Origin: Ignavibacteria bacterium | Lineage (GTDB): Bacteria > Bacteroidota > Ignavibacteria > Tepidaquicellales > OLB5 | DNA length: 64,000 nt | Assembly: GCA_017303675.1 (NCBI GenBank) | Contig: JAFLBX010000001.1 | Span: 321,970 to 385,969 of the forward strand | Direction of reading: 5' to 3' | Shown here: piece after piece, positions 1 through 64,000 of the stretch | Position numbering within the stretch: position 1 is the stretch's first letter | How the letters are laid out: every line of letters begins with the position of its first letter | The notes under the pieces: model-generated | Told to the model about the DNA's origin: nothing | Databases searched by the model: none | What the model saw: only the letters and a program-made list of their open reading frames with translations | Translations under genes and position numbers: made by a program

Positions 1-2
1 AA

Positions 3-329
3 GTAGAGGAAATATTTTTCGGAATCGATACAGCTTTACCATGCGGTTTAATAATAAACGAGCTTGTTACTAACTCTATAAAACATGCTTTCCCTGATTA
101 CAGTATTGGTACTTTAACTGTAAAACTGTATAAGCTGGCAACCGGTAAGTACAGCCTGCAGGTTAAAGATGACGGAAAAGGAGCGGAGACAATTGATTTC
201 GAAAAAACAACTTCATTGGGCATGGAGCTTGTAAAAACCCTTACAGAACAGCTTGAAGGTGAAATAAAAGTAAATTCAGATAACGGAACTGAAATTACGA
301 TAGATTTTTATGATCAGTATTCCGATTAA
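3..329 (+). CDS. Sensor histidine kinase, C-terminal fragment (5' end outside window)
   Basis: Only the last 108 codons are present; the frame is open to the left edge and stops at TAA 327-329. They form a HATPase_c ATP-binding domain: the N-box reads GLIINELVTNSIKHAF, followed by a DDGKG G1-type box and SLGMELV. A GLIINELVTNSIKHAF-type N-box is typical of HisKA_2/HWE-type kinases, so the missing part probably holds that dimerisation domain and input domains. It lies 23 bp before a second signalling gene and may be co-transcribed with it. The signal sensed cannot be read from this fragment. Confidence 0.85.
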   Translation, partial: VEEIFFGIDTALPCGLIINELVTNSIKHAFPDYSIGTLTVKLYKLATGKYSLQVKDDGKGAETIDFEKTTSLGMELVKTLTEQLEGEIKVNSDNGTEITIDFYDQYSD

Positions 330-352
330 TAATAAAACATAATTTTGAGAGT

Positions 353-1822
353 ATGAACTTAATATTTAAAAAAGCAAAAGTACTTGTAGTAGAAGATGAA
401 AAGATCATTGCCAAAGATATAGAAGCTACCTTAAAAAGGATCGGGCATGAGTCAGCGGGAAGTGTGGCCAAAGGTGAAGATGCAATAAATTTTGCAGAAA
501 AGGAAAAGCCTGATCTCATTTTAATGGATATTACCTTAAAAGGTGAAATGGATGGTATTGAAGCTGCCAAAATTATAAATGATAAGTTCAGGATACCGAT
601 AGTATATATTACCGCGCACCAGGATGAAGATACAATCGAAAAGACAAAAGAAACCAACCCATACGGCTATATTACAAAACCGCTGGATGACAGGGATCTT
701 AGTACTGCTATCAATTCTGCAATGTACAGGGTTGATGTTGAATTAAGGCTAAAAGATGCTGAGGAAAAGTATTTCCGTCTTTCTGAAAACGCACCGGATA
801 TGATCATAAGCCAGGATCTTAATACAAAAAAGTACAATTACGTTAACAAATCAGTTCAAAAACTTACCGGATATTCAATAGAAGAATTCTACAATAAACC
901 GGGTTTGCTGGAATCCATTGTGGATGAGGAATGGAAGGAGCAATACCAATTTTCAATAAAGATGGTACTTGATTCTACAATTTCGATACCGTTTGAATTT
1001 ATGATTGTAAATAAAAATGGTAAAAAATTATGGCTTAACCAGAGAAGTGTTGTGTTAAGGGACTCACATAAAAAAGCTCAAACAATTGAAGCAATTTTAA
1101 CAGATATAACAGAAAGAAAAAACTACGAGACCAAGCTTGAAGAAACCACGCAAAAGCTGAGAGCTCTTACCAACTACCAGCAAAAAGTAAGAGAGGAAGA
1201 AAGGCTTCATATTTCAAGAGAGATCCATGACCAACTTGGCCAGGACCTGACAGTATTAAAAATGGACCTTTCAATGTTAGTAAAAAATATTGTAAAACAG
1301 AAAGATGAAAGTAAAAATAAATATCTGAATTCTATAACAGAAGAACTGAAAAAAATTACACCATACATTGACGATATAATTAACAAAGTTAGAAAAATTG
1401 CAACTGAATTAAGACCTGATATACTTGATAAATTAGGATTACTTGAAGCAATTGAATGGCATGCAGGAGAATTTGAAAAAAGATCAAACATAAAATGTAT
1501 TACAGAAGTGGGAGATGAAGAAATAAACCTGAACCCTGAAAAAGCTATATCTGTATTCAGAATATTCCAGGAAACGCTTACTAATACAGCAAGACACTCA
1601 GGAGCAACAGCAGTAAAGATCAAAACTGATATTCAGCACGGCTGGATGATATTAACAATTAACGATAACGGCAGAGGTATAACCAATGAAGAGATAGAAA
1701 AAAGTACATCTCTTGGAATCCTTGGAATGAAAGAAAGAGTATTGTTATTAGGCGGCATATGGGATATTAAGGGTTCAAAAGAAAACGGAACATCTGTTGA
1801 AATTAAAGTTCCATTAAGTTAA
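353..1822 (+). CDS. Hybrid response regulator / PAS / NarL-type sensor histidine kinase
   Basis: A 489-residue cytoplasmic signalling protein with no membrane segment. Residues 8-128 form a receiver domain (acidic pocket VVEDE, phosphoacceptor Asp59 in LILMD, KPLDD near the end). Residues about 135-255 form a PAS sensor domain. A HisKA_3 dimerisation domain follows, with the phosphorylated His292 in REIHDQLGQDL, and an HATPase_c domain about 395-489 (DNGRG, LGILGMKERV). HisKA_3 kinases normally pair with NarL/LuxR-type regulators, and none is nearby. The receiver suggests this kinase is itself controlled by another kinase, possibly the one encoded just upstream. The order REC-PAS-HK is the reverse of classical hybrid kinases but is common in this group of bacteria. 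Confidence 0.88.
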   Translation: MNLIFKKAKVLVVEDEKIIAKDIEATLKRIGHESAGSVAKGEDAINFAEKEKPDLILMDITLKGEMDGIEAAKIINDKFRIPIVYITAHQDEDTIEKTKETNPYGYITKPLDDRDLSTAINSAMYRVDVELRLKDAEEKYFRLSENAPDMIISQDLNTKKYNYVNKSVQKLTGYSIEEFYNKPGLLESIVDEEWKEQYQFSIKMVLDSTISIPFEFMIVNKNGKKLWLNQRSVVLRDSHKKAQTIEAILTDITERKNYETKLEETTQKLRALTNYQQKVREEERLHISREIHDQLGQDLTVLKMDLSMLVKNIVKQKDESKNKYLNSITEELKKITPYIDDIINKVRKIATELRPDILDKLGLLEAIEWHAGEFEKRSNIKCITEVGDEEINLNPEKAISVFRIFQETLTNTARHSGATAVKIKTDIQHGWMILTINDNGRGITNEEIEKSTSLGILGMKERVLLLGGIWDIKGSKENGTSVEIKVPLS

Positions 1823-1950
1823 TTTAATTACTACCCCGGTTATTCATTTCAGTTATTAAGGCATTTTTATTCAAAATTTCAGGTTCAAAATATTGAAGTG
1901 AACTTGGTTTTAATTTTGATTAAATTTGCACTTATCATATAAAAATTACA

Positions 1951-4900
1951 ATGAAATTAGAAGATTTATCACAAGAGCAGCGCGAAAAACTCGCAGAATT
2001 TGGCGTAAATACATGGTTTGTCATGGAGTTACTGGAGAACTTCGTAAATAATCCGAACTCTGTAGGAAAAGATTGGCAGGACCTGTTTACCGGCCTTAAT
2101 ATAGAAACAAATGGTAAAATTCACACTAAAAATGAAAATACCAACGGTAAAAGCAGCGTACAAACAGGTACTTATATAAATTATACTCAGCCTCCGGTAT
2201 CTTCAACTCCTGTAATAAATATGCCGCAGCCTCAAAAGGGTGAAGAAGCAATACAGATAAAAGGCGTTGGCGAGAAGATCATAGAAAATATGACTTCCAG
2301 CTTAACAATACCTATTGCAACTTCATTCCGTGCAATACCTGTAAAGGTACTGGAAGAGAACAGGCTGATAATAAATAATTTTCTGAAAAAGACCGGCAAC
2401 GGTAAAATTTCGTTCACACATATCATTGGCTGGGCAATAGTAAAAGCAATAAAATCAATTCCTGCGCTCAACAATGCGTATACAATAATTGAAGGTAACC
2501 CTCATTTACTTAAAAAGAATTCAGTAAATCTCGGGCTTGCCGTAGATCTTGAAAAGAAAGACGGTTCACGCTCTTTGATCGTACCCAATATCAAAGGAGC
2601 AGATAAAATGAATTTCCGTCAGTTCTTTGATTCTTACAATGATATTATCAACCGCTCAAGAAGCGGAAAGATAGATATTTCAGATTTTCAGGGAACAACC
2701 ATTACTTTAACAAATCCCGGAACAATAGGAACAGCAGCATCACAGCCAAGGCTTATGGTAGGTCAAGGCGCTATAATTGCAACAGGCGCTCTCGACTATC
2801 CGGCTGAATACCAGGCAGTAACAAAAGATATAATTACTATGCTTGGCATAAGTAAAGTAATGAACATAACAAGCACTTACGATCACCGCATAATTCAGGG
2901 CGCTGAATCGGGAATGTTTTTGCAGAAAATGCATAAGCTTCTCATAGGGGAAGAAGGTTTTTATGAAACTATTTTCAGTGATCTTAACATGCCTGTAAAA
3001 CCGGTTATGTGGAAAATAGATAATAACCCTGAAAATTTTGACGGAATTGATAATCTGGAAGAAATTGAAAAACAGGCAAAAGCAATTCAGCTTGTTAATA
3101 TGTACCGCGTAAGAGGTCATTTGCTGGCAAACCTTGATCCGCTAAAGCCCCAGGCAAAATACCATCCCGAGCTTGACCCCAACACATATGGTTTCACGGT
3201 TTGGGATTATGACAGGCAATTCATAACACCGCGTCTTGCCGGATTAAGAACTGCGACACTAAGGGAAATACTTGATATACTGCAAAAAACTTACTGTGAA
3301 AATATTGGGGTTGAATACATGCATATTCAGGACCCGAAAGAAAAATTATGGCTTCAGGATAAAATGGAGCCGATCAAAAATCAGCCTTCATTAACAGCAG
3401 AAGAAAAGAAACATATTCTATATAAGTTAATTCAGGCGGAAAATTTTGAAAAATTTGTTGATAAAAAGTACATAGGGCATAAAAGATTTTCACTCGAAGG
3501 CTCCGAAACAATTATTCCTGTTCTTGATATGCTGCTGAGCCTTGCAGCTGCCGAAAAAGTGGATGAAGTTGTTCTGGGTATGGCTCATCGAGGCAGGCTA
3601 AACGTTCTTGCTAATATAATCGGCAAGAATATGCAGGAAATATTTTCTGAATTTGAGGATATTTCAGATGTTGATTCAGTTGAAGGCTCAGGTGATGTTA
3701 AATACCATCTTGGTTCCTCAGGTGTATATGAAACAATGTACGGGGATGATATCAATGTATCAGTTGCATCCAACCCAAGCCACCTTGAATTTGTAAACCC
3801 GGTAGTGGAAGGCATTGTACGCGCTAAGCAGCAGATGATGAATGATTCGCTTAAAAACAAATACATTCCGGTTCTGCTTCATGGTGATGCAGCAATTGCA
3901 GGTGAAGGTATTGTAGCAGAAACATTAAACTTATCACAGCTTAAAGGTTACAGCACCGGTGGAACCATTCATATAATTATCAATAACCAGATCGGTTTCA
4001 CAACCAGTCCGGTTGATGCAAGATCAACAGTATATGCATCAGATGTTGCGAAGATGGTACAGGCTCCGATTTTTCATGTAAACGGTGATGACCCTGAAGC
4101 CACAATTCTGGTAACTAAGCTTGCCTATGAATACCGGATGATGTTTCATAAGGATGTTGTAATTGATGTTTACAGCTTCCGCAGGTTAGGGCATAATGAA
4201 TCAGATGAACCGGCTTTTACACAGCCTGTTCTTTATAAAGCTATCAGAAATCATCCTACGGTAAAAAACATTTACCAGGAAAAGCTTTTAAATGAAAAAG
4301 TGACTGATACATCAGAGATCCAGAAAATGGAAACCGAGATATATGATATAATGGATAAGGGATATACGAAGGCACATGAAAGGGAAATGCTGTTTAAGGC
4401 TGATACTCCCATCAGGTTAACTGATGAACAGATAAAGATCCTTCGTTCAAACCAGCTTCCTGAGATCACAATGAATGATCTGAACAGAATTGTGGAAACT
4501 ATAACCACTTTACCTGCTGATTTTCATTTACATCCAAAACTGAGAAAGTTCATTGAATCAAGAAGGGAGTTTCTAAACGGTGATACAAAGATAGACTGGT
4601 CATTTGCTGAAGCACTTGCTTTCGGCACCTTACTGCTTGAAGGAATACCTGTAAGACTGAGCGGCCAGGATAGCGCAAGAGGAACATTTTCACAAAGACA
4701 TATTGTGCTTACTGATATGGAATCAGAAGAGGAAGTAATTCTTCACAATAATATAGCCCCTGATAAAGCGAAAATAGAGCCACTGGACAGCCTGCTTTCA
4801 GAAGCGGCAGTTCTTGGTTTTGAATTCGGATACAGCACTGCAGATCCGCTTTCACTTGTATTATGGGAGGCACAGTTCGGGGATTTTGCAAATGCCGGCC

Positions 4901-5652
4901 AGGTTATTATAGATAACTTTATTGCCGCTTCACAGGATAAATGGAACCTGCCGAGCAATATTGCAATGCTGCTTCCTCATGGTCAGGAAGGACAAGGCCC
5001 GGAACATTCAAGTGCAAGGCTGGAAAGATTTTTAACTTTGTGTGCTGATGATAACATGACCATTTGCAATCCTTCAACTCCGGCGCAGTATTATTATTTG
5101 CTGCGCTCCCAGGGTAAATATAATAACAGGCGCCCGCTGGTGATAATGACACCAAAAAGCCTGCTGAGACTTCCTGAGGCAAGATCTGACAAAAATGAAT
5201 TTATCGGCGGTAAATACCGCTTAGTGATAGATGATAACACAGTTACGAACAAATCTGATATCAGGCGTGTAATACTGACAAGCGGAAAATTCTATTATGA
5301 TCTGGCTAAATATAAGAAAGAGAATAACATTTCGCATATAGCAATTGTAAGAGTGGAAAGGTATTATCCATATCCATCAGAAGAAATAAAAGCTATCCTG
5401 AAAACTTATACCAATGCCACAGAAGTTTTCTGGGCTCAGGAAGAACCACATAATATGGGAGCTTTGATCTTCATGTCATACAGGCTGAAGAGGGACCTAA
5501 GAGAACTTGGGAGTAAAATGACATTATACGGCGTCAGCAGGGATGAAAGCCCGGCTCCAGCCCCAGGCTCAAACTCTATATTTAATCAAACCCAGAAAAG
5601 ACTTCTTGCAGAAGCATTTTCAGAGATAAAAGAAGTTGTAGATGTAAAGTAG
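1951..5652 (+). CDS. Fused 2-oxoglutarate dehydrogenase E1 with E2 catalytic domain (Kgd/OdhA type)
   Basis: A 1233-residue TCA-cycle enzyme acting on 2-oxoglutarate with thiamine diphosphate. Order: a short E1-type N-terminal segment (residues 1-45, NTWFVMELLENF), a low-complexity linker (50-95), an E2 acyltransferase catalytic domain (about 100-340, ending in YDHRIIQGAESG with catalytic His312) and a full E1 domain (about 370-1233: MAHRGRLNVL, HGDAAIAGEGIVAET, NNQIGFTT, GQDSARGTFSQRH, HGQEGQGPEHSSARL). Length and architecture match actinobacterial Kgd/OdhA (about 1230 residues). There is no lipoyl domain, so a separate lipoylated E2 must supply the swinging arm. It is a single gene closed by its own terminator. 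The symbol is left empty because kgd, odhA and sucA are all in use for this architecture. Confidence 0.92.
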   Translation: MKLEDLSQEQREKLAEFGVNTWFVMELLENFVNNPNSVGKDWQDLFTGLNIETNGKIHTKNENTNGKSSVQTGTYINYTQPPVSSTPVINMPQPQKGEEAIQIKGVGEKIIENMTSSLTIPIATSFRAIPVKVLEENRLIINNFLKKTGNGKISFTHIIGWAIVKAIKSIPALNNAYTIIEGNPHLLKKNSVNLGLAVDLEKKDGSRSLIVPNIKGADKMNFRQFFDSYNDIINRSRSGKIDISDFQGTTITLTNPGTIGTAASQPRLMVGQGAIIATGALDYPAEYQAVTKDIITMLGISKVMNITSTYDHRIIQGAESGMFLQKMHKLLIGEEGFYETIFSDLNMPVKPVMWKIDNNPENFDGIDNLEEIEKQAKAIQLVNMYRVRGHLLANLDPLKPQAKYHPELDPNTYGFTVWDYDRQFITPRLAGLRTATLREILDILQKTYCENIGVEYMHIQDPKEKLWLQDKMEPIKNQPSLTAEEKKHILYKLIQAENFEKFVDKKYIGHKRFSLEGSETIIPVLDMLLSLAAAEKVDEVVLGMAHRGRLNVLANIIGKNMQEIFSEFEDISDVDSVEGSGDVKYHLGSSGVYETMYGDDINVSVASNPSHLEFVNPVVEGIVRAKQQMMNDSLKNKYIPVLLHGDAAIAGEGIVAETLNLSQLKGYSTGGTIHIIINNQIGFTTSPVDARSTVYASDVAKMVQAPIFHVNGDDPEATILVTKLAYEYRMMFHKDVVIDVYSFRRLGHNESDEPAFTQPVLYKAIRNHPTVKNIYQEKLLNEKVTDTSEIQKMETEIYDIMDKGYTKAHEREMLFKADTPIRLTDEQIKILRSNQLPEITMNDLNRIVETITTLPADFHLHPKLRKFIESRREFLNGDTKIDWSFAEALAFGTLLLEGIPVRLSGQDSARGTFSQRHIVLTDMESEEEVILHNNIAPDKAKIEPLDSLLSEAAVLGFEFGYSTADPLSLVLWEAQFGDFANAGQVIIDNFIAASQDKWNLPSNIAMLLPHGQEGQGPEHSSARLERFLTLCADDNMTICNPSTPAQYYYLLRSQGKYNNRRPLVIMTPKSLLRLPEARSDKNEFIGGKYRLVIDDNTVTNKSDIRRVILTSGKFYYDLAKYKKENNISHIAIVRVERYYPYPSEEIKAILKTYTNATEVFWAQEEPHNMGALIFMSYRLKRDLRELGSKMTLYGVSRDESPAPAPGSNSIFNQTQKRLLAEAFSEIKEVVDVK

Positions 5653-5680
5653 TTAAACATTATAATATAGATAATTAGAA

Positions 5681-5710
5681 AGGAAAACTCATAGGGTTTT
5701 CCTTTTTTTA
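5681..5710 (+). terminator. Rho-independent terminator of the 2-oxoglutarate dehydrogenase gene
   Basis: An 8-bp perfect stem (AGGAAAAC 5681-5688 with GTTTTCCT 5696-5703) closes a 7-nt loop and runs into a T tract (5703-5709), 28 bp after the stop codon. Confidence 0.85.
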
Positions 5711-5898
5711 TCTCTATGAGTCATTAAATATTATGATTGTTATCCTGTTGGTATGCTGATTAATGTTAATAATTATGTTTATTAACCGATTAAGTCATAT
5801 AACCTGTTTCGTTATTTACTAACGCTAATTAAAGCATTATTTTAGTATTGCAATTGTAGTTAAACTTAACAACCTTTACTTCTATAGAGGTAACAAAT

Positions 5899-6003
5899 AT
5901 GGAAACAGATCTAACAAAATTCAAAAAGAACAGTAACGTGTTTATTGCCGGAACAATAACCATTTTTCTTGTGATCGTAATTATTGGATTCATTTTCGGT
6001 TAA
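5899..6003 (+). CDS. Single-helix membrane microprotein A (34 aa)
   Basis: A 34-codon gene with a charged N-terminus (METDLTKFKKNSN) and one long hydrophobic helix ending in IIGFIFG. A ribosome-binding site AGAGG (5886-5890) is placed 8 bp before the ATG, and a strong terminator follows. Its helix closely matches microprotein B, 225 bp downstream: both have SN, then an aromatic or aliphatic residue, I, a TI core and an IGF-[IV]-FG end. Independent upstream region and terminator plus a conserved paralogue argue for a real gene. Function is unknown; a small subunit or modulator of a membrane complex is possible. Confidence 0.7.
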   Translation: METDLTKFKKNSNVFIAGTITIFLVIVIIGFIFG

Positions 6004-6034
6004 TAAATTGTGATCGCATGTATCCGGCAAAAAA

Positions 6035-6077
6035 GAATTCTGCTGTCTGAAACAGGGCAGCAGAATTCATTTTTTTA
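6035..6077 (+). terminator. Terminator of microprotein A
   Basis: An 11-bp perfect stem (GAATTCTGCTG 6035-6045 with CAGCAGAATTC 6058-6068) is followed by seven T residues. It separates the two paralogous microprotein genes into separate transcripts. Confidence 0.88.
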
Positions 6078-6227
6078 CAGACAAATTTAACCCTAACAAT
6101 ATTATAATTATACATATTAAATTCAATATAACTGTTTAAGGTGATTGTCCTTTGAACATTCAAATATTAATTTGATTTCAGAGAATTATACTAATAATAA
6201 CTAATTTCAGAGGAGAAATTCAGTACA

Positions 6228-6362
6228 ATGAACACGAAACAAATTAATGACAAAATCACAAATCAGCAAATGACTGAAGTTACAAAAAGCAGCAACATGT
6301 ATATCGGCACAACAATAGTAATTATGCTTGCAATCATAGTTATTGGATTTGTATTCGGTTAA
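6228..6362 (+). CDS. Single-helix membrane microprotein B (44 aa), paralogue of A
   Basis: A 44-codon gene with a polar N-terminal tail of about 20 residues, then the helix beginning SSNMYIGTTIVIML and ending IGFVFG. The helix aligns without gaps to microprotein A; the tails differ. A good ribosome-binding site AGGAGA (6211-6216) precedes the ATG and a terminator follows at 6390. Two monocistronic one-helix paralogues in tandem suggest high or differential expression. No family is recognised. Confidence 0.72.
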   Translation: MNTKQINDKITNQQMTEVTKSSNMYIGTTIVIMLAIIVIGFVFG

Positions 6363-6389
6363 GAGTGTTTTAATATACTTTTTTATAAG

Positions 6390-6418
6390 GCTCTGTTCTT
6401 GAGAACAGGGCTTTTTTT
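6390..6418 (+). terminator. Terminator of microprotein B
   Basis: A 9-bp stem (GCTCTGTTC 6390-6398 with GAACAGGGC 6403-6411, one G-T pair) with a tetraloop and a T7 tract. Confidence 0.88.
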
Positions 6419-6481
6419 ATGGAATATAATTATCCTCGATTTTCTCAATTAGATTGATTATTTTTGTTTTTTACTACATTT

Positions 6482-6556
6482 CGGGGTGTGGCTCAGCCCG
6501 GTTAGAGCGCCTGGTTCGGGACCAGGAGGCCGGAGGTTCGAATCCTCTCACCCCGA
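6482..6556 (+). tRNA. tRNA-Pro (anticodon CGG)
   Basis: A full cloverleaf can be folded: acceptor CGGGGTG (6482-6488) with CACCCCG (6549-6555), discriminator A6556, a D-arm region around GCTCAGCCCGGTTAGAGC, anticodon arm CCTGG-TTCGGGA-CCAGG giving CGG, and T arm GGAGG-TTCGAAT-CCTCT. CCA is not encoded. Two bases after the discriminator comes the TTG that opens the GIY-YIG frame, so the two are almost certainly co-transcribed. A broken copy of its 3' part lies 311 bp downstream. Confidence 0.95.
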
Positions 6557-6557
6557 C

Positions 6558-6812
6558 TTGAAGTTTTACACTTACATATTACAATCAGAAATATCAGGAA
6601 AACTCTATATTGGTCAAACTAATGACCTTGAAGACCGTCTATTCCGCCATAATTCAAACCTGTCCTTAAGTACCAAAAATAAAGGCCCATGGAAACTTAT
6701 TTTCAGTAAAGAGTTCAGTTCAAGAAGTGAAGCTGTATTACTGGAAATGAAGCTTAAATCTTTTAAAAATACTTCCAGAATTCTGAGATGGATTGAATTA
6801 AACGCAGGTTAG
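6558..6812 (+). CDS. Small GIY-YIG nuclease-domain protein directly behind tRNA-Pro
   Basis: A stand-alone GIY-YIG domain of about 84 residues, the size usual for the YhbQ/UvrC-N-like small family. Visible motifs are FYTYILQ (the GIY strand), KLYIGQTNDLEDRLFRHN (YIG strand and catalytic Arg) and PWKLIFSKEFSSRSEA-LLEMKLKSF, with Glu as likely metal ligand. The frame runs back into the tRNA, but residues before TTG 6558 are only translated tRNA sequence, so TTG is taken as start. It has no ribosome-binding site, because the tRNA 3' end lies there. The stop (6810-6812) falls on the junction with the duplicated tRNA piece. Whether it is expressed is uncertain. Confidence 0.65.
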   Translation: MKFYTYILQSEISGKLYIGQTNDLEDRLFRHNSNLSLSTKNKGPWKLIFSKEFSSRSEAVLLEMKLKSFKNTSRILRWIELNAG

Positions 6813-6816
6813 AGCG

Positions 6817-6837
6817 TCCCGACACTACGTGTCGGGA
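6817..6837. repeat. Perfect palindromic hairpin in place of the anticodon arm of the tRNA copy
   Basis: Two 9-bp arms (TCCCGACAC 6817-6825 and GTGTCGGGA 6829-6837) around a 3-nt loop. It stands between the D-arm-like GGTTAGAGCG and the variable-loop sequence AGGCCGG, where an anticodon arm would be. A degenerate relative (TCCCTACAC / GTGTCGGGG) occurs at 7004-7024. Such short GC-rich palindromes resemble dispersed intergenic repeats. Confidence 0.8.
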
Positions 6838-6868
6838 AGGCCGGAGGTTCGAATCCTCTCACCCCGAC

Positions 6869-7042
6869 TTGAAGTTTTACACTTACATATTACAATCAGA
6901 AATATCGGGAAAACTCTATATTGGTCAAACTAATGACCTTGAAGACCGTTTGATACGTCATAATTCAAACCAGTCCTTAAGTACCAAAAATAATGGCCCA
7001 GCGTCCCTACACTTCGTGTCGGGGGGAAAGCCGTCCCGATAA
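6869..7042 (+). pseudogene. Truncated second copy of the GIY-YIG gene
   Basis: It starts with the same TTG and reads LKFYTYILQSEISGKLYIGQ as the first copy, with LIRHNSNQ in place of LFRHNSNL. After 44 codons homology ends at GGCCCA, and the frame runs through the degenerate palindrome to TAA at 7040-7042 (57 residues in all). The C-terminal half of the domain, including the likely metal-binding Glu, is missing, so it cannot be a complete nuclease. Confidence 0.75.
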
Positions 7043-7080
7043 AGCGGAATCTCCTGACAATTTTGTATAATAAAACAACA

Positions 7081-7110
7081 AAGGCTGTCATTTTTAAATG
7101 ACAGCCTTTT
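7081..7110. terminator. Bidirectional terminator
   Basis: A long stem (AAGGCTGTCATTT 7081-7093 with AAATGACAGCCTT 7096-7108) with T residues on the plus side and A residues before it (7073-7082). It can end both the tRNA/GIY-YIG transcript and the minus-strand gene at 7134-7547. Confidence 0.8.
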
Positions 7111-7133
7111 TCATTCTAACAAAGAAAATTGCT

Positions 7134-7547
7134 TTATAACTCTATTGAAACGGCATCAGAATCTTTTTCACCACTTGCACCTGCAAGATAGACCAAAACT
7201 TCATTATTATTTTCACCATACACTATTATATAACCATATTCAGCAGAAACCTGGTGAATAATATTCATTTCATTCTTTTTCAGTTTATTTCCAAATTCAT
7301 ATTTATCGCCATTTCCTGAAATCAGTTCAGTGTTTTTTACCCATACTTCATTTTCTGCTGTAAGAATAATACTTTCCCCGAAAAATCTCTCCGAAAAACC
7401 ATCTGCATTAATATCAATTACTAAATTTTTATATACAGGTGAATGTTTAATTACAGAATATTTCACAAAGTTACCTGAACCAGTACCATTATTTTGCTGA
7501 GCTAAAATAATTCCTGAAAACAGAATAAAAGTTAATATGTATTTCAT
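7134..7547 (-). CDS. Secreted protein of unknown function (137 aa)
   Basis: An N-terminal signal peptide (MKYILTFILFSGIILAQ, probable cleavage after the Ala) precedes about 120 residues of predicted beta-rich sequence without cysteines. An excellent ribosome-binding site AGGAGG precedes the ATG. The gene has its own sigma-54-like promoter (7582-7596) and shares the regulatory dyad at 7647-7664 with the divergent operon starting at 7786. No family is recognised. Context suggests a periplasmic or secreted stress protein. Confidence 0.75.
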   Translation of the reverse strand: MKYILTFILFSGIILAQQNNGTGSGNFVKYSVIKHSPVYKNLVIDINADGFSERFFGESIILTAENEVWVKNTELISGNGDKYEFGNKLKKNEMNIIHQVSAEYGYIIVYGENNNEVLVYLAGASGEKDSDAVSIEL

Positions 7548-7581
7548 AACAAATCCTCCTTAATGATTACTCATAAAAAAC

Positions 7582-7596
7582 TCAAATTTTATGCCA
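7582..7596 (-). promoter_or_regulatory. Sigma-54-like -24/-12 promoter for the minus-strand gene
   Basis: Read on the minus strand: TGGCAT (7596-7591), 5 bp, TTGA (7585-7582). The sigma-54 consensus is TGGCAC-N5-TTGC[AT]; the last base of each box deviates. It lies 35 bp before the start codon. The plus-strand promoter at 7734 has the same boxes and spacing, making a divergent pair. Confidence 0.6.
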
Positions 7597-7646
7597 AATT
7601 TTTATTTCATTTATAACATACTTTTGAGAATAAATATAAAATACAA

Positions 7647-7664
7647 TATGACATTTATGACATA
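7647..7664. promoter_or_regulatory. Putative enhancer dyad (UAS copy 1) between divergent sigma-54-like promoters
   Basis: TATGACA-TTTA-TGACATA, one base from a perfect palindrome. The same 18 bases occur at 21169-21186, and related dyads at 28731-28748 and 34465-34482. The site is about 50 bp from the minus-strand -24 box and 69 bp from the plus-strand -24 box, a plausible place for an NtrC-type activator. Confidence 0.65.
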
Positions 7665-7733
7665 AGATTGACAAATCAAATAATATAAAAGCCTGTTTAT
7701 TTTTCAAAAAGGTGAATAATTGAATTTAAAAAT

Positions 7734-7748
7734 TGGCATAGTATTTGA
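7734..7748 (+). promoter_or_regulatory. Sigma-54-like promoter of the Ig-domain / Rieske / NHEJ gene run
   Basis: TGGCAT (7734-7739), 5 bp, TTGA (7745-7748); a start of transcription near 7760 would leave about 25 bp of leader to ATG 7786. All genes from 7786 to 13576 follow on the same strand with gaps of 30 bp or less and no visible terminator, so this site may drive the whole run. Confidence 0.6.
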
Positions 7749-7785
7749 GTAATCTATAATAGCATAATGTAAAAGGAGAAATAAC

Positions 7786-8601
7786 ATGATTAAAATGAAA
7801 CTTTCATTATTCATAGTATTTATATTCACTACATTTTTAACCAATTCACAAAGCGGATTCGACTCAAAATTTGTAAATCAGTCGGTTCCGGATAGAATGT
7901 CACCGGGTCAGAAATACAATTTAATAATTACATTTCAAAACTCAGGAAGTATTGCATGGGCTCCGGGGGAAGTAAGATTAAAATTATACTCCAATGAAGA
8001 TTCCAAAACACCTGTATGGGCAGTATCAGAGCTTGATCTGGTAAAAACCATTGAGTCAGAAAATACTGCTACATTTGAAATTACTGTGACAGCACCCAAT
8101 ACTGAAGGTGTATATAAATTCAGCTCACAGCTTACAAATTCAGCGGGAATTTTCGGAGAGATCAGTAAACCGCTGGAAATTTCAGTAAGCAGAGAAGTAA
8201 CTTTTAATGATGCATTGAACAGCAGCGCATTTGTTGAACAAACTGTCCCGGCTGTAATGGAAGCAGGGAAATCTTACAAAGTAATGGTAAGCTACACTAA
8301 TACAGGCAAAACTACCTGGGAAAAAGGAAATTACAGGCTGATTATGCTTGATGCGGCAGGTAATCCTTTATCGGGAAACTTCTGGAATACTTATTCTGTG
8401 AGCCTTGATGAATCAATTGCCCCCGGAGGTTCGAAAGTATTCAACTTTGATATCATTCCGTTTGCCCCTGGATCATATACAGTTCAGTGGCGAATGGCGG
8501 CAGGAGATAAAGGACTATTTGGAGATGTTTCAAATCCGGCAGTTATAACGGTATCACCTGTTCCTGAAATAAAAAATGAAGGTAAAAGCGGTAAACAATA
8601 A
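7786..8601 (+). CDS. Secreted protein with two NBR1-type Ig-like domains
   Basis: A 271-residue exported protein. A signal peptide (about 1-22, LFIVFIFTTFLTNSQS) is followed by two tandem beta-sandwich repeats of about 110 residues (25-135 and 145-258). Each begins FV-x-Q-[ST]-VP, then a PGQ/AGK-Y motif, F-x-N-[ST]-G and S-x-x-W, and ends with a G-x-Y-x-F/W and FG-x-[IV] pattern. This matches the NBR1 Ig-like family used by bacteria as extracytoplasmic adhesion or scaffold modules. The ribosome-binding site AAAGGAG is well placed. It is the first gene after the sigma-54-like promoter at 7734. Confidence 0.8.
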   Translation: MIKMKLSLFIVFIFTTFLTNSQSGFDSKFVNQSVPDRMSPGQKYNLIITFQNSGSIAWAPGEVRLKLYSNEDSKTPVWAVSELDLVKTIESENTATFEITVTAPNTEGVYKFSSQLTNSAGIFGEISKPLEISVSREVTFNDALNSSAFVEQTVPAVMEAGKSYKVMVSYTNTGKTTWEKGNYRLIMLDAAGNPLSGNFWNTYSVSLDESIAPGGSKVFNFDIIPFAPGSYTVQWRMAAGDKGLFGDVSNPAVITVSPVPEIKNEGKSGKQ

Positions 8602-8631
8602 AAATATAAATATTAATAAGGAGAAAACATC

Positions 8632-8784
8632 ATGCTTTGGACAATTGCAATAATATTACTGGTACTTTGGCTTCTTGGAATGGTAAGCTCATATACCATG
8701 GGCGGATTTATACATATTCTTATAGTTCTCGCTGTAGTAGCTGTATTGATAAGGCTGATCCAGGGAAGAAACCCGGTAGCTTAA
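8632..8784 (+). CDS. DUF5670-family small membrane protein (50 aa)
   Basis: MLWTIAIILLVLWLLGMVSS, a short polar turn with GGFIHILIV, then a second hydrophobic stretch and the tail RLIQGRNPVA. This is the pattern of the small Lmo0937/DUF5670 family: two helices, about 50 residues. The ribosome-binding site AAGGAG lies before the ATG. A paralogue (45 aa) sits at 31798-31935 in the other large sigma-54-linked operon. Family function is not established; it is usually seen with stress genes. Confidence 0.85.
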   Translation: MLWTIAIILLVLWLLGMVSSYTMGGFIHILIVLAVVAVLIRLIQGRNPVA

Positions 8785-8802
8785 CCGATAATCCATGTAT
8801 AA

Positions 8803-10320
8803 ATGAAACCAGAATCCGGAAAGACTGAATCAATTTGGATGGGGACATTTGATGTCCCCATATTTAATTCATTGAAAAATGATACTAATGCTGATGTATG
8901 TATAATAGGTGCAGGAATTACAGGACTAACCTGCGCGTATATGCTGATGAAGTCAGGTAAAAGTGTGATAGTTGTTGATGACGGCAATATCGGAGGAGGT
9001 GAATCTTCAAGAACCACTGCGCATATTACAAATGTAATTGATGACCGTTATTACATTATCGAAAGGCTTCACGGAGAAAATGTATCACGTCTTGCTGCTG
9101 AAAGCCAGACCGCTGCAATTAACCTTATTGAAAAAATTATTACTGAAAATAAAATTGAATGCGATTTTACCCGCCTGAACGGTTATTTAATATTTAAACC
9201 GGAAGAAAGGGCTGGAGTTCTGGAAAGAGAATATGATGCCTGCCAAAGGGCCGGTCTGAATGTTAATATTGCCCCGCAGCCGCCAATTAGTTCGCTGGGA
9301 GACTATCCTTGTCTTGAATTCCCGGGACAGGCTGAATTTCATATGCTGAAATACCTTTCGGCGATTGCTGAAATTATCACTTCAAACGGCGGAAGAATTT
9401 TTACAAATATACATATAAATAAAATTACTGATGGCTCCCCGGCATCTGCTGAGACAAAAAATAAAATTAAAATTACTGCAAAAGATATTATAGTCGCAAC
9501 AAACAGCCCGGTCAGCGATTATGTAGCTATACATACCAAGCAGGCTTCATACAGAACCTATGTGATAGGAGTAAGAATACCCAAAGATTCAGTACCTCAT
9601 GCCTTGTATTGGGATAACGAAGATCCTTATCATTACATAAGGATTTACAAACAGCATAAAAATGATATTCTAATAGTCGGCGGTGAAGATCATAAAACAG
9701 GCCAGGAAGATGAACCTGAAAAGCGGTTCCAGGAACTGATAAAATGGACAAGTGAAAGATTTCCAATGGCTGAACATATTGAATATAAATGGTCAGGCCA
9801 GGTAATTGAGCCATTTGACGGTTTAAGCTTTATTGGCAAAGACCCTGAAAACAGCGAGCATGTTTATATAGCAACCGGTGACTCAGGTATGGGAATTACA
9901 CACGCTTCATTTGCAGCTATACTTCTGGATGACATGATAAACGGGAGGCAAAATGATTGGGCTGATATATATGACCCCAAACGTATCACTTTAAAAGCGG
10001 CTCCTGAATTCGTCAGGGAAGGTTTTAACACTGCTATCCAGTACATTGATATTATCACGCCGCCAGAATATTCAGATGAAAGTGAGATCCCTTACGGAAC
10101 CGGCGCTGTTTTAAGCTTCGGAAAAGATAAATATGCGGTTTATAAGGATCATAACGGAAAGATATATAAATTTTCAGCTCTTTGCCCGCATTTGAAATGT
10201 GTGGTAGAATGGAATAAAACCGAAAAAACATGGGATTGCCCGTGTCATGGGTCACGTTTTGAGGCCACCGGAAAGGTAATAAACGGACCGGCATTAACAG
10301 ACTTAAAACCAATAAAATGA
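8803..10320 (+). CDS. FAD-dependent oxidoreductase with C-terminal Rieske [2Fe-2S] domain
   Basis: A 505-residue cytoplasmic protein. The N-terminal DAO-type flavin domain carries the dinucleotide fold DVCIIGAGITGLTCAYMLMK at about 27-46, GGGESSRTTAH and a late ATGDSGMGITHA motif. The C-terminal domain (about 415-505) is Rieske-type: CPH, 16 residues, then CPCH, with GS-FEATG-VINGPA. The family is found in many soil bacteria as a putative amine or aldehyde oxidase; the substrate is unknown. It has no clear ribosome-binding site, so translation is probably coupled to the microprotein gene ending 18 bp upstream. Confidence 0.88.
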   Translation: MKPESGKTESIWMGTFDVPIFNSLKNDTNADVCIIGAGITGLTCAYMLMKSGKSVIVVDDGNIGGGESSRTTAHITNVIDDRYYIIERLHGENVSRLAAESQTAAINLIEKIITENKIECDFTRLNGYLIFKPEERAGVLEREYDACQRAGLNVNIAPQPPISSLGDYPCLEFPGQAEFHMLKYLSAIAEIITSNGGRIFTNIHINKITDGSPASAETKNKIKITAKDIIVATNSPVSDYVAIHTKQASYRTYVIGVRIPKDSVPHALYWDNEDPYHYIRIYKQHKNDILIVGGEDHKTGQEDEPEKRFQELIKWTSERFPMAEHIEYKWSGQVIEPFDGLSFIGKDPENSEHVYIATGDSGMGITHASFAAILLDDMINGRQNDWADIYDPKRITLKAAPEFVREGFNTAIQYIDIITPPEYSDESEIPYGTGAVLSFGKDKYAVYKDHNGKIYKFSALCPHLKCVVEWNKTEKTWDCPCHGSRFEATGKVINGPALTDLKPIK

Positions 10321-10324
10321 AAAT

Positions 10325-11095
10325 ATGAAAGCATTATGGAAAGGCTCGATCAGTTTCGGGCTGGTAAATATTCCCGTTAAACTTTATTCAGCATCACAAA
10401 GCCATACTCTGGATCTTGATATGCTGCGCAAGGGTGATCTTTGCCAGGTAAGATTTGCCCGCGTTTGCAGGGATGACGGCAAGGAAATTCCTTATGAAGA
10501 TATAGTAAAGGGTTATAAATATGAAGAAGGCGACTACGTTGTATTAACTGATAAAGATTTTGAAAATGCCAGTGTAGAAAAATCTCATACTATAGATATA
10601 CTTCATTTTGTCAATGAAAAGGAAATTGATCCTGTTTACTTTGAAAAACCGTATTTTCTCGAACCGGAAAGATCAGGGATAAAATCATATGCCCTGCTCC
10701 GTGAAGCAATAAAGCAGACAAAAAAAGCCGGAATAGGAAGGTTTGTATTGAAAAACCGTGAACATATCGGCTTATTACGCATCTTTGAAGATGTTATTAT
10801 ATTCAACCAGATAAGGTATTATGACGAGATCCGTGATACCGGGGAGTTAACTATACCGACTTCTAAACAGGTGACAAAAAAAGAAATTGAAATGGCAGTT
10901 GACCTGGTTAAACAGCTGAGTAAAAAATATAATCCGAAGGAATACAAAGATACTTATGTTGACGAGCTAAAAAAAATAATCACCAAAAAAGCAAAAGGCC
11001 AGAAAGTTAAGCCAAAGGGTAAAGAGCCGAAACCAAGCTCTGCAAAAAACTTAATGAAGCTGCTGAAACAAAGCATGAAAAGTAAAGCTGCATAA
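10325..11095 (+). CDS. ku: Ku protein, DNA-end binding (NHEJ)
   Basis: A 256-residue bacterial Ku: MKALWKGSISFGLVNIPVKL at the start, VCRDDGKEIPYEDIVKGYKY, and the core segment GKR/VL-type GIGRFVLKNREHIGLLR. The homodimer forms a ring on double-strand breaks and recruits LigD. The C-terminus (about 220-256) is lysine-rich, as in many bacterial Ku proteins, and aids DNA binding. It starts 4 bp after the Rieske-FAD gene and is followed by three genes that together make up LigD. Confidence 0.96.
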   Translation: MKALWKGSISFGLVNIPVKLYSASQSHTLDLDMLRKGDLCQVRFARVCRDDGKEIPYEDIVKGYKYEEGDYVVLTDKDFENASVEKSHTIDILHFVNEKEIDPVYFEKPYFLEPERSGIKSYALLREAIKQTKKAGIGRFVLKNREHIGLLRIFEDVIIFNQIRYYDEIRDTGELTIPTSKQVTKKEIEMAVDLVKQLSKKYNPKEYKDTYVDELKKIITKKAKGQKVKPKGKEPKPSSAKNLMKLLKQSMKSKAA

Positions 11096-11108
11096 ATAAG
11101 GATATCGG

Positions 11109-11711
11109 ATGAGCCTTGGAACTTACAGAAAAAAAAGAAATTTTAAAAAAACAAGTGAACCTGCTGGCAAAAAGAAGAATGCAGGCTCTCAGCTAATTTT
11201 TGTAGTGCAAAAACATGATGCCAGCCATTTACATTACGATTTCAGGCTTGAGCTTGAGGGAGTTTTAAAAAGCTGGGCAGTACCCAAAGGACCTTCAATG
11301 AATCCAGCAGATAAAAGGCTGGCGATGATGGTCGAAGATCACCCGTTTGATTATAAGGATTTTGAAGGCATTATACCGGAAGGAAATTACGGGGCAGGAG
11401 AAGTTATTATTTGGGATACGGGAGTATATTTGCCTGTTGAAGGTGGAGAAGATAAAAAAGAAAATGAAAAGTTATTTAAAAAGGCGTTTTGGAAAGGTGA
11501 CCTGAAATTTGTTTTGCTTGGAAAGAAACTTAAGGGTGAATTTGCTCTTGTAAATATGAAAAAAGATGAAAAATCATGGCTGCTTATAAAGAAAAAAGAT
11601 GAATATGCCATGGAAACTGATATACTTAAGAAGAATAAATCAGTTATTAGCGGCAAAACCATAGAACTGCTTAAAAAATCCAATGGCCGCAAAAAAACAG
11701 AGAAAAAATAA
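11109..11711 (+). CDS. LigD 3'-phosphoesterase domain as a separate protein
   Basis: A 200-residue protein made only of the LigD phosphoesterase module, which trims 3' ends at breaks. The signature is FVVQKHDASHLHYDFRLELE, with the metal-binding His and Asp, then SWAVPKGPS, VEDHPFDY and GxIPEGNYGAGxVxIWD. The N-terminus is lysine-rich, and a lysine-rich tail (KKSNGRKKTEKK) follows. The last 29 bp overlap the ligase gene in another frame, so translation is coupled. In most bacteria this domain is fused to the ligase and polymerase domains. Confidence 0.92.
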   Translation: MSLGTYRKKRNFKKTSEPAGKKKNAGSQLIFVVQKHDASHLHYDFRLELEGVLKSWAVPKGPSMNPADKRLAMMVEDHPFDYKDFEGIIPEGNYGAGEVIIWDTGVYLPVEGGEDKKENEKLFKKAFWKGDLKFVLLGKKLKGEFALVNMKKDEKSWLLIKKKDEYAMETDILKKNKSVISGKTIELLKKSNGRKKTEKK

Positions 11712-12669
11712 TTTACAAAAAATTCCTTTCCCCGGTGATATAAAGCCAATGCTGGCAACTTTAACAGATAAACCCTTTAACAGCAGAGACTGGATATTCG
11801 AGGTAAAATGGGATGGTTACAGGGTTATATCAAAGAAATATAAAAATACTGTCACCTTAACATCCAGAAACCTGGTATCCTTCGATAAACTCTTTCCAAC
11901 AATAAAGAAAAACCTGGGTTCAATTAAAGGAAATTATGTAATTGACGGAGAAGCTGTAGCACTTGATGATTCAAATAAACCCGATTTCCAAAAAATACAG
12001 AACTATAAAAAAACGGGAATTGGTACTATTGTTTATTATGTTTTTGATCTGCTGTGGCTGAACGGATATAATACAGAAACACTTCCTGTAACCGAAAGGA
12101 AACAGCTGCTCAAGGAATTGATTCCTGAAACAGATAATATTTTTTACAGTGATCATACTGTTAATGATGGTATAAAATTATTCAATGAAGTAAAAAAACT
12201 ACAAATTGAAGGCATTATAGCTAAAAAGGCTGATAGTTTATATTATGAAAATACCCGTTCACAAAGCTGGCTTAAAATTAAAACAGAAGAAACCCTTGAT
12301 GCTGTAATTTGCGGTTATACAGAGCCAAGAGGCAGCAGGAAATATTTCGGAGCATTGATACTTGGTGTTTACAATAAAGGCAGGCTGATATATATAGGTC
12401 ATACAGGTACCGGCTTTAATTATACAAATCAATTAAGTGTTTTTAATCTTTTGAAAAGATATGAAATTAAGGTAAGCCCGTTTGAGGTTCCGCCAAAGCC
12501 TAATGCACCTGTTACCTGGCTAAAGCCTGTATTGGTATGTGAAGTAAAATTTTCCCAGATCACAAATGACGGCATATTAAGGCACCCGGTCTTTTTGAGG
12601 ATGCGTGATGACAAAAAAGCAGAAGAAATATCACTGAATACACAGTTAAAGAAAAAAATAAACTTATGA
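11683..12669 (+). CDS. ligD: ATP-dependent DNA ligase domain of LigD as a separate protein
   Basis: A 328-residue ligase that seals breaks held by Ku. Motif I is EVKWDGYR with the adenylated Lys, followed by DGEAV, a EGIIAKKADS motif and SWLKIK (motif V). The C-terminal OB fold carries CEVKF and the end LRMRDDK. The start ATG lies inside the phosphoesterase gene; the first 20 residues are basic. An alternative later Met within IKPMLATL would remove a conserved strand and is less likely. Confidence 0.93.
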   Translation: MAAKKQRKNNLQKIPFPGDIKPMLATLTDKPFNSRDWIFEVKWDGYRVISKKYKNTVTLTSRNLVSFDKLFPTIKKNLGSIKGNYVIDGEAVALDDSNKPDFQKIQNYKKTGIGTIVYYVFDLLWLNGYNTETLPVTERKQLLKELIPETDNIFYSDHTVNDGIKLFNEVKKLQIEGIIAKKADSLYYENTRSQSWLKIKTEETLDAVICGYTEPRGSRKYFGALILGVYNKGRLIYIGHTGTGFNYTNQLSVFNLLKRYEIKVSPFEVPPKPNAPVTWLKPVLVCEVKFSQITNDGILRHPVFLRMRDDKKAEEISLNTQLKKKINL

Positions 12670-12673
12670 TATC

Positions 12674-13576
12674 ATGGATAAACAGGTAAAGATAAACGGC
12701 AAAACATTTGAGCTTACAAACCTGGAAAAAATATACTGGCCAAAGGAAAAATACTCAAAAGGAGAGCTGATAGAGTACTATCACAATGTATCCGGGTATA
12801 TACTTCCGTACATAAAAAACAGGCCTCACTCGCTTAACCGTTTCCCGAACGGAATTAACGGCAAAAGCTTTTACCAAAAGGATGTAAAAGATAAGGTAGC
12901 AGGCTGGGTCACAACAGCTGAAGTGTATTCAGAATCGAACGATGAGAATATCCATTATTACGTCTGCACAGATGAAGCTTCGCTATTATATATGGTGAAT
13001 CTTGGTTGCATAGAAATAAATCCCTGGTTCTCCACTGTCAAACTAATAAACAATCCTGATTATCTCGCAATTGACCTCGACCCTCTTGATATACCTTTTA
13101 AAAAAGTGATAGAAACAGCCTTTGCTGTTAAGGAAGTTCTTGATAAGGCAAAGGCAAAAGGATACTGTAAAACATCCGGTGCTACAGGTATTCATATTTA
13201 TATACCGCTGAATAAAAAATATGACTTTGAAATAGCCAGGGAATTTGCACATGTAATAGCTCAATTAACCAATGAGCTTGTACCCGGATTTACAAGCATA
13301 GAAAGATCCCCCTCAAAACGCAGGAAAAAGATTTATATAGATTTTCTGCAGAACAGAACAGGCCAGACCCTGGCAGCACCTTACAGCGTAAGGCCTAAGC
13401 CAAAAGCTCCTGTTTCTACCCCGCTTGACTGGAAGGAACTCAAAGAAATTGAATCTCCCGAAGAGTTCACCATTAAAAATATTTTCAAGCGGTTAAAGAA
13501 AAAAGGTGACCTGTTCAAAGGTGTGCTTGGCAAAGGAATAGATATTGAAAAATGTTTAAAAAACCTTGATATGTAA
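12674..13576 (+). CDS. LigD polymerase (archaeo-eukaryotic primase) domain as a separate protein
   Basis: A 300-residue AEP-fold polymerase that fills gaps during end joining. Motifs: LTNLEKIYWP at the start, RPHSLNRFPNG, FYQKD, the catalytic IDLDP with the Asp pair, SGATGIHIYIPL with the essential His, and the late Asp in IYIDFLQN followed by APYSVR. It starts 4 bp after the ligase stop. It is the last gene of the NHEJ set and converges with a minus-strand gene ending 3 bp away. Confidence 0.93.
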   Translation: MDKQVKINGKTFELTNLEKIYWPKEKYSKGELIEYYHNVSGYILPYIKNRPHSLNRFPNGINGKSFYQKDVKDKVAGWVTTAEVYSESNDENIHYYVCTDEASLLYMVNLGCIEINPWFSTVKLINNPDYLAIDLDPLDIPFKKVIETAFAVKEVLDKAKAKGYCKTSGATGIHIYIPLNKKYDFEIAREFAHVIAQLTNELVPGFTSIERSPSKRRKKIYIDFLQNRTGQTLAAPYSVRPKPKAPVSTPLDWKELKEIESPEEFTIKNIFKRLKKKGDLFKGVLGKGIDIEKCLKNLDM

Positions 13577-13578
13577 TA

Positions 13579-14541
13579 TTAATTTTTCCTTTTGGTACTA
13601 CCAATGACCGTGTTTTCTTTTTTCATTCGCTCATTTACCAGGTCAGATATTTTAGGGACCAATATAGCGTCTCCGCCCGGAACAAGTTTTGAATTGCTGA
13701 AAATTTTACGGTATACCTGGGTAAGCTCCGCGCCGAAATAAAGGATCAAGCCTGAATAGTACAGCCAGACAAAAATTACTACAAGAGATGCTGCTGCGCC
13801 ATATGTAGAGCTGAAAGATGAGCTGCCGAGATATAAACTTATAAGATATTTACCAATTGTAAAAAGTACAGATGTGAGAATAGCTCCGAACCAAACATAC
13901 TTCCACGATATCAAAACACCGGGTAATATTTTATATACAAGCGCAAAAAGAATTGTTAGTACTATCAATGAAGAAAGATTATTCATAATAAATACCATTG
14001 GTATAAGTGTTGGAAACTTTTCTCCCATAAATGTATTAATAATTGAAATTGCAGAGCTTATTACCAAAGATACTATCAACAAGAACCCTGTTGCAACAAC
14101 CATGGAAAACGAAATCAGCCTGTTCTTGATAAAAAGCCACAACCCATTGCCAGGCTTAAGCTCAACTCCCCAAATAATATTAAGGGATTCCTGCAATTCC
14201 AGAAATACACCTATAGAACCTAAAAATAACAGAACCACACTTAAAATTGCCGCAAATATTCCTGTTGATTTGTTTGAAGCTCCTTTTAGGATTGTTTCTA
14301 TCATCACTGCACCATCAGGACCGACCAGACTTTTCAATTCAGAGAAAATCTGCCCTTTTGCGGCATCCTCTCCGAAGAAAAATCCCGCAATGGCAATAAC
14401 AATTATCAATAATGGCCCGAGTGAAAAGGCAGTGTAATATGAAAGCGCTGCAGCCATTTTAAATCCCTTATCATCCAGCAATTCATAATATGCCTTTACT
14501 ATCAGTGAGGGTATGGCCTTTATTGAAAATTTTTTACTCAA
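13579..14541 (-). CDS. YihY/BrkB-family inner-membrane protein
   Basis: A 320-residue multipass membrane protein of the YihY/virulence factor BrkB family, once misnamed RNase BN. It shows the conserved start KGFKMAAALSYYTAFSLGPLLI and about six hydrophobic segments, with the late YFGAELTQVY motif that is diagnostic of the family. The function is not settled; an efflux or lipid-related role has been proposed for homologues. It overlaps the end of the glycosyltransferase gene by 8 bp and closes this minus-strand operon. Confidence 0.9.
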   Translation of the reverse strand: MSKKFSIKAIPSLIVKAYYELLDDKGFKMAAALSYYTAFSLGPLLIIVIAIAGFFFGEDAAKGQIFSELKSLVGPDGAVMIETILKGASNKSTGIFAAILSVVLLFLGSIGVFLELQESLNIIWGVELKPGNGLWLFIKNRLISFSMVVATGFLLIVSLVISSAISIINTFMGEKFPTLIPMVFIMNNLSSLIVLTILFALVYKILPGVLISWKYVWFGAILTSVLFTIGKYLISLYLGSSSFSSTYGAAASLVVIFVWLYYSGLILYFGAELTQVYRKIFSNSKLVPGGDAILVPKISDLVNERMKKENTVIGSTKRKN

Positions 14542-16792
14542 CCTGAAGTTCCTGTCTTATCCTGTACATTCTGTGCAGTGCTGTCAACCAGCTGATAGTT
14601 GATTCAGCTCCCTGATTTTGATTAGTAATAGCGGATGTAAGCCCGTCATAACAACCTCCGGTAGTAAAATCATATAATGGTTCCTGTCTGTCATTATTCC
14701 CCAGAAACCAGCTGAAAGCAACCCCGATCTTATTAATCCATTCCATATCTTCAGATATCAGGTATGCCTGGTAACAGGCATCAATAATCGAAGCAATTTC
14801 AACCGGCTGCTGATCAAATTTCGCTTTTTCCTGTCCTTTAAAATACCATCCGTCATTTCCGATTAAAGAAATGTAATTCTTTTCTTTTTCAATAATTATA
14901 TCATACATCCAGTTTAATGATTCCAGCCCATTATACAAATAATTACTGTTCTTAAAATAAATGCCTCCCATAAGCAGAGCCTGAGAGAGCCTTGCATTAT
15001 CATATGTCAAATATTGTTCAAACCATTTCCAATCACCTTTGGAATTAGACACATAAGCTTCATTAAGCTTTTCAAGCAGTTTTTTACAAATTCTTTTAAC
15101 ATCACGCGCTCCTGAAAATCTCTGCAGGTAAAAAATACATCCCATGATTATATGTGCAATGGAACGAAGGGAATTAAACTTTTCCATATTTTTTAATGTA
15201 CAATCAAACAGCATTTTGCATAAAGCAAGGTGCGAATGATTTTCAGAATTTTTAATAAAGTATCCCAGAACAAACATTGTTCTGCCGTTTGAATCTTCAG
15301 AACCTGCCTCTTCAAGCCATTTCCTGTCATAACTCATAAAATTCCTGAATAAACCTGTATCTTTATTATAGGCATAATGAATAAAAGAGAGGTATGTATA
15401 TAATAACTGATCCGCAACAGGATCATGAAACAGATATTTATTCATTATTATCACAAGCAAAGCCCTGCAGTTATCATCAATACAATAACCTTCATTTCTG
15501 TTTGGAATAGAAAAAACCGAATGCTGAAGGATTCCTGTAGTATCTGTAATATTACGCAAATGAGTAAGATTAACTTCTGGCAATGAGGGAATCATCTTAT
15601 ATTTTGGAGAAGGCACAAGGCTTGTTGAATTAATAGTGTATTCGGCAGCTGCCTTCTGAAATATTTCGTAATACTTTTTAGCTACTTCACCCCAAATCAT
15701 TTTCCTGCCTGCTTCATAAGCGTTCCGGCGCAGCCTGTTGCGTTTGTTTTCGTCATCAAGCAGATCTTTTATGGAAGCTGAAAGCGATGCAATATCATGA
15801 GGTTCATACAATATACCTTTTTCATCTTTTAACAGTTCTTCGGCGTACCAGTATGGAGTTGAAATTATCGCTTTACCGGATGCAAGTGCATATGTTAATG
15901 TTCCTGAAACAATTTGTTCAAGGTTATGATAAGGTGAAACATAAATATCACTCATCAACAGAAATTCCAAAAGCTCTTCTGTATCTACAAAACGGTTTAT
16001 AAAGATAACGTTGTTTTCCAAACTATGTTTTTTAACGAGGTTTTCAAGGCTGTTTCTGTATGCTTCGCCATATTGTTTTTTAACATGCGGATGTGTTGCT
16101 CCCAGAATTATATAAGCAACATCCGGATTGGTCTTAACTACTTCTGCCAGAGCATTTATAACATCTTCAACTCCTTTTCCGGGGCTAAGCAATCCGAATG
16201 TGAGCAGCACTTTCTTTTCTGTAAGCTGGAATTTATCTTTATAATACGTTGTATCCAGAAACTGCACATCATGCGCACCATGAGGTATGTACCTGATCTT
16301 TTCCTCAGAGATACCGTAAACTGACGAAAGCATGTTAAAGGCTTTTTCAGACTGTACAATTACATAAGATGAGAGGCGGCCTATTTCCTGGGTTACCTTC
16401 AGCTGATCTTCATTGGGATGCTCAAGAACTGTATGAAGAGTAGTAACCACAGGCTTTTTAAGGTTTTCTAACAGATAGAGAATATGCGAACCGGCCTCTC
16501 CGCCGTAAAGTCCGAATTCATGCTGCAGGTTTATTATATCTTTATCTGAGAGATTCAGATAGTATGCTGCTTCTTTAAAATCATTGATACTTTTATCTTT
16601 GATCTCAAATTTCACTTCTTTCGAATATTTATAGCCTTCAGGAATATCGTTTAAGGCTGTTACATTTGCTTTAAGAGTACTGCCGTTTTTGATATTTTTA
16701 AATGAACCTGAAAGATCACTTGTAAAAGTTGCAATACCGCATTGCCTTGGTATGAAAGAGGAAATGAATGATACTCCGAATATTTTTCCCAT
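14534..16792 (-). CDS. GT4 glycosyltransferase with C-terminal helical (alpha/alpha) domain
   Basis: A 752-residue protein. Residues 1-385 are a GT-B glycosyltransferase: N-terminal FISSFIPRQCGIATFT, LLTFGLLSPGKGVEDVI (GT4 core), ILGATHPH, and the donor site SDIYVSPYHNLEQIVSGTLTYALASGKAIISTPYWYAEELL in segments. Residues about 410-752 are rich in Trp, Tyr and helices (YCIDDNCRALLV, NGRTMFVLGYF), like an (alpha/alpha) toroid of glycan-active enzymes. It starts 6 bp after the GH130 gene, so the two very probably act on one glucan or mannan. Product and acceptor are unknown. Confidence 0.85.
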   Translation of the reverse strand: MGKIFGVSFISSFIPRQCGIATFTSDLSGSFKNIKNGSTLKANVTALNDIPEGYKYSKEVKFEIKDKSINDFKEAAYYLNLSDKDIINLQHEFGLYGGEAGSHILYLLENLKKPVVTTLHTVLEHPNEDQLKVTQEIGRLSSYVIVQSEKAFNMLSSVYGISEEKIRYIPHGAHDVQFLDTTYYKDKFQLTEKKVLLTFGLLSPGKGVEDVINALAEVVKTNPDVAYIILGATHPHVKKQYGEAYRNSLENLVKKHSLENNVIFINRFVDTEELLEFLLMSDIYVSPYHNLEQIVSGTLTYALASGKAIISTPYWYAEELLKDEKGILYEPHDIASLSASIKDLLDDENKRNRLRRNAYEAGRKMIWGEVAKKYYEIFQKAAAEYTINSTSLVPSPKYKMIPSLPEVNLTHLRNITDTTGILQHSVFSIPNRNEGYCIDDNCRALLVIIMNKYLFHDPVADQLLYTYLSFIHYAYNKDTGLFRNFMSYDRKWLEEAGSEDSNGRTMFVLGYFIKNSENHSHLALCKMLFDCTLKNMEKFNSLRSIAHIIMGCIFYLQRFSGARDVKRICKKLLEKLNEAYVSNSKGDWKWFEQYLTYDNARLSQALLMGGIYFKNSNYLYNGLESLNWMYDIIIEKEKNYISLIGNDGWYFKGQEKAKFDQQPVEIASIIDACYQAYLISEDMEWINKIGVAFSWFLGNNDRQEPLYDFTTGGCYDGLTSAITNQNQGAESTISWLTALHRMYRIRQELQVE

Positions 16793-16798
16793 AAATTT

Positions 16799-17749
16799 TT
16801 ATTGTTTCCTGATATATTCCAATACTTCTTTTAATGATGCAGTTGCTATTGCCATTGTAGTATCTGCTGCGCCGTAATACATAATAAGCTCATCTCCTTT
16901 AAGAACCACTCCACACGGAAATGTTACATCAGGTACATCTCCTACCCTTTCATAATACTCATTCGGGCCAAATACCCATTCATCACATCGCTTGATTATC
17001 TTGCTTGGATCGTCCAGATCAAGCAGGGCTAAGCCCAGCCTGTATAAAGAACCGGCTGCCGTGGTTTTCACTCCGTGGTAAATAATAAGCCACCCTTCGG
17101 GGGTTTCTATGGGCTGGGGTCCAAGTCCGACTTTATATGCATCCCACCAGCTTCCGCGCCTTGCCGGCAGTAGAATTGCGCTGTCACCCCAATGTTTCAA
17201 ATCTGGTGAATAAGATATCCAAATATGAGCGCCAAGCAGGTAACTGGTTGGCGAAGGCCTGTGAATTAGAACATAACGGCCGTTGAATTTCCTGGGGAAA
17301 AGAGAGGCATCTTTGTCATCCGGCGGCATTATAACGCCGTACCTTCGGAATCCTTTGAAATCTTCAGTAGTAGCCAATGAAACAAGGGGACCGCTTTGCG
17401 AAAATGAAGTGTAAACAATTGCATATCTGCCTTCATCTTCAAGCTTTACGATCCTTGGGTCTTCAAGACCAAAAATTTCTTCCGGAAACTCTTCGGGTTT
17501 TGGCTGAAGAGTAGGAAGCTCATCGATCTTCCAGTTGGTATAGCCATCCCTGCTTTCTGCTTTGCATAAATGCGAAAATCCCTTCATATCTTCTACCCTC
17601 ACAAGCAGCAAAACCTTTCCCTCAAACATTGTAGCCCCGGCATTAAAAACAGAATTCACTCTGTATTTCCACATTGCCGGAGTTAACACCGGGTTATTTT
17701 TATATCTTTTGAATAATTCGCTTTCCTGATAGATTATTTTTGAACCCAT
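16799..17749 (-). CDS. GH130-family glycoside phosphorylase
   Basis: A 316-residue five-bladed propeller enzyme of family GH130, whose members phosphorolyse beta-mannosides and related glycans. The signature is FGLEDPRIVKL, with the general acid Asp, plus NPVLTP at the start, NAGATMFEGKVLLLVRVE, SYSPDLKHWG and WWDAYKVGLGPQPI. No signal peptide, so it is cytoplasmic. Together with the downstream GT4 protein it suggests turnover of an intracellular or cell-surface mannose-containing glycan. Exact specificity cannot be read from sequence. Confidence 0.9.
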   Translation of the reverse strand: MGSKIIYQESELFKRYKNNPVLTPAMWKYRVNSVFNAGATMFEGKVLLLVRVEDMKGFSHLCKAESRDGYTNWKIDELPTLQPKPEEFPEEIFGLEDPRIVKLEDEGRYAIVYTSFSQSGPLVSLATTEDFKGFRRYGVIMPPDDKDASLFPRKFNGRYVLIHRPSPTSYLLGAHIWISYSPDLKHWGDSAILLPARRGSWWDAYKVGLGPQPIETPEGWLIIYHGVKTTAAGSLYRLGLALLDLDDPSKIIKRCDEWVFGPNEYYERVGDVPDVTFPCGVVLKGDELIMYYGAADTTMAIATASLKEVLEYIRKQ

Positions 17750-17797
17750 ATTAATTCTCCCTTTTTATCAATTCACAGAAAGTGTATAACTATACAT

Positions 17798-17911
17798 CTA
17801 ATGCCTGCCATCCCCTTTTTTGCCGTATCTTCTGGCTGTATAATATATCGAATAAGCATAAATGCCCCAAACTGCCAAGGCTATTAGTACTCCAATTACA
17901 ATATATTCCAT
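17798..17911 (-). CDS. Single-helix membrane microprotein (37 aa)
   Basis: MEYIVIGVLIALAVWGIYAY, then SIYYTARR and a basic tail KKGDGRH: one N-terminal transmembrane helix with a positive cytoplasmic end. An AGGATA ribosome-binding site precedes the ATG. It lies in the minus-strand operon between the methyltransferase and GH130 genes. No family is recognised. Confidence 0.55.
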   Translation of the reverse strand: MEYIVIGVLIALAVWGIYAYSIYYTARRYGKKGDGRH

Positions 17912-17946
17912 ATTATCCTCATTTCTGATTTAATTTTATTTATAAA

Positions 17947-18735
17947 TTAAACTTCAGGGCTGTAATTTCCTAAATTTATCGGTTTTTCAGATCGCTGCGC
18001 TGTTAAACGGAAAATATTGATTAATTCTTCCTTATCATGCTCAAGTGCATCTGCTATAGCGTCATTCTTTCGTGTACTTTTGAAATCAGATATATATTCA
18101 TTTTTTATAAAATTATTCTGCGGCACTAATTCTGAATTAAGTATCTTTAAATGACCTGTCTTATTCCAGAGCTTTACCCACCATTCAAGCGAATGCACAA
18201 AATACCATTTATCCTGGTAATGCTCTCTCATAAAATCAGGCACTTCTGCAAGATAATTTATTTCTCTGCTGAAGCAGATATCCACAATTCCGATAATTCC
18301 ACCGGGTTTTAAAAACTGTGAAATATACGGAGTAAATTTTTCGTCCGTACCGAAATACATATAAGAATCAACGGATACTATTGCATCAAAAAAGTCAGCA
18401 GGGAAAGGCAGTTCTTTTGCATTAAGCTTCAAAGGATATACACTGTGTTCACAGTTCATTTCCTTTATGCGCTTGTAGTTATCAGATGGTGTAATGTACT
18501 GGTCCACAGCCCACACTTCCACTCCAAATTCCTTTGCCAAAAAAATTGCACTTGCAGCTTTTCCGCAGCCAAGATCAAGTACCCTCATTCCTTCTTTAAA
18601 CTCAATGATCTCACATAAGCTTTCCAAGTTATACAAAACATTTTCTCCCAATGAATTCTTTTTAATCCATGATTTATCATACGCTGAACTAAGGGGAAAA
18701 TGAATGTTCCTGAAAGTTGCCTGGTTTGTATTCAT
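17947..18735 (-). CDS. SAM-dependent class I methyltransferase
   Basis: A 262-residue Rossmann methyltransferase. Motif I is MRVLDLGCGKAASAIFLA (about 55-72), followed by an acidic residue in WAVD, LPFPADFFDAIVSVDSYMYFG and KPGGIIGIVD, the usual post I-III sequence for small-molecule or lipid methyltransferases. The substrate is unknown. It belongs to the minus-strand operon that runs from DUF421 to YihY. Confidence 0.85.
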   Translation of the reverse strand: MNTNQATFRNIHFPLSSAYDKSWIKKNSLGENVLYNLESLCEIIEFKEGMRVLDLGCGKAASAIFLAKEFGVEVWAVDQYITPSDNYKRIKEMNCEHSVYPLKLNAKELPFPADFFDAIVSVDSYMYFGTDEKFTPYISQFLKPGGIIGIVDICFSREINYLAEVPDFMREHYQDKWYFVHSLEWWVKLWNKTGHLKILNSELVPQNNFIKNEYISDFKSTRKNDAIADALEHDKEELINIFRLTAQRSEKPINLGNYSPEV

Positions 18736-18750
18736 GATGTTACTTTTAAT

Positions 18751-19077
18751 TTATTTATCCTGCAGGTCATGTTCTTCCCTTACAGGAATATCCCCTATTA
18801 TCTTTGCAAGCTTAGGATCGGCGTAAGTTCCGTAAGAATCAACCAGTACTCCTTTAGTTCCGTCTTTAGCTGTAATGGCATAAATTATAGCGCTGTCAGA
18901 TGGATTAGAATCCCCTTCATACCTTTCGGTTTTTTCGATTATCAGGTCTTGGGGCTCATACTTTTTTCCGTCTGAATCGCTGCATAGCTCTTCATTTTTT
19001 ATACTGAAATCATGTATATAACCCTCTTCTCTTAACAATTCTATAATTTCTATCACTGATTTCATCAATCTGTACAT
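18751..19077 (-). CDS. Small conserved protein, probably cytoplasmic (108 aa)
   Basis: It shows GYIHDF near residue 20, DLIIEKTERYEGDSNPSDSA, then IYAI-AKDG-KGVLVDSYGTYAD. I recognise this as a short family of Bacteroidota and relatives that is sometimes labelled 'phosphoribosylpyrophosphate synthetase'; that label has no support, since there are no PRPP-synthase motifs here. Function unknown; the setting among stress genes is suggestive. TGC codes a single Cys. Confidence 0.65.
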   Translation of the reverse strand: MYRLMKSVIEIIELLREEGYIHDFSIKNEELCSDSDGKKYEPQDLIIEKTERYEGDSNPSDSAIIYAITAKDGTKGVLVDSYGTYADPKLAKIIGDIPVREEHDLQDK

Positions 19078-19095
19078 ATTTTCTCCTTTTATATT

Positions 19096-19170
19096 TTATG
19101 GACTTACGAGTACGATTATTGCTGCAAAAACATAAACCATTGTCAGAACATATACTATCAGATTTTTCAT
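19096..19170 (-). CDS. Very small membrane protein (24 aa)
   Basis: MKNLIVYVLTMVYVFAAIIV-LVSP: one hydrophobic helix with an N-terminal Lys. A textbook AGGAGG ribosome-binding site lies 9 bp before the ATG, which is the main reason to call it. It sits between DUF421 and the 108-residue gene in the same direction. Confidence 0.5.
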   Translation of the reverse strand: MKNLIVYVLTMVYVFAAIIVLVSP

Positions 19171-19208
19171 TTTCAGTTCCTCCTTAAATTCAGTTTATAT
19201 TTAATAAT

Positions 19209-19652
19209 TTATTTTTCAATAATGCTTATTCCGCCATCAGTTTCCAGTATGGCTTTTTCAACATTTTTTATATCTTTTATGCCATTTTGCCTTAATGCTT
19301 CATCAAGATCTTCCCTGGTTAAATTTTCCTTTTTCATTTTCTGTGAGTAAATCCTGCCGTTCCTTACAATCACAACCGGGTTCCCTTCCAGAAAACGTTT
19401 CATGAATTTTGATTTTAAAGCCAGCTTTTCTATAACGAAATTTGTAAATGTTAATGTAACAATGCATACAACAGCTGAAATAAAAGCGTTTTCCTGCGGT
19501 ATCAAAGAGCCAATTGCTTCCCCTATTAAAATTATAAGCACTAAATCACCCAGTGAAAGCTCAGCCAGACCTTTTTTTCCAAGTATCCTAAGGCATGCTA
19601 TGATCAGAATGTAAAGAGCAGCACTTCCACCGGCAACACCTAAAAATTCCAT
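19209..19652 (-). CDS. DUF421 (YetF-type) membrane protein
   Basis: A 147-residue protein with three N-terminal helices (RILGKKGLAELSLGDLVLII between the first two) and a soluble C-terminal domain with GNPVVIVRNGRI and LTREDLDEALRQNGI, the classic DUF421/YetF signature. Family function is unknown; members often sit with stress genes. It is shorter than YetF of Bacillus, which has a second soluble subdomain. It appears to be the first gene of the minus-strand operon down to YihY. Confidence 0.88.
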   Translation of the reverse strand: MEFLGVAGGSAALYILIIACLRILGKKGLAELSLGDLVLIILIGEAIGSLIPQENAFISAVVCIVTLTFTNFVIEKLALKSKFMKRFLEGNPVVIVRNGRIYSQKMKKENLTREDLDEALRQNGIKDIKNVEKAILETDGGISIIEK

Positions 19653-19742
19653 TATTTATTAATCTGGCTTATTTTAATATATTTCTGAATTACCAAAAAA
19701 GAGCACGTTTTAGCAAAAAAGAAAAATTAAGTATTATAAATA

Positions 19743-19767
19743 CGGTCTGCTGTTTTACAGCAGACCG
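19743..19767 (-). terminator. Hairpin terminator after the YciE/F-like gene
   Basis: A 10-bp perfect stem (CGGTCTGCTG 19743-19752 with CAGCAGACCG 19758-19767) around TTTTA. On the minus strand a moderately T-rich stretch follows. It separates the hydrophilin/YciE operon from the DUF421 operon. Confidence 0.65.
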
Positions 19768-19807
19768 ATGGGGTAAATTAATATTTGAATCTGATGAACA
19801 TCTTATA

Positions 19808-20320
19808 TTATTCTTCTTCAGTTTCAGCGGGTTCTAAAGCTTCAGCGTTCAGCTCTTCAGAAATTTCAGTTAATTTTTCATCAGCTGCACTTTCTTCCTG
19901 CTGAGTTTCTTCCAGTAATTTTTCTACATCTGTATATCCAAGTAACCTGGCATAGGTTTTTGCGCAGCCATAAGATGCAATTTCATAATGCTCCACTTTT
20001 TGGGCGGCAGCAATCAAAGCTACATCCCTTACTTCAGGTGTGCAGTCCTCTTCCATGATCTCCTTGCCTTCTTCTATCAATCCTTCCATTGCTTTACATT
20101 TTTTACCCGTTAAGGACCTGCCTGCGATCTTAGAAATCTTTTCAAGGCGCGCAACCTGATTTTCGGTTTCTTTTAAATGATCTTCAAACGCTGTTCGTAA
20201 TTCTTCAGATGTTGCTGCTTTAGCCATTTTAGGTAGAGCTTTTGTAAGCTGTTTTTCTGCACTATAAAGATCTTTTAATTCTTCCAACAAAAAATCTTCC
20301 AGGGATTTCATTTTAGCCAT
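19808..20320 (-). CDS. DUF892 (YciE/YciF-like) four-helix-bundle protein
   Basis: A 170-residue ferritin-like protein. It begins MAKMKSLEDFLLEELKDLYS, with AEKQLTKALPKMAKAA, DHLKETENQVARLE and AAQKVEHYEIASYG, which carry the Glu and His ligands of the presumed diiron site. The family is induced by stress in many bacteria. The start at 20320 is chosen because GGAG lies just before it; an earlier in-frame ATG at 20353 has no such site. The tail is acidic. It is downstream of, and probably co-transcribed with, the hydrophilin-like gene. Confidence 0.9.
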   Translation of the reverse strand: MAKMKSLEDFLLEELKDLYSAEKQLTKALPKMAKAATSEELRTAFEDHLKETENQVARLEKISKIAGRSLTGKKCKAMEGLIEEGKEIMEEDCTPEVRDVALIAAAQKVEHYEIASYGCAKTYARLLGYTDVEKLLEETQQEESAADEKLTEISEELNAEALEPAETEEE

Positions 20321-20386
20321 TTTTTTATCTCCAATTAATTTTTGAACTCTCAATTTTAAATTGTTTCAGTTTTCTTAAATATTTGT

Positions 20387-21040
20387 TTAAAGCTGTTTTT
20401 CCTTTGCTCCTGTATTTCTTCTGTTCTGGTCATCGCGCTTTTTTTCGTCAGCAGTATGTGTGTAGTTATCTTTTTTAATGGTTCCACCAATGTTTTCACC
20501 CTGCTTCTTTTCATATGTTTCGGTTTTCGGCCTGTCTAATATTGAATCATCACGAGTATCATTTATCCTGGAGGCTTTATCTACATTCTGCTGCTTGCCC
20601 TGTTGATTAGTCCCCTGCCTGTTATCAGCCGGTTCATTATTTGCTTCATTCATTTTATCCTGCTGCCAATCAGCATCTTTGGTTTTAGGGTCAGTTGTCT
20701 TATCAAGTTCAAGCCTTTCAGTCCCATCTCCGCGTTTTTCCTTACTTGCGGATCCTTCTGTATTTTCAGGATCAAACCCTGTTTTGCGGCCTTTATTCTT
20801 ATCTTCTTTTTGTGTTCCCTCCTGGCTTTCCGGAGCTTGTTTTAAACCTGTCTGCCCGGTATTTTCTTCAGGCTTTTCACCGTTTATTCCTGTAGTAATA
20901 TCATCATTCTTTTTTTCAGGTGTAGGAAGGTCTACTTCCTGTGAACGGTCATTATTGGTTTCGGGATTTTTTTGATTCTGACCTTTATTATCATTATCAT
21001 TTAGGTAATTTTGTTCGGATGGATTCTTAATCTGTGTCAT
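20387..21040 (-). CDS. Hydrophilin-like, intrinsically disordered protein (217 aa)
   Basis: Almost wholly polar: dominated by Asn, Asp, Glu, Lys, Gln, Gly and Thr, with no Cys and few hydrophobic residues; no domain is seen. Such composition is typical of hydrophilins and LEA-like proteins made during desiccation or osmotic stress. No signal peptide. A sigma-54-like promoter (21111-21097) and an enhancer-like dyad (21169-21186) stand directly upstream, and a YciE/F-like gene follows. The functional label rests on composition and context only. Confidence 0.65.
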   Translation of the reverse strand: MTQIKNPSEQNYLNDNDNKGQNQKNPETNNDRSQEVDLPTPEKKNDDITTGINGEKPEENTGQTGLKQAPESQEGTQKEDKNKGRKTGFDPENTEGSASKEKRGDGTERLELDKTTDPKTKDADWQQDKMNEANNEPADNRQGTNQQGKQQNVDKASRINDTRDDSILDRPKTETYEKKQGENIGGTIKKDNYTHTADEKKRDDQNRRNTGAKEKQL

Positions 21041-21096
21041 AACGATTGCCCCTCTGTATCTTTAATTGAAATTTATATTGATTACTAAAATTATAT

Positions 21097-21111
21097 TCAA
21101 TTTCCGTGCCA
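21097..21111 (-). promoter_or_regulatory. Sigma-54-like promoter of the hydrophilin/YciE operon
   Basis: On the minus strand: TGGCAC (21111-21106, exact), GGAAA, TTGA (21100-21097). It lies 57 bp before the start codon and 57 bp downstream of the dyad at 21169-21186. Confidence 0.65.
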
Positions 21112-21168
21112 AAAAAATATTGCAATTTTTAACGATTTAACGCTAATATTTTTCTGAAAAAGAATATT

Positions 21169-21186
21169 TATGACATTTATGACATA
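21169..21186. promoter_or_regulatory. Putative enhancer dyad (UAS copy 2)
   Basis: TATGACA-TTTA-TGACATA, identical over 18 bp to copy 1 at 7647-7664, 13.5 kb away. Placed upstream of the 21111 -24 box. Confidence 0.65.
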
Positions 21187-21212
21187 AAAAAAGCAGGCAA
21201 ATTTGCCTGCTT
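21187..21212 (-). terminator. Terminator of the lipoprotein gene
   Basis: AAGCAGGCAAA (21191-21201) with TTTGCCTGCTT (21202-21212): a perfect inverted repeat whose outer 9 bp form a stem with a short loop; on the minus strand it runs into a T tract. Confidence 0.8.
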
Positions 21213-21236
21213 TTGCAGTACTAAAACTTCTAATTC

Positions 21237-21911
21237 TTATTCAAATTTCCAGGAAGAAACTACCTTAATGCATTTATCATCTTTACCATTTGAAGTATCA
21301 TTTCCTGAATACGGATTATCAAACTCTTTGGAATCAGTTAACCAATAAGTATTACCCGGCAAGGCTGCACAGGTTAATTTATATATTGTTCTCGTATCAA
21401 GTCCAAACTGTTTAACCATTGATTCCATTGATGCAGTAAGTTCAGAGAAACTTTTTCTCTGCGCTGATATTGAATTAGCAGCTGCAAGACTTGCTATAAC
21501 TTTTTCAGAGGTAGATACCCAAAGTTTCCAGCTTTTATCCATATCGGCCGCCGGGGCATAAGAACCGGTTGTCATTAAAACTTTTTTCATGTCCTCGGCA
21601 TTTTTTCTTACATCTGCCGTATCGTCATCTGCAAGTTCATCTTTTATATCTTCATATTTGTCAAAAATGTCATTAAGTGCAGAACGGAATTCTTTGCTTT
21701 TGAGGGTTGATCCGTTAACCGATTCAACAGGCGCACTGTTGAATATAGAATCATTGTTCAGTTTGGTATTTATGATGGTATCAAGCTCATGACCCAGCTT
21801 CTGTGAAGCAGAATCAATAGTTTGCTTCACTTCCTTTCTATCTTCTTTGGTACAGGAAATGATTGACAAGATTATTAAAACAAATGTTAAAAAGCCAAAA
21901 TTTTTCAGCAT
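21237..21911 (-). CDS. Lipoprotein of unknown function (224 aa)
   Basis: A lipoprotein signal peptide (FLTFVLIILSIISC, lipobox IISC with Cys at about 20) precedes a mainly helical domain (about 25-180) and a C-terminal part with two further Cys (KLTCAALPG and KCIKVVSSWKFE). No family is recognised. It follows a sigma-54-like promoter and lies immediately downstream of the NtrC-type activator gene, on the same strand but with its own promoter and terminator. Confidence 0.75.
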   Translation of the reverse strand: MLKNFGFLTFVLIILSIISCTKEDRKEVKQTIDSASQKLGHELDTIINTKLNNDSIFNSAPVESVNGSTLKSKEFRSALNDIFDKYEDIKDELADDDTADVRKNAEDMKKVLMTTGSYAPAADMDKSWKLWVSTSEKVIASLAAANSISAQRKSFSELTASMESMVKQFGLDTRTIYKLTCAALPGNTYWLTDSKEFDNPYSGNDTSNGKDDKCIKVVSSWKFE

Positions 21912-21950
21912 TGTATAACCTCCTCTGATTAGTTAACAGAAAAGATTTAT

Positions 21951-21965
21951 ACAATCCTTATGCCA
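21951..21965 (-). promoter_or_regulatory. Sigma-54-like promoter of the lipoprotein gene
   Basis: On the minus strand: TGGCAT (21965-21960), AAGGA, TTGT (21954-21951), 39 bp before the start codon. No copy of the enhancer dyad is visible within 60 bp upstream. Activation would need the dyad at 21169 acting from downstream, or another site. Confidence 0.5.
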
Positions 21966-21997
21966 ATTTTTATAAATTGCGGATATTGATTTGGTTT

Positions 21998-23356
21998 TTA
22001 ACTGATACCCAGATTTTTAAGCTTTCTGTAGAATGTGCGTTCATTCATATTAAGCAGCTTGGCTGCTTTTGATTTGTTACCGCCTGATTCATCTAACGCA
22101 CTTAAAATTGCATCCTTTTCAGCTTTTTTTGTAAGAGTTTCAAAAGTAGAGTTATCATTATTATCATTAACAGGTTCAAATACAGGTTTAGGGGCTACAT
22201 CATCTGTAATACTTATTTTTTCCATTACACTGCCCGGTGTTAGCAATACAGCTCTGCGTATAGTATTTCGTAATTCCCTGACATTTCCGGGCCAGTGATG
22301 AGCTTTGATTTTTTTCATAACTTCCTCAGAAACGGAAGTAACTGATTTATTCAGCTCTTTATTGGCATCCTTGATAAAATGTTCAACCAGGTGTTCCAGG
22401 TCTCCGGTTCTGGCTCTCAAAGGAGGCAGATCAATATGAAACTCATTAAGCCTGTAATACAGATCTGCCCTGAATTTATTGTTATTAACAGCATCGGCAA
22501 GCTTAATATTTGTAGCAGTTAATATTCTTACATCAAGGCTTAAAGCTTTTTTACCGCCTATTCGTGTAATTTTTCTTTCCTGAATTGCCCTGAGTAGCTT
22601 TATCTGGTTAGAATCTGAAAGATTAGTTATTTCATCAAGGAAAATTGAGCCGCCGTTAGCCTGTTCAAATTTTCCTTCCCTCTGGGATTTTGCATCTGTA
22701 AAAGCTCCTTTTTCATGTCCAAAAAGCTCGCTCTCTATCAATGATTCAGGTATAGCGCCGCAATCTACGGCTATAAACGGTTTTCCTGCTCTTTCACTTG
22801 CTCTGTGGATCATGTTAGCAATAACTTCTTTTCCGGTGCCGCTTTCACCCTGTATCAGCACAGTTAAATTTGTCGGGGCAACAATTTTAACCTGGTCAAA
22901 AACTTCCTTCATCTCTGCGCTTGAGCCTATTATTCCTTCGCCTTTATATGAATCGTCCGTTCGTTTTCTTAAAATAGCAAGCTCTTTGTTCAGGTATTTT
23001 ATTTCAAGCGCTTTACGCAGGGTGAGTATCATTCCATCATTATCAAATGGCTTGGTAAGATAGTCACTTGCCCCCTGTTTCATTGCTTCAACCGCATTTT
23101 TTATATCTCCAAAAGCTGTTAAAATAATAAACGGCAGCTCAGGATCTATTTTTTTGACTTCAGCAAGTATCTGCATTCCGTCCATTTTAGGCATTTTCAT
23201 ATCACATATAACCAGGTCGAACGATTTTGTTTTCAGAAGTTCGATAGCTTTCAACCCGTCTTCCACAGAAGTGGAGTCAAAGCCATTTTCCTCCAGAACG
23301 CTTTCAAGAGTATAGCGAAGTGATTCGTTATCATCAATTATTAAAATTTTTTCCAT
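21998..23356 (-). CDS. NtrC-family sigma-54-dependent response regulator
   Basis: A 452-residue activator. Residues 1-120 are a receiver with acidic pocket IIDDNE, phosphoacceptor Asp52 in VICDMKMPKMDG and KPFDN. Residues about 143-370 are the AAA+ sigma-54 interaction domain: Walker A GESGTGKE, ESELFGHEKGAFTDA (the GAFTGA loop with a common G-to-D variant), Walker B GGSIFLDEI, and arginine-finger region. Residues about 412-452 form a Fis-type HTH (ESGGNKSKAAKLLNMNERTFYRKL). It starts 20 bp after the giant kinase gene, so the two form a two-component pair. It is the only sigma-54 activator in the window and the best candidate to bind the dyads. Confidence 0.95.
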   Translation of the reverse strand: MEKILIIDDNESLRYTLESVLEENGFDSTSVEDGLKAIELLKTKSFDLVICDMKMPKMDGMQILAEVKKIDPELPFIILTAFGDIKNAVEAMKQGASDYLTKPFDNDGMILTLRKALEIKYLNKELAILRKRTDDSYKGEGIIGSSAEMKEVFDQVKIVAPTNLTVLIQGESGTGKEVIANMIHRASERAGKPFIAVDCGAIPESLIESELFGHEKGAFTDAKSQREGKFEQANGGSIFLDEITNLSDSNQIKLLRAIQERKITRIGGKKALSLDVRILTATNIKLADAVNNNKFRADLYYRLNEFHIDLPPLRARTGDLEHLVEHFIKDANKELNKSVTSVSEEVMKKIKAHHWPGNVRELRNTIRRAVLLTPGSVMEKISITDDVAPKPVFEPVNDNNDNSTFETLTKKAEKDAILSALDESGGNKSKAAKLLNMNERTFYRKLKNLGIS

Positions 23357-23376
23357 AATAAAAGGCTTACAGTTGA

Positions 23377-26300
23377 TTAATTTTTAAAATTATTGACCGG
23401 TAGTTTTATTTCAACATGAGTTCCTTTACCGGGATGGCTGGTTATATTAAGAATACCATTATGTGATTTTATATATTGATATGCAAGACCCAGACCCAAC
23501 CCGGTACCGGTTTCTTTGGTTGTAAAAAACGGTTCGAATATTTTATCAAGATTTTCAGGAGGAATTCCTTTTCCTGAATCAATTATATCAATAATAAGGA
23601 TCCTGTTAACCTTATCTTCCCTTGCTTTAACTGAAATGTTGCCGCCCTCTTCGATAGCATCAATTGCATTTGAAATAAAATTCAGCATTGCATTTTCCAG
23701 CTTCACTTTATCTGCATGAAGAACCGGAAGATCAGCTGGTATATCTTTACTTAAAGCTATATGTTTATCCACACACCGGGCTTCTACGCTGTTCATAGTA
23801 TTTTCAAGCAGTTCTGATGCAGGAAAATCATCATATACAAGGTCTTCAGGAGAAGCAAAGTTAAGAAGGTCTTTTATAATCTTATTGGCAATATCAGAAT
23901 TGACCATAATATATTTAAGGTGTTTTTTCATCTTTTCATCTTCAATTTTTGATTTAGCGAGAAGCTGAGCCAGTGCGCTGATATTTGCCAGGGGATTTCG
24001 GATCTCATGTGCAATACCCGATGAAAACCTACCGAGCGCTGCTAATTTTTCATTATGTATCAGCTCTTTTTGGGCTTCAATAAGTTTAGCGTTGGTTTTT
24101 CTAAGCTCTTCTTCAACTAATTTTATTTCAGTGATATCCTGAACACTGCCGTATATTCTGACAGGTTTTTTGCGGCTGTCGAATTCGACCCTCAGATCCA
24201 GGCTCAGATATTTTAACCTGCCCGAAGGTGTAACAATCCGGTAGTCATGTTCAGCATTTTGGGGCATTTTTTCAAGGCTGCTTATAAGCTTATCCATTGA
24301 AGGCAGATCTTTATGGTAAATGAATTTTCTTATGTTTTCGTAACTTAAAGACTGGGATCCGGGCTCAAATTCATGAATTCTGTACATCTCGTCAGACCAC
24401 TCGATATTCCCGGTTTTAAAATCAGCCTGCCAGCTGCCAAGTTTGGCAATACTTTGCGCTTCTTTAAGCTGTTTTTCGCTTTGTTTTACTTTTTCTTCGG
24501 CTTCTTTCATTTGGGTTACATCCATAAAAGTACCGACCATTCTAATGATCTTACCTGAAGTATCTTTTTCTATTTCACCCTGAGAATGTATGATCTTTAC
24601 TTTGCCGGATGTACTTTTTATGTTCAAATAGTAATCAAATCTTCCGCTCCCTTCCATAGCTTTGCTGATCTCTTCCTCGCGGACCCTGCGGTTCTCTTCA
24701 TCAAGAAGATCCAGATATACCTGCTGTGTGATCTCGGTATCACGGTCAATTTCAAAAATATTATACATTTCAGATGACCATTTTACTTTATCACTTAAGG
24801 TGTCCCATTCCCAGCTGCCCATTTTGGCAATTTCCTGCGCTTCTTTTAACCGTTTTTCACTTTCAACAAGATCCTGTTCAGCTTTTTTCCTTTCTGTGAT
24901 ATCGCGGGTAACTTTTACAAAACCTTTCAAAATATCGCCATCGTACAGAGGTGAAAAAATAATATCTGCCCAGAACATAGTTCCGTCTTTTCTTTTACGC
25001 CAGCCCTGGTTTTCGTATCTGCCCAGAAGGGCAGCTTTTTCAAGGTTGGCAGAAGGCAGCTGTTTTTCCAAATCTTCCGGAGTATAGAAGACACTTATAT
25101 GTTTTCCGATTATTTCATCCCTTGAATATCCCTTAATATATTCTGCAGCTTTGTTCCAGCTTTTTACATTTCCGTTTTCATCCAGCAGAATTATTGCATA
25201 ATCTTTGATATTTTCCATGATAAGCGAAAGGCGCTCCTCATTTTCCCGGATTTTCTGCTGCGCTTCAAAAATTTCGGTTATATCAAGGCACGTACCAACC
25301 AGCTTTGTAACATTACCATCATCATCAAGCCTGACGCCTCCGGATGAGCGCAGTACTTTAATTTTACCTGAAGGAGTAATAATCCTTTCATTAAACTCAA
25401 ACGAACCTTTTTGTTTAAAGGCTTCTGATATTCTCTTTTTAATTTCTTCCCTGTCATCCGGATGCAGCCTGCTTAAAAAACTTTCATAAGTATGGTCAAA
25501 ATCATCCCGGCTTATTTCATAAATATTATACATTTCATCAGACCATTTTACACTGTTTTCTTTTACGTTCCATTGCCAATTTCCCAGCTTTGCAATCGAT
25601 TGAGCTTCAATCAATGTATTCCTGTTTTCGATAAGTTCATTTTCTATGGTTTTTCTTGATGAAATATCCCTTATCATGCCGGTAAAGTATATTTTTTCGT
25701 TCAGCTCCCATTTAGCAAGCGAAAGTTCAATAGGAAATTCAGTCCCATCTTTTCTTTTTCCCACAAGTTCAATAGTCTTGCCCAAAAGTTTTGAATTTCC
25801 GGTTTCTGAGACTCTTTTTAATCCGACCTTATGCTGATTAACATATTTATCCGGCATCAATAAAGTCAAATCATTGTTAATAAGTTCCTCATCTTTGTAG
25901 CCGAACATTCCCGATGTACTTGAGTTAACATAAATAATCTTACCATCAGAATCAGCCGTAATAATTGAGTCATTTGCAGTATCAGCAATAGCACTGAAAT
26001 GTTTTTCACGTTCTTTTATTTCCCTGACAAATTCATTTTTCCTGATGACATTGCTGACTTCTGTTGAAATATTTACAATGCTATCCAGAACTTCCTTATC
26101 AAGGGTTTTCTCGAGGGAGTTGTAAAACTCCAATACACCAATAACTTCATTTATTCCAACCACAGGAACCCAAATCACAGTTTTTAGACCTATTTTAGTA
26201 CAGAGCTCTGCACGCTTATATATATTGATGTCTTTCAGCTCAGAAATTTGTGTCCAAACCGGCTTCCGGTTTACAATTACATTTTCATATAATCCATGAT

Positions 26301-28707
26301 CATTGCCAAAAGTAATTTCTTCAGTTAAAACCCTGAAGACATCGTATTCAGGCTTCAGGTCTTTATTCCAGATTCCCGAACTTTTAAGCAGGTTACCATC
26401 ATAATTGAAATAGTGTCCAACATCCCATCCGGTATATTCGCATACTTTATCTATTGAATATTGTATACATGAATTATTATCGGTGAACCTGTTCGATTCA
26501 ATTGCAACTTCGTTAATTAAGTTCAGAAGGCTGTATCTTTTTTCAAGTAAAGCGAGGTTGTTTTTTTCACTTGTGATATCCTGCACAATGCCAACAATAG
26601 CATCAACCTTACCATCCTCATCCCTTATTACTGAAGCAGAAAGATAAACATAAAACTCAGAACCGTCACTTCTTTTGTTTACAAGCTCCCCTTTCCATCC
26701 GTTCTTCAGTGCCTCAGAAAGTATCTCTTTCCTCTTTTCCTCGGTGATACTTTCTGTATAAAGTACAGGAATATTTTTATTGAGAATTTCACTTTCAAGG
26801 TAGCCATAAACTGATTCAAAGGCCGGGTTAACAAAAATGGTTCTGTTCTGCAGGTTGGTAATAAATACACATTCTTTAATACCGCGAAGCGCATGAGCGA
26901 AAAGCTTAAGCCTGCTTTGAACTTTTTCCTTGATTGCCATTTCATCAAGAAGCCTGTTCAGGGTATTGGCCAGCTCAACAGTTCTTTCATTCACCCTGGT
27001 TTCCAGCTCATCATATGCTATCTTCAGATTTTCCTCAGCTTTTTTCCTTTCCAGAAAATTTCCAACCTGGCTTCCGACAGATTCAAGAACTTCAAGTAAA
27101 TCGCTTTTAGATGATAAACGGTTTTGGTTAAAGCATTCAATAACAGCTATAACCTTCTCGCCATCTTTGATTGGCACTGCAAAACCTGATGTCCAGCCTA
27201 GTTTTATCAATCCTTCTTTGCGGGGTAAATTATTATCTGCTTCAAGATCTTCGATCCATAAAGATTTTGCAGTTTGCCAGACTCTGCCCGGCAACCCTAT
27301 ACCTATTTGGAAAGTATATTTGTTATTAAAAACAGAGCTGTATTTTTTTGAGTCGTGCGGGTTATCGCTCCACATGGCTTTTTGAACTAGAATATCATTT
27401 TCAACAACCCAGGCGATCCCGAATTTCCAGTTAACCCCGGTGCAAATATTTTCAAGTACATTGCGCAATGCTTCTTCTGTCGATACGGCTTCGGTTAATG
27501 AATTAGATACAGAGTATTGAATTTTTAAGTAGCGTTCTGTTCTTTTTTTCTCGTGAATATCAATGGCAATACCTATGTAACCGGAAAATTCACCGCCAGT
27601 ATACCGGGGGATACCCCGGCTTAATATCCACTTGTAATCACCATCTGCAGACTGCAGCCTGTATTCTATTTCAAATGGTTCCCTGCTTTCAAAATATGCA
27701 GAATAAGTACTGAGAACTTTTTCAAGGTCCTCCTGGTGAATTCCGTCAACCCACCCGTTGCCTGCTTCCTGGGCAAGGGTTCTGCCCCGGTAATCAAGCC
27801 AGCCCTTATTGAAGTATTCACATTTTTTATCAGTTCCTGCCAGCCAGATAAGAGCCGGTGCTGAATCAGCCATTTCCCTGAAGCGGCCTTCGCTTTCGCG
27901 AAGTGAGTTTTCAATTTTTATCCTGTTGTTGATTTCAGTTACCAGGCTTTCATTTGATGTTTTGAGCTCGGCAGTACGTTCTTCAACCTTATATTCAAGC
28001 TCATCATATGATTTAAAAAGAAGCCGGTCTGCTTCATTTTTATTCCTGATCATTTTGTTAAAAATGAAAAGAGATAGCCCCAAAACCATAAAAGCAAATA
28101 AACTGGTAATTATAATAAAGGTTTGGGTATCATTAAGATTTGTACTTGAGTTTTTTTGCCTAATATCAAGCAGCCTGAACTCTTCCGCTTTGATTTCTTC
28201 TGTAACAGTATTCAGTTTATCCAGGTCATCCTGTGCGATCATCGCAAGATTGGTTTGAGCAGGCAAAACCTTACCTTCTGCTTTAAAAAGTAATATTGAT
28301 GAATCAAGAAGATTAGTTATGCTGAATGCAAGGGAATCCAGTTTTCGAATTTTATCTTTCAGCAGGGCATTATCTTTGATCAAATCATCCAGCTGCCGGA
28401 TGGATTCGTTTAAACTGCTGCGCTGAATCTTATAATTTTCAAAATATTTCTCTTCTGCTTTAATAACATAGCTTCGCCTTTGTAAATGCAGATTTGACAA
28501 TGCAAGCTTCACTTCATCTGTTTTCTGCAATACTTTATTAGTATGACCAACAAGCTCTACGTTAGCCTTATATAAGGATATGTTATTATAAGTAATTATG
28601 CTTAATATGATAAAACAAAGTAGAAAAATAAGAAATGCTGCCGGTATAAATTTTTCCAATGGCAGCCTGTCTGCAAATTTCCCGAATTTTTGCGGTTTTA
28701 CTTCCAA
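23377..28707 (-). CDS. Giant membrane sensor histidine kinase with seven PAS and two GAF domains
   Basis: A 1776-residue kinase. Two transmembrane segments (about 20-40 and 195-217) enclose a CHASE3-like periplasmic helical domain. The cytoplasmic part reads PAS (about 268-390), GAF (395-560), PAS (615-735), GAF (735-900), and five PAS domains (from about 905, 1035, 1160, 1290 and 1420). It ends in HisKA with His1567 in [13 protein letters not shown] and HATPase_c ([36 protein letters not shown]). The start is TTG; no ATG lies near. Three PAS domains share [IA]AK[LM]G-W motifs and seem to be internal duplications. It is very probably the partner of the downstream activator. Confidence 0.93.
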
Positions 28708-28730
28708 ATACTTTAATTTCCCCGAATTTT

Positions 28731-28748
28731 TACGACAATTTTGTCATA
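28731..28748. promoter_or_regulatory. Putative enhancer dyad (UAS copy 3)
   Basis: TACGACA-ATTT-TGTCATA, palindromic except for one base. It stands 49 bp before the -24 box at 28798 and 24 bp upstream of the kinase start codon on the other strand, so it could also serve for feedback on the kinase/activator operon. Confidence 0.65.
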
Positions 28749-28797
28749 GACAATATGTTTATTATTTAAAATAACAACAAAAACCCCAAAAAAGATT

Positions 28798-28812
28798 TGG
28801 CACAGTAATTGT
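28798..28812 (+). promoter_or_regulatory. Sigma-54-like promoter of the 28.9-34.3 kb operon
   Basis: TGGCAC (28798-28803, exact), AGTAA, TTGT (28809-28812). Predicted transcription start near 28825, about 45 bp before the first small gene. Thirteen plus-strand genes follow with gaps mostly under 90 bp. Confidence 0.65.
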
Positions 28813-28870
28813 ATTTCAGATAGGTACAAAAAGATACTAAAAACTAAACTAAATAAAAATGGAGGGAATA

Positions 28871-28987
28871 ATGTTGGATTTAAGAATAGTTAAAGAAGAT
28901 CTGGGATATTTAAGATTATTGATCGACCTGGCATCAATAGATTCGAAAGATAATAAAAAGAAAAATAAAAACTCACACGTTAATTAA
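28871..28987 (+). CDS. Small polar protein (38 aa), first gene of the operon
   Basis: MLDLRIVKEDLGYLRLLIDL is a probable amphipathic helix, followed by a Lys/Asn-rich tail. A strong GGAGGG ribosome-binding site lies in front. No family is recognised. It directly follows the sigma-54-like promoter and precedes a receiver-only regulator. Confidence 0.55.
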   Translation: MLDLRIVKEDLGYLRLLIDLASIDSKDNKKKNKNSHVN

Positions 28988-29001
28988 AACATGAAAATAT
29001 A

Positions 29002-29409
29002 ATGAATATTCTGATATTAATAGTAGAAGATGACAAGTACATGAACGAAACACTCTGTGAAGTTCTGGAATCCGAAGGCTATAATGTTGAATCAGCACTA
29101 AGCGCACTAGATGCTATAAATAAAATAAAGCATAGTGAAAAAACATATCACTTGCTGATACTCGACTATAACCTGCAGTATCTCCAGGGAATAACAGGAC
29201 TTGATATCTTTAAAATGGCAAAAGAGAACGATCCTGATGTAAAAGCTATAATGATCTCTGCATATGGCAAAGATAAGGAATTGAAAGAAAAAGCAAGAAG
29301 CACCGGTATTCAGGCTTTTATAGATAAACCTTTTCTTATAACAGATCTTATAGATACAGTTGATGATATATTAAGACATTCATCAGCACAGGAACCGGCA
29401 GCTAAATAA
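29002..29409 (+). CDS. Stand-alone receiver-domain response regulator (135 aa)
   Basis: A receiver domain with acidic pocket IVEDD, phosphoacceptor Asp55 in LLILDYNLQ, Ser/Thr in MISAYG and FIDKPF. There is no output domain. Its position in a sigma-54-linked operon opposite the giant kinase suggests a phosphate sink or a feedback element on that kinase. That role is inferred from context. Confidence 0.88.
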   Translation: MNILILIVEDDKYMNETLCEVLESEGYNVESALSALDAINKIKHSEKTYHLLILDYNLQYLQGITGLDIFKMAKENDPDVKAIMISAYGKDKELKEKARSTGIQAFIDKPFLITDLIDTVDDILRHSSAQEPAAK

Positions 29410-29462
29410 AAAACCGCAAATAATAAGCAGCGTGAAAAAAAAATAAAAAGGAGAATTATAAA

Positions 29463-30086
29463 ATGAAAACTTTCAAAAATTTAACACACTTTGTAATTGT
29501 ATTTTTAATAGCGTTTTCCGGAATAGTATACTCACAGGTAAAGAACACTCCTGTGAGCAATTCAAAAGTTAAAAAACAAAGCTTCCCGCAATTTTTTATT
29601 GCGCCTACAGGCGGTGCTATATTCCCGTTAACCAAAGATTTCAGGTCTGATTTTAAACCGGGCGGTGTTGTTGGACTTGATATGGGTTTAAAGATAAATA
29701 AAGAAGTAGGTCTTTACGGTAAATTCAATTACATGTTCATGTCATCCAAAAAGAGCGGAGCTCCTATTGGTCAATATATGGAATTTTCAGCGGGACCGAG
29801 ATATTACTTTACTCATCCTAAACTGAAATCACAGGTATATTTTGAAGGCGGAGCAGGTGCATATTACTTCAAACAGAACAGCTATATAGATCCTATTGAT
29901 GCAACTGTCACAGTTAACCAGGTATCACAGACCAATGCCGGTATTAATGGCGGTATAGGTGCAAGTTTATACCTTAGTGATGCAGTGAGCATTCTTGCAA
30001 AGACAAAATATCACAATGTGTTCACAAGAACAGGTTCAGTAGGATTTATGACAGTTAATGCCGGTCTTGAATTCACAATAAAATAA
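29463..30086 (+). CDS. Outer-membrane beta-barrel protein (207 aa)
   Basis: A signal peptide (about 1-24, ending GIVYSQ) precedes alternating amphipathic strands, many with Gly-Tyr/Phe ends (GLYGKFNYMFM, FSAGPRYYF, FEGGAGAYYF) and the terminal strand GLEFTIK. This is the pattern of a small eight-strand OmpA/OmpW-like barrel. A ribosome-binding site AAGGAG lies before the ATG. Confidence 0.8.
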   Translation: MKTFKNLTHFVIVFLIAFSGIVYSQVKNTPVSNSKVKKQSFPQFFIAPTGGAIFPLTKDFRSDFKPGGVVGLDMGLKINKEVGLYGKFNYMFMSSKKSGAPIGQYMEFSAGPRYYFTHPKLKSQVYFEGGAGAYYFKQNSYIDPIDATVTVNQVSQTNAGINGGIGASLYLSDAVSILAKTKYHNVFTRTGSVGFMTVNAGLEFTIK

Positions 30087-30116
30087 ATAAATTAATAAAT
30101 CATTTACTTAAGTTAA

Positions 30117-30141
30117 GCAGCAGGGCTATTTGTCCTGCTGC
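30117..30141 (+). terminator. Intra-operon hairpin, possible attenuator
   Basis: GCAGCAGGGC (30117-30126) with GTCCTGCTGC (30132-30141), one mispair, loop TATTT. No T tract follows, so it may only stabilise mRNA or attenuate transcription between the barrel and lipoprotein genes. Confidence 0.45.
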
Positions 30142-30173
30142 TATTATAAAAATCAAAATAAGGAAATACACAA

Positions 30174-30803
30174 ATGAAACAATTAGCACTGATAATATTT
30201 TTATGTACTGCCGCAACATTATACATAGGCTGCAGTGAAGACGAAGACCCGATTACACCACCTTCTTCAGATACTTCGGTTGTAAACTACAATAATCTTA
30301 TAATTTCAGAAAGAACGATACCTTTTGATGCAGCGCTGAGCGCGATTGATTTTTTTAACGGACAGATAGTACAGGATTCCAACAGATATAAAGATGCAAA
30401 TCTGATAGATTCAATAGCTTTAGGTGATTCAGTTTATTATTTCCGTTCAGGTGACCAGTCTGATTTTCCTTCATCTGTACCTGGGTACAGAACAAGGTTT
30501 AAGCTTGTGATGCTGCAGGCTTCACAGACACAGTTCGATACTATGAAAGTAATACCTGATACCGATACTTCTTTAACTGAAAATGACTTTACTTCTGATA
30601 ACACAGAATCCTTCAGAGCGCCGCTGCTGTTCAATACAGTTTATGCATTCTACCTGAAGGGTAAGTATGACGATAATGTAACTCCTTACCGGGTTTTTGG
30701 TCTGCTTTACCTCGATGAAGCTTACAATGAATCAACCGGTTTTAAACTAAGGTTTGATGTTAAGATTAATAAAGAAGGCAGAAATAACTTCAGATCACAA
30801 TAA
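30174..30803 (+). CDS. Lipoprotein of unknown function (209 aa)
   Basis: Lipobox YIGC at residues about 17-20, then acidic linker SEDEDPITPPSSD and a beta-rich domain. No recognised family. It may be anchored in the inner leaflet of the outer membrane. AAGG about 10 bp upstream serves as ribosome-binding site. Confidence 0.72.
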   Translation: MKQLALIIFLCTAATLYIGCSEDEDPITPPSSDTSVVNYNNLIISERTIPFDAALSAIDFFNGQIVQDSNRYKDANLIDSIALGDSVYYFRSGDQSDFPSSVPGYRTRFKLVMLQASQTQFDTMKVIPDTDTSLTENDFTSDNTESFRAPLLFNTVYAFYLKGKYDDNVTPYRVFGLLYLDEAYNESTGFKLRFDVKINKEGRNNFRSQ

Positions 30804-30835
30804 AAATGAACTATAAAGAGGAGAATAATTCTAAA

Positions 30836-31219
30836 ATGGAAAACAGGACATCATCATCAAAAGGATTTTTGCTTGGCCTTCTGGCAGGCGGAGCAATCGG
30901 AAGCATTACAGCACTGCTGTATGCACCTAAAAGCGGAAGAGAGCTGAGGAAGGACATCGGCAATAAAAGCCGTGAAGTTGTAAAAGGAACAGAACAGTAT
31001 ATAGATTCTGCGAAAACCAGGGCAGCAAATATAATTTCTGACGGAAGGAAAAAAGCAGAAAGCCTGATTAGTGATGCCAGGAAAAAAGCAGATCAGCTTA
31101 CAAAAGGAACTGAAAAGCTTTATACCCAGGGCAAGGAATATATAACCGATGAAGCAATAAAAATTAAAGATGCTGTTAAAGCCGGGGTTGATACTTATAA
31201 TGAAGAGAGAAGGAAATAA
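30836..31219 (+). CDS. YtxH-family protein
   Basis: A 127-residue protein: GFLLGLLAGGAIGSITALLYAPKSGRELR is the diagnostic YtxH start in which a glycine-rich helix is followed by APKSG-E-R. A long amphipathic, Lys/Ala-rich helix follows. YtxH is a general stress protein in Bacillus. An in-frame ATG lies 30 bp upstream, but AGAGGAG at 30817 fits the start at 30836 better. Confidence 0.85.
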   Translation: MENRTSSSKGFLLGLLAGGAIGSITALLYAPKSGRELRKDIGNKSREVVKGTEQYIDSAKTRAANIISDGRKKAESLISDARKKADQLTKGTEKLYTQGKEYITDEAIKIKDAVKAGVDTYNEERRK

Positions 31220-31230
31220 GGTATAACCCA

Positions 31231-31623
31231 GTGGAAATACTGAATATCATAAGAATAGTAATAGAAATAATAATGTTTGCCGGAATTTTTACCGCAAGTA
31301 TTTACATACTTGTATACCTGAAGAAATTCAACAGCAGCATTGATACCATTAACTCAAAGATCGAAGGTATTGGAAATGATATTAAACCTGTTCTTAATGA
31401 TATCAGTATTCTCACAGGAAAGATCAATAATATATCTGATAAAGCAGTAAAAATAAGCGGAGATGTTGAAAATATCAGCGGCATTGTAGTACGCAAAACA
31501 GAAGAAGCAGAAATTTACATTGATGAAATCAGGGATTCTGTTTTAAATAAAGCAAGAAACATTTTGAACATAATAAATGCAGTAACCAAGGGTGTTGGAT
31601 CTTTTTATAAAAAACTAAATTAA
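31231..31623 (+). CDS. Membrane-anchored coiled-coil protein, DUF948-like
   Basis: A 130-residue protein starting with GTG. One N-terminal transmembrane helix (about 5-29) is followed by heptad-rich sequence with Ile and Asn (KIEGIGNDIKPVLNDISIL) as in DUF948 proteins. It directly follows the YtxH gene; YtxH and DUF948 genes are adjacent in several other bacteria. Confidence 0.65.
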   Translation: MEILNIIRIVIEIIMFAGIFTASIYILVYLKKFNSSIDTINSKIEGIGNDIKPVLNDISILTGKINNISDKAVKISGDVENISGIVVRKTEEAEIYIDEIRDSVLNKARNILNIINAVTKGVGSFYKKLN

Positions 31624-31629
31624 GCAGCC

Positions 31630-31761
31630 ATGATAATAAATAAAAATACAGAACTGTTTAACGAACCAATAGAGGTTGAAGAAGAAGATAATGATGAAAT
31701 ATATAAGTGGCTCAGTATTCTTCTTCTGTTAATCTGGATATTTTCAATGTTTATACTATAA
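31630..31761 (+). CDS. Tail-anchored membrane microprotein (43 aa)
   Basis: An acidic N-terminal half (PIEVEEEDNDEIYK) is followed by a C-terminal helix WLSILLLLIWIFSMFIL that ends the protein, i.e. a tail anchor. The gene starts 7 bp after its neighbour's stop. No family recognised; acidic head plus tail anchor is unlike the other microproteins here. Confidence 0.55.
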   Translation: MIINKNTELFNEPIEVEEEDNDEIYKWLSILLLLIWIFSMFIL

Positions 31762-31797
31762 ACTTATTTTAAAAATTAATTTACGGGGGTAAATTAA

Positions 31798-31935
31798 ATG
31801 CTTTGGACCATATTTATTCTTTTGATAATTCTGTGGGTCCTGGGAATAGTTTCAAACTTCCTGGGAGGTTACATACACATTTTGCTTGTGATCGCATTTA
31901 TAGTAATAATATTAAGCTTATTGAAAAGGAAATAA
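31798..31935 (+). CDS. DUF5670-family small membrane protein, second copy (45 aa)
   Basis: MLWTIFILLIILWVLGIVSN, GGYIHILLV and a basic end LLKRK. Aligns along its length with the protein at 8632-8784. A G-rich ribosome-binding site (GGGGG) lies 11 bp upstream. Each large sigma-54-linked operon thus carries one copy. Confidence 0.85.
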   Translation: MLWTIFILLIILWVLGIVSNFLGGYIHILLVIAFIVIILSLLKRK

Positions 31936-31939
31936 AAAA

Positions 31940-32443
31940 ATGAGAAATATTATATCAACCAAAGATACACTGTTTATGAATGAAATCTATATTCATCATA
32001 AGTATTTCCTGAATATTGCAAGAAAAATGACAATGAATGAATTTGATGCGGAAAACCTGCTTCAGGATACATTTATCAGGGCATACAGGTTCCTGGACTC
32101 ATTTGAGCCCGGCACCAATTCAAAAGCATGGATATTCAGAATAATGAAAAACCTGTTCATTAATTTTAACAGGAAAAAACAGGCGCATCCCTGCTACAGT
32201 CTTGACACAATAGTAAATGAACCGCACACTCCAGCCGAAGAAATTACTCTAAGGTATTTTGAGATAGTAAACATTATTGAAAAGATAAAAGATGATTACC
32301 GCCAGGTTATAATATTATTCCATCTTGAAGAATTTTCACTTATTGAAATTTCCAAAAAACTGAACTGGCCGCTTGGCACAGTTAAAAGCAGGCTCCACAG
32401 AGCGCGTAAAGAGTTCAGAAAAGTTTTCGAAGAAACAATATAA
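31940..32443 (+). CDS. ECF-type RNA polymerase sigma factor
   Basis: A 167-residue sigma factor. Region 2 (about 10-80): ENLLQDTFIRAYRFLDSF, SKAWIFRIMKNLFIN. Region 4 (about 110-163): DYRQVIILFHLEEFSLIEIS, WPLGTVKSRLHRARKEF. No anti-sigma gene of a familiar type is adjacent; the 108-residue protein downstream is the only candidate. Its place inside a sigma-54-linked operon implies a cascade in which sigma-54 turns on a second, extracytoplasmic-function sigma factor. Confidence 0.93.
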   Translation: MRNIISTKDTLFMNEIYIHHKYFLNIARKMTMNEFDAENLLQDTFIRAYRFLDSFEPGTNSKAWIFRIMKNLFINFNRKKQAHPCYSLDTIVNEPHTPAEEITLRYFEIVNIIEKIKDDYRQVIILFHLEEFSLIEISKKLNWPLGTVKSRLHRARKEFRKVFEETI

Positions 32444-32475
32444 ACTGCTAATTTAAACCACAGGAGGCAGCGGGT

Positions 32476-32802
32476 ATGGAAAAAGTAGGGAATCAGCTAT
32501 TTATAGAAGGCGAAAACAATAACCTGTTCATATATTTCCATCTGCAGGATTTCAAGGTGCACAGAGCCTCTGAAATACTGCACCGGTATATAGATAATTT
32601 CAGGGAACACGACATAGAAAAGATAAGTATTTCCTTTTGTGATAAAGGAGTACCGGGTGAACATTTAAGCAACTTCAGGAAGACAAATAACCGGGCAATT
32701 GCAAAAATCTTAAAAGGGATCAAATGTATCTCTGCATGTTTCCATTATAAAGAAAACAAATTAACCATCAATAAGCCTAGAGCACTTACAAAACTTAACT
32801 GA
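32476..32802 (+). CDS. Unknown protein between ECF sigma and SDR genes (108 aa)
   Basis: A soluble alpha/beta protein without recognised motif; residues FIYFHLQDFKVHRASEILHR and ISISFCDKGVPG stand out. An AGGAGG ribosome-binding site precedes it. It could be a regulator of the sigma factor gene before it, but nothing in the sequence shows anti-sigma features such as a ZAS zinc site or a membrane helix. Confidence 0.6.
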   Translation: MEKVGNQLFIEGENNNLFIYFHLQDFKVHRASEILHRYIDNFREHDIEKISISFCDKGVPGEHLSNFRKTNNRAIAKILKGIKCISACFHYKENKLTINKPRALTKLN

Positions 32803-32803
32803 T

Positions 32804-33673
32804 ATGCAGAAGAGCTCTAAAAAAAGGAAAACCAGGAAAGCCGCTTCTCAACAGAAACAGCCCGGGCTAGAATACTTAATGGAGCCAAAACCGAAGTTCG
32901 CTTCAATTAAATACAAACCCTCGGGTAAGCTTTCAGGTAAAACAGCAATCATTACCGGGGGAGACAGCGGTATAGGAAGAGCGGTTGCTGTGGCATTTGC
33001 ACGAGAAGGATGCAATACCGCTATCGTATATCTAAATGAAATAAAAGACGCTGAGTTTACACAAAATAAAATAAAAGAAATTAACGGGAACTGCATTCTG
33101 ATAAAAGGTGATATTTCATCGGAATCCTTTTGTAAAAAAGCAGTTAACGAGTGTATAAAAAATTTTGGTTCCCTGGATATAATTGTAAATAATGCTGCAG
33201 TACAGTATCCGCAGGATGATATCACAAAGATCACTTCCCGCCAGCTTGAAAAAACATTCAGGGTCAATATTTTTTCACAGTTTTATATGGTGAAAGCCGG
33301 ATTAAAACATTTAAAGAAAAATTCATCAATAATAAATACAACTTCCGTAACCGCATACAGAGGCAGCGGTCATTTAATTGATTATTCTGCAACAAAAGGA
33401 GCAATAGTAACATTTACAAGATCTCTTTCAGCAAATCTTGCAAAACGCGGGATAAGAGTTAACGGCGTAGCACCCGGCCCAATCTGGACACCCCTAATAC
33501 CGGCAACATTTCCTCCTAAGGACGTCGCTACATTCGGTACAGATGTCCCTTTGGGCAGGGCGGGGCAGCCTGAAGAGACTGCCCCCTGCTACGTTTTTTT
33601 AGCCTCCGATGATTCTTCATATATCACAGGTCAGATTTTACATCCAAATGGCGGAGAAATTGTTAATGGCTAA
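32804..33673 (+). CDS. Short-chain dehydrogenase/reductase, general-stress type
   Basis: A 289-residue SDR with a basic N-terminal extension, KLSGKTAIITGGDSGIGRAV (NAD(P)-binding TGxxxGIG), NNAA, the catalytic Tyr-x-x-x-Lys in YSATKGA with Ser upstream (TTSVTAY), and late APGPIWTPL. It belongs to the long subgroup of Bacillus general stress protein 39 (YdaD/YhdF), with an N-terminus similar to that group. The substrate is unknown. It starts 1 bp after the stop of the preceding gene. Confidence 0.9.
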   Translation: MQKSSKKRKTRKAASQQKQPGLEYLMEPKPKFASIKYKPSGKLSGKTAIITGGDSGIGRAVAVAFAREGCNTAIVYLNEIKDAEFTQNKIKEINGNCILIKGDISSESFCKKAVNECIKNFGSLDIIVNNAAVQYPQDDITKITSRQLEKTFRVNIFSQFYMVKAGLKHLKKNSSIINTTSVTAYRGSGHLIDYSATKGAIVTFTRSLSANLAKRGIRVNGVAPGPIWTPLIPATFPPKDVATFGTDVPLGRAGQPEETAPCYVFLASDDSSYITGQILHPNGGEIVNG

Positions 33674-34115
33674 AAAAAAGGACACTGATATATTTGAAAA
33701 ATTATCAATTGTTCTAACCAGATTTTCAGGCAGTACCCCGGCATTTATTATCAGTATTTCCCTTATCGGTGTTTGGATTATCAGCGGTCCGTTCTTTGGA
33801 TTTTCTGAAACGTGGCAGCTTATAATAAATACAGGCACTACTATTATTACATTTATAATGGTGTTTATTATACAAAGAACACAAAATAAAGATTCAGCAG
33901 CAATTCATTTAAAGCTCAATGAGCTTTTAGCTTCATCAAAAGATGCCAGCAACAGAATGGTGGATATTGAAGATATAAGCGAAGCAGAATTGGAAACACT
34001 CCACCGCCACTACAGAAAACTTGCAGTATTGTTTGAGAAAGAAAAAAATCTAAAAGTATCGCATTCCATAGAAGAAGCTGAAAATAGACACCAAAGAAAG
34101 GTAACAAAAAAATGA
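33666..34115 (+). CDS. Low-affinity iron permease family membrane protein
   Basis: A 149-residue protein with two helices: FEKLSIVLTRFSGSTPAFIIS, then WIISGPFFGFSETWQLIINTGTTIITFIMVFIIQRTQNKDSAAIHLKL, the signature of PF04120, followed by a soluble helical tail (DISEAELETLHRHYRKL). The start at 33666 is chosen because GGAG lies 9 bp upstream; longer frames begin inside the SDR gene. It overlaps the SDR stop by 8 bp. Transport of iron is the family label only; evidence in bacteria is thin. Confidence 0.85.
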   Translation: MAKKKDTDIFEKLSIVLTRFSGSTPAFIISISLIGVWIISGPFFGFSETWQLIINTGTTIITFIMVFIIQRTQNKDSAAIHLKLNELLASSKDASNRMVDIEDISEAELETLHRHYRKLAVLFEKEKNLKVSHSIEEAENRHQRKVTKK

Positions 34116-34288
34116 AAAATCCAAAATCAGTGCTTTATCTTTCAATTATGTTCGCCGTTTTGATTGTAATTCTTCCGGGATGTGAATTTATCGGTGATGT
34201 TTTCAAGGCCGGCATCTGGGTTGGAATTATTATCATCATAGCCATCCTTGCAGTTATAGCATTTATAGTAAAGATGTTCAAAGATTAA
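34112..34288 (+). CDS. Small lipoprotein-like membrane protein (58 aa)
   Basis: An N-terminal signal (VLYLSIMFAVLIVILPGC) with lipobox-like LPGC, a short stretch EFIGDVFKAG, then a second hydrophobic helix of about 20 residues and basic tail KMFKD. The start overlaps the stop of the preceding gene (ATGA). Last gene of the operon. If the Cys is lipidated, it would carry both a lipid anchor and a helix. Confidence 0.6.
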   Translation: MKNPKSVLYLSIMFAVLIVILPGCEFIGDVFKAGIWVGIIIIIAILAVIAFIVKMFKD

Positions 34289-34347
34289 AATATTGAAGGG
34301 ACATTTACATAAACCGAAAGAACCTTTTTTAAAGATAAATGTATTAA

Positions 34348-34376
34348 TTCTTAAAGCATCATTGATGCATTAAGAA
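34348..34376. terminator. Hairpin after the stress operon
   Basis: TTCTTAAAGCATC (34348-34360) pairs with GATGCATTAAGAA (34364-34376) over 13 bp with one mispair, loop ATT. A T tract is lacking; it may still end the operon or protect its mRNA. The rest of 34289-34650 holds no gene, only the dyad and the promoter listed next. Confidence 0.5.
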
Positions 34377-34464
34377 GAACTTTGATTATTGCAAAAGTAA
34401 AGGCTGCTAACCTAATTTTTATTCTAATATATTGAAAATATATGTGCTTGTTAAGTAATATCTA

Positions 34465-34482
34465 TATGACATTTTTGTCATA
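34465..34482. promoter_or_regulatory. Putative enhancer dyad (UAS copy 4, perfect palindrome)
   Basis: TATGACA-TTTT-TGTCATA, a perfect palindrome outside the 4-bp spacer. It defines the symmetric form of the element and lies 58 bp upstream of the consensus sigma-54 promoter at 34541. Confidence 0.75.
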
Positions 34483-34540
34483 TGTCGCTTAATTTCGGCA
34501 CTTTTTTACCCTAAAATATAATTTTTCAACAATAAATTTT

Positions 34541-34555
34541 TGGCACGTTTTTTGC
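34541..34555 (+). promoter_or_regulatory. Consensus sigma-54 promoter
   Basis: TGGCAC-GTTTT-TTGC, a full match to the -24/-12 consensus (next base A). Transcription would start near 34568, about 80 bp before ATG 34651. It is the strongest of the six sites. Confidence 0.82.
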
Positions 34556-34650
34556 AGTACTTGTAATTATATGGTTATAAACAGATTATAAAAATTTAAT
34601 TAATCCTATATTTATTTGCATAAAAATAAATTAAGAAAGGGTAAAATAGA

Positions 34651-35196
34651 ATGAAGATCAATCTAAAGTTACTTTTATTATCAACAGTTATAATTTGCGC
34701 AAGTTCTTTTAGTCAGCTTAAAGAAAAAGACAACCTGTTGGGTGGTTCTTTAGGTTTTTGGGCTAAAGGAAATGTACCGATGTTCGGTGTAAACTTTGAG
34801 TCTCAGCTAACACAGGCAGGTATAGGTACAGTGGGTTTAGGAGGTATCTTCAGATATTACACATTCACAAATACATATGGTAATGGAGATTCCAGGAGAT
34901 ATTCCTTCACATCAATAGGAGCGCAATTGAATTACAATTTCAACCAGATTGGTGACGGAAGCTTTGTTCCATACTTTGGAGTAGTAGCAGGTTATAATTA
35001 TGTGAACAATACATACACAGATGTAACAAGGAATGCCGTTTACATAACTGATGTATCTTATTCAAGCGGCGCATGGTTATGGGGACAATTAGGCATGAGA
35101 TATTTCTTCAGTCCGAAAGTAGCGGGCACAGTAAGGCTTGGTTTGGGTAACAATGATTTTAATACTTTGGAATTAGGTATCGATTTCAAATTATAA
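34651..35196 (+). CDS. Outer-membrane beta-barrel protein (181 aa)
   Basis: A signal peptide (LLLLSTVIICASSFSQ) precedes eight amphipathic strands (LGGSLGFWA, GLGGIFRYYTF, GAQLNYNF, VPYFGVVAGYNYV, LWGQLGMRYFF, GTVRLGLG) and a terminal LELGIDFKL strand with a hydrophobic end. Likely an eight-strand barrel. AAAGGG is its ribosome-binding site. First gene behind the consensus sigma-54 promoter. Confidence 0.82.
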   Translation: MKINLKLLLLSTVIICASSFSQLKEKDNLLGGSLGFWAKGNVPMFGVNFESQLTQAGIGTVGLGGIFRYYTFTNTYGNGDSRRYSFTSIGAQLNYNFNQIGDGSFVPYFGVVAGYNYVNNTYTDVTRNAVYITDVSYSSGAWLWGQLGMRYFFSPKVAGTVRLGLGNNDFNTLELGIDFKL

Positions 35197-35239
35197 TGAT
35201 CAATAGAAGTTCATCAAAAATAACAAAAGGGGTTCAGCA

Positions 35240-36727
35240 ATGAAGTACACAAAATTTAAAATTTCAGCAGCATTTCTCATACTGTTTGTTCTCAGCGGGC
35301 TTGTTTCATGTTCAAAAACATCAGATGAAACAGCCGGAGACGAAGTAAAAGAAGCTGACCTGGTTAACATTAACAATGATGATATCCAGGAAACAGATGA
35401 AGACCTCCTTAATGTTGATTACAAAGAGTTTTATGATGAGCTCTCACCTCACGGAGAGTGGATAGAGGTTAAAAGTGATGATATCGGGGTAAACCTAAAA
35501 CGCGGTTCTGCTAGAGGCGAAAGCAGGAGATCGGTTTCATTCAAAGAAATTTTTGGTGTTAAAGACGCATATGCAGATGATGTTAGCTTCGGGGCATTTT
35601 TTGTATGGAAACCTGCTCCGAATCTTGCAGTAGGAATTACTGCCGGAGAGCCGCCTGTTTATCAGCCTTACACTAACGGACAGTGGATTTACACCAGCAA
35701 CGGCTGGTATTTCAGGGCTGCATCTCAGCATGAAGAAATTACCCATCATTACGGAAGATGGGTATATACACCTTCAATGGGATGGCTATGGGTACCGGGC
35801 AGAGTATGGGCTCCCGCATGGGTAGACTGGCGCGAACAAGAGGAATACGTTGCGTGGGCTCCTGTTCCTCCAAGTGTATATATTGTTAACAATGTAATAA
35901 TTGCACCGCCAGTATATGAAGAAAGATATGTTATAGTTGAAAGAAGATATTTTATTGAACCTGAAGTTTACAGGTATTCATATAAAATTCATAAACATAA
36001 GCACAAGGTAAAGATCACAGAATGGCACAGGCCTGAAGGAATTATTGTTGTAAATAATACTGTAATTAACAGGGGTCCGGATGTGACAATAATTCAAAAC
36101 GTAACCGGCAGAACTTTTGAGCCGGTAATAATCAATCATGTTAACAGCCGCGGTAAAATAAACTATTCAGAAAGGGAATACACTGTTTATTCCCCGGATT
36201 TTAAAAAGGTTAAAAAAGAAATTAAGGTAAAACACCCGGTAACTAAGCCTAAAGAATTCAGTGATTACCACAGTGCTTCCAAAAAAGAAAATGAAAGAAA
36301 ATATTCTTCTAAAGAATTCCAGGATAATTCCGGAAAAAATGAAAACAAAACAAATAAAAATCCGGGAATAGAACGAAAATATTCAGATGATAAAGAAATG
36401 TATAACGGAAAGAACAATGAGAGTAAGAACAATAACAAAGAATATAATAATGAAAAAAAGAACAAACATGATAGCGAAAATAAGATAAAAAATGATGACA
36501 GGAACAGGGATTCCAAACAAAAGGAAAAAATAAAAGAAAACAAGGGTAACGAAAACAAAGGGAACGATAATAAGTCAAAAGACATTAAAAAGAAAAGTGA
36601 TAACAGCCCCGGTAAAGAAAAAGGGAATAAGAAATTCAGTAATGATAAAAAAAAGAATGAAAGAGGCAATGAAGATATGAAAAAAGACGGCGCCCAGAAA
36701 AAGAATACAGGAAAAAATAAAAAATAA
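35240..36727 (+). CDS. DUF6600-type lipoprotein with long Lys/Asn-rich tail
   Basis: A 495-residue lipoprotein (lipobox VSC at about 24). Residues about 65-215 form a Trp-rich domain with repeated strands: LSPHGEWIEV, NGQWIYTSNGWYF, HYGRWVYTPSMGWLWVPGR and WAPAWVDWR-EYVAWAPVPPS, the DUF6600 signature. From about 345 to 495 the chain is nearly all Lys, Asn, Glu, Asp and Gly. Such a tail could bind the cell wall, LPS or nucleic acid, but this is not known. The protein lies in the operon behind the consensus sigma-54 promoter. Confidence 0.85.
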   Translation: MKYTKFKISAAFLILFVLSGLVSCSKTSDETAGDEVKEADLVNINNDDIQETDEDLLNVDYKEFYDELSPHGEWIEVKSDDIGVNLKRGSARGESRRSVSFKEIFGVKDAYADDVSFGAFFVWKPAPNLAVGITAGEPPVYQPYTNGQWIYTSNGWYFRAASQHEEITHHYGRWVYTPSMGWLWVPGRVWAPAWVDWREQEEYVAWAPVPPSVYIVNNVIIAPPVYEERYVIVERRYFIEPEVYRYSYKIHKHKHKVKITEWHRPEGIIVVNNTVINRGPDVTIIQNVTGRTFEPVIINHVNSRGKINYSEREYTVYSPDFKKVKKEIKVKHPVTKPKEFSDYHSASKKENERKYSSKEFQDNSGKNENKTNKNPGIERKYSDDKEMYNGKNNESKNNNKEYNNEKKNKHDSENKIKNDDRNRDSKQKEKIKENKGNENKGNDNKSKDIKKKSDNSPGKEKGNKKFSNDKKKNERGNEDMKKDGAQKKNTGKNKK

Positions 36728-36751
36728 TATAAATTTAAAGAAAGGAATTAA

Positions 36752-37447
36752 ATGTTCAGATCTAAACTTAAAATATTTTCAATTTTCTCACTTTTAGCAA
36801 TAAGTTTTTACTTTTTGCAGGGATGCGGAGAAGATTCAGTATCTACCCAGGCTGATAATGTAGATTTCAGTGTAATGAGTTCAAGTGACAGCGTTGGCAA
36901 TAATATCGGAATACTCATTCTTGATACTGTAAAAGTTCTGATCAAGGATATTAAGCTTAATGTGGCTAACAATAACCAGGATTCAACCAATTTTAAGGTC
37001 GGTCCGTATGTACTGTATTTGAATATGGCTTCAAGCCTGAATATAGTAAGTATAGCTTACATTCCGCCGGGAACCTATGATAAAGTAAAGTTTGATATAC
37101 ACAAGCTTTCAGATAATGAAACTCCCCCGGATCCTGATTTTGTGGATATAAACGGCAGGTACTCTGTGGTAGTAAAAGGAAGATACAGCGGCGTTTCATT
37201 TGTTTTTAAATCAGATAAATCAGCCCATCAAAAGCTGACCTTTCCGGGAAACTTGCAGGTATCGGCAAGCGGAAAATCAAATATAACTTTACACGCTAAA
37301 CCATATATATGGTTTATTAAAAATGGCGTTTACCTTGACCCGGGTAATCCTGCAAACCACGGTGATATAGAAAATAATATCAAAGATAATATTAATGCAC
37401 ATTTAAAAGTTTTTGTAGATAACGACAGAAACGGTATTCCTGATTAA
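36752..37447 (+). CDS. Lipoprotein, DUF4382-like (231 aa)
   Basis: Lipobox LQGC (about 22-25) then a beta-sandwich of about 200 residues with SIAYIPPGTYDKVKFDIHKL and a pattern of paired strands, resembling DUF4382 carbohydrate-binding-like domains. The end (KVFVDNDRNGIPD) resembles a Ca-binding D-x-D-x-N-G loop. Last gene of the operon; a terminator follows. Confidence 0.7.
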   Translation: MFRSKLKIFSIFSLLAISFYFLQGCGEDSVSTQADNVDFSVMSSSDSVGNNIGILILDTVKVLIKDIKLNVANNNQDSTNFKVGPYVLYLNMASSLNIVSIAYIPPGTYDKVKFDIHKLSDNETPPDPDFVDINGRYSVVVKGRYSGVSFVFKSDKSAHQKLTFPGNLQVSASGKSNITLHAKPYIWFIKNGVYLDPGNPANHGDIENNIKDNINAHLKVFVDNDRNGIPD

Positions 37448-37471
37448 ATTAATTTTTTAGTTAGGGTTATT

Positions 37472-37503
37472 AAGACCCGGTAATATTATTACCGGGTCTT
37501 TAC
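37472..37503 (+). terminator. Terminator of the 34.6-37.4 kb operon
   Basis: A 13-bp perfect stem (AAGACCCGGTAAT 37472-37484 with ATTACCGGGTCTT 37488-37500), loop ATT, short T run. Confidence 0.8.
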
Positions 37504-37774
37504 ATTTAAGTAACTACATATCACATGTTTATCTTTAATAAATTACAAATGGAATTAATTACTTTAGATTACGTTTAAGTATATATACAATTTGGTAATT
37601 TATGCTTAAATTACATACATCTGGTATAAGTTGAGAGTATTCATCAAATCAGCCGTATCCTTAGTCAGCAATTCATAAATTTCTCATCAATAAAATATCA
37701 TTTCATGTTATCTTTCAGTTGACTGTCAGCATAACAAAAACAATTTTAATTTTATAAAACAAACACAATTTTTT
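37504..37774. other. AT-rich intergenic stretch before the desaturase gene
   Basis: No open frame of note, no sigma-54-type element and no enhancer dyad. One short stem (GTAATTT 37595-37601 with AAATTAC 37608-37614) is the only structure seen. The desaturase promoter must lie here but no convincing -35/-10 pair can be named. Confidence 0.6.
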
Positions 37775-38683
37775 ATGCTTAGATACAAAGCAGATATCAA
37801 AACACTCATTTATATGTTTATTACTACAAGTCTGTTCATTCTGCAATGGACAGTTATAGGTTTTAATCCTGTAGTATTTATTATATATTGTTTCTTTTCT
37901 ATTTCGGTTGCAGTTATAACACATAATCATAATCACGTGAGAATCTGGAAATCAAATTTTCTCAATACATTACAGGACTGGTGGCTCACAGTATTTTATG
38001 GATTTCCTGTATTTGCATGGATACCAACACATAATAAAAATCACCATAAAATGAACAATCGTATTGGTGATTACACAATAACCTACAGGTTCAGTGAAAA
38101 AAATAATTTTCTTACACTTTTAACTTACCCAACAATCAGCGGATTTTACCAGCAAAAAGCAATAAGAGATTACCTTAAGGATATGTTTAAAAATAAACGT
38201 TCAAGGTTTTACCTGGCAATATCACAATATTTCATTTTGGTATTGTGGATTGCAGCTTTTTTGCTTCTTGACTGGAAAAAAGCACTGTTATACGTAATAA
38301 TTCCGCAGCAAGTTTCTCTTTTCAGTGTATTGATCTTCAATTATGTACAGCATGTACATGCAAATGAAGAATCTGAATGGAATCATTCACGTAATTTTAC
38401 AGGATTCCTTAATTTTATGCTGTTTAATAACGGGCTTCATACGGTTCATCATGAAACAGCAGGCTTGCACTGGAGCCAGGTCCCGGAAGAGCATAAAAAG
38501 GTTGAACACTTAATAGATGATTCTTTAAAAGAAAGAAGTTTCTGGTGGTACATATTCAGAAATTACGCAATGGGATTCTTTAACAAAAAATATAAAACAG
38601 ATTCCATGCGGCTGCAAAGGATCGAACAGGAGCAAAGAGAGTTAAGAAAACTTAGGGAAAATACAGACCCGGTAATAGCATGA
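37775..38683 (+). CDS. Membrane fatty-acid desaturase
   Basis: A 302-residue integral membrane diiron enzyme. Three histidine boxes are visible: HNHNH (about 50), HNKNHHKMNN (about 88) and HTVHHETAG (about 226), with hydrophobic helices before and between them. It introduces double bonds into acyl chains, adapting membrane fluidity. The C-terminus is a charged helix. A hairpin terminator follows. No clear ribosome-binding site is seen before the ATG. Confidence 0.9.
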   Translation: MLRYKADIKTLIYMFITTSLFILQWTVIGFNPVVFIIYCFFSISVAVITHNHNHVRIWKSNFLNTLQDWWLTVFYGFPVFAWIPTHNKNHHKMNNRIGDYTITYRFSEKNNFLTLLTYPTISGFYQQKAIRDYLKDMFKNKRSRFYLAISQYFILVLWIAAFLLLDWKKALLYVIIPQQVSLFSVLIFNYVQHVHANEESEWNHSRNFTGFLNFMLFNNGLHTVHHETAGLHWSQVPEEHKKVEHLIDDSLKERSFWWYIFRNYAMGFFNKKYKTDSMRLQRIEQEQRELRKLRENTDPVIA

Positions 38684-38692
38684 AATTATAAA

Positions 38693-38719
38693 AAAGCCTG
38701 CTCAAAAAAAGCAGGCTTT
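38693..38719 (+). terminator. Terminator of the desaturase gene
   Basis: AAAGCCTGCT (38693-38702) with AGCAGGCTTT (38710-38719), 10-bp perfect stem, 7-nt loop, short T run; 9 bp after the stop codon. Confidence 0.75.
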
Positions 38720-38720
38720 A

Positions 38721-39265
38721 CTATTCGTGGAAATAATTTAATTTTTTGAATGCTTTTTATGTAATTGAAAATGTTATATAATATTACATTTCCAACAAGT
38801 TTATTTTATAGGCACTCCTTTCGTTAATTTAAAACTGAAGTATTATAATTATTTACGTTAAGTATTCTTCACGTACTACTTTTCTGGCAGCTAATATCCT
38901 CTAAAGAATTGACCTTACAATATCAGCTGCCGGATCAGCGGTTAATTCAGAAATTTAACCGCGAACAATACAGAAGCTATTATTGCTGATATATATAATA
39001 AAGGTTCGATGTTTTTCAGTGTATTCATTGGTAATATTTAAATAAAGGTTTATTTCATGTTTCTGATTCAAATATAAAACACTATACATTTAATCTGAAT
39101 ACTCCTTTACAGGTATTATTTTGGGATAAATATCATATTCTTAACTGACTTATACTATCTTTAAAAGCTTAAATTTATCTGAAAACAATAAAGAATATTT
39201 TTCTGTGCATATTTAATGCGCCGGAGTTATATTTACATTAAATTATTACAGAAAAAAATATTAAA
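38721..39265. other. 545-bp region without a sure gene
   Basis: AT-rich, frequent stops in all frames. The only candidate is a 28-codon frame on the minus strand at 38942-39028. No dyad, sigma-54 element, tRNA or repeat was found. Confidence 0.55.
38942..39028 (-). CDS. Possible membrane microprotein (28 aa)
   Basis: MNTLKNIEPLLYISAIIASV, then LFAVKFLN: a short polar start and one hydrophobic helix ending in a Lys-containing tail, like the other microproteins in the window. No ribosome-binding site is visible, so this is only a candidate. Confidence 0.3.
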   Translation of the reverse strand: MNTLKNIEPLLYISAIIASVLFAVKFLN

Positions 39266-40561
39266 ATGGAACCTCAGCACAATTATTCAGCAAATAACAC
39301 CGGTATACAGCAGCAGGTTTATGGCAGAAAAAAAAGCAATAAGGGATGCTTAATAGCAGGATTGATAATATTTTTGCTGATAATTGCTGCTACAGTATTT
39401 TTAGGATATTATATTTACAATAAAACCAACAGCACCATTGAACAGATAACAGATAAGTTTAAAGATCTTAAAGATAAAGACAGATTTACCGGCACCAGAA
39501 ATGAAGATAAAAGATTTAACGGCGCATTTATTGATGCCGTTACTGTAAACCGTACAGGAAACACACCTGTATTTTTCCTTTTAACCGATGCTTCAAAAAC
39601 TTATATCGAAACTAAAAAAAGGCCGGGATATTATTCAACCGGCGCAGCCTGTATAGACTGTAAAACGATTGCTTATATTTACGATCCTATCAGCGATAAA
39701 GTAATTACCGAAACTGAATATAAATTCCCCGATATTATTGCTTCCACTCAGCTGATCCATAAAGATAATAAAGTATACCAGTTCACAAATGCTTACGGAG
39801 AAACACCGGCAGGAATAAATATTTATGATGCAGAAACAGGTAAACTGTTGAGTGAAACCGCGGAATTCATTTCAATTTATCCTGAGCTCAGCTCAGGTAT
39901 AACAGAGTTAAGTGTTAGACCTGAAGATAAAACAGTGAAATTTGATACTAAAGACGGCAGGAACAATATAATCTTCAGTGTAGAGCTCCAAAAAATATTC
40001 AAAGATGATAGAGCTCTAAGGACTGAGCTGGAAAAATCTGCAGAAGGAAACAGCTTTATTTACGGAATGGCAAGCGAAGATAACGATTCAAGAAAACAGC
40101 TTTATAAGATCAGTGCTCCGGTAAAATACATACTTTCGCAGCGCTCCACTTTAATGAGCTATGCTGACAGAAATAACATGCTTAAGAGTTATGACGCTTC
40201 TTCTGTAAAAGTATCAGATAGATCATACATTGAAGGTATTATTTATGCACAGGATGAGAACAGTGTTTTTGTAATTTCTTTAACTGCTGCCGGAAAGAAA
40301 TCCGAAAGGATATTCACCTGTATTGAAGCGACTACCGGCAATGAAAAATGGTCGGTGCAGCAAAGCGAGCTTTTTGATTACCTGAAAATTGACGAAGAAC
40401 AAAATTCCCAGCAAAGTTTTTCATCATCAAAAGACAGGATCACAGTATCAGTATCCGGGAATATTGTACTGTTGAAGGTAAAAGGAGACGGAGTAATGGC
40501 ATTTGATATTAATTCAGGTAAAAAGCTTTGGTCCATCCAGCCGGCACCCGCAGGGTTTTAA
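39266..40561 (+). CDS. Membrane-anchored protein with probable beta-propeller domain
   Basis: A 431-residue protein. A polar N-terminal 25 residues and the transmembrane helix GCLIAGLIIFLLIIAATVFL (about 29-50) precede an extracytoplasmic domain with recurring strands. The last part contains GNEKWSVQQ and a final SGKKLWSIQP, as in PQQ-like propeller blades; one Cys pair lies in ACIDCK. The function is not recognised. It converges on the hyp operon with only 17 bp between stop codons. Confidence 0.65.
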   Translation: MEPQHNYSANNTGIQQQVYGRKKSNKGCLIAGLIIFLLIIAATVFLGYYIYNKTNSTIEQITDKFKDLKDKDRFTGTRNEDKRFNGAFIDAVTVNRTGNTPVFFLLTDASKTYIETKKRPGYYSTGAACIDCKTIAYIYDPISDKVITETEYKFPDIIASTQLIHKDNKVYQFTNAYGETPAGINIYDAETGKLLSETAEFISIYPELSSGITELSVRPEDKTVKFDTKDGRNNIIFSVELQKIFKDDRALRTELEKSAEGNSFIYGMASEDNDSRKQLYKISAPVKYILSQRSTLMSYADRNNMLKSYDASSVKVSDRSYIEGIIYAQDENSVFVISLTAAGKKSERIFTCIEATTGNEKWSVQQSELFDYLKIDEEQNSQQSFSSSKDRITVSVSGNIVLLKVKGDGVMAFDINSGKKLWSIQPAPAGF

Positions 40562-40578
40562 ATATAATTTCTTAAGAT

Positions 40579-41619
40579 TCAGCATATCCTCGGCAGCTGC
40601 TCACCGCTAAGCATATCAAGAATGCGCATTGTGCCAATGCGGCTTTTAAGCTTCACAATTGCTTCACCGGCGGCATTTACTTTTCCGATAATTGATGATT
40701 CATTGTTATGATTATGTAAAATATTCAAACATTTATCAGCATGTTCCTGTGGTACTATAGTTATAAACTTACCTTCATTTGCTACATACATAGGGTCAAA
40801 GCCAAGTATTTCACATGCGCCGCTCACATCTTCATGCACGGGAACTTTAACTTCATCAATTTCAATTTCATAACCTGCTGATTCTGCCAGCTCATTTAGT
40901 GTACTTGAAAGTCCCCCGCGTGTCAGGTCACGCATACAATGAACATCGATCCCGCTATCAATAATATCTTTTACTATAAAATTTAAAGGGGCGCAATCAC
41001 TTTCTATTTTATGGTCAAACTCAAGACCTTCACGCTCAGCCATAATTGCAATACCATGCCTGCCGATATCCCCGTTAAGTAATATTACATCCCCCGGCTT
41101 GATACGTTTTGGAGAAATATTTAAATTGTGTTCAATGGTTCCGATACCGGATGTATTAATAAAAATCCCGTCCCCTTTTCCTTTATCTACAACTTTTGTA
41201 TCACCGGTGGCAATTTTAACACCTGCAGCTTTAGCTGCTGAAGCTATGCTTTGCACTACCTTCCATAAATCCTCCATCAGGAAACCTTCTTCAATAATAA
41301 GTCCAAGGCTGATATATTTGGGTATTGCTCCGCTCATTGCAATATCATTAACAGTACCGTTAACAGCCAGAGAGCCGATATCACCGCCGGGGAAAAATAA
41401 CGGTTTAACCACGTATGAATCGGTAGTAAATGCAATTTTTTTTGAATCCACATCAATCTGAGCAGAATCATGTCCCTGCATCAAAATATCATTGCTGAAC
41501 GCAGCGCTGAACATTTTTTCTATCAGGTTATGCATAAGCCTGCCGCCGCCGCCGTGCGCTAAAAGTACACGCGGGTATTCACTTATTGGTATCGGACACT
41601 GGATATTGAAGTTTTTCAT
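40579..41619 (-). CDS. hypE: HypE, hydrogenase maturation (carbamoyl dehydration)
   Basis: A 346-residue HypE of the PurM-like fold. [13 protein letters not shown] near the start, [28 protein letters not shown] and [16 protein letters not shown] are conserved; the C-terminus PRIC supplies the Cys that receives the carbamoyl group from HypF and is dehydrated to the cyanide ligand. Last gene of the hyp operon, separated from hypD by a repeat-rich spacer. Confidence 0.97.
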
Positions 41620-41628
41620 ATCATTTAT

Positions 41629-41706
41629 TCCCCTCTTAAGAGGGGTGGCATTGCCGATGGCAATGACGGGGTGTGTTGTATAAAGATTCCTGCCTTCGCA
41701 GGAATG
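41629..41706. repeat. Nest of three short palindromes between hypD and hypE
   Basis: CCCCTCTTAAGAGGGG (41630-41645) is a 16-bp perfect palindrome. ATTGCC-GAT-GGCAAT spans 41650-41664. ATTCCTGC (41686-41693) pairs with GCAGGAAT (41698-41705). The spacer of about 90 bp contrasts with tight or overlapping junctions elsewhere in the hyp operon, which marks it as an inserted REP/MITE-like repeat. Confidence 0.75.
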
Positions 41707-41712
41707 ACAAGT

Positions 41713-42801
41713 TTACTTATTTTTCCTGTACCTGTAATATGCTGCGCAGGCACCTTCGCTTGAAACCATAGTAGCTCCAAGCGGGTGCTCTGGTGTACAT
41801 AATTTACCAAACGCATCGCACTCGTGTGGTTTTTTTAATCCCTGCAGAATTATTCCGCTGATACACTCTTTAGGTTCATCAACAACAAGCTCAGCTAAGC
41901 CGAATTTTAAAGATGCATCGTATTCGATAAAGCTTTCATTAAGTATCAAACCGCTATCGGGGATCTCACCAATCCCCCTCCACTTTCTTGTACCTACTTT
42001 AAAAACAGAACTCACAATATTCTGAGCATTAACATTTCCTTCCTTATTAACAGCGCGGGCGTATTGGTTTTCAATTTCAAACCTTCCCTCTTCAAGCTGT
42101 TTTACACACATATAAATTCCCTGCAATATATCAAGTGGTTCAAAGCCGGTTACAACAACAGGAACTTTATATTTTTCAGCAATGGGGTAATATTCATTAT
42201 AACCCATAACGGCGCAAACATGGCCTGCAGCAAGGAATCCCTGTACCAAACAGCTTTCACTTGAAAGAATTGCTTCCATAGCCGGCGGAACAAGAACGTG
42301 AGAAACAAGAATTGAAAAATTTTGTATCCCATGCTCTTTGGCCTGGTAAACAGCCATTGCATTAGCCGGCGCTGTTGTTTCAAAACCAACAGCAAAAAAT
42401 ACTACTTCTTTATCCGGATTATTCTTTGCTATCTTTAAAGCATCCAGGGGTGAATACAGCATCCTGACATCACCTCCTTCAGATTTTACCTGGAGAAGAT
42501 CTTTTTTTGAGCCCGGCACCCTAAGCATATCACCGAAAGAACAGAATATTACATTCGGGTTTGAAGCTATTTCTATAGATTTATCGATCAGTTCCAGGGA
42601 AGTTACACATACTGGACACCCCGGTCCGTGAATGAGCCTAATGCTTTTGGGCAGCAGCTCATCAAGACCGAATTTTACAATAGCATGAGTCTGACCTCCG
42701 CATACTTCCATAATATTCCAGCTTTTTGTGGTTATATTATGGATGAGTTCAGAATACTTTCTTGCCGCATCAGGATCTCTGTATTCATCAATATACTTCA
42801 T
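41713..42801 (-). CDS. hypD: HypD, [4Fe-4S] scaffold for Fe(CN)2CO assembly
   Basis: A 362-residue HypD with the invariant elements [43 protein letters not shown], and the C-terminal cysteine set in [40 protein letters not shown]. With HypC it assembles the iron centre with its CN and CO ligands. Starts within the end of hypC (ATGA overlap). Confidence 0.97.
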
Positions 42802-43067
42802 ATACTATTATTCTTTTCCCCGCCTGAAAGTTCATCCAATCCATCAATTTCCTTCAGGTATTCAAATACCTTCATTGCTTCAGATTCATCCACTGTATTG
42901 AGCGCAAAACCGACATGCACAATTACGTAATCACCTTCCTTTGCTTCAGGTGTATAAGCAAGGTTCACATCTTTTACAATTCCCCCGAAGCTTACTTTTC
43001 CGAACTTCATCAGTTCATTTTCGGAATCCTGAATGCTTAATATTTTTCCCGGTACTGCAAGACACAT
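42798..43067 (-). CDS. hypC: HypC, hydrogenase maturation chaperone
   Basis: An 89-residue HypC/Hup[11 protein letters not shown] with the essential Cys2, [23 protein letters not shown] in two parts, and the acidic end. It delivers the iron centre from HypD to the large subunits. There is only one hypC for three hydrogenases in the window. Overlaps hypD by 4 bp. Confidence 0.96.
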
Positions 43068-43084
43068 AATTTTATAATTTAATA

Positions 43085-45343
43085 TTATAGATAAGAAGCA
43101 AATTTAATTTGACCAAGCGAAATACCTCCATCACCTGCCGGTACACGCTGTTGAGTGTATGCTTTAAACCCTGATTCTGTAAGTCTTTTTACAGATCTGT
43201 TCAGAAGGTAATTATTCATAAAACATCCGCCGGTCAAAATCACTTTTTCAATACTCAGGCGATCTGCAATCTGAACAATTGCTTCAGCCAGTGAGTTATG
43301 AAACTTAGCTGAAATTAATCCGGCTGCTACACCATCATTAATATCGGTAACAATACTTTTTAAAATTTGATGCCAGTTAAAAACCAGGCTGCCTGAAGCT
43401 TCCTCAATTGAAAAGGCAAAATAATCATTTGTATCAAAATCATCAGCAGCAAATTCCAATGCCATTGCAGCCTGTGCTTCAAAATCAGCATTATGATTTA
43501 TACCTATAATTGCCGAAATCCCGTCAAACAGCCTCCCGCAGCTTGAAGTAACAGGTGAATTGATGTTTTTTTCCAGCATTTGGCGAATTATTTTTACTTC
43601 CGGTTGTTTTAAAAGCGAAATATTTTTCAGGTCATTCGCGTCACTACCGTATACTTCATAAAGCATTGAATACCCTATCTTCCATACATCATGAATCGCG
43701 GATTCGCCGCCCGGCAGGCGGAATGTTTTAAAATAACCGGCCCTTGTGAAATTTTTTCCGTTGGGAATAATGAACTCTCCGCCCCATATTGTTCCATCAG
43801 TTCCGTACCCAGTTCCATCCCAGCTAACGCCAAGCACATTTTCTTCCAGATCGTTTTCAGCCATACATGAAAGAACGTGGGCATAGTGGTGCTGAACTTT
43901 ATGAAGCGGGATTTTTAGTGAATCAGAATATTTTGAAGAAATATAATCAGGATGTGCATCACATACAACAACTTCTGGATTAAGCTCATAAAATGAGCTG
44001 ATATCATTTATTACTTTTTTGAATGCATTAATGGATTCGGTATTTTCAAGATCGCCTATATGCTGTGAAATAAAAACATTGCTGCCTTTGTTAACAGCAA
44101 TTGTATTTTTTAAATGTGCGCCTGCGGCAAGAATCGTTTTTTCTTCAAGCTTTTTCAGAACTACTGGCAGCGGGGCATAGCCCCTGGCCCTGCGTATCAT
44201 AACTTCGTTTCCTGCAGCTATTCTTAGTATGGAATCATCCACATGCCTTAATATCTTTCGGTTATGAATAAGGAAATAATCCGCAATACCTGAAAGCTTT
44301 GTGTAAGCTTCATCTTCGCTGATGCAGATAGGCTCTTCTGAAATATTACCGCTTGTGGCAACAACCGGTATTCCAAGCTCTTTCATTAATATATGATGAA
44401 GCGGAGAATATGGCAGCATAATACCAAGGTACGGATTGCCGAATGTACACTCATCTGATACTATAGAGACAATTCCTTTTTTCCTTTTTAAAAGCACTAT
44501 AGGCGCTTCAACTGATGTTATTAGCCGCTCTTCACTTTCACTCAATTCCGTTTCTGCTTTTACACTTTTTATATCGGGGAACATCAGTGCAAATGGTCTC
44601 TGGCTTCTCCGTTTTCTCAGGCGAAGCTCTTTTACAGCCAGCGGATTTGCCGCATCACATAAAAGCTGGAAACCGCCAATTCCTTTTAATGCAATGATCT
44701 TTCCTTCCTTAATTGCTCTGGCTGCACTAACTATTGCATTATGTTTTTCACAGATCAATTTACCGGAATTATCCGTAAGCTTTACCTGCGGCCCGCAATT
44801 TGGGCAGGCAGTAGGCTCTGCATGAAACCTGCGGTTCAGCGGGTCTTTATATTCAGCCAGGCATTCATCGCACATTTCAAACTCACCCATAGTAGTATTG
44901 GGCCTGTCATAGGGCAGATCAGCAATAATGGAATACCTTGGCCCGCAGTTGGTGCAATTTGTAAAAGGATACAGGTATCTGCGGTTAGAAGGATCGAATA
45001 TTTCTTCAAGGCAATCGCTGCATGTTGATATATCAGGAAGAACAAGGGCAGTTTTGCTCCCTTCTTCAAGGCTATCACGTATCTCAAATTCTTTGAATCC
45101 TTCGGGGTCTAACCAGGTATGTTCAAAACTTTGTAAATAAGAGTTTTTCGGTTTATCAGATTTAATTCTTCTTATAAAAGCTTCCAGGATTAAACGTTCT
45201 TCTTCTGCTTCAATAAATACCCCCTGAGAGGAATTGATTATCCATCCTTTGATATTCAGCTCGTTGGCAAGCCTGTAAATAAAGGGCCTGAAACCGACAC
45301 CCTGAACAACACCCCTAATAATTATCTTTACTTTTTGTATCAA
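43085..45343 (-). CDS. hypF: HypF, carbamoyltransferase
   Basis: A 752-residue HypF. An acylphosphatase domain (GVVQGVGFRPFIYRLANE), two zinc motifs (CSDCLEEIFD and CTNCGPRYS, CDECLAEY, CPNCGP), a YrdC-type domain (KGIGGFQLLCDAAN), and a Kae1-like carbamoyltransferase domain (HHYAHVLSCMAEN, GVSWDGTGYGTDGTIWGGEF, LTGGCFMNNYL). It turns carbamoyl phosphate into the thiocarboxamide on HypE. Full length. Confidence 0.97.
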   Translation of the reverse strand: MIQKVKIIIRGVVQGVGFRPFIYRLANELNIKGWIINSSQGVFIEAEEERLILEAFIRRIKSDKPKNSYLQSFEHTWLDPEGFKEFEIRDSLEEGSKTALVLPDISTCSDCLEEIFDPSNRRYLYPFTNCTNCGPRYSIIADLPYDRPNTTMGEFEMCDECLAEYKDPLNRRFHAEPTACPNCGPQVKLTDNSGKLICEKHNAIVSAARAIKEGKIIALKGIGGFQLLCDAANPLAVKELRLRKRRSQRPFALMFPDIKSVKAETELSESEERLITSVEAPIVLLKRKKGIVSIVSDECTFGNPYLGIMLPYSPLHHILMKELGIPVVATSGNISEEPICISEDEAYTKLSGIADYFLIHNRKILRHVDDSILRIAAGNEVMIRRARGYAPLPVVLKKLEEKTILAAGAHLKNTIAVNKGSNVFISQHIGDLENTESINAFKKVINDISSFYELNPEVVVCDAHPDYISSKYSDSLKIPLHKVQHHYAHVLSCMAENDLEENVLGVSWDGTGYGTDGTIWGGEFIIPNGKNFTRAGYFKTFRLPGGESAIHDVWKIGYSMLYEVYGSDANDLKNISLLKQPEVKIIRQMLEKNINSPVTSSCGRLFDGISAIIGINHNADFEAQAAMALEFAADDFDTNDYFAFSIEEASGSLVFNWHQILKSIVTDINDGVAAGLISAKFHNSLAEAIVQIADRLSIEKVILTGGCFMNNYLLNRSVKRLTESGFKAYTQQRVPAGDGGISLGQIKFASYL

Positions 45344-45387
45344 TGTTAACGCTGCTCAGTCAAAAAAAAATTTAAATTATTATTTCT

Positions 45388-46032
45388 TCAGATACTGTTT
45401 TCAAGAAAACTGCAAAGTTCGTTTATCCCAGACCCTGATGTGCAGGAAGTTTCAAATATCTTAAGTTCAGGATTAATTTTTAAGGCGTTATCCTTTAAAC
45501 CGGCAATATCACAGTTCACATATGGCAGCAGGTCAATTTTATTGATAACAAGGATTTTTGAATTCATGAACATTTTAGGATATTTAAGCGGCTTATCATC
45601 TCCTTCGGTTACACTGATAACAACCATTTTCATATCTTCACCAAGATCATAACCGGCAGGACAAACAAGATTGCCTACATTTTCAATTATTAACAAATCT
45701 GTTTTAACCAGGTCAAGTGCGTTAAGTGAATCTTTAACTAAATTAGCTTCCAGGTGACAACCGCCGTTAGTGATGATCTGCACAACAGGCACGTTGTAAG
45801 CTCCTACTCTTTGTGCATCCAGATCTGTCTGCACATCGCCTTCTATTACAGAAATATTCAGCCTGCCTCCGAAATGCTGAATAATTTTTTCAACAAGGCT
45901 GGTTTTCCCGGAACCGGGTGAACTTACCATATTTACCGTAAACACACCGTTATCTTCAAACAATTTTCTGTTCTCTGATGCTATTGCATCGTTTTTTGCT
46001 AGTACTTTGCGTTCTATCTTAATGATTTCCAT
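45388..46032 (-). CDS. hypB: HypB, nickel-inserting GTPase
   Basis: A 214-residue SIMIBI GTPase: P-loop VNMVSSPGSGKTSLV, VIEGDVQTDLDA, the metal-site Cys-His in NGGCHLEANLV, IENVGNLVCPA and NKIDL. It lacks the N-terminal His-rich nickel-storage stretch of some HypB proteins. Works with HypA. Confidence 0.96.
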   Translation of the reverse strand: MEIIKIERKVLAKNDAIASENRKLFEDNGVFTVNMVSSPGSGKTSLVEKIIQHFGGRLNISVIEGDVQTDLDAQRVGAYNVPVVQIITNGGCHLEANLVKDSLNALDLVKTDLLIIENVGNLVCPAGYDLGEDMKMVVISVTEGDDKPLKYPKMFMNSKILVINKIDLLPYVNCDIAGLKDNALKINPELKIFETSCTSGSGINELCSFLENSI

Positions 46033-46039
46033 AAAATTT

Positions 46040-46393
46040 TTATTTGGTATTTTCTAAAATTTTTAATTCCTTTATTTTCAGTTCATCCCCTGAAATTACA
46101 ACTGTATCACTGCTGCCGCAATTCTCACACATCATCACTGGAAATTCAGGTTCAGTTTCTTCATTACATTGCCTGCAGTTTAATCTGAAAGGAATGTTAA
46201 TAATTTCCAGCTCAGACTGTTCAAGTTCAGTTCCGGCTTTAATAGCATCAAAAGAAAAATTCAGGGAATCTGATACTACCCCTGAATAAGCGCCAATTTC
46301 GAGTACAATTTTTCGGAGTGCGGGCAAATCATCCGGTGAGAGTGTTTGCTTTACAGTATCAATTATATCCCGTGCTAATGAAAGTTCATGCAT
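46040..46393 (-). CDS. hypA: HypA, nickel chaperone
   Basis: A 117-residue HypA: MHELSLARDII with nickel-binding His2 and Glu3, and a zinc site with Cys pairs CRQCNEE and CENCGSSD. First gene of the hyp operon, 7 bp ahead of hypB. Upstream lies an inverted repeat (46403-46471) that may be an operator or hairpin. Confidence 0.95.
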   Translation of the reverse strand: MHELSLARDIIDTVKQTLSPDDLPALRKIVLEIGAYSGVVSDSLNFSFDAIKAGTELEQSELEIINIPFRLNCRQCNEETEPEFPVMMCENCGSSDTVVISGDELKIKELKILENTK

Positions 46394-46402
46394 AAAAAAT
46401 AT

Positions 46403-46471
46403 CCTAAGTAAATCACATTTTCATTACAAATATAGTAAAATTGTAAACAGATAAATATGATTTAGCTTAGG
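46403..46471. repeat. Inverted repeat upstream of hypA
   Basis: CCTAAGTAAATCA (46403-46415) and TGATTTAGCTTAGG (46458-46471) are near-perfect inverted copies, 42 bp apart. They lie 10 bp upstream of hypA in the gap between the Mvh protease and hyp genes. Could be an operator pair or a read-through hairpin. Confidence 0.5.
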
Positions 46472-46516
46472 AAATTATCTCAAAAAAATATATTTAATTA
46501 TATATTTAACAATACA

Positions 46517-47011
46517 TTAAGCCGGAATTTTATCCTCATGGGCATATATCCATTCATTTATCTGCTCAGAAATTTTTCTTGCATATAAATGAACATTATA
46601 CCTGATCTTAAAAGAAAGCCCCTGCCTTATCGTAAACGGTTCATCAATTTCTATAACAAAAATCTTAATTACTTCCGGGAATTTAATGCCAAGCTTATCA
46701 GCAAGCAGTATTACCTCGGGAAGTCCGGCATAATGAGGTGAAGTTGAGAGTCTCCCGGAAAGCTCGGCAAGTGTCAGCTCCCTGAACTTTCCGGGCTCCC
46801 TGGTAGTAAGTATAGTATCCAGAATGATAACTTTTTCATAACCTTCCAGCAGGTCAAGCAGCATAAAACCGGCAGATGAAATCCTGAATATATCGATCTC
46901 ATCTGCGTATTGTTTTTCCAATAGATCCGCAGCGGCAAGAGCTGCTCCGTCATCACCCATAATATCATTACCCAAAGCAAGAATCAATATTTTATTTTTT
47001 CGGGGTTCCAT
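46517..47011 (-). CDS. Hydrogenase maturation protease for the Mvh large subunit
   Basis: A 164-residue HycI/HoxW-type endopeptidase: LALGNDIMGDDGAA with the metal-binding Asp, ILDTI and the later PHYAGLPEV with the His. It trims the C-terminus of the nickel-containing subunit. It lies 4 bp after mvhA, so it presumably serves that subunit, whose likely cleavage point is after His in CATH. Confidence 0.9.
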   Translation of the reverse strand: MEPRKNKILILALGNDIMGDDGAALAAADLLEKQYADEIDIFRISSAGFMLLDLLEGYEKVIILDTILTTREPGKFRELTLAELSGRLSTSPHYAGLPEVILLADKLGIKFPEVIKIFVIEIDEPFTIRQGLSFKIRYNVHLYARKISEQINEWIYAHEDKIPA

Positions 47012-47015
47012 TTTT

Positions 47016-48539
47016 TCAATTGGTAATTTTTCTGATCAGCTCTCTATTATTATCGTATAAATTAATAATGATTGGCACATTTCCGGGTAACGAATGAGTT
47101 GCACACCCGTTGCACGGGTCATAAGCCCTGAATGCCATCTCTATCATATTAAGCAGCCCGTCATCAGCCTTACCGCCATGAATAAGCTCTTTGGCAGCCT
47201 TATCAATGCTCATTGCAATACGCGCAGAGTTGTTCTGGGTTGCAACAATAAGATTTACCATAGTGAGGATTCCCCTTTCATCAGTTTTAAAATGATGAAT
47301 GAGAGTTCCTCTCGGGGCTTCAACTGCTCCGATTCCTTCAACAGGTTTTGCTGTTGGCAGTGTACGGATATTTTCCCCGGTAATTTCAGGATCATTCACA
47401 AGCTCAACAATGCGCTCTGCAGCCTGGAGTATTTCAACTACTCTTGCCCAGTGATTTGCAAGTGTGTGATGTACAGGTTTACCTCCAAGAATGCTGAAGT
47501 ATTCTTCATAAACTTTCTGCGCTTCAGCAGTTGCCATACCATCTGCCGCATTAAGCCTTGCAAGCGGAGCAACTGCGTAAACGCTTGTATCATTGCCATC
47601 AATATATCCCTTCCAGCCAAGCTTTTTAAGATAATTGAACTTTACATAGCTCCATGGTTCAACACGTTCTGCAATGTGCTCCAGGTAATCCTTTATTTCA
47701 AACTTTACAAATTCCTTTCCATCCGGATCAACTACCCTCATTTTACCGTCATAGAAATTAACCTTGTTATCAGCATCAACCATTCCCATATAGTAGGTCT
47801 TATGAGTATATGCGTCAGAAATTATCATTTTAACATAATCATCATTTTTAAGAACAATATCTTTGAAAACCTGTAGTGTAAACCTTGCAAATTCCAAAGC
47901 TTCATTTGCAGTCTCCTTGAACTGCTGAAGGTCTGATGGAGCAATCCCTTTTGAAACACCACCCGGCAAACCAAATACGGGATGTATGACTTTACCTCCG
48001 AGGTAGTTAATAATATTCCTTACCTTTCTGCGCATATCGATAACGCGCTTTCCGGTTTCAAGACCAACTTTTTCAATAACTCCCAGCACATTACGTTTAC
48101 TTTTATCAGCAGTGGGACCAACTATAAAATCGGGTCCGCCAAGTATATAAACATGAAGCGCATGGTCTTCGAGCATAAAGGCATTGTAAATAAGCTCGCG
48201 CAGCTTGCGGGCTGTTGGAGGCGGCTCTATGCTGTAGAGACTATCAAGTGCCTTTGTTGCAGCCATATGATGAGCTGTTGGGCATACGCCGCAAATACGG
48301 CTTGTTATCTGGGGCATCTCTTCGGCAGGCCTACCCAGACAGAATGTTTCAAAGCCGCGTATCTCGGGTATCTGGTAATAAGCATGCTCGACTTCTCCTT
48401 TTTCATCAAGCAAAATGTCGATCTTTCCGTGTCCTTCAAGTCTGGTAATAGGGTCAATTGTGACACTGCGGGTTTTCATGTATTCATTATCGGCCTTCGT
48501 AAGACCTTCGTTCCATTTCTCTTTTATTACAGTATCCAT
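47016..48539 (-). CDS. mvhA: Group 3c [NiFe] hydrogenase large subunit (MvhA-like)
   Basis: A 507-residue catalytic subunit that splits or forms H2. N-terminal nickel motif RICGVCPTAHHMA and C-terminal DPCNGCATH supply the four Cys ligands. About 25 residues after CATH are to be removed by the adjacent protease. DPITRLEGHGKI and PRGTLIHHF are conserved. Next to mvhG, mvhD and hdrABC, which fixes it as group 3c (Mvh-Hdr). The stop of mvhG (48540) touches this gene's start. Confidence 0.93.
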   Translation of the reverse strand: MDTVIKEKWNEGLTKADNEYMKTRSVTIDPITRLEGHGKIDILLDEKGEVEHAYYQIPEIRGFETFCLGRPAEEMPQITSRICGVCPTAHHMAATKALDSLYSIEPPPTARKLRELIYNAFMLEDHALHVYILGGPDFIVGPTADKSKRNVLGVIEKVGLETGKRVIDMRRKVRNIINYLGGKVIHPVFGLPGGVSKGIAPSDLQQFKETANEALEFARFTLQVFKDIVLKNDDYVKMIISDAYTHKTYYMGMVDADNKVNFYDGKMRVVDPDGKEFVKFEIKDYLEHIAERVEPWSYVKFNYLKKLGWKGYIDGNDTSVYAVAPLARLNAADGMATAEAQKVYEEYFSILGGKPVHHTLANHWARVVEILQAAERIVELVNDPEITGENIRTLPTAKPVEGIGAVEAPRGTLIHHFKTDERGILTMVNLIVATQNNSARIAMSIDKAAKELIHGGKADDGLLNMIEMAFRAYDPCNGCATHSLPGNVPIIINLYDNNRELIRKITN

Positions 48540-49514
48540 TTACACATCCTCCGTAATTTTTTTTCTCAGTAAAGATGAAGCCATTCCGTACCTGTAGAAA
48601 GTTCCGACAGGATCAGGAATATCATCAAGAACAGCATCAATGCCGCTTTCATCCTTCGGTTCTATATTTGAACAAAGTGATGACAGCATTTTTGCACCCT
48701 GATCTTTAACTCTGGACGTAGGACCAAAACAACCGCTGCATGGCATATTGCCGCTTATACATAAAGCTTCGCAGCCTGCGCGTGTTGCCGGACCCATACA
48801 AATTACGCCCTGTGAAAGCAGGCATTTTGTACTATCAAGCAGCACTGCATGCGGCCTGTAGAAATGCCTGAATGAAAGGTCAGCGGGTTTTGATTCCTTT
48901 CGCGGGCACTGGTCACATAATGCCTCATCAGGCGAAAGCACAGTTCCCTTTGGAGGCAGTTCTCCTGAAAGCAGAGTTAACACTGCTTCTTTCAAAAGCT
49001 TTGGTGTCGGAGGACATCCGGGCAGGTAATAATCAACATCAATTACCTGGTCAAGAGTGCGGACAAGATTCCGGATCTCAGGAAGAGTAACGCTCATAGA
49101 GTTATGTTTTACACTTAACATTGGTCGTGTCTTTTCAGGATTAACAACAGAAGGAGATTCCTGGTACATAAATTCCATTATTTGCTGTCTTGTGAATTCA
49201 TTTGCCAGTGATGGAATTCCCCCCATATGCGCACATGAACCGTAAGCAATTACAATTTTGCTTTTTTGCCGGATGAGCCTTGCCATTTCTTCCTGCTCTG
49301 AAGTCCTTATTGCGCCATTAACCATGGTGGCAAGTATAGAGCCGTCAGCCATGGCTTCAACATCAGCTCTTTTAAAATCCATAGCAACCGGCCAGAATAC
49401 AATATCAACAGCATCAGCAACCATCACTATATCTTCAGCCAGATCAACAACTGATTCTTCACACCCCCCGCAGGAAGCGCACCAGTAAAATCCGATTTTC
49501 GGTTTATCAGGCAT
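48540..49514 (-). CDS. mvhG: Group 3c [NiFe] hydrogenase small subunit (MvhG-like)
   Basis: A 324-residue electron-transfer subunit. Cysteines for the proximal cluster: WCASCGGCEES, AYGSCAHMGG and LPGCPPTPKLL; further Cys-rich parts (CDQCPRKE, ICMGPATRAGCEALC, MPCSGCFGP) for the other two clusters. ATG 49514 is taken as start because AGGAGG lies 9 bp before it; a longer frame from 49544 has no such site. Overlaps the mvhD stop by 8 bp. Confidence 0.92.
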   Translation of the reverse strand: MPDKPKIGFYWCASCGGCEESVVDLAEDIVMVADAVDIVFWPVAMDFKRADVEAMADGSILATMVNGAIRTSEQEEMARLIRQKSKIVIAYGSCAHMGGIPSLANEFTRQQIMEFMYQESPSVVNPEKTRPMLSVKHNSMSVTLPEIRNLVRTLDQVIDVDYYLPGCPPTPKLLKEAVLTLLSGELPPKGTVLSPDEALCDQCPRKESKPADLSFRHFYRPHAVLLDSTKCLLSQGVICMGPATRAGCEALCISGNMPCSGCFGPTSRVKDQGAKMLSSLCSNIEPKDESGIDAVLDDIPDPVGTFYRYGMASSLLRKKITEDV

Positions 49515-50010
49515 GAGCAAGCTCCTCCTTTCCGGTTTCTTCACCGGGAATGTGTTTTAATTCCTCGTTAATTTCCAGTATGTGTTTTGGAATAGAAAGC
49601 GGACCAAGGGCTTTTACTTGTTCAACCATTTCATTGATAACGGTTTTAACCTTCTCTCCTTCAGAAGCGGAGATCCATTCAAGCCTCAGTCTTTCATCAG
49701 CAATTCCAAGCGTATTAAGCATACGCTTTAGCAGGCGGAACCGCCTCAGCATTTTGTAGTTACCTTCTGAATAGTGGCAGTCTCCGGGGTGGCAGCCGCC
49801 GATGAGTACACCATCTGCACCGCTGGCAAATGCCTGAAGTATGAATTGAGGGTCAACCCTTCCTGAACACATGATGCGTATAACCCTTACGTTCGGGGCA
49901 TACTTAAGCCTTGATACACCTGCAAGATCTGCAGCAGTGTATGTGCACCAGTTGCAAAAGAATGCAACTATTTTGGGTTCAAATTTTTTATTTACATTTT
50001 TATCAGGCAT
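49507..50010 (-). CDS. mvhD: MvhD, [2Fe-2S] linker between hydrogenase and Hdr
   Basis: A 167-residue MvhD: FFCNWCTYTAADLAGVSR, RIMCSGRVDP, GADGVLIGGCHPGDCHYSEG are conserved with the Cys ligands. It passes electrons from MvhG to HdrA. GGAGG lies 6 bp before ATG 50010. Overlaps hdrA by 8 bp. Presence as a separate gene, rather than fused to HdrA, is the methanogen-like state. Confidence 0.93.
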   Translation of the reverse strand: MPDKNVNKKFEPKIVAFFCNWCTYTAADLAGVSRLKYAPNVRVIRIMCSGRVDPQFILQAFASGADGVLIGGCHPGDCHYSEGNYKMLRRFRLLKRMLNTLGIADERLRLEWISASEGEKVKTVINEMVEQVKALGPLSIPKHILEINEELKHIPGEETGKEELAHA

Positions 50011-52078
50011 GTGCTGCCTCCGTTTCTTCAAGTTCAAGCCCTGCGAATTTTAACAGGCCGTCAATTTCACTGAATATCTCTTCATCATCAAAGAGGTTCT
50101 GTATAATTGAGCCTGAAGGACATGCAGCAACACAGGTTCCGCAGCCTTTGCACAGAGCTTCATTTATATATGCTTTTTTGGATTCATCGTTATATGATAT
50201 TGCCGAATACGGACAGATAGGAATGCAGGACTTGCATCCAGAGCAGTATGCTTCAGTAATACTTGCTGTATTAGGTTCAAGCTCAATGCTTCCTGCGCTG
50301 ATTAGCGAGAGCACTTCAGCAGCAGCAGCGCCTGCCTGAGCAACAGAGTCAGGTATGTCCTTTGGTCCCTGGCAGCCGCCTGCTATGAAGATACCATCTG
50401 TAAATGTGCTTACAGGTGCAAGCTTGGGATGCCTTTCAAGGAACCACCCTTCGTTTGAGCAGGATATATTAAACATTCGCCTTATATCATCTGCATCTTT
50501 TCTCGGCTCAAGCCCAACAGCCAGTACCACCATATCAACAGGAACCCTGCGGACAACACCAACAAGAGTATCTTCAACCCTTATGGTGAGCTTGTTCTCC
50601 TCTTCAGGAACCAATGCCCAGTCAGTTACTTCAGATACCCTGCCGCGTACAAAATGTACACCTTCGGTCATAAGCTTATCATAGAATTCTTCGTAGCCTT
50701 TGCCCGGTGTGCGCATATCGATATAGAAGTTATAAATCTGCGCGCCGGTATGCTCCTTTATAAGGTGAGCAAGCTTTAACGAATACATGCAGCAGACCTT
50801 TGAGCACCATTTATGCGCCTTCTGGTCACGGGAGCCAACACAATGAATTATTCCAACAGATTTCGGCTTGATACCATCCTTGGTAACAATTTCACCAGCT
50901 GTGGGACCCGATGCGTTAACAAGCCTTTCTACTTCAAGCGATGTATAAACATTGGGATATCTTCCGTAACCGTATTGCGGTGAAAATTCGGCATCATAAG
51001 TTTTAAAGCCTGTTGTAAGAATTACCGTGCCAACATTAATATCTTTGTATTCAGGCACCTGTTTCAGGTCAATAGCCTTTCTGTCACATGACTCTATACA
51101 GGTTTTTTTGCAGCGGTGGCTCTTAAAATCGATACATGTTTCAGGATCGAAGAGCACCACCTGCGGTGTAGCCTGCGGGAAAGGAATATAAATAGGCTTG
51201 CGTTTGCTGAGCTTTTGGTTGAACTCATCAGGATATTTTGCTTCTTTGTATATGCAGGCATCAATGCACTCCATACAGCCAACACAAAGCTCTTCTATTA
51301 CATAGCGAGGTTTGCGCTTTACCTGAACTTTGTAGTTGCCCACAAATCCTTCTACCTTTTCAACTTCAGAATATGTCCATAGTGTTATATTGGGATGTGA
51401 TTTTACCGCTGACATTTTCGGTGTTAAAATACATGCGGCGCAGTCTAGGGTCGGGAATGTTTTATCGAACATCGCCATATGTCCGCCAATAGTGGGCTCA
51501 CGCTCAACAAGGTAAACATGCTTGCCGGCATTGGCTATGGTAAGCGCAGCAGTAATACCTGCAATTCCCCCGCCAACTATAAGCACATCGTGGTTTACAG
51601 GTACTGATTTTTTAATAAGCGGCTTATGGAAATATACCCGCTGTATAGCCGCGCGGGTAAGATCTTTAGCTTTTTGTGTTGCAGATTCTTTATTATCATG
51701 TACCCATGAAACATTTTCACGGATATTTACCATATGGAAAAAGTATGGATTCAAACCTGCTTTTTCGGCAGCCTTGCGGAAAGTATGCTCATGCAGAAGC
51801 GGTGAGCATGATGCAACAACTATCCTGTTGAGACCAAGCTCTTTTATATCTTTCTGTATAAGCTCCTGTCCGGGATCAGAACACATGTATTTATAATCAC
51901 GAGAAACGGCAACCCCGGGAAGCGCAGCTGCAAATTTCTGCACTTCTTCAACATCAACCTGTGAAGCGATGTTGTGCCCGCAGTGGCAAACATAAAAACC
52001 TATCTTTGGAGTGCTGCCTGCTTTTGCTGAACCGTTGGTTTTTGGTGAACCGTTGAATTTAACGTTATTTTCAGACAT
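50003..52078 (-). CDS. hdrA: HdrA, FAD-containing electron-bifurcating subunit
   Basis: A 691-residue flavoprotein. N-terminal domain KIGFYVCHCGHNIASQVDVE; dinucleotide fold VLIVGGGIAGITAALTIANA; Cys cluster LDCAACILTPK; ferredoxin motif CVGCMECIDAC and a second set CKKTCIESC; C-terminal two [4Fe-4S] motifs YCSGCKSCIPICP and CKGCGTCVAACP. In methanogens HdrA bifurcates electrons from H2 to ferredoxin and, through HdrBC, to heterodisulfide. ATG 52078 is preferred for its GGAGG; a longer frame begins inside hdrB. Confidence 0.93.
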   Translation of the reverse strand: MSENNVKFNGSPKTNGSAKAGSTPKIGFYVCHCGHNIASQVDVEEVQKFAAALPGVAVSRDYKYMCSDPGQELIQKDIKELGLNRIVVASCSPLLHEHTFRKAAEKAGLNPYFFHMVNIRENVSWVHDNKESATQKAKDLTRAAIQRVYFHKPLIKKSVPVNHDVLIVGGGIAGITAALTIANAGKHVYLVEREPTIGGHMAMFDKTFPTLDCAACILTPKMSAVKSHPNITLWTYSEVEKVEGFVGNYKVQVKRKPRYVIEELCVGCMECIDACIYKEAKYPDEFNQKLSKRKPIYIPFPQATPQVVLFDPETCIDFKSHRCKKTCIESCDRKAIDLKQVPEYKDINVGTVILTTGFKTYDAEFSPQYGYGRYPNVYTSLEVERLVNASGPTAGEIVTKDGIKPKSVGIIHCVGSRDQKAHKWCSKVCCMYSLKLAHLIKEHTGAQIYNFYIDMRTPGKGYEEFYDKLMTEGVHFVRGRVSEVTDWALVPEEENKLTIRVEDTLVGVVRRVPVDMVVLAVGLEPRKDADDIRRMFNISCSNEGWFLERHPKLAPVSTFTDGIFIAGGCQGPKDIPDSVAQAGAAAAEVLSLISAGSIELEPNTASITEAYCSGCKSCIPICPYSAISYNDESKKAYINEALCKGCGTCVAACPSGSIIQNLFDDEEIFSEIDGLLKFAGLELEETEAAHA

Positions 52079-52973
52079 AAACGCGGTTACCTCCTTCCAG
52101 TATTTTATAAATATCTTCGGGCTGTACAAACAGCCTGTGTATTCCCAGCTTGTCAGGATCTATACCCAAAGCAATACCAAGTAACTGTGTAAAATAAATT
52201 ACATCAATTTTAAGATCTGTTTTAAATTTTTTATTCATATCATCTTGGTAACACTCAAGGTTGAACTGGCATAAAGAACAGGCAGTAGTAACCACATCAG
52301 CCCTGCGTTTTTTGGCTTCATGCAGAATGATATAGCTCAAAGGCAATGCAACTTCCTGAATTGTTCCAGTTAAGCTTGCGCCACAGCATCTTGTTTTCAT
52401 TGTCCAGTCAACTATTTCAGCACCGGCAGCTTTAAAGATTCTGTCCATAGTTACAGGGTTTCTCTGGTCGTCAAAAGTTGAATATGGCCTTACTGTCTGA
52501 CAGCCATAATAGGAAGCAACACGGATGCCTTTTAATGGTTTTTTGATCCGTTTGGTTATTTCCTGTTCACCGATATCATTTACAAGCACATCAATCGGAT
52601 GCCGTACCCTGGCTTTACCTGTATAGTTAAGCCCGGATTCTTTTAATGCTTTTGTAACTGCAGCCTTATCTTCCGGGTGATCTTCGAGGAACTTCTGGGT
52701 TTTAAGAAGTATCATATAACAGGCGCTGCAGGGTGATACTATATTAACTTCAGGTTCATTTTTAAGCTGTTCTTCTGCCAGCGCAAGATTTCTAGCTGCA
52801 AGCACAAATGCTTTTCTTTCATCAACAGCCATATATGCAGTTGCTCCGCAGCAGTTCCAGTCATCAAGCTCAACATAATCCATTTCCAGCGCATCAAAAA
52901 CTGCCAGCAAAGACTCTTCGTACAGCTTTCCGGTGCTTTTTAACGAACAGCCCGGGTAATATATATATTTCAT
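52071..52973 (-). CDS. hdrB: HdrB, non-cubane [4Fe-4S] disulfide reductase-type subunit
   Basis: A 300-residue HdrB with both CCG domains intact: YYPGCSLKSTGKLYEES, DWNCCGATAY, SPCSACYM; and SYYGCQTVRP, TRCCGASLTG, ACSLCQFNLE. These Cys hold the two non-cubane clusters where the disulfide of CoM-S-S-CoB is split in methanogens. This organism shows no methanogen genes, so another substrate must exist. Starts within the end of hdrC (4 bp). Confidence 0.93.
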   Translation of the reverse strand: MKYIYYPGCSLKSTGKLYEESLLAVFDALEMDYVELDDWNCCGATAYMAVDERKAFVLAARNLALAEEQLKNEPEVNIVSPCSACYMILLKTQKFLEDHPEDKAAVTKALKESGLNYTGKARVRHPIDVLVNDIGEQEITKRIKKPLKGIRVASYYGCQTVRPYSTFDDQRNPVTMDRIFKAAGAEIVDWTMKTRCCGASLTGTIQEVALPLSYIILHEAKKRRADVVTTACSLCQFNLECYQDDMNKKFKTDLKIDVIYFTQLLGIALGIDPDKLGIHRLFVQPEDIYKILEGGNRVYV

Positions 52974-53650
52974 ACAGCAGCTCCTTTCATACCTGCAGGA
53001 AGCTCTGCTGCATTTGATCTCTTGTTTTCTTCTACACTTTCAAGCAGCTTCTTAAGTGCTTTTTTATCTTTGATCCTTTCTGTTTTAACAGATATCCTTC
53101 CCCGCTTCCAGAGCTTAAAGCCCAGTATCATATTTTTAAACAGCATTAAAGGATTGGTTTTCAGATAAATTTTCATCAGCAGCGGACCTTCACTGTTCCT
53201 GCCGTTGTTTAATACCTGCTGAAAGAAATTGTTTGCTAAAATTGATGCAGGGGATTTTTTAGGATATACATTACTTGCAATCGCCTCTCTTTTGAGGGCA
53301 TACATTACATCGGTTATCTTTATGCCTTTGGGGCACTCAACAGTGCATGCATAGCATGAGGCGCACAGCCATACTGTTGATGATGTTAAAACTTCTTCTT
53401 TGAATCCTTCCCTTACCATCTGGATTATTTTCCTGGGAGTATAATCCATGTAATGGCTTACGGGGCATGCTGCAGAGCATGTGCCGCACTGAATACAGCT
53501 GAACAACTGCTCACCATGTGCTGATTCTGCGATCTTATTTCTGAAGCTCTTATCTAGCTCACTTTCGTACTTAATTCTTCTGCGTATTTCAACAATATCT
53601 TTAGCTGCATTATCCAGTGCAAAGGATTCGGCAAATATGGATCTATCCAT
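52970..53650 (-). CDS. hdrC: HdrC, ferredoxin-like subunit
   Basis: A 226-residue iron-sulfur protein with two [4Fe-4S] motifs: CIQCGTCSAACPVSHYMDY and CASCYACTVECPKG. The residues after 140 form a helical, basic tail. Passes electrons between HdrA and HdrB. First gene of the hdrCBA-mvhDGA-protease operon. AAGGAG precedes the ATG. Confidence 0.92.
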   Translation of the reverse strand: MDRSIFAESFALDNAAKDIVEIRRRIKYESELDKSFRNKIAESAHGEQLFSCIQCGTCSAACPVSHYMDYTPRKIIQMVREGFKEEVLTSSTVWLCASCYACTVECPKGIKITDVMYALKREAIASNVYPKKSPASILANNFFQQVLNNGRNSEGPLLMKIYLKTNPLMLFKNMILGFKLWKRGRISVKTERIKDKKALKKLLESVEENKRSNAAELPAGMKGAAV

Positions 53651-53726
53651 AAAGCAGAATTCTCCTTTGATCTTTTAATTTTCAGGATATAAATTTAAAC
53701 TAAAGTTAAGATATTATTTACGGCAG

Positions 53727-53807
53727 CTTCAGCTTTAAAAAGAACGATTACAATAATATTAATTAGTTAAAATATAAAATAAAAAAAATTAACCAATAAA
53801 GCTGAAG
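53727..53807. repeat. Inverted repeat upstream of the hdr-mvh operon
   Basis: CTTCAGCTTTA (53727-53737) and TAAAGCTGAAG (53797-53807) are perfect 11-bp inverted copies 59 bp apart, 77-157 bp upstream of hdrC. Possible operator sites for a looping regulator. The rest of the 389-bp gap (53651-54039) holds no gene. Confidence 0.5.
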
Positions 53808-53950
53808 AATATGATTTATGGTACAATAGATGTATGAGGAACTTAATGAAGATCCGGGGGTATTGAGCCGAAGTGGAATTAAACTATAAATTGCCGGGTA
53901 ATTATTTTATAATAAGCAGGGTGAAGTAATTCCGGCATAATTATAAAAAT

Positions 53951-53993
53951 ACTGAATAACATTAATAAGTTACAGATATTAATGTTACTCAGT
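53951..53993 (-). terminator. Terminator of the hox operon
   Basis: A 16-bp stem with one mispair (53951-53966 with 53978-53993), followed on the minus strand by ATTTTT. It lies 47 bp after the Hox protease stop codon and insulates the hox operon from hdr-mvh. Confidence 0.75.
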
Positions 53994-54039
53994 ATAATTT
54001 AATATATCGATCTGCAAAAATAAGTGCAGAAATTTATCT

Positions 54040-54516
54040 TTACAGCATTGCCCCTGTAACGGCTGCTTCATTTTGATTAATAATTGAAAATATCATATCA
54101 ATTACTTCCGGTATCCTGCTTTTTACAGCGGGAGTGATATTTTCGCCGGTTTCAAAATTGGTGCCGGTTACAGTCAGCAGGTGAATTTCAGGCATTTTAC
54201 CGTAAAGCCAGTACCCCATTAAAAGAATGGTATCCAGTGTGAATTCATGTGCCGTAACCGCCGTATTTTTGAGGTCTTCCATCAAGATTTTCCTGTATTT
54301 TAACTCTCCCGGAATCAATGATGCTTCAGCATCAATAAAGATCAGCTTATCATAATTTGTAAAATCCAGGGAATGTTCAGGCATAAGCTGGTGGATATAT
54401 TTCACGCTGGTATTTTCAGGCATTACCGTTCCCAGCAGCTCGCTTACTGTATAAAAACCCAGTGCATCATCACCTGCTAAAGAGTTGCCGTAACCTATTA
54501 CAAGTATTTTATCCAA
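54040..54516 (-). CDS. hoxW: Hydrogenase maturation protease for HoxH
   Basis: A 158-residue endopeptidase: VIGYGNSLAGDDALG with the metal-binding Asp, IFIDAEA, and TAHEFTLDTILLMGYWLYG with the His. It lies 5 bp after hoxH and presumably cleaves it after CSTH. The symbol is given by position. Confidence 0.88.
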   Translation of the reverse strand: MDKILVIGYGNSLAGDDALGFYTVSELLGTVMPENTSVKYIHQLMPEHSLDFTNYDKLIFIDAEASLIPGELKYRKILMEDLKNTAVTAHEFTLDTILLMGYWLYGKMPEIHLLTVTGTNFETGENITPAVKSRIPEVIDMIFSIINQNEAAVTGAML

Positions 54517-54521
54517 ATTTT

Positions 54522-55964
54522 TCAGTTCCTTACCATCTCATCAATTTTTTCATTGCTGCTGTTAAAAAGCTGTATCTTCATAGGCATTTTGCCAACAGCA
54601 TGAGTTGAACAGCTTAGACAGGGGTCATAACATCTTATTACAGCTTCCACACGGTTGGTCATACCTTCGTTCAGCTTATCATGCTTAATAAAATGTTTTG
54701 CAGCCTGCAGTATGCCCTTATTCATTGCATGGTTATTGTGACCGGTTGCAATTATCATATTAGACCATGTTATAAGTCCCTGTTCATTAATTTTATAATG
54801 ATGCATTAACGTTCCCCTGGGAGCTTCACTTACGCCTACTCCTTCAAAATTATTGGGCTCAGCAAATGCACGGTAATGAGAGCTCAATATCTTTTCGTCA
54901 TCCAGCAGCATTTTTATTTTTTCAATTCCGTAAAGTATTTCTATAAGCCTTGCAAAATGATAGTGGAAAGAGCTTAAAACTGCACCGCGCTCCAGGTCAC
55001 GGAATTCTGCCCACTCCTGGTCAGCAAGCGGGGTACCGCACCTGTCAATTATATTAAGCCTTGCAAGCGGTCCTACCCTGTAAGTACCTTCGGGATAGCC
55101 AAGCGGTTTATAATAAGGGAATTTCATGTATGTCCATGGCTCGACTTTTTCTTCAATGTATTCATAATATTTTTGAGGGTCCAGCTTATCGGCAATAATA
55201 TTTCCTACACTGTCAACGATCCTTAATTTTCCGCTGTAATGCTCAAGCTCATTATTTTCATTTACCAAACCCATGAAAAGCGAGGGGAAATTACCGAAAG
55301 TTCTCATTTCTTCCCTGAATGTTTCAAGAAGCGGCTTAACAGTATCAAGTGTCCATTGAATTGCCTTCAGTGCTTCCGGAATCGACTCAAGCATTGTTTT
55401 TCGCTGGTCTTCAGTCAGCTGTGTGCTTACGCCGCCTGCAATTACCCATGAAGGATGAATTCTTTTTCCGCCGAGCAGCTCAATAATTTTCTGCCCGAAT
55501 TTACGGAGCAATATACCGTTTTTAGCAAGCTCCGGGTTGGATTTTACAATACCTGCCAGGTTTCTATCGGCAACCGGTGAATCAAGCCCAAGAACTATAT
55601 CAGGCGAAGAAAGATAAAAGAAGCTGAGAGCATGTGACTGGATAATCTGCGCAAGATTAATGATCCTTCTCAGCATAATTGCAGCATCAGGAAGCCTTAC
55701 GGCCAGTATATCATCGCAGGCTTTGGCACCGGCTATCAGATGGCTCACCGGGCATATGCCGCAGGTTCTCGCCATCAATGAAGGCATTTCATAAAACGGC
55801 CTTCCTTCGCAGAATTTTTCAAAACCGCGGAACTGTGTTACATGGAATCTTGCATCTGCAACTTTGCCTTCATCATCAAGATGAATAGTTATTTTTGAAT
55901 GACCTTCAATTCTGGTTATCGGGTCTATTGTTATTGTTTTATACATATTATTGGATTCTTTCAT
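54522..55964 (-). CDS. hoxH: Group 3d NAD-linked [NiFe] hydrogenase large subunit HoxH
   Basis: A 480-residue catalytic subunit. L1 motif RTCGICPVSHLIAG and L2 DPCLSCSTH give the four Cys ligands; about 25 residues after CSTH are removed on maturation. TIDPITRIEGHSKI is at the start. Two in-frame ATGs (55964 and 55946) compete, neither with a clear ribosome-binding site; the longer is given. It follows hoxY, hoxU, hoxF and hoxE. Confidence 0.94.
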   Translation of the reverse strand: MKESNNMYKTITIDPITRIEGHSKITIHLDDEGKVADARFHVTQFRGFEKFCEGRPFYEMPSLMARTCGICPVSHLIAGAKACDDILAVRLPDAAIMLRRIINLAQIIQSHALSFFYLSSPDIVLGLDSPVADRNLAGIVKSNPELAKNGILLRKFGQKIIELLGGKRIHPSWVIAGGVSTQLTEDQRKTMLESIPEALKAIQWTLDTVKPLLETFREEMRTFGNFPSLFMGLVNENNELEHYSGKLRIVDSVGNIIADKLDPQKYYEYIEEKVEPWTYMKFPYYKPLGYPEGTYRVGPLARLNIIDRCGTPLADQEWAEFRDLERGAVLSSFHYHFARLIEILYGIEKIKMLLDDEKILSSHYRAFAEPNNFEGVGVSEAPRGTLMHHYKINEQGLITWSNMIIATGHNNHAMNKGILQAAKHFIKHDKLNEGMTNRVEAVIRCYDPCLSCSTHAVGKMPMKIQLFNSSNEKIDEMVRN

Positions 55965-55997
55965 AATTTCTGAATTTGTGCTTCTAAACAGTATATG

Positions 55998-56585
55998 CTA
56001 TTTACCAAGCCTTGATACTTTTGTAAGATCGGGCATTCTTCCTTCGAGTAATTCCGTTAATAAAAAGTAGATCGCATCCGCAGGCGGCGGGCAGCCCTGC
56101 AGAAAAAGATCCACCTTCACAAAATTATGCACCGGCCTGGAATACTCAAACAGCTCAGGAACAACTTCATTAGGTATGATATCTTTTGTTACTGCAGTTT
56201 CTACATAAGCATGGTTCATAATAGCCTTTACACCGAAGGGGTTCCTCATGGAAGGAACATTAGCTGTAACAGCGCAATCTCCGAGTGAAACCAGTATTTT
56301 GGTGTGTTCACGAACCTTTTTAATCTTCTCCAGATCTTCATGGCTGCTGACTGCACCTTCAACCAGGGTTAGATCCACCATATCAGGAAAATCCTTGTGA
56401 TCAACCAGCGGAGAATAACATAAGTCTACTTTTTGCAGCAGCTCTATGATCCTTTCATCCATATCCAGGAAAGACATGTGGCAGCCAGAGCAGCCATCAA
56501 GCCATACTGTTGCAGCTTTTACTTTAGCTGATGTTGTATTATCATCCGCCTTATTGTTTATAATATCTTCACTAACTTTGCTCAT
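55998..56585 (-). CDS. hoxY: HoxY, small subunit
   Basis: A 195-residue subunit with only the proximal [4Fe-4S] cluster: [26 protein letters not shown] and LQGCPPPAD. This short form is typical of HoxY. Overlaps hoxU by 14 bp. Confidence 0.94.
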
Positions 56586-57318
56586 TTTTAACCTCTCTCA
56601 TAGTTGTTAGGTAAGGAAGGAATTTTAACTTATCTTTTTTATATTTAGATGTTTTATCGACAGCATTTTTATACTTTTCAACAAGAGCACCGGTAGGGCA
56701 CACCGCAATACATTTACCGCAGCTTGTGCAAGAATCAGAATCACCCCATGGTTTATTCAGGTCAGTAATTACCATGGATTCTATTCCCCTGCCCATAATA
56801 TCCCATGTATGAGCGCCTTCTATTTCATCACATACTCTTACACACCTTGTGCATAATATACACCTGTTATGATCTAATACAAATCTTTCATGCGAAGCAT
56901 CCACATTAACTTTAGGGAATAGGTACGGATAATGTACATGAGTCATACCAAGCTTCTGCCCAAGATTCTGTAGCTCACAGATACCGTTGGATACACAAAC
57001 CGAACAAATATGGTTTCTTTCAGAAAAAAACAGCTCGAGAATCTTTATCCTGTAATTTTTAAGCCTGTCGCTGGCGGTTAATACTTCCATTCCTTCAGCA
57101 ACCTTTGTTACACATGCCGGCAGAAGCTTATTTGAGCCTTTAATTTCAACAAGGCACAGCCTGCAGGCGCCAACTTCAGTTAAGCCGTCAAGGTGGCACA
57201 AAGTGGGAATTTCAATATTGTTTTCACGGCAAACTTCAATAACTGTCTGGTCTTCGGTGCCGCTTACATCTTTGCCGTCTATTGTAAATGTTTTTACTTT
57301 TTTTCCGGGTGTTACCAT
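56572..57318 (-). CDS. hoxU: HoxU, diaphorase iron-sulfur subunit
   Basis: A 248-residue protein like the N-terminal part of NuoG: [2Fe-2S] ferredoxin domain ([23 protein letters not shown]), a His-Cys cluster ([16 protein letters not shown]) and two [4Fe-4S] motifs ([25 protein letters not shown]). It wires HoxF to HoxY. Shares 1 bp with the hoxF stop. Confidence 0.93.
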
Positions 57319-58964
57319 TATTCCATCACCTCACTTTTCTTTTTTCCGGCATGTTCGTGAATTTTACATACACCGGCCGGACATTTTTTATCAATAATAT
57401 GGGCAACATATTCATCTCTGAAATACTGCAGCGTACTTAAAACCGGGTTGGGTGCTGCCTGTCCAAGTCCGCATAAGCTGGTATTTTTTACCAGGTCACA
57501 AAGATCTTCCAGCTCATAGAGATCTTCCATAGTACCTTCACCTTTTGAAATACGGTCAAGGATATTATAGAGCTGTACTGTACCAACTCTGCAGGGTACG
57601 CACTTTCCGCATGATTCATCTTTAGTGAAATCAAGAAAATACTTCGCAACATCCACCATACAGGAGGTTTCATCCATTATGATCATACCGCCGGAACCCA
57701 TGATCGAACCAAGCTTGCTCAATGATTCGTAATCGATGGGATTATCTAGGAACTGCTCTGGAATGCATCCGCCTGAAGGTCCGCCTGTTTGTACTGCTTT
57801 GAATTTTTTACCATCAGGGATTCCGCCTCCGATATCAAATATCACTTCGCGGAGCGAAATACCCATAGGTACTTCAATAAGTCCGGTGTTTTGTATCTTG
57901 CCTGCAAGCGCAAAAACTTTCGTGCCCTTGCTCTTTTCTGTACCAATAGCAGAATACCATTCACCGCCATTGCGGATAATTGGCGCAATGTTAGCATATG
58001 TTTCAACATTATTAATTAAAGTAGGTGAGCCCCAAAGCCCTACTTCGGCTGGATACGGAGGGCGCGGCCTGGGCTGCCCGCGTTTGCCTTCAATGGAAGC
58101 GATAAGCGCAGTTTCCTCTCCGCATACAAATGCTCCTGCTCCTATTCTCAGATCAACGGTAAAAGTAAAGGTAGTGCCGAAAATATTTTTACCCATTACA
58201 CCGGCACGCTCTGCCTGTTTGATGGCATTTTTTAATCTCTTGATGGCAAGCGGGTATTCTGCCCTGCAATAAATATATCCTTCATCAGCACCTACAGCAT
58301 AAGCGGCTATTGCCATTCCTTCAAGTACCCTGTGCGGATCTCCTTCAAGAACGCTTCTATCCATAAATGCGCCCGGATCACCTTCATCAGCGTTGCAGAT
58401 AACATACTTTTTAACTTTACCTGTCTTTGCTACAGTGCTCCATTTCAATCCGGTTGGATAACCTGCACCGCCTCTTCCTCTTAAGCCGCTTAAAGTGATT
58501 TCATCAATAACTTCCTGCGGGGTAAGCTCGAGTACTTCATGAAGAGCTTTATATCCGTCTCTTAATATATAATCCTGTATTTTTTCCGGGTCAACCTGTC
58601 CGCTGTTTTCAAGAACTATTTTTTGCTGACGGGTAAAGAAATGATCTGATTCCTTTTCAGGTTCAATTTTTAATTTTTCTATAATTTCAGAAGCCTGCTC
58701 AGCTTTAACTTCCTGGTATACCTTATTATCTTTATCAATTGTAACAAGCGGACCTTTACTGCATAAGCCCAGGCAGCCTACAGGTTTAATTGAGCATTCT
58801 TCTTCAAGCCCAAGCTCAGCTATCTTTTTTCTAAGCTCTTCTGTAACAGCTTCGCTTTTTAACGATAAACAGCCTGCAGCAGAACAAACCTTTATTTCAT
58901 GCTTGCCCTTTTTTTCACGCAGGTTCAGCTTTTCGGCATATTCTATAAGTTCTTCAATTATCAT
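57318..58964 (-). CDS. hoxF: HoxF, NAD(H)- and FMN-binding diaphorase subunit
   Basis: A 548-residue NuoF-like protein. An N-terminal thioredoxin-like [2Fe-2S] domain ([21 protein letters not shown]), NADH/FMN sites ([40 protein letters not shown]-type [16 protein letters not shown]), the [4Fe-4S] site [13 protein letters not shown], and a final part with CPAGVC. It exchanges electrons with NAD. Overlaps hoxE by 11 bp. Confidence 0.93.
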
Positions 58965-59451
58965 TTGTCAGGCTCCTTAATGTATTGATAGTTTGCTCTG
59001 TTGTTAAATTCCCGTGAACTTCTCCGTCAATAACTACAGCCGGGGCTATGCCGCATGCTCCAAGGCATCTGGCCGATAGCAGGGATAACATTCCGTCTTC
59101 GGTAGTCTTTCCCATTGCCAGGCTGTATTCCTTCTTTATTCTTTCGGCAATATCATTGGTGCCTTTTATATAGCAGGCTGTACCCAGGCATACAACACAG
59201 GTATGTTTACCCTGCGGCTTAAGATTAAAGAAATTATAAAATGTTGCGACTCCATAAACCGAGCTTAATGGGACCTTTAAAGCAAATGCTACAAATTTTA
59301 ATGATACTTCATCAAGATAGCCGAATGTTTCCTGTACTGTATGTAGTGTTTCTATCAAACAGTTAGGCTGGTATCCATGACGTTTCATAGTAGCATTAAT
59401 TAACTTCCAGCGATTATCATCTGATGGCAGAACTATTTTCTTAATTAACAT
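58954..59451 (-). CDS. hoxE: HoxE, thioredoxin-like [2Fe-2S] subunit
   Basis: A 165-residue NuoE-like protein: helical N-terminus with [30 protein letters not shown], and cluster ligands [10 protein letters not shown] and CLGACGIAP. First gene of the operon hoxEFUYH-protease. Confidence 0.93.
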
Positions 59452-59520
59452 ATTGATTTATTATTTAAACAGCGTAATATTAAAATATAGTTTAACAAAA
59501 AAAATGATTAATTTTTACGT

Positions 59521-60018
59521 TCAATAAGTACTGAATTTTTCAGGAATATATATAATTTCCTCAAGTATCTTTCTGGCAGTGCTTAAACATGCAAGCTCAA
59601 CTTCATAAGAAAGATCAAGCCCGTAACTAAAGTTATCTCCTTCAATTGCATATACAATTAACCTTTCCGGAAGCCGGTTTATCCTGCGCGCAAGCTCTAC
59701 AGCTTCAGCAAGACTGAAATTGTGGGAAGAATAATGGAAATAATCCTGTTGTAAAGGTGTATCAGCAGTATCAATCCTGGTTATTTTTCCGGGATTTCCA
59801 AAATTACGCGATGCATCTGCAAGGAAAACTATATTATAGTTTTCCCATTCCTGAATAAGCTCAGCACCTTCGCCTGATAGTTTTTTTATTTCTATAACGG
59901 GATTTAAAGGCGAGCCGTTTAACGCATCTTCAATCAGATCACAGACAAGCAAACCTGCCCTGTCATCACACCTGAAACTGTTGCCTATTCCTGCAACCAG
60001 GATCTTTTTCGTTTTCAA
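59521..60018 (-). CDS. Hydrogenase maturation protease for the 3b hydrogenase
   Basis: A 165-residue endopeptidase with VAGIGNSFRCDDRAGL (metal-binding Asp), FLADASR and YFHYSSHNFSLAEAVELA (His). It lies 82 bp after the 3b large-subunit gene, so it probably serves it. It differs clearly from the other two proteases in the window. Confidence 0.88.
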   Translation of the reverse strand: MKTKKILVAGIGNSFRCDDRAGLLVCDLIEDALNGSPLNPVIEIKKLSGEGAELIQEWENYNIVFLADASRNFGNPGKITRIDTADTPLQQDYFHYSSHNFSLAEAVELARRINRLPERLIVYAIEGDNFSYGLDLSYEVELACLSTARKILEEIIYIPEKFSTY

Positions 60019-60100
60019 TTTCTGATACCACTTTCAGCCTGATATGTTCACTCAATTCAGAGTTCCGGTTAATCATACTTCCGGTGAAACATAAAAAATT

Positions 60101-61390
60101 TTATTCCCTCTCAACATGCAAAGTAAGGAAGTGAGTAGCGCAAGAAATGCACGGATCATAATTCCTTACAGCCTGTTCACATTTCCAAACCAGCTCAGCT
60201 TCGGGTAAATTAATATGAGCTGGAATGAAATTCCTCAGATCATTTTCAATGGTTTTCTGGTTCTGTGAAGTAGGCGGCACAATCTTCGCATCCTCTATCA
60301 AGCCATTATTATCTATTCTGTACCTGTGATAGATCAAACCCCTGGGAGCTTCTGTTGCTGCATACCCGGTTGCTTCCCTGACTTTGTAACTGATAGCCGG
60401 GACTTCCGGCTTTTCGTATTGTGCAATTATCCTGAGCGCTTCTTCGCAGGCATAAATTGTTTCAATTCCGCGTATAGTAATGCTTTTGAAAAGGTTATCG
60501 CAGGTCTTGCCCATACCTGCATCTTTTGCAGCCTGCTTGCACAGCGGGGTCAGCTTATCGTAATTCAGATTATACCTTGCAACCGGTCCAACCAGATAAT
60601 TACCGCGCTGCCTTACTTTGGAGTGCAGTGCATTTGAATGCTCTACATGCTCTTCTGTAAAATTAAAATCATATTCTTCAGGAAGTATATCAATTCCTTT
60701 GCTTGAAACGATCCTTCCTTCATTAAACGGGTATTCATCAGGGTGAACCAGTGAAACTGATTCATAATCCTGGTGAAAATCAGGGAAATCAAGCTTTGAA
60801 ACAAACTTCACAGTATCAACTGCCGCATCCCTTGCCCACTTGATATCATCCACCATATCAAGCAGCTCTTTTTTTTCAGGTACACGGTAAAAACCGCCGA
60901 CCTTCACATTTATAGGGTGTATCTCTCTCCCTCCGATAACCCGCATTATTTCGTTGCCTATCTTCTTCATCCTTAGCGCATTTTTAACAGCCTGCGGATG
61001 GTCTTTTGCCATTTGAACAACATCCTGGTATCCGAGGAAATCAGGTGCATGAAGCATATAAAGATGAAGCACATGGCTTTCTATCCACTCACCGCAGTAA
61101 AGCAGCCTTCTCAACTCTCGGAGTTGACCTGTTACCCTAACACCAAAAGCCTGTTCAATTGCATGCACAGCAGCCATTTGATATGCCACAGGGCAAATGC
61201 CACAAATTCTTGCAGTAATATCCGGAGCATCACTGTAAGACCTTCCCCGCAGAAACGCTTCGAAGAATCTCGGCGGTTCAAAGATCTTCAGTTTGATATC
61301 AGCAACTTCACCGCCTTTTATCTTAATATATAAAGCACCTTCGCCTTCAACCCTGGCAAGATAATCAACTTTTATGGTCTTATTTTTCAT
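60101..61390 (-). CDS. hydA: Group 3b [NiFe] hydrogenase large subunit (HydA-type)
   Basis: A 429-residue catalytic subunit: [18 protein letters not shown] at the start, L1 [14 protein letters not shown]2 DPCISCATH followed by only nine residues to be removed. [11 protein letters not shown] and [13 protein letters not shown] are typical of group 3b. ATG 61390 is taken as the start, next to GAGAG and overlapping the small-subunit gene by 11 bp; the longer frame from 61423 runs inside that gene. Confidence 0.92.
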
Positions 61391-62156
61391 AAACTTCACT
61401 CTCTTTTCTGAACTGCTCTGCATATGCGTTAAAGCTTCTGAATAAGGACATTATCTCAAAATTGGTCTGGCCCATTGCCTTAAACTGCTTTGCCAGTGGT
61501 GATGTATTGGCTGAATCCATGGGACCGTAGCATCCAAAACAGCCGCGGTTATAAGAGGGGCAAAGGCTTCCGCATCCTGCCTGTGTTACCGGCCCGAGGC
61601 ACGGCTTTGCCTGCGATACCATTACACAAATATTCCCGTTGAGCTTGCACTCACTGCAAACACTATTAGTGGGAATATTCGGTTTCCTGTTGTTTAAGAA
61701 TGCATTTATAACTTCTATAAGCTGGTATTTATTTATAGGGCAGCCCCTCAGCTCATAATCGATATGTACAAAAGAGCCTACCGGCAGAGACCTATCAAGA
61801 GTAGAAATAAAATGCGGGTTCGCATAAACTATCTTGGTAAATTCCTTAACATCCTTCCAGTTCTTTAAAGCCTGAATACCTCCGGAAGTAGCACATGCTC
61901 CGATAGTTATAAGGAATTTACACTGTTTGCGTATTTCGCGGATCATTTCAACATTATCAGGATTGGTAATACTGCCTTCAACAAGTCCTATATCATACGG
62001 GCCGGGCATCATTTTCCGGGAAGCTTCGGGGAAATATGCAATTTCAATTTTTCCCAGTACATCAAGTAATTCATCTTCAGCATCAAGCAGTGAAAGCTGG
62101 CAGCCATCACAGGATGAAAGTTTAAATACTGCTAATTTTGGTTTTTTGTTTTTCAT
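61380..62156 (-). CDS. Group 3b [NiFe] hydrogenase small subunit (HydD-type)
   Basis: A 258-residue subunit with three clusters: [25 protein letters not shown] and [11 protein letters not shown] for the proximal; [29 protein letters not shown] and CFGCYGP for the others. Starts 2 bp after the NAD(P)-binding subunit gene. Named by family, as symbols differ between organisms. Confidence 0.92.
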
Positions 62157-62158
62157 AA

Positions 62159-63025
62159 TTACAATTCCCAGATATCAAAAATTTTCTTAACCTTTGAAAA
62201 ATTGAAGACGGGACCATCTTTACATATGAAGTTTGGCCCGTACTGGCAATGCCCGCAGAATCCTACTGCGCATTTCATATTTCTTTCCATAGAAAGATAA
62301 ATACTGCTTTCAGCAAGTCCGGCTTTTTTTAATTCATCAATTGTGAACTTCATCATAATTTCCGGTCCGCATACCATTGCAAGCGTAGAACGCGCATCTA
62401 TTTTAATTGTTGTGAAAAGGTTTGTTACCACGCCTATATTACCGCGCCATGAGCTGTCGCCCCTGTCAACAGTAATAAGTATCTCTATGTTATGCTTCTT
62501 TTCCCACTCTTCCAGCTCTACCCTGTACAGCATATCAAGCCCGGTGCGTGAACCATAGAGCAGCACAACCCTTCCGTATTCTTTTCTGTGTTTAAAGATA
62601 TAATATAGTGCAGGTCTTAACGGAGCGAGCCCTATACCGCCTGCTGCTATGATAACATCTTTGCCTTTTGCTTCATCCACAGGCCAGCTTGAACCGAAAG
62701 GTCCGCGCACTCCGATAACATCACCTTTTTTAAGCTGTGAAAGTGCGCTTGTTACATAACCAACTTTGTGAATTGTATGGGAAATAGTATTTGTTTTGGA
62801 TGAATCAGAGCTTATGGAAATAGCGGATTCACCAAGCCCGAATTTATAAAGCATATTGAACTGCCCGGGCTTGAAATGGAACCCAAGCTCCCTTTCTTCA
62901 TCCGGTTCAAGTATAATGGTGAAAGTATCCTCGGTTTCCCAAAAGTGTTTCTTTACTTTCATTGTAAAAGGAAGCATCGGGTCTGCTTTTGCCTGTGTCC
63001 TTGTTTTTTCTATTATCTTTTCCAT
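62159..63025 (-). CDS. hydG: Group 3b FAD/NAD(P)-binding subunit (HydG-type)
   Basis: A 288-residue ferredoxin-NADP reductase-like subunit. FAD site [17 protein letters not shown](P) site [18 protein letters not shown]; and C-terminal [2Fe-2S] Cys set [22 protein letters not shown]. In characterised 3b enzymes it couples H2 to NADP(H) or NAD(H). Specificity cannot be read here. Confidence 0.92.
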
Positions 63026-63053
63026 TAAATAACCGCAAATTAATTTTTCTTTT

Positions 63054-63512
63054 TCAGGTATTCGTTATTGCTTTTAAAAGCTGCTGCCTGGCTGACTGAA
63101 GCCTTTGCTCGAGCAGCAAAGAGAACCGTTTATACATCTCATAACCCATTTTTGTATCTTTCTCGCATTTTTTCCTTAAACATTCTCCATCCATTGCAAT
63201 AGCTCTTACTTCTTCTATTACATGTGCAGTAAAATGCCATATATTAGGAGAAACAAGCCAGCTCCAACCAAGCATTTGTCCCGGTCCTATAGTTTCAATA
63301 CGTATCATTCCTTTATCTCTTCCGTTGAATTCCAGTGCTATCATTCCTGTTCTTATCAGGTAAAATTTCTCTGCTTTTTCACCTTCTTTGAATATTATAT
63401 CATTTTCGTGAAAAACTACATTTGAGGCACAGCCTGTTATCTGCTTAACGTACTCCTCACTAAGATCTTCGATAAATGGATGCTGTTTTAAAATTCCTGA
63501 TAGGTCTTCCAT
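63054..63512 (-). CDS. Stand-alone cyclic-nucleotide-binding-like domain protein in the 3b operon
   Basis: A 152-residue protein with a CRP/FNR-type sensor beta-roll (about 15-120: FKEGEKAEKFYLIRTGMIAL, ETIGPGQMLGWSWLV) and a C-terminal helix, but no helix-turn-helix. The phosphate-binding cassette lacks a clear Arg-Ser/Thr pair, so it may bind another ligand or none. It lies between the beta and gamma subunit genes, so a direct regulatory role on this hydrogenase is likely. No acting partner is shown. Confidence 0.85.
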   Translation of the reverse strand: MEDLSGILKQHPFIEDLSEEYVKQITGCASNVVFHENDIIFKEGEKAEKFYLIRTGMIALEFNGRDKGMIRIETIGPGQMLGWSWLVSPNIWHFTAHVIEEVRAIAMDGECLRKKCEKDTKMGYEMYKRFSLLLEQRLQSARQQLLKAITNT

Positions 63513-63555
63513 TGTTTTATTGTTTTAGTTAAATGAAATTACTTATTTATTCAAT

Positions 63556-64000
63556 TTAATTTCTGTGAGTACTTCTAATCTGTTCAGCCTGTTTTGTAAT
63601 ATCGATACCGACTGGGCACCAGGTAATACACCTGCCGCAGCCCACGCAGCCTAATATGCCGAACTGTTCTTCCCATGAAGCAAGCTTATGGGTCATCCAC
63701 TGCCTGTACCTGGCCTTAGATGTAGTACGGAAATTACCCCCGGCTACTTTTGAGTATTCAAGATTAAAACATGAATCCCACTGCCTCCAGCGCTCGGTAT
63801 GATTTCCGGTAAGATCTGTAACATCTTCAACTGTTGAACAGAAACAGGTTGGGCAAACAAGTGTGCAGTTAGCGCAGCTTAAACATTTTGCCGCTGTCTC
63901 TTCCCACACAGGATGATCAAAATTCTTATAGAGAAGCTCTTTGATCCCCTTTGTATTCAGCTTTCTTCCCATTTTTTCTGCAGCTGCATTAACAGCATCC
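63556..64000 (-). CDS. hydB: Group 3b iron-sulfur subunit (HydB-type), N-terminal part outside window
   Basis: The last 148 codons; the frame is open to the right edge, with EKM before [10 protein letters not shown] being internal, not a start. Two [4Fe-4S] motifs, [16 protein letters not shown] and [14 protein letters not shown], and WRQWDSCF, as in the beta subunit of Pyrococcus sulfhydrogenase. First visible gene of the operon hydB-CNBD-hydG-small-large-protease. Confidence 0.88.

Follow-up and report, generated by a model that had tools for sequence, protein, structure and literature searches.

Tandem units of a small GIY-YIG nuclease gene and fragments of the adjoining tRNA at bacterial tRNA genes: an apparently undescribed, widespread family of putative selfish elements

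The closest experimentally studied precedent for a nuclease gene that multiplies together with a tRNA comes from T-even phages, where SegB, a free-standing GIY-YIG homing endonuclease of 221 aa, is encoded among tRNA genes and on the same strand. In phage T6, SegB drives the tandem amplification of a 718-bp tRNA-Tyr + segB unit in a manner that depends on its catalytic residues and on recombination, with microhomology between the tRNA 5' end and the segB 3' end, and this amplification defeats a tRNA-cutting defence (PMC13096335). Other described systems share single aspects with the locus reported here. Integrative elements and islands with attB in tRNA genes duplicate a tRNA fragment on the far side of the inserted DNA, the 178-bp tandem repeats at E. 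coli tyrT each begin with the tRNA 3' end and are not known to contain a GIY-YIG gene, and REP/RAYT systems combine GC-rich palindromes with a linked gene for a Y1 transposase. Among GIY-YIG proteins, single-domain size is found in the UPF0213 type (PDB 1zg2 and 1ywl), for which tRNA linkage is not known to be part of the family description, and SLX1 is a structure-specific endonuclease.

Given these precedents, we next asked how they compare with a locus in the genome of an Ignavibacteria bacterium, analyzed within a stretch of 64,000 nucleotides (the window; contig JAFLBX010000001.1 of assembly GCA_017303675.1). A first-pass annotation, made from sequence alone, had described a tRNA-Pro followed by a GIY-YIG gene with a TTG start and without a ribosome-binding site, and a gapless repeat 311 bp further on (8 mismatches in 163 bp) holding the 3' part of the tRNA and the first half of the nuclease gene. 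This observation is confirmed. The array consists of the following parts:

6482-6557 (+), intact tRNA-Pro(CGG), the only intact copy of this isoacceptor in the genome.
6558-6812 (+), intact single-domain GIY-YIG nuclease gene, with a TTG start just after the tRNA and the stop codon TAG (6810-6812) in the D-loop of the following tRNA fragment.
6807-6816 (+), tRNA-Pro fragment, nt 19-28 (D-loop and 3' side of the D stem, GGTTAGAGCG).
6817-6837 (+), 21-nt palindrome TCCCGACACTACGTGTCGGGA, exactly in place of the 17-nt anticodon arm.
6838-6868 (+), tRNA-Pro 3' fragment, nt 46-76 (variable loop, T arm and acceptor 3' strand), identical to the intact tRNA.
6869-7000 (+), second, 3'-truncated GIY-YIG copy, whose ORF runs on to 7042 in nonhomologous sequence.
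About 7000-7059 (+), second, decayed tRNA fragment with two imperfect palindromes (TCCCTACACTTCGTGTCGGGG and GTCCCGATAAAGCGGAA), resembling the doubly swapped remnants at two loci of congeners (L016 and L025).

The tRNA was identified with ARAGORN and by an Rfam scan (RF00005, 67.7 bits, 6482-6556), and the nuclease by a match to PF01541 (E=1.3e-16). The exact start of the nuclease gene is uncertain, since the frame is also open upstream through the tRNA (6486-6557, MWLSPVRAPGSGPGGRRFESSHPDL-) to a GTG at 6486, while congeners have ATG at the corresponding place. Automatic annotation may start such proteins inside tRNA genes, which would provide a ready marker for finding more of them in protein databases. 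The absence of a ribosome-binding site is not telling in this group of bacteria. The direct repeat comprises 6527-6689 and 6838-7000 (163 nt, spacing 311); its 31-nt tRNA part is identical in both copies, and five of the 8 mismatches lie at 6639-6647, within the stretch reading LFRHN or LIRHN around which the annotation had seen the changes cluster. We consider this a minor point and not evidence of a changed target, since the catalytic residues R26 and H30 (numbered from K at 6561) are kept and the second copy is truncated, covering only profile positions 1-48, and decaying (10 nonsynonymous and 7 synonymous changes in 47 codons). What the annotation had missed is that the stretch between the two nuclease copies is itself a modified tRNA-Pro, as shown by BLAST of the tRNA against the locus, and that a further palindrome-bearing tRNA fragment ends the array. 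An assembly error can be ruled out because the genome is in 2 contigs and the same layout recurs in dozens of independent genomes. A search of the same genome for further copies of the remnant returned only this locus.

The arm replacement is not restricted to tRNA-Pro. In the same genome (G000), tRNA-Gln(CTG) is followed by five or more 111-bp units without a nuclease gene (C1:1800498-1801100, minus strand, loci L074-L078), in each of which a palindrome with the same 9-nt arms as in the window replaces the anticodon arm. The pattern GTCCCGACAC-N(2-6)-GTGTCGGGA, the arms with the preceding G, occurs six times in the 3.65-Mb genome, always at these two tRNA arrays. In addition, tRNA-Leu(TAG), tRNA-Met(CAT), and tRNA-Ser(GCT) carry single altered copies, the last two with a GIY-YIG gene, such that 5 of the 43 tRNA genes are affected. 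We found 96 distinct palindromes that have tRNA sequence on both flanks and are not native tRNA arms. Of those, 73 are of the form TCC...GGA; 23 replace the anticodon arm exactly (within 1 nt), 33 lie within or around it, and 23 are located in the T arm or variable region (14 of those at tRNA-Asp). TCC...GGA palindromes also occur elsewhere in the genome, with 35 in a 400-kb sample.

To determine how common the association is, we listed all PF01541 matches and all tRNA genes in three complete, one-contig genomes of the same class. After setting aside six UvrC-like long frames, 17 of 28 small GIY-YIG loci, several of them arrays, lie within 300 bp of a tRNA on the same strand and none near one on the opposite strand, where about 0.5% per locus is expected by chance. 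Among 202 distinct GIY-YIG domains in the fetched loci, 95 have an intact same-strand tRNA under 200 bp upstream and 25 downstream, with 0 on the opposite strand, and most of the rest have tRNA fragments or contig ends; however, these loci were chosen by similarity to a tRNA-linked query, so that the unbiased figure is that of the complete genomes. We then scanned a hand-made consensus over the GTDB contigs of 84,980 species genomes. Of the 80 best hits, 63 lie within 250 bp of a same-strand tRNA and 8 more next to a tRNA fragment (71 of 80), in Bacteroidota, Ignavibacteriota, Chlorobiota, several Patescibacteria lineages, Planctomycetota, Thermodesulfobacteriota, Fidelibacterota, Elusimicrobiota, Synergistota, Chloroflexota, and Margulisiibacteriota. 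Seventeen isotypes are used. Culturable carriers include Halpernia humi and Paucihalobacter ruber. Phages, plasmids, and viral contigs hold few and distant relatives (21 distant phage hits, 16 plasmid hits, and 2 viral contigs), and the one phage hit inspected has no annotated tRNA nearby, which speaks against a phage or plasmid origin.

Two layouts were observed. Either the array lies downstream of the intact tRNA and the fragments are mostly 3' parts, or it lies upstream and the fragments are mostly 5' parts, while the nuclease always points the same way as the tRNA. Arrays reach five units: behind tRNA-Asp in genome G339 there are five 315-bp units, three of them identical, one differing by 2 bases and one by a small shift. 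In a further genome (G285, C1:120132-122135), five GIY-YIG copies with identical scores follow a tRNA at exactly 450-bp spacing. Despite this amplification, 112 of 114 linked loci keep exactly one intact copy of the isoacceptor. In 31 arrays of two or more units (frameshifted single genes set aside), the unit nearest the tRNA is better preserved in 16, equally preserved in 15, and worse in none.

By every test made, the encoded protein belongs to the GIY-YIG superfamily. Residues Y5, Y16, G18, R26, H30, and E62 are invariant in 28 homologues, and the AlphaFold model (pLDDT 91) is nearest to UPF0213 (1zg2), then to SLX1, and then to I-TevI. UPF0213 is the best match in sequence as well as in fold, and SLX1 the next best (profile E of 1e-9). 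Homologues are under strong purifying selection, with dN/dS of 0.03-0.07 among four congeners and up to 0.19 in other pairs, although several pairs are saturated at synonymous sites; the second copy in the window is not under such selection. Compared with SegB, these genes likewise adjoin tRNA genes on the same strand and form tandem units, but they are chromosomal and occur in many phyla; the profile built here gives no hit to T4 SegB at E<=10, and whereas SegB amplification yields extra full-length tRNA-Tyr, the copies here are disabled and arm-swapped. Compared with SLX1, only the nuclease domain is present and no partner protein was seen. A group I intron is rejected, since the tRNA is contiguous, the Rfam scan found no intron family, and TIGR01453 scored 27 bits against a cutoff of 56. 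The units also differ from integrative elements in that they are about 310 bp long, hold only the GIY-YIG gene and no integrase, include 5' halves and arm-swapped copies among their fragments, and form tandem arrays. Compared with tyrT, the array has a GIY-YIG gene and palindrome-swapped arms and is not limited to one locus; compared with REP/RAYT, the linked gene encodes a GIY-YIG protein and the palindromes sit inside tRNA copies.

We next wondered whether the nucleases follow their hosts or their tRNAs. On a tree of 125 proteins (one per genome and isotype; 85 genomes, 19 host families), tRNA isotype needs 36 changes (shuffled mean 84) and host family 64 (shuffled 91). The nearest relative in another host family sits at the same isotype in 73 of 125 cases, against 15.5 expected. 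Thus, the tree follows tRNA isotype better than host family, although the alignment has only 76 columns and deep forks are unresolved, and this fidelity could reflect descent and cotransfer with the tRNA rather than target specificity. Within the genus, tRNA-Pro(CGG) beside the same neighbor gene carries an intact nuclease in congeners G002 and G005, a decayed one in G010, and only a tRNA fragment in G012; in G004 the tRNA has no unit, though its flanks could not be matched to the window. In four congeners (L237-L240), the tRNA-Pro plus array lies in the opposite orientation relative to the neighboring 1233-aa dehydrogenase gene (compared with window 5104-6425), so the segment was inverted in one lineage. 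Between this gene and the tRNA, the window holds two tandem short ORFs (5899-6003 and 6228-6362) for hydrophobic peptides of 34 and 44 aa, with 72% DNA identity over 86 nt, in a region conserved in congeners. Moreover, the 5' half (nt 1-40) of tRNA-Pro(CGG) recurs at other places in congeners G003, G008, G012, and G009 (L245, L251, L252, and L257, respectively), followed by a conserved stretch (TGATGTGGAAATGCC...AAAATCAACAAAAACC) that looks like the end of an integrative element using this tRNA.

Taken together, we favor, with no more than moderate confidence, a selfish, homing-like unit lodged at a tRNA gene, in which a GIY-YIG gene of about 80-100 codons sits flush against a functional tRNA on the same strand, with a fragment of the same tRNA on its far side. 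We propose that the nuclease cuts its own tRNA gene, or hairpin-forming arms of it, in copies that lack the unit, and that repair by recombination through tRNA sequence installs the unit beside the tRNA while keeping one working tRNA; the same recombination would occasionally add tandem units, by a process of the kind shown for SegB. In this view, surplus tRNA copies lose function, and possibly the cleavage site, because an anticodon or T arm is replaced by a TCC...GGA palindrome, which may render them cut-proof or may remove harmful extra tRNAs, and units far from the tRNA decay. The sequences themselves demonstrate the linkage, the strand bias, the isotype fidelity, the tandem amplification, the retention of exactly one intact tRNA in nearly all loci, the arm-for-palindrome replacement, the purifying selection, and the patchy presence among congeners, whereas expression, cutting, its target, homing or any other movement, and the protective role of the palindromes are inferences. 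Some observations sit less comfortably with this model: the proteins lack the extra DNA-binding part usual for homing endonucleases, their profile does not match T4 SegB and their nearest solved relatives are UPF0213 and the structure-specific SLX1, the intact tRNA still carries the presumed target, leaving self-protection unexplained, and arrays without a nuclease gene exist (tRNA-Gln and tRNA-Leu in this genome). The first-pass interpretation, a tRNA-linked selfish unit that copies itself behind the tRNA or a trace of repeated repair, is thus partly supported, with the reading as a tRNA-linked selfish unit largely supported by its recurrence beside tRNA genes in unrelated genomes and its tandem amplification there. 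The two outcomes named beforehand as counting against it did not materialize, as the unit is neither found mainly at non-tRNA sites nor confined to this assembly, but copying itself remains an inference and repeated repair cannot be separated from nuclease-driven duplication by sequence.

Alternatively, though we consider it unlikely, the mobile DNA might be the TCC...GGA palindrome itself, in a REP-like system in which the GIY-YIG protein is a structure-selective nuclease (SLX1/UPF0213-like) that processes hairpins or cruciforms; tRNA arms would then simply be good hairpin targets, replaced hairpin for hairpin, and the exchange would itself be the transposing step. This main rival draws on the palindrome replacements, on the nearest structures, and on the palindromes dispersed elsewhere in the genome. 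Furthermore, six non-tRNA small GIY-YIG genes of another subfamily in this genome (L003-L007, L009, L224:9045-9450) sit among REP-like palindromes, two of them (L004 and L006) with matching palindromes on both sides, although overall enrichment is weak (5 seen, 1.2 expected). However, the nuclease follows the tRNA isotype across host families, which a palindrome-bound enzyme need not do, and the palindrome of this array is confined to two tRNA arrays in the genome. Somewhat less likely still is ordinary tandem duplication by slippage or unequal recombination, with the nuclease as a passenger or a host gene of unrelated function and surplus tRNAs disabled by selection against extra or misfolded copies. 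Arrays without a nuclease, the single intact tRNA, and the tyrT repeats fit this view, but it does not explain why small GIY-YIG genes sit at tRNAs of 17 isotypes across phyla and only on the same strand, nor the isotype-tracking tree, nor the exact arm-for-palindrome replacement. Finally, a toxin, defence, or counterdefence module that cuts tRNA or invading tRNA genes, with arm-swapped copies as decoys or immune copies, would fit the pairing of nuclease clades with one isotype and the T6 analogy but is very unlikely, since GIY-YIG enzymes with known substrates act on DNA, amplification here does not raise the dose of intact tRNA, and no PADLOC defence family covers the protein (only weak partial hits).

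Our literature searches found only the SegB paper and no description of chromosomal tRNA-linked GIY-YIG arrays, although a prior description cannot be excluded because they covered only open-access work. It is tempting to speculate, as a tentative reading that is possible but less likely than not, that these units represent a previously undescribed class of bacterial mobile element: minimal GIY-YIG nucleases, each dedicated to one tRNA isotype, that persist and amplify at chromosomal tRNA genes across many phyla by swapping hairpin arms of surplus tRNA copies for palindromes, leaving exactly one functional tRNA. The one-intact-tRNA rule and the exact arm-for-palindrome replacement pose a clear and testable question about how hairpins are exchanged in DNA. 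Small GIY-YIG proteins are abundant and mostly without assigned function. If a large group of them are tRNA-gene-specific homing or amplifying nucleases, this would give them a function, add a chromosomal counterpart to the phage SegB mechanism, offer a natural set of isotype-matched nuclease/target pairs, and explain a class of tRNA pseudogenes and odd predicted proteins that begin inside tRNA genes.
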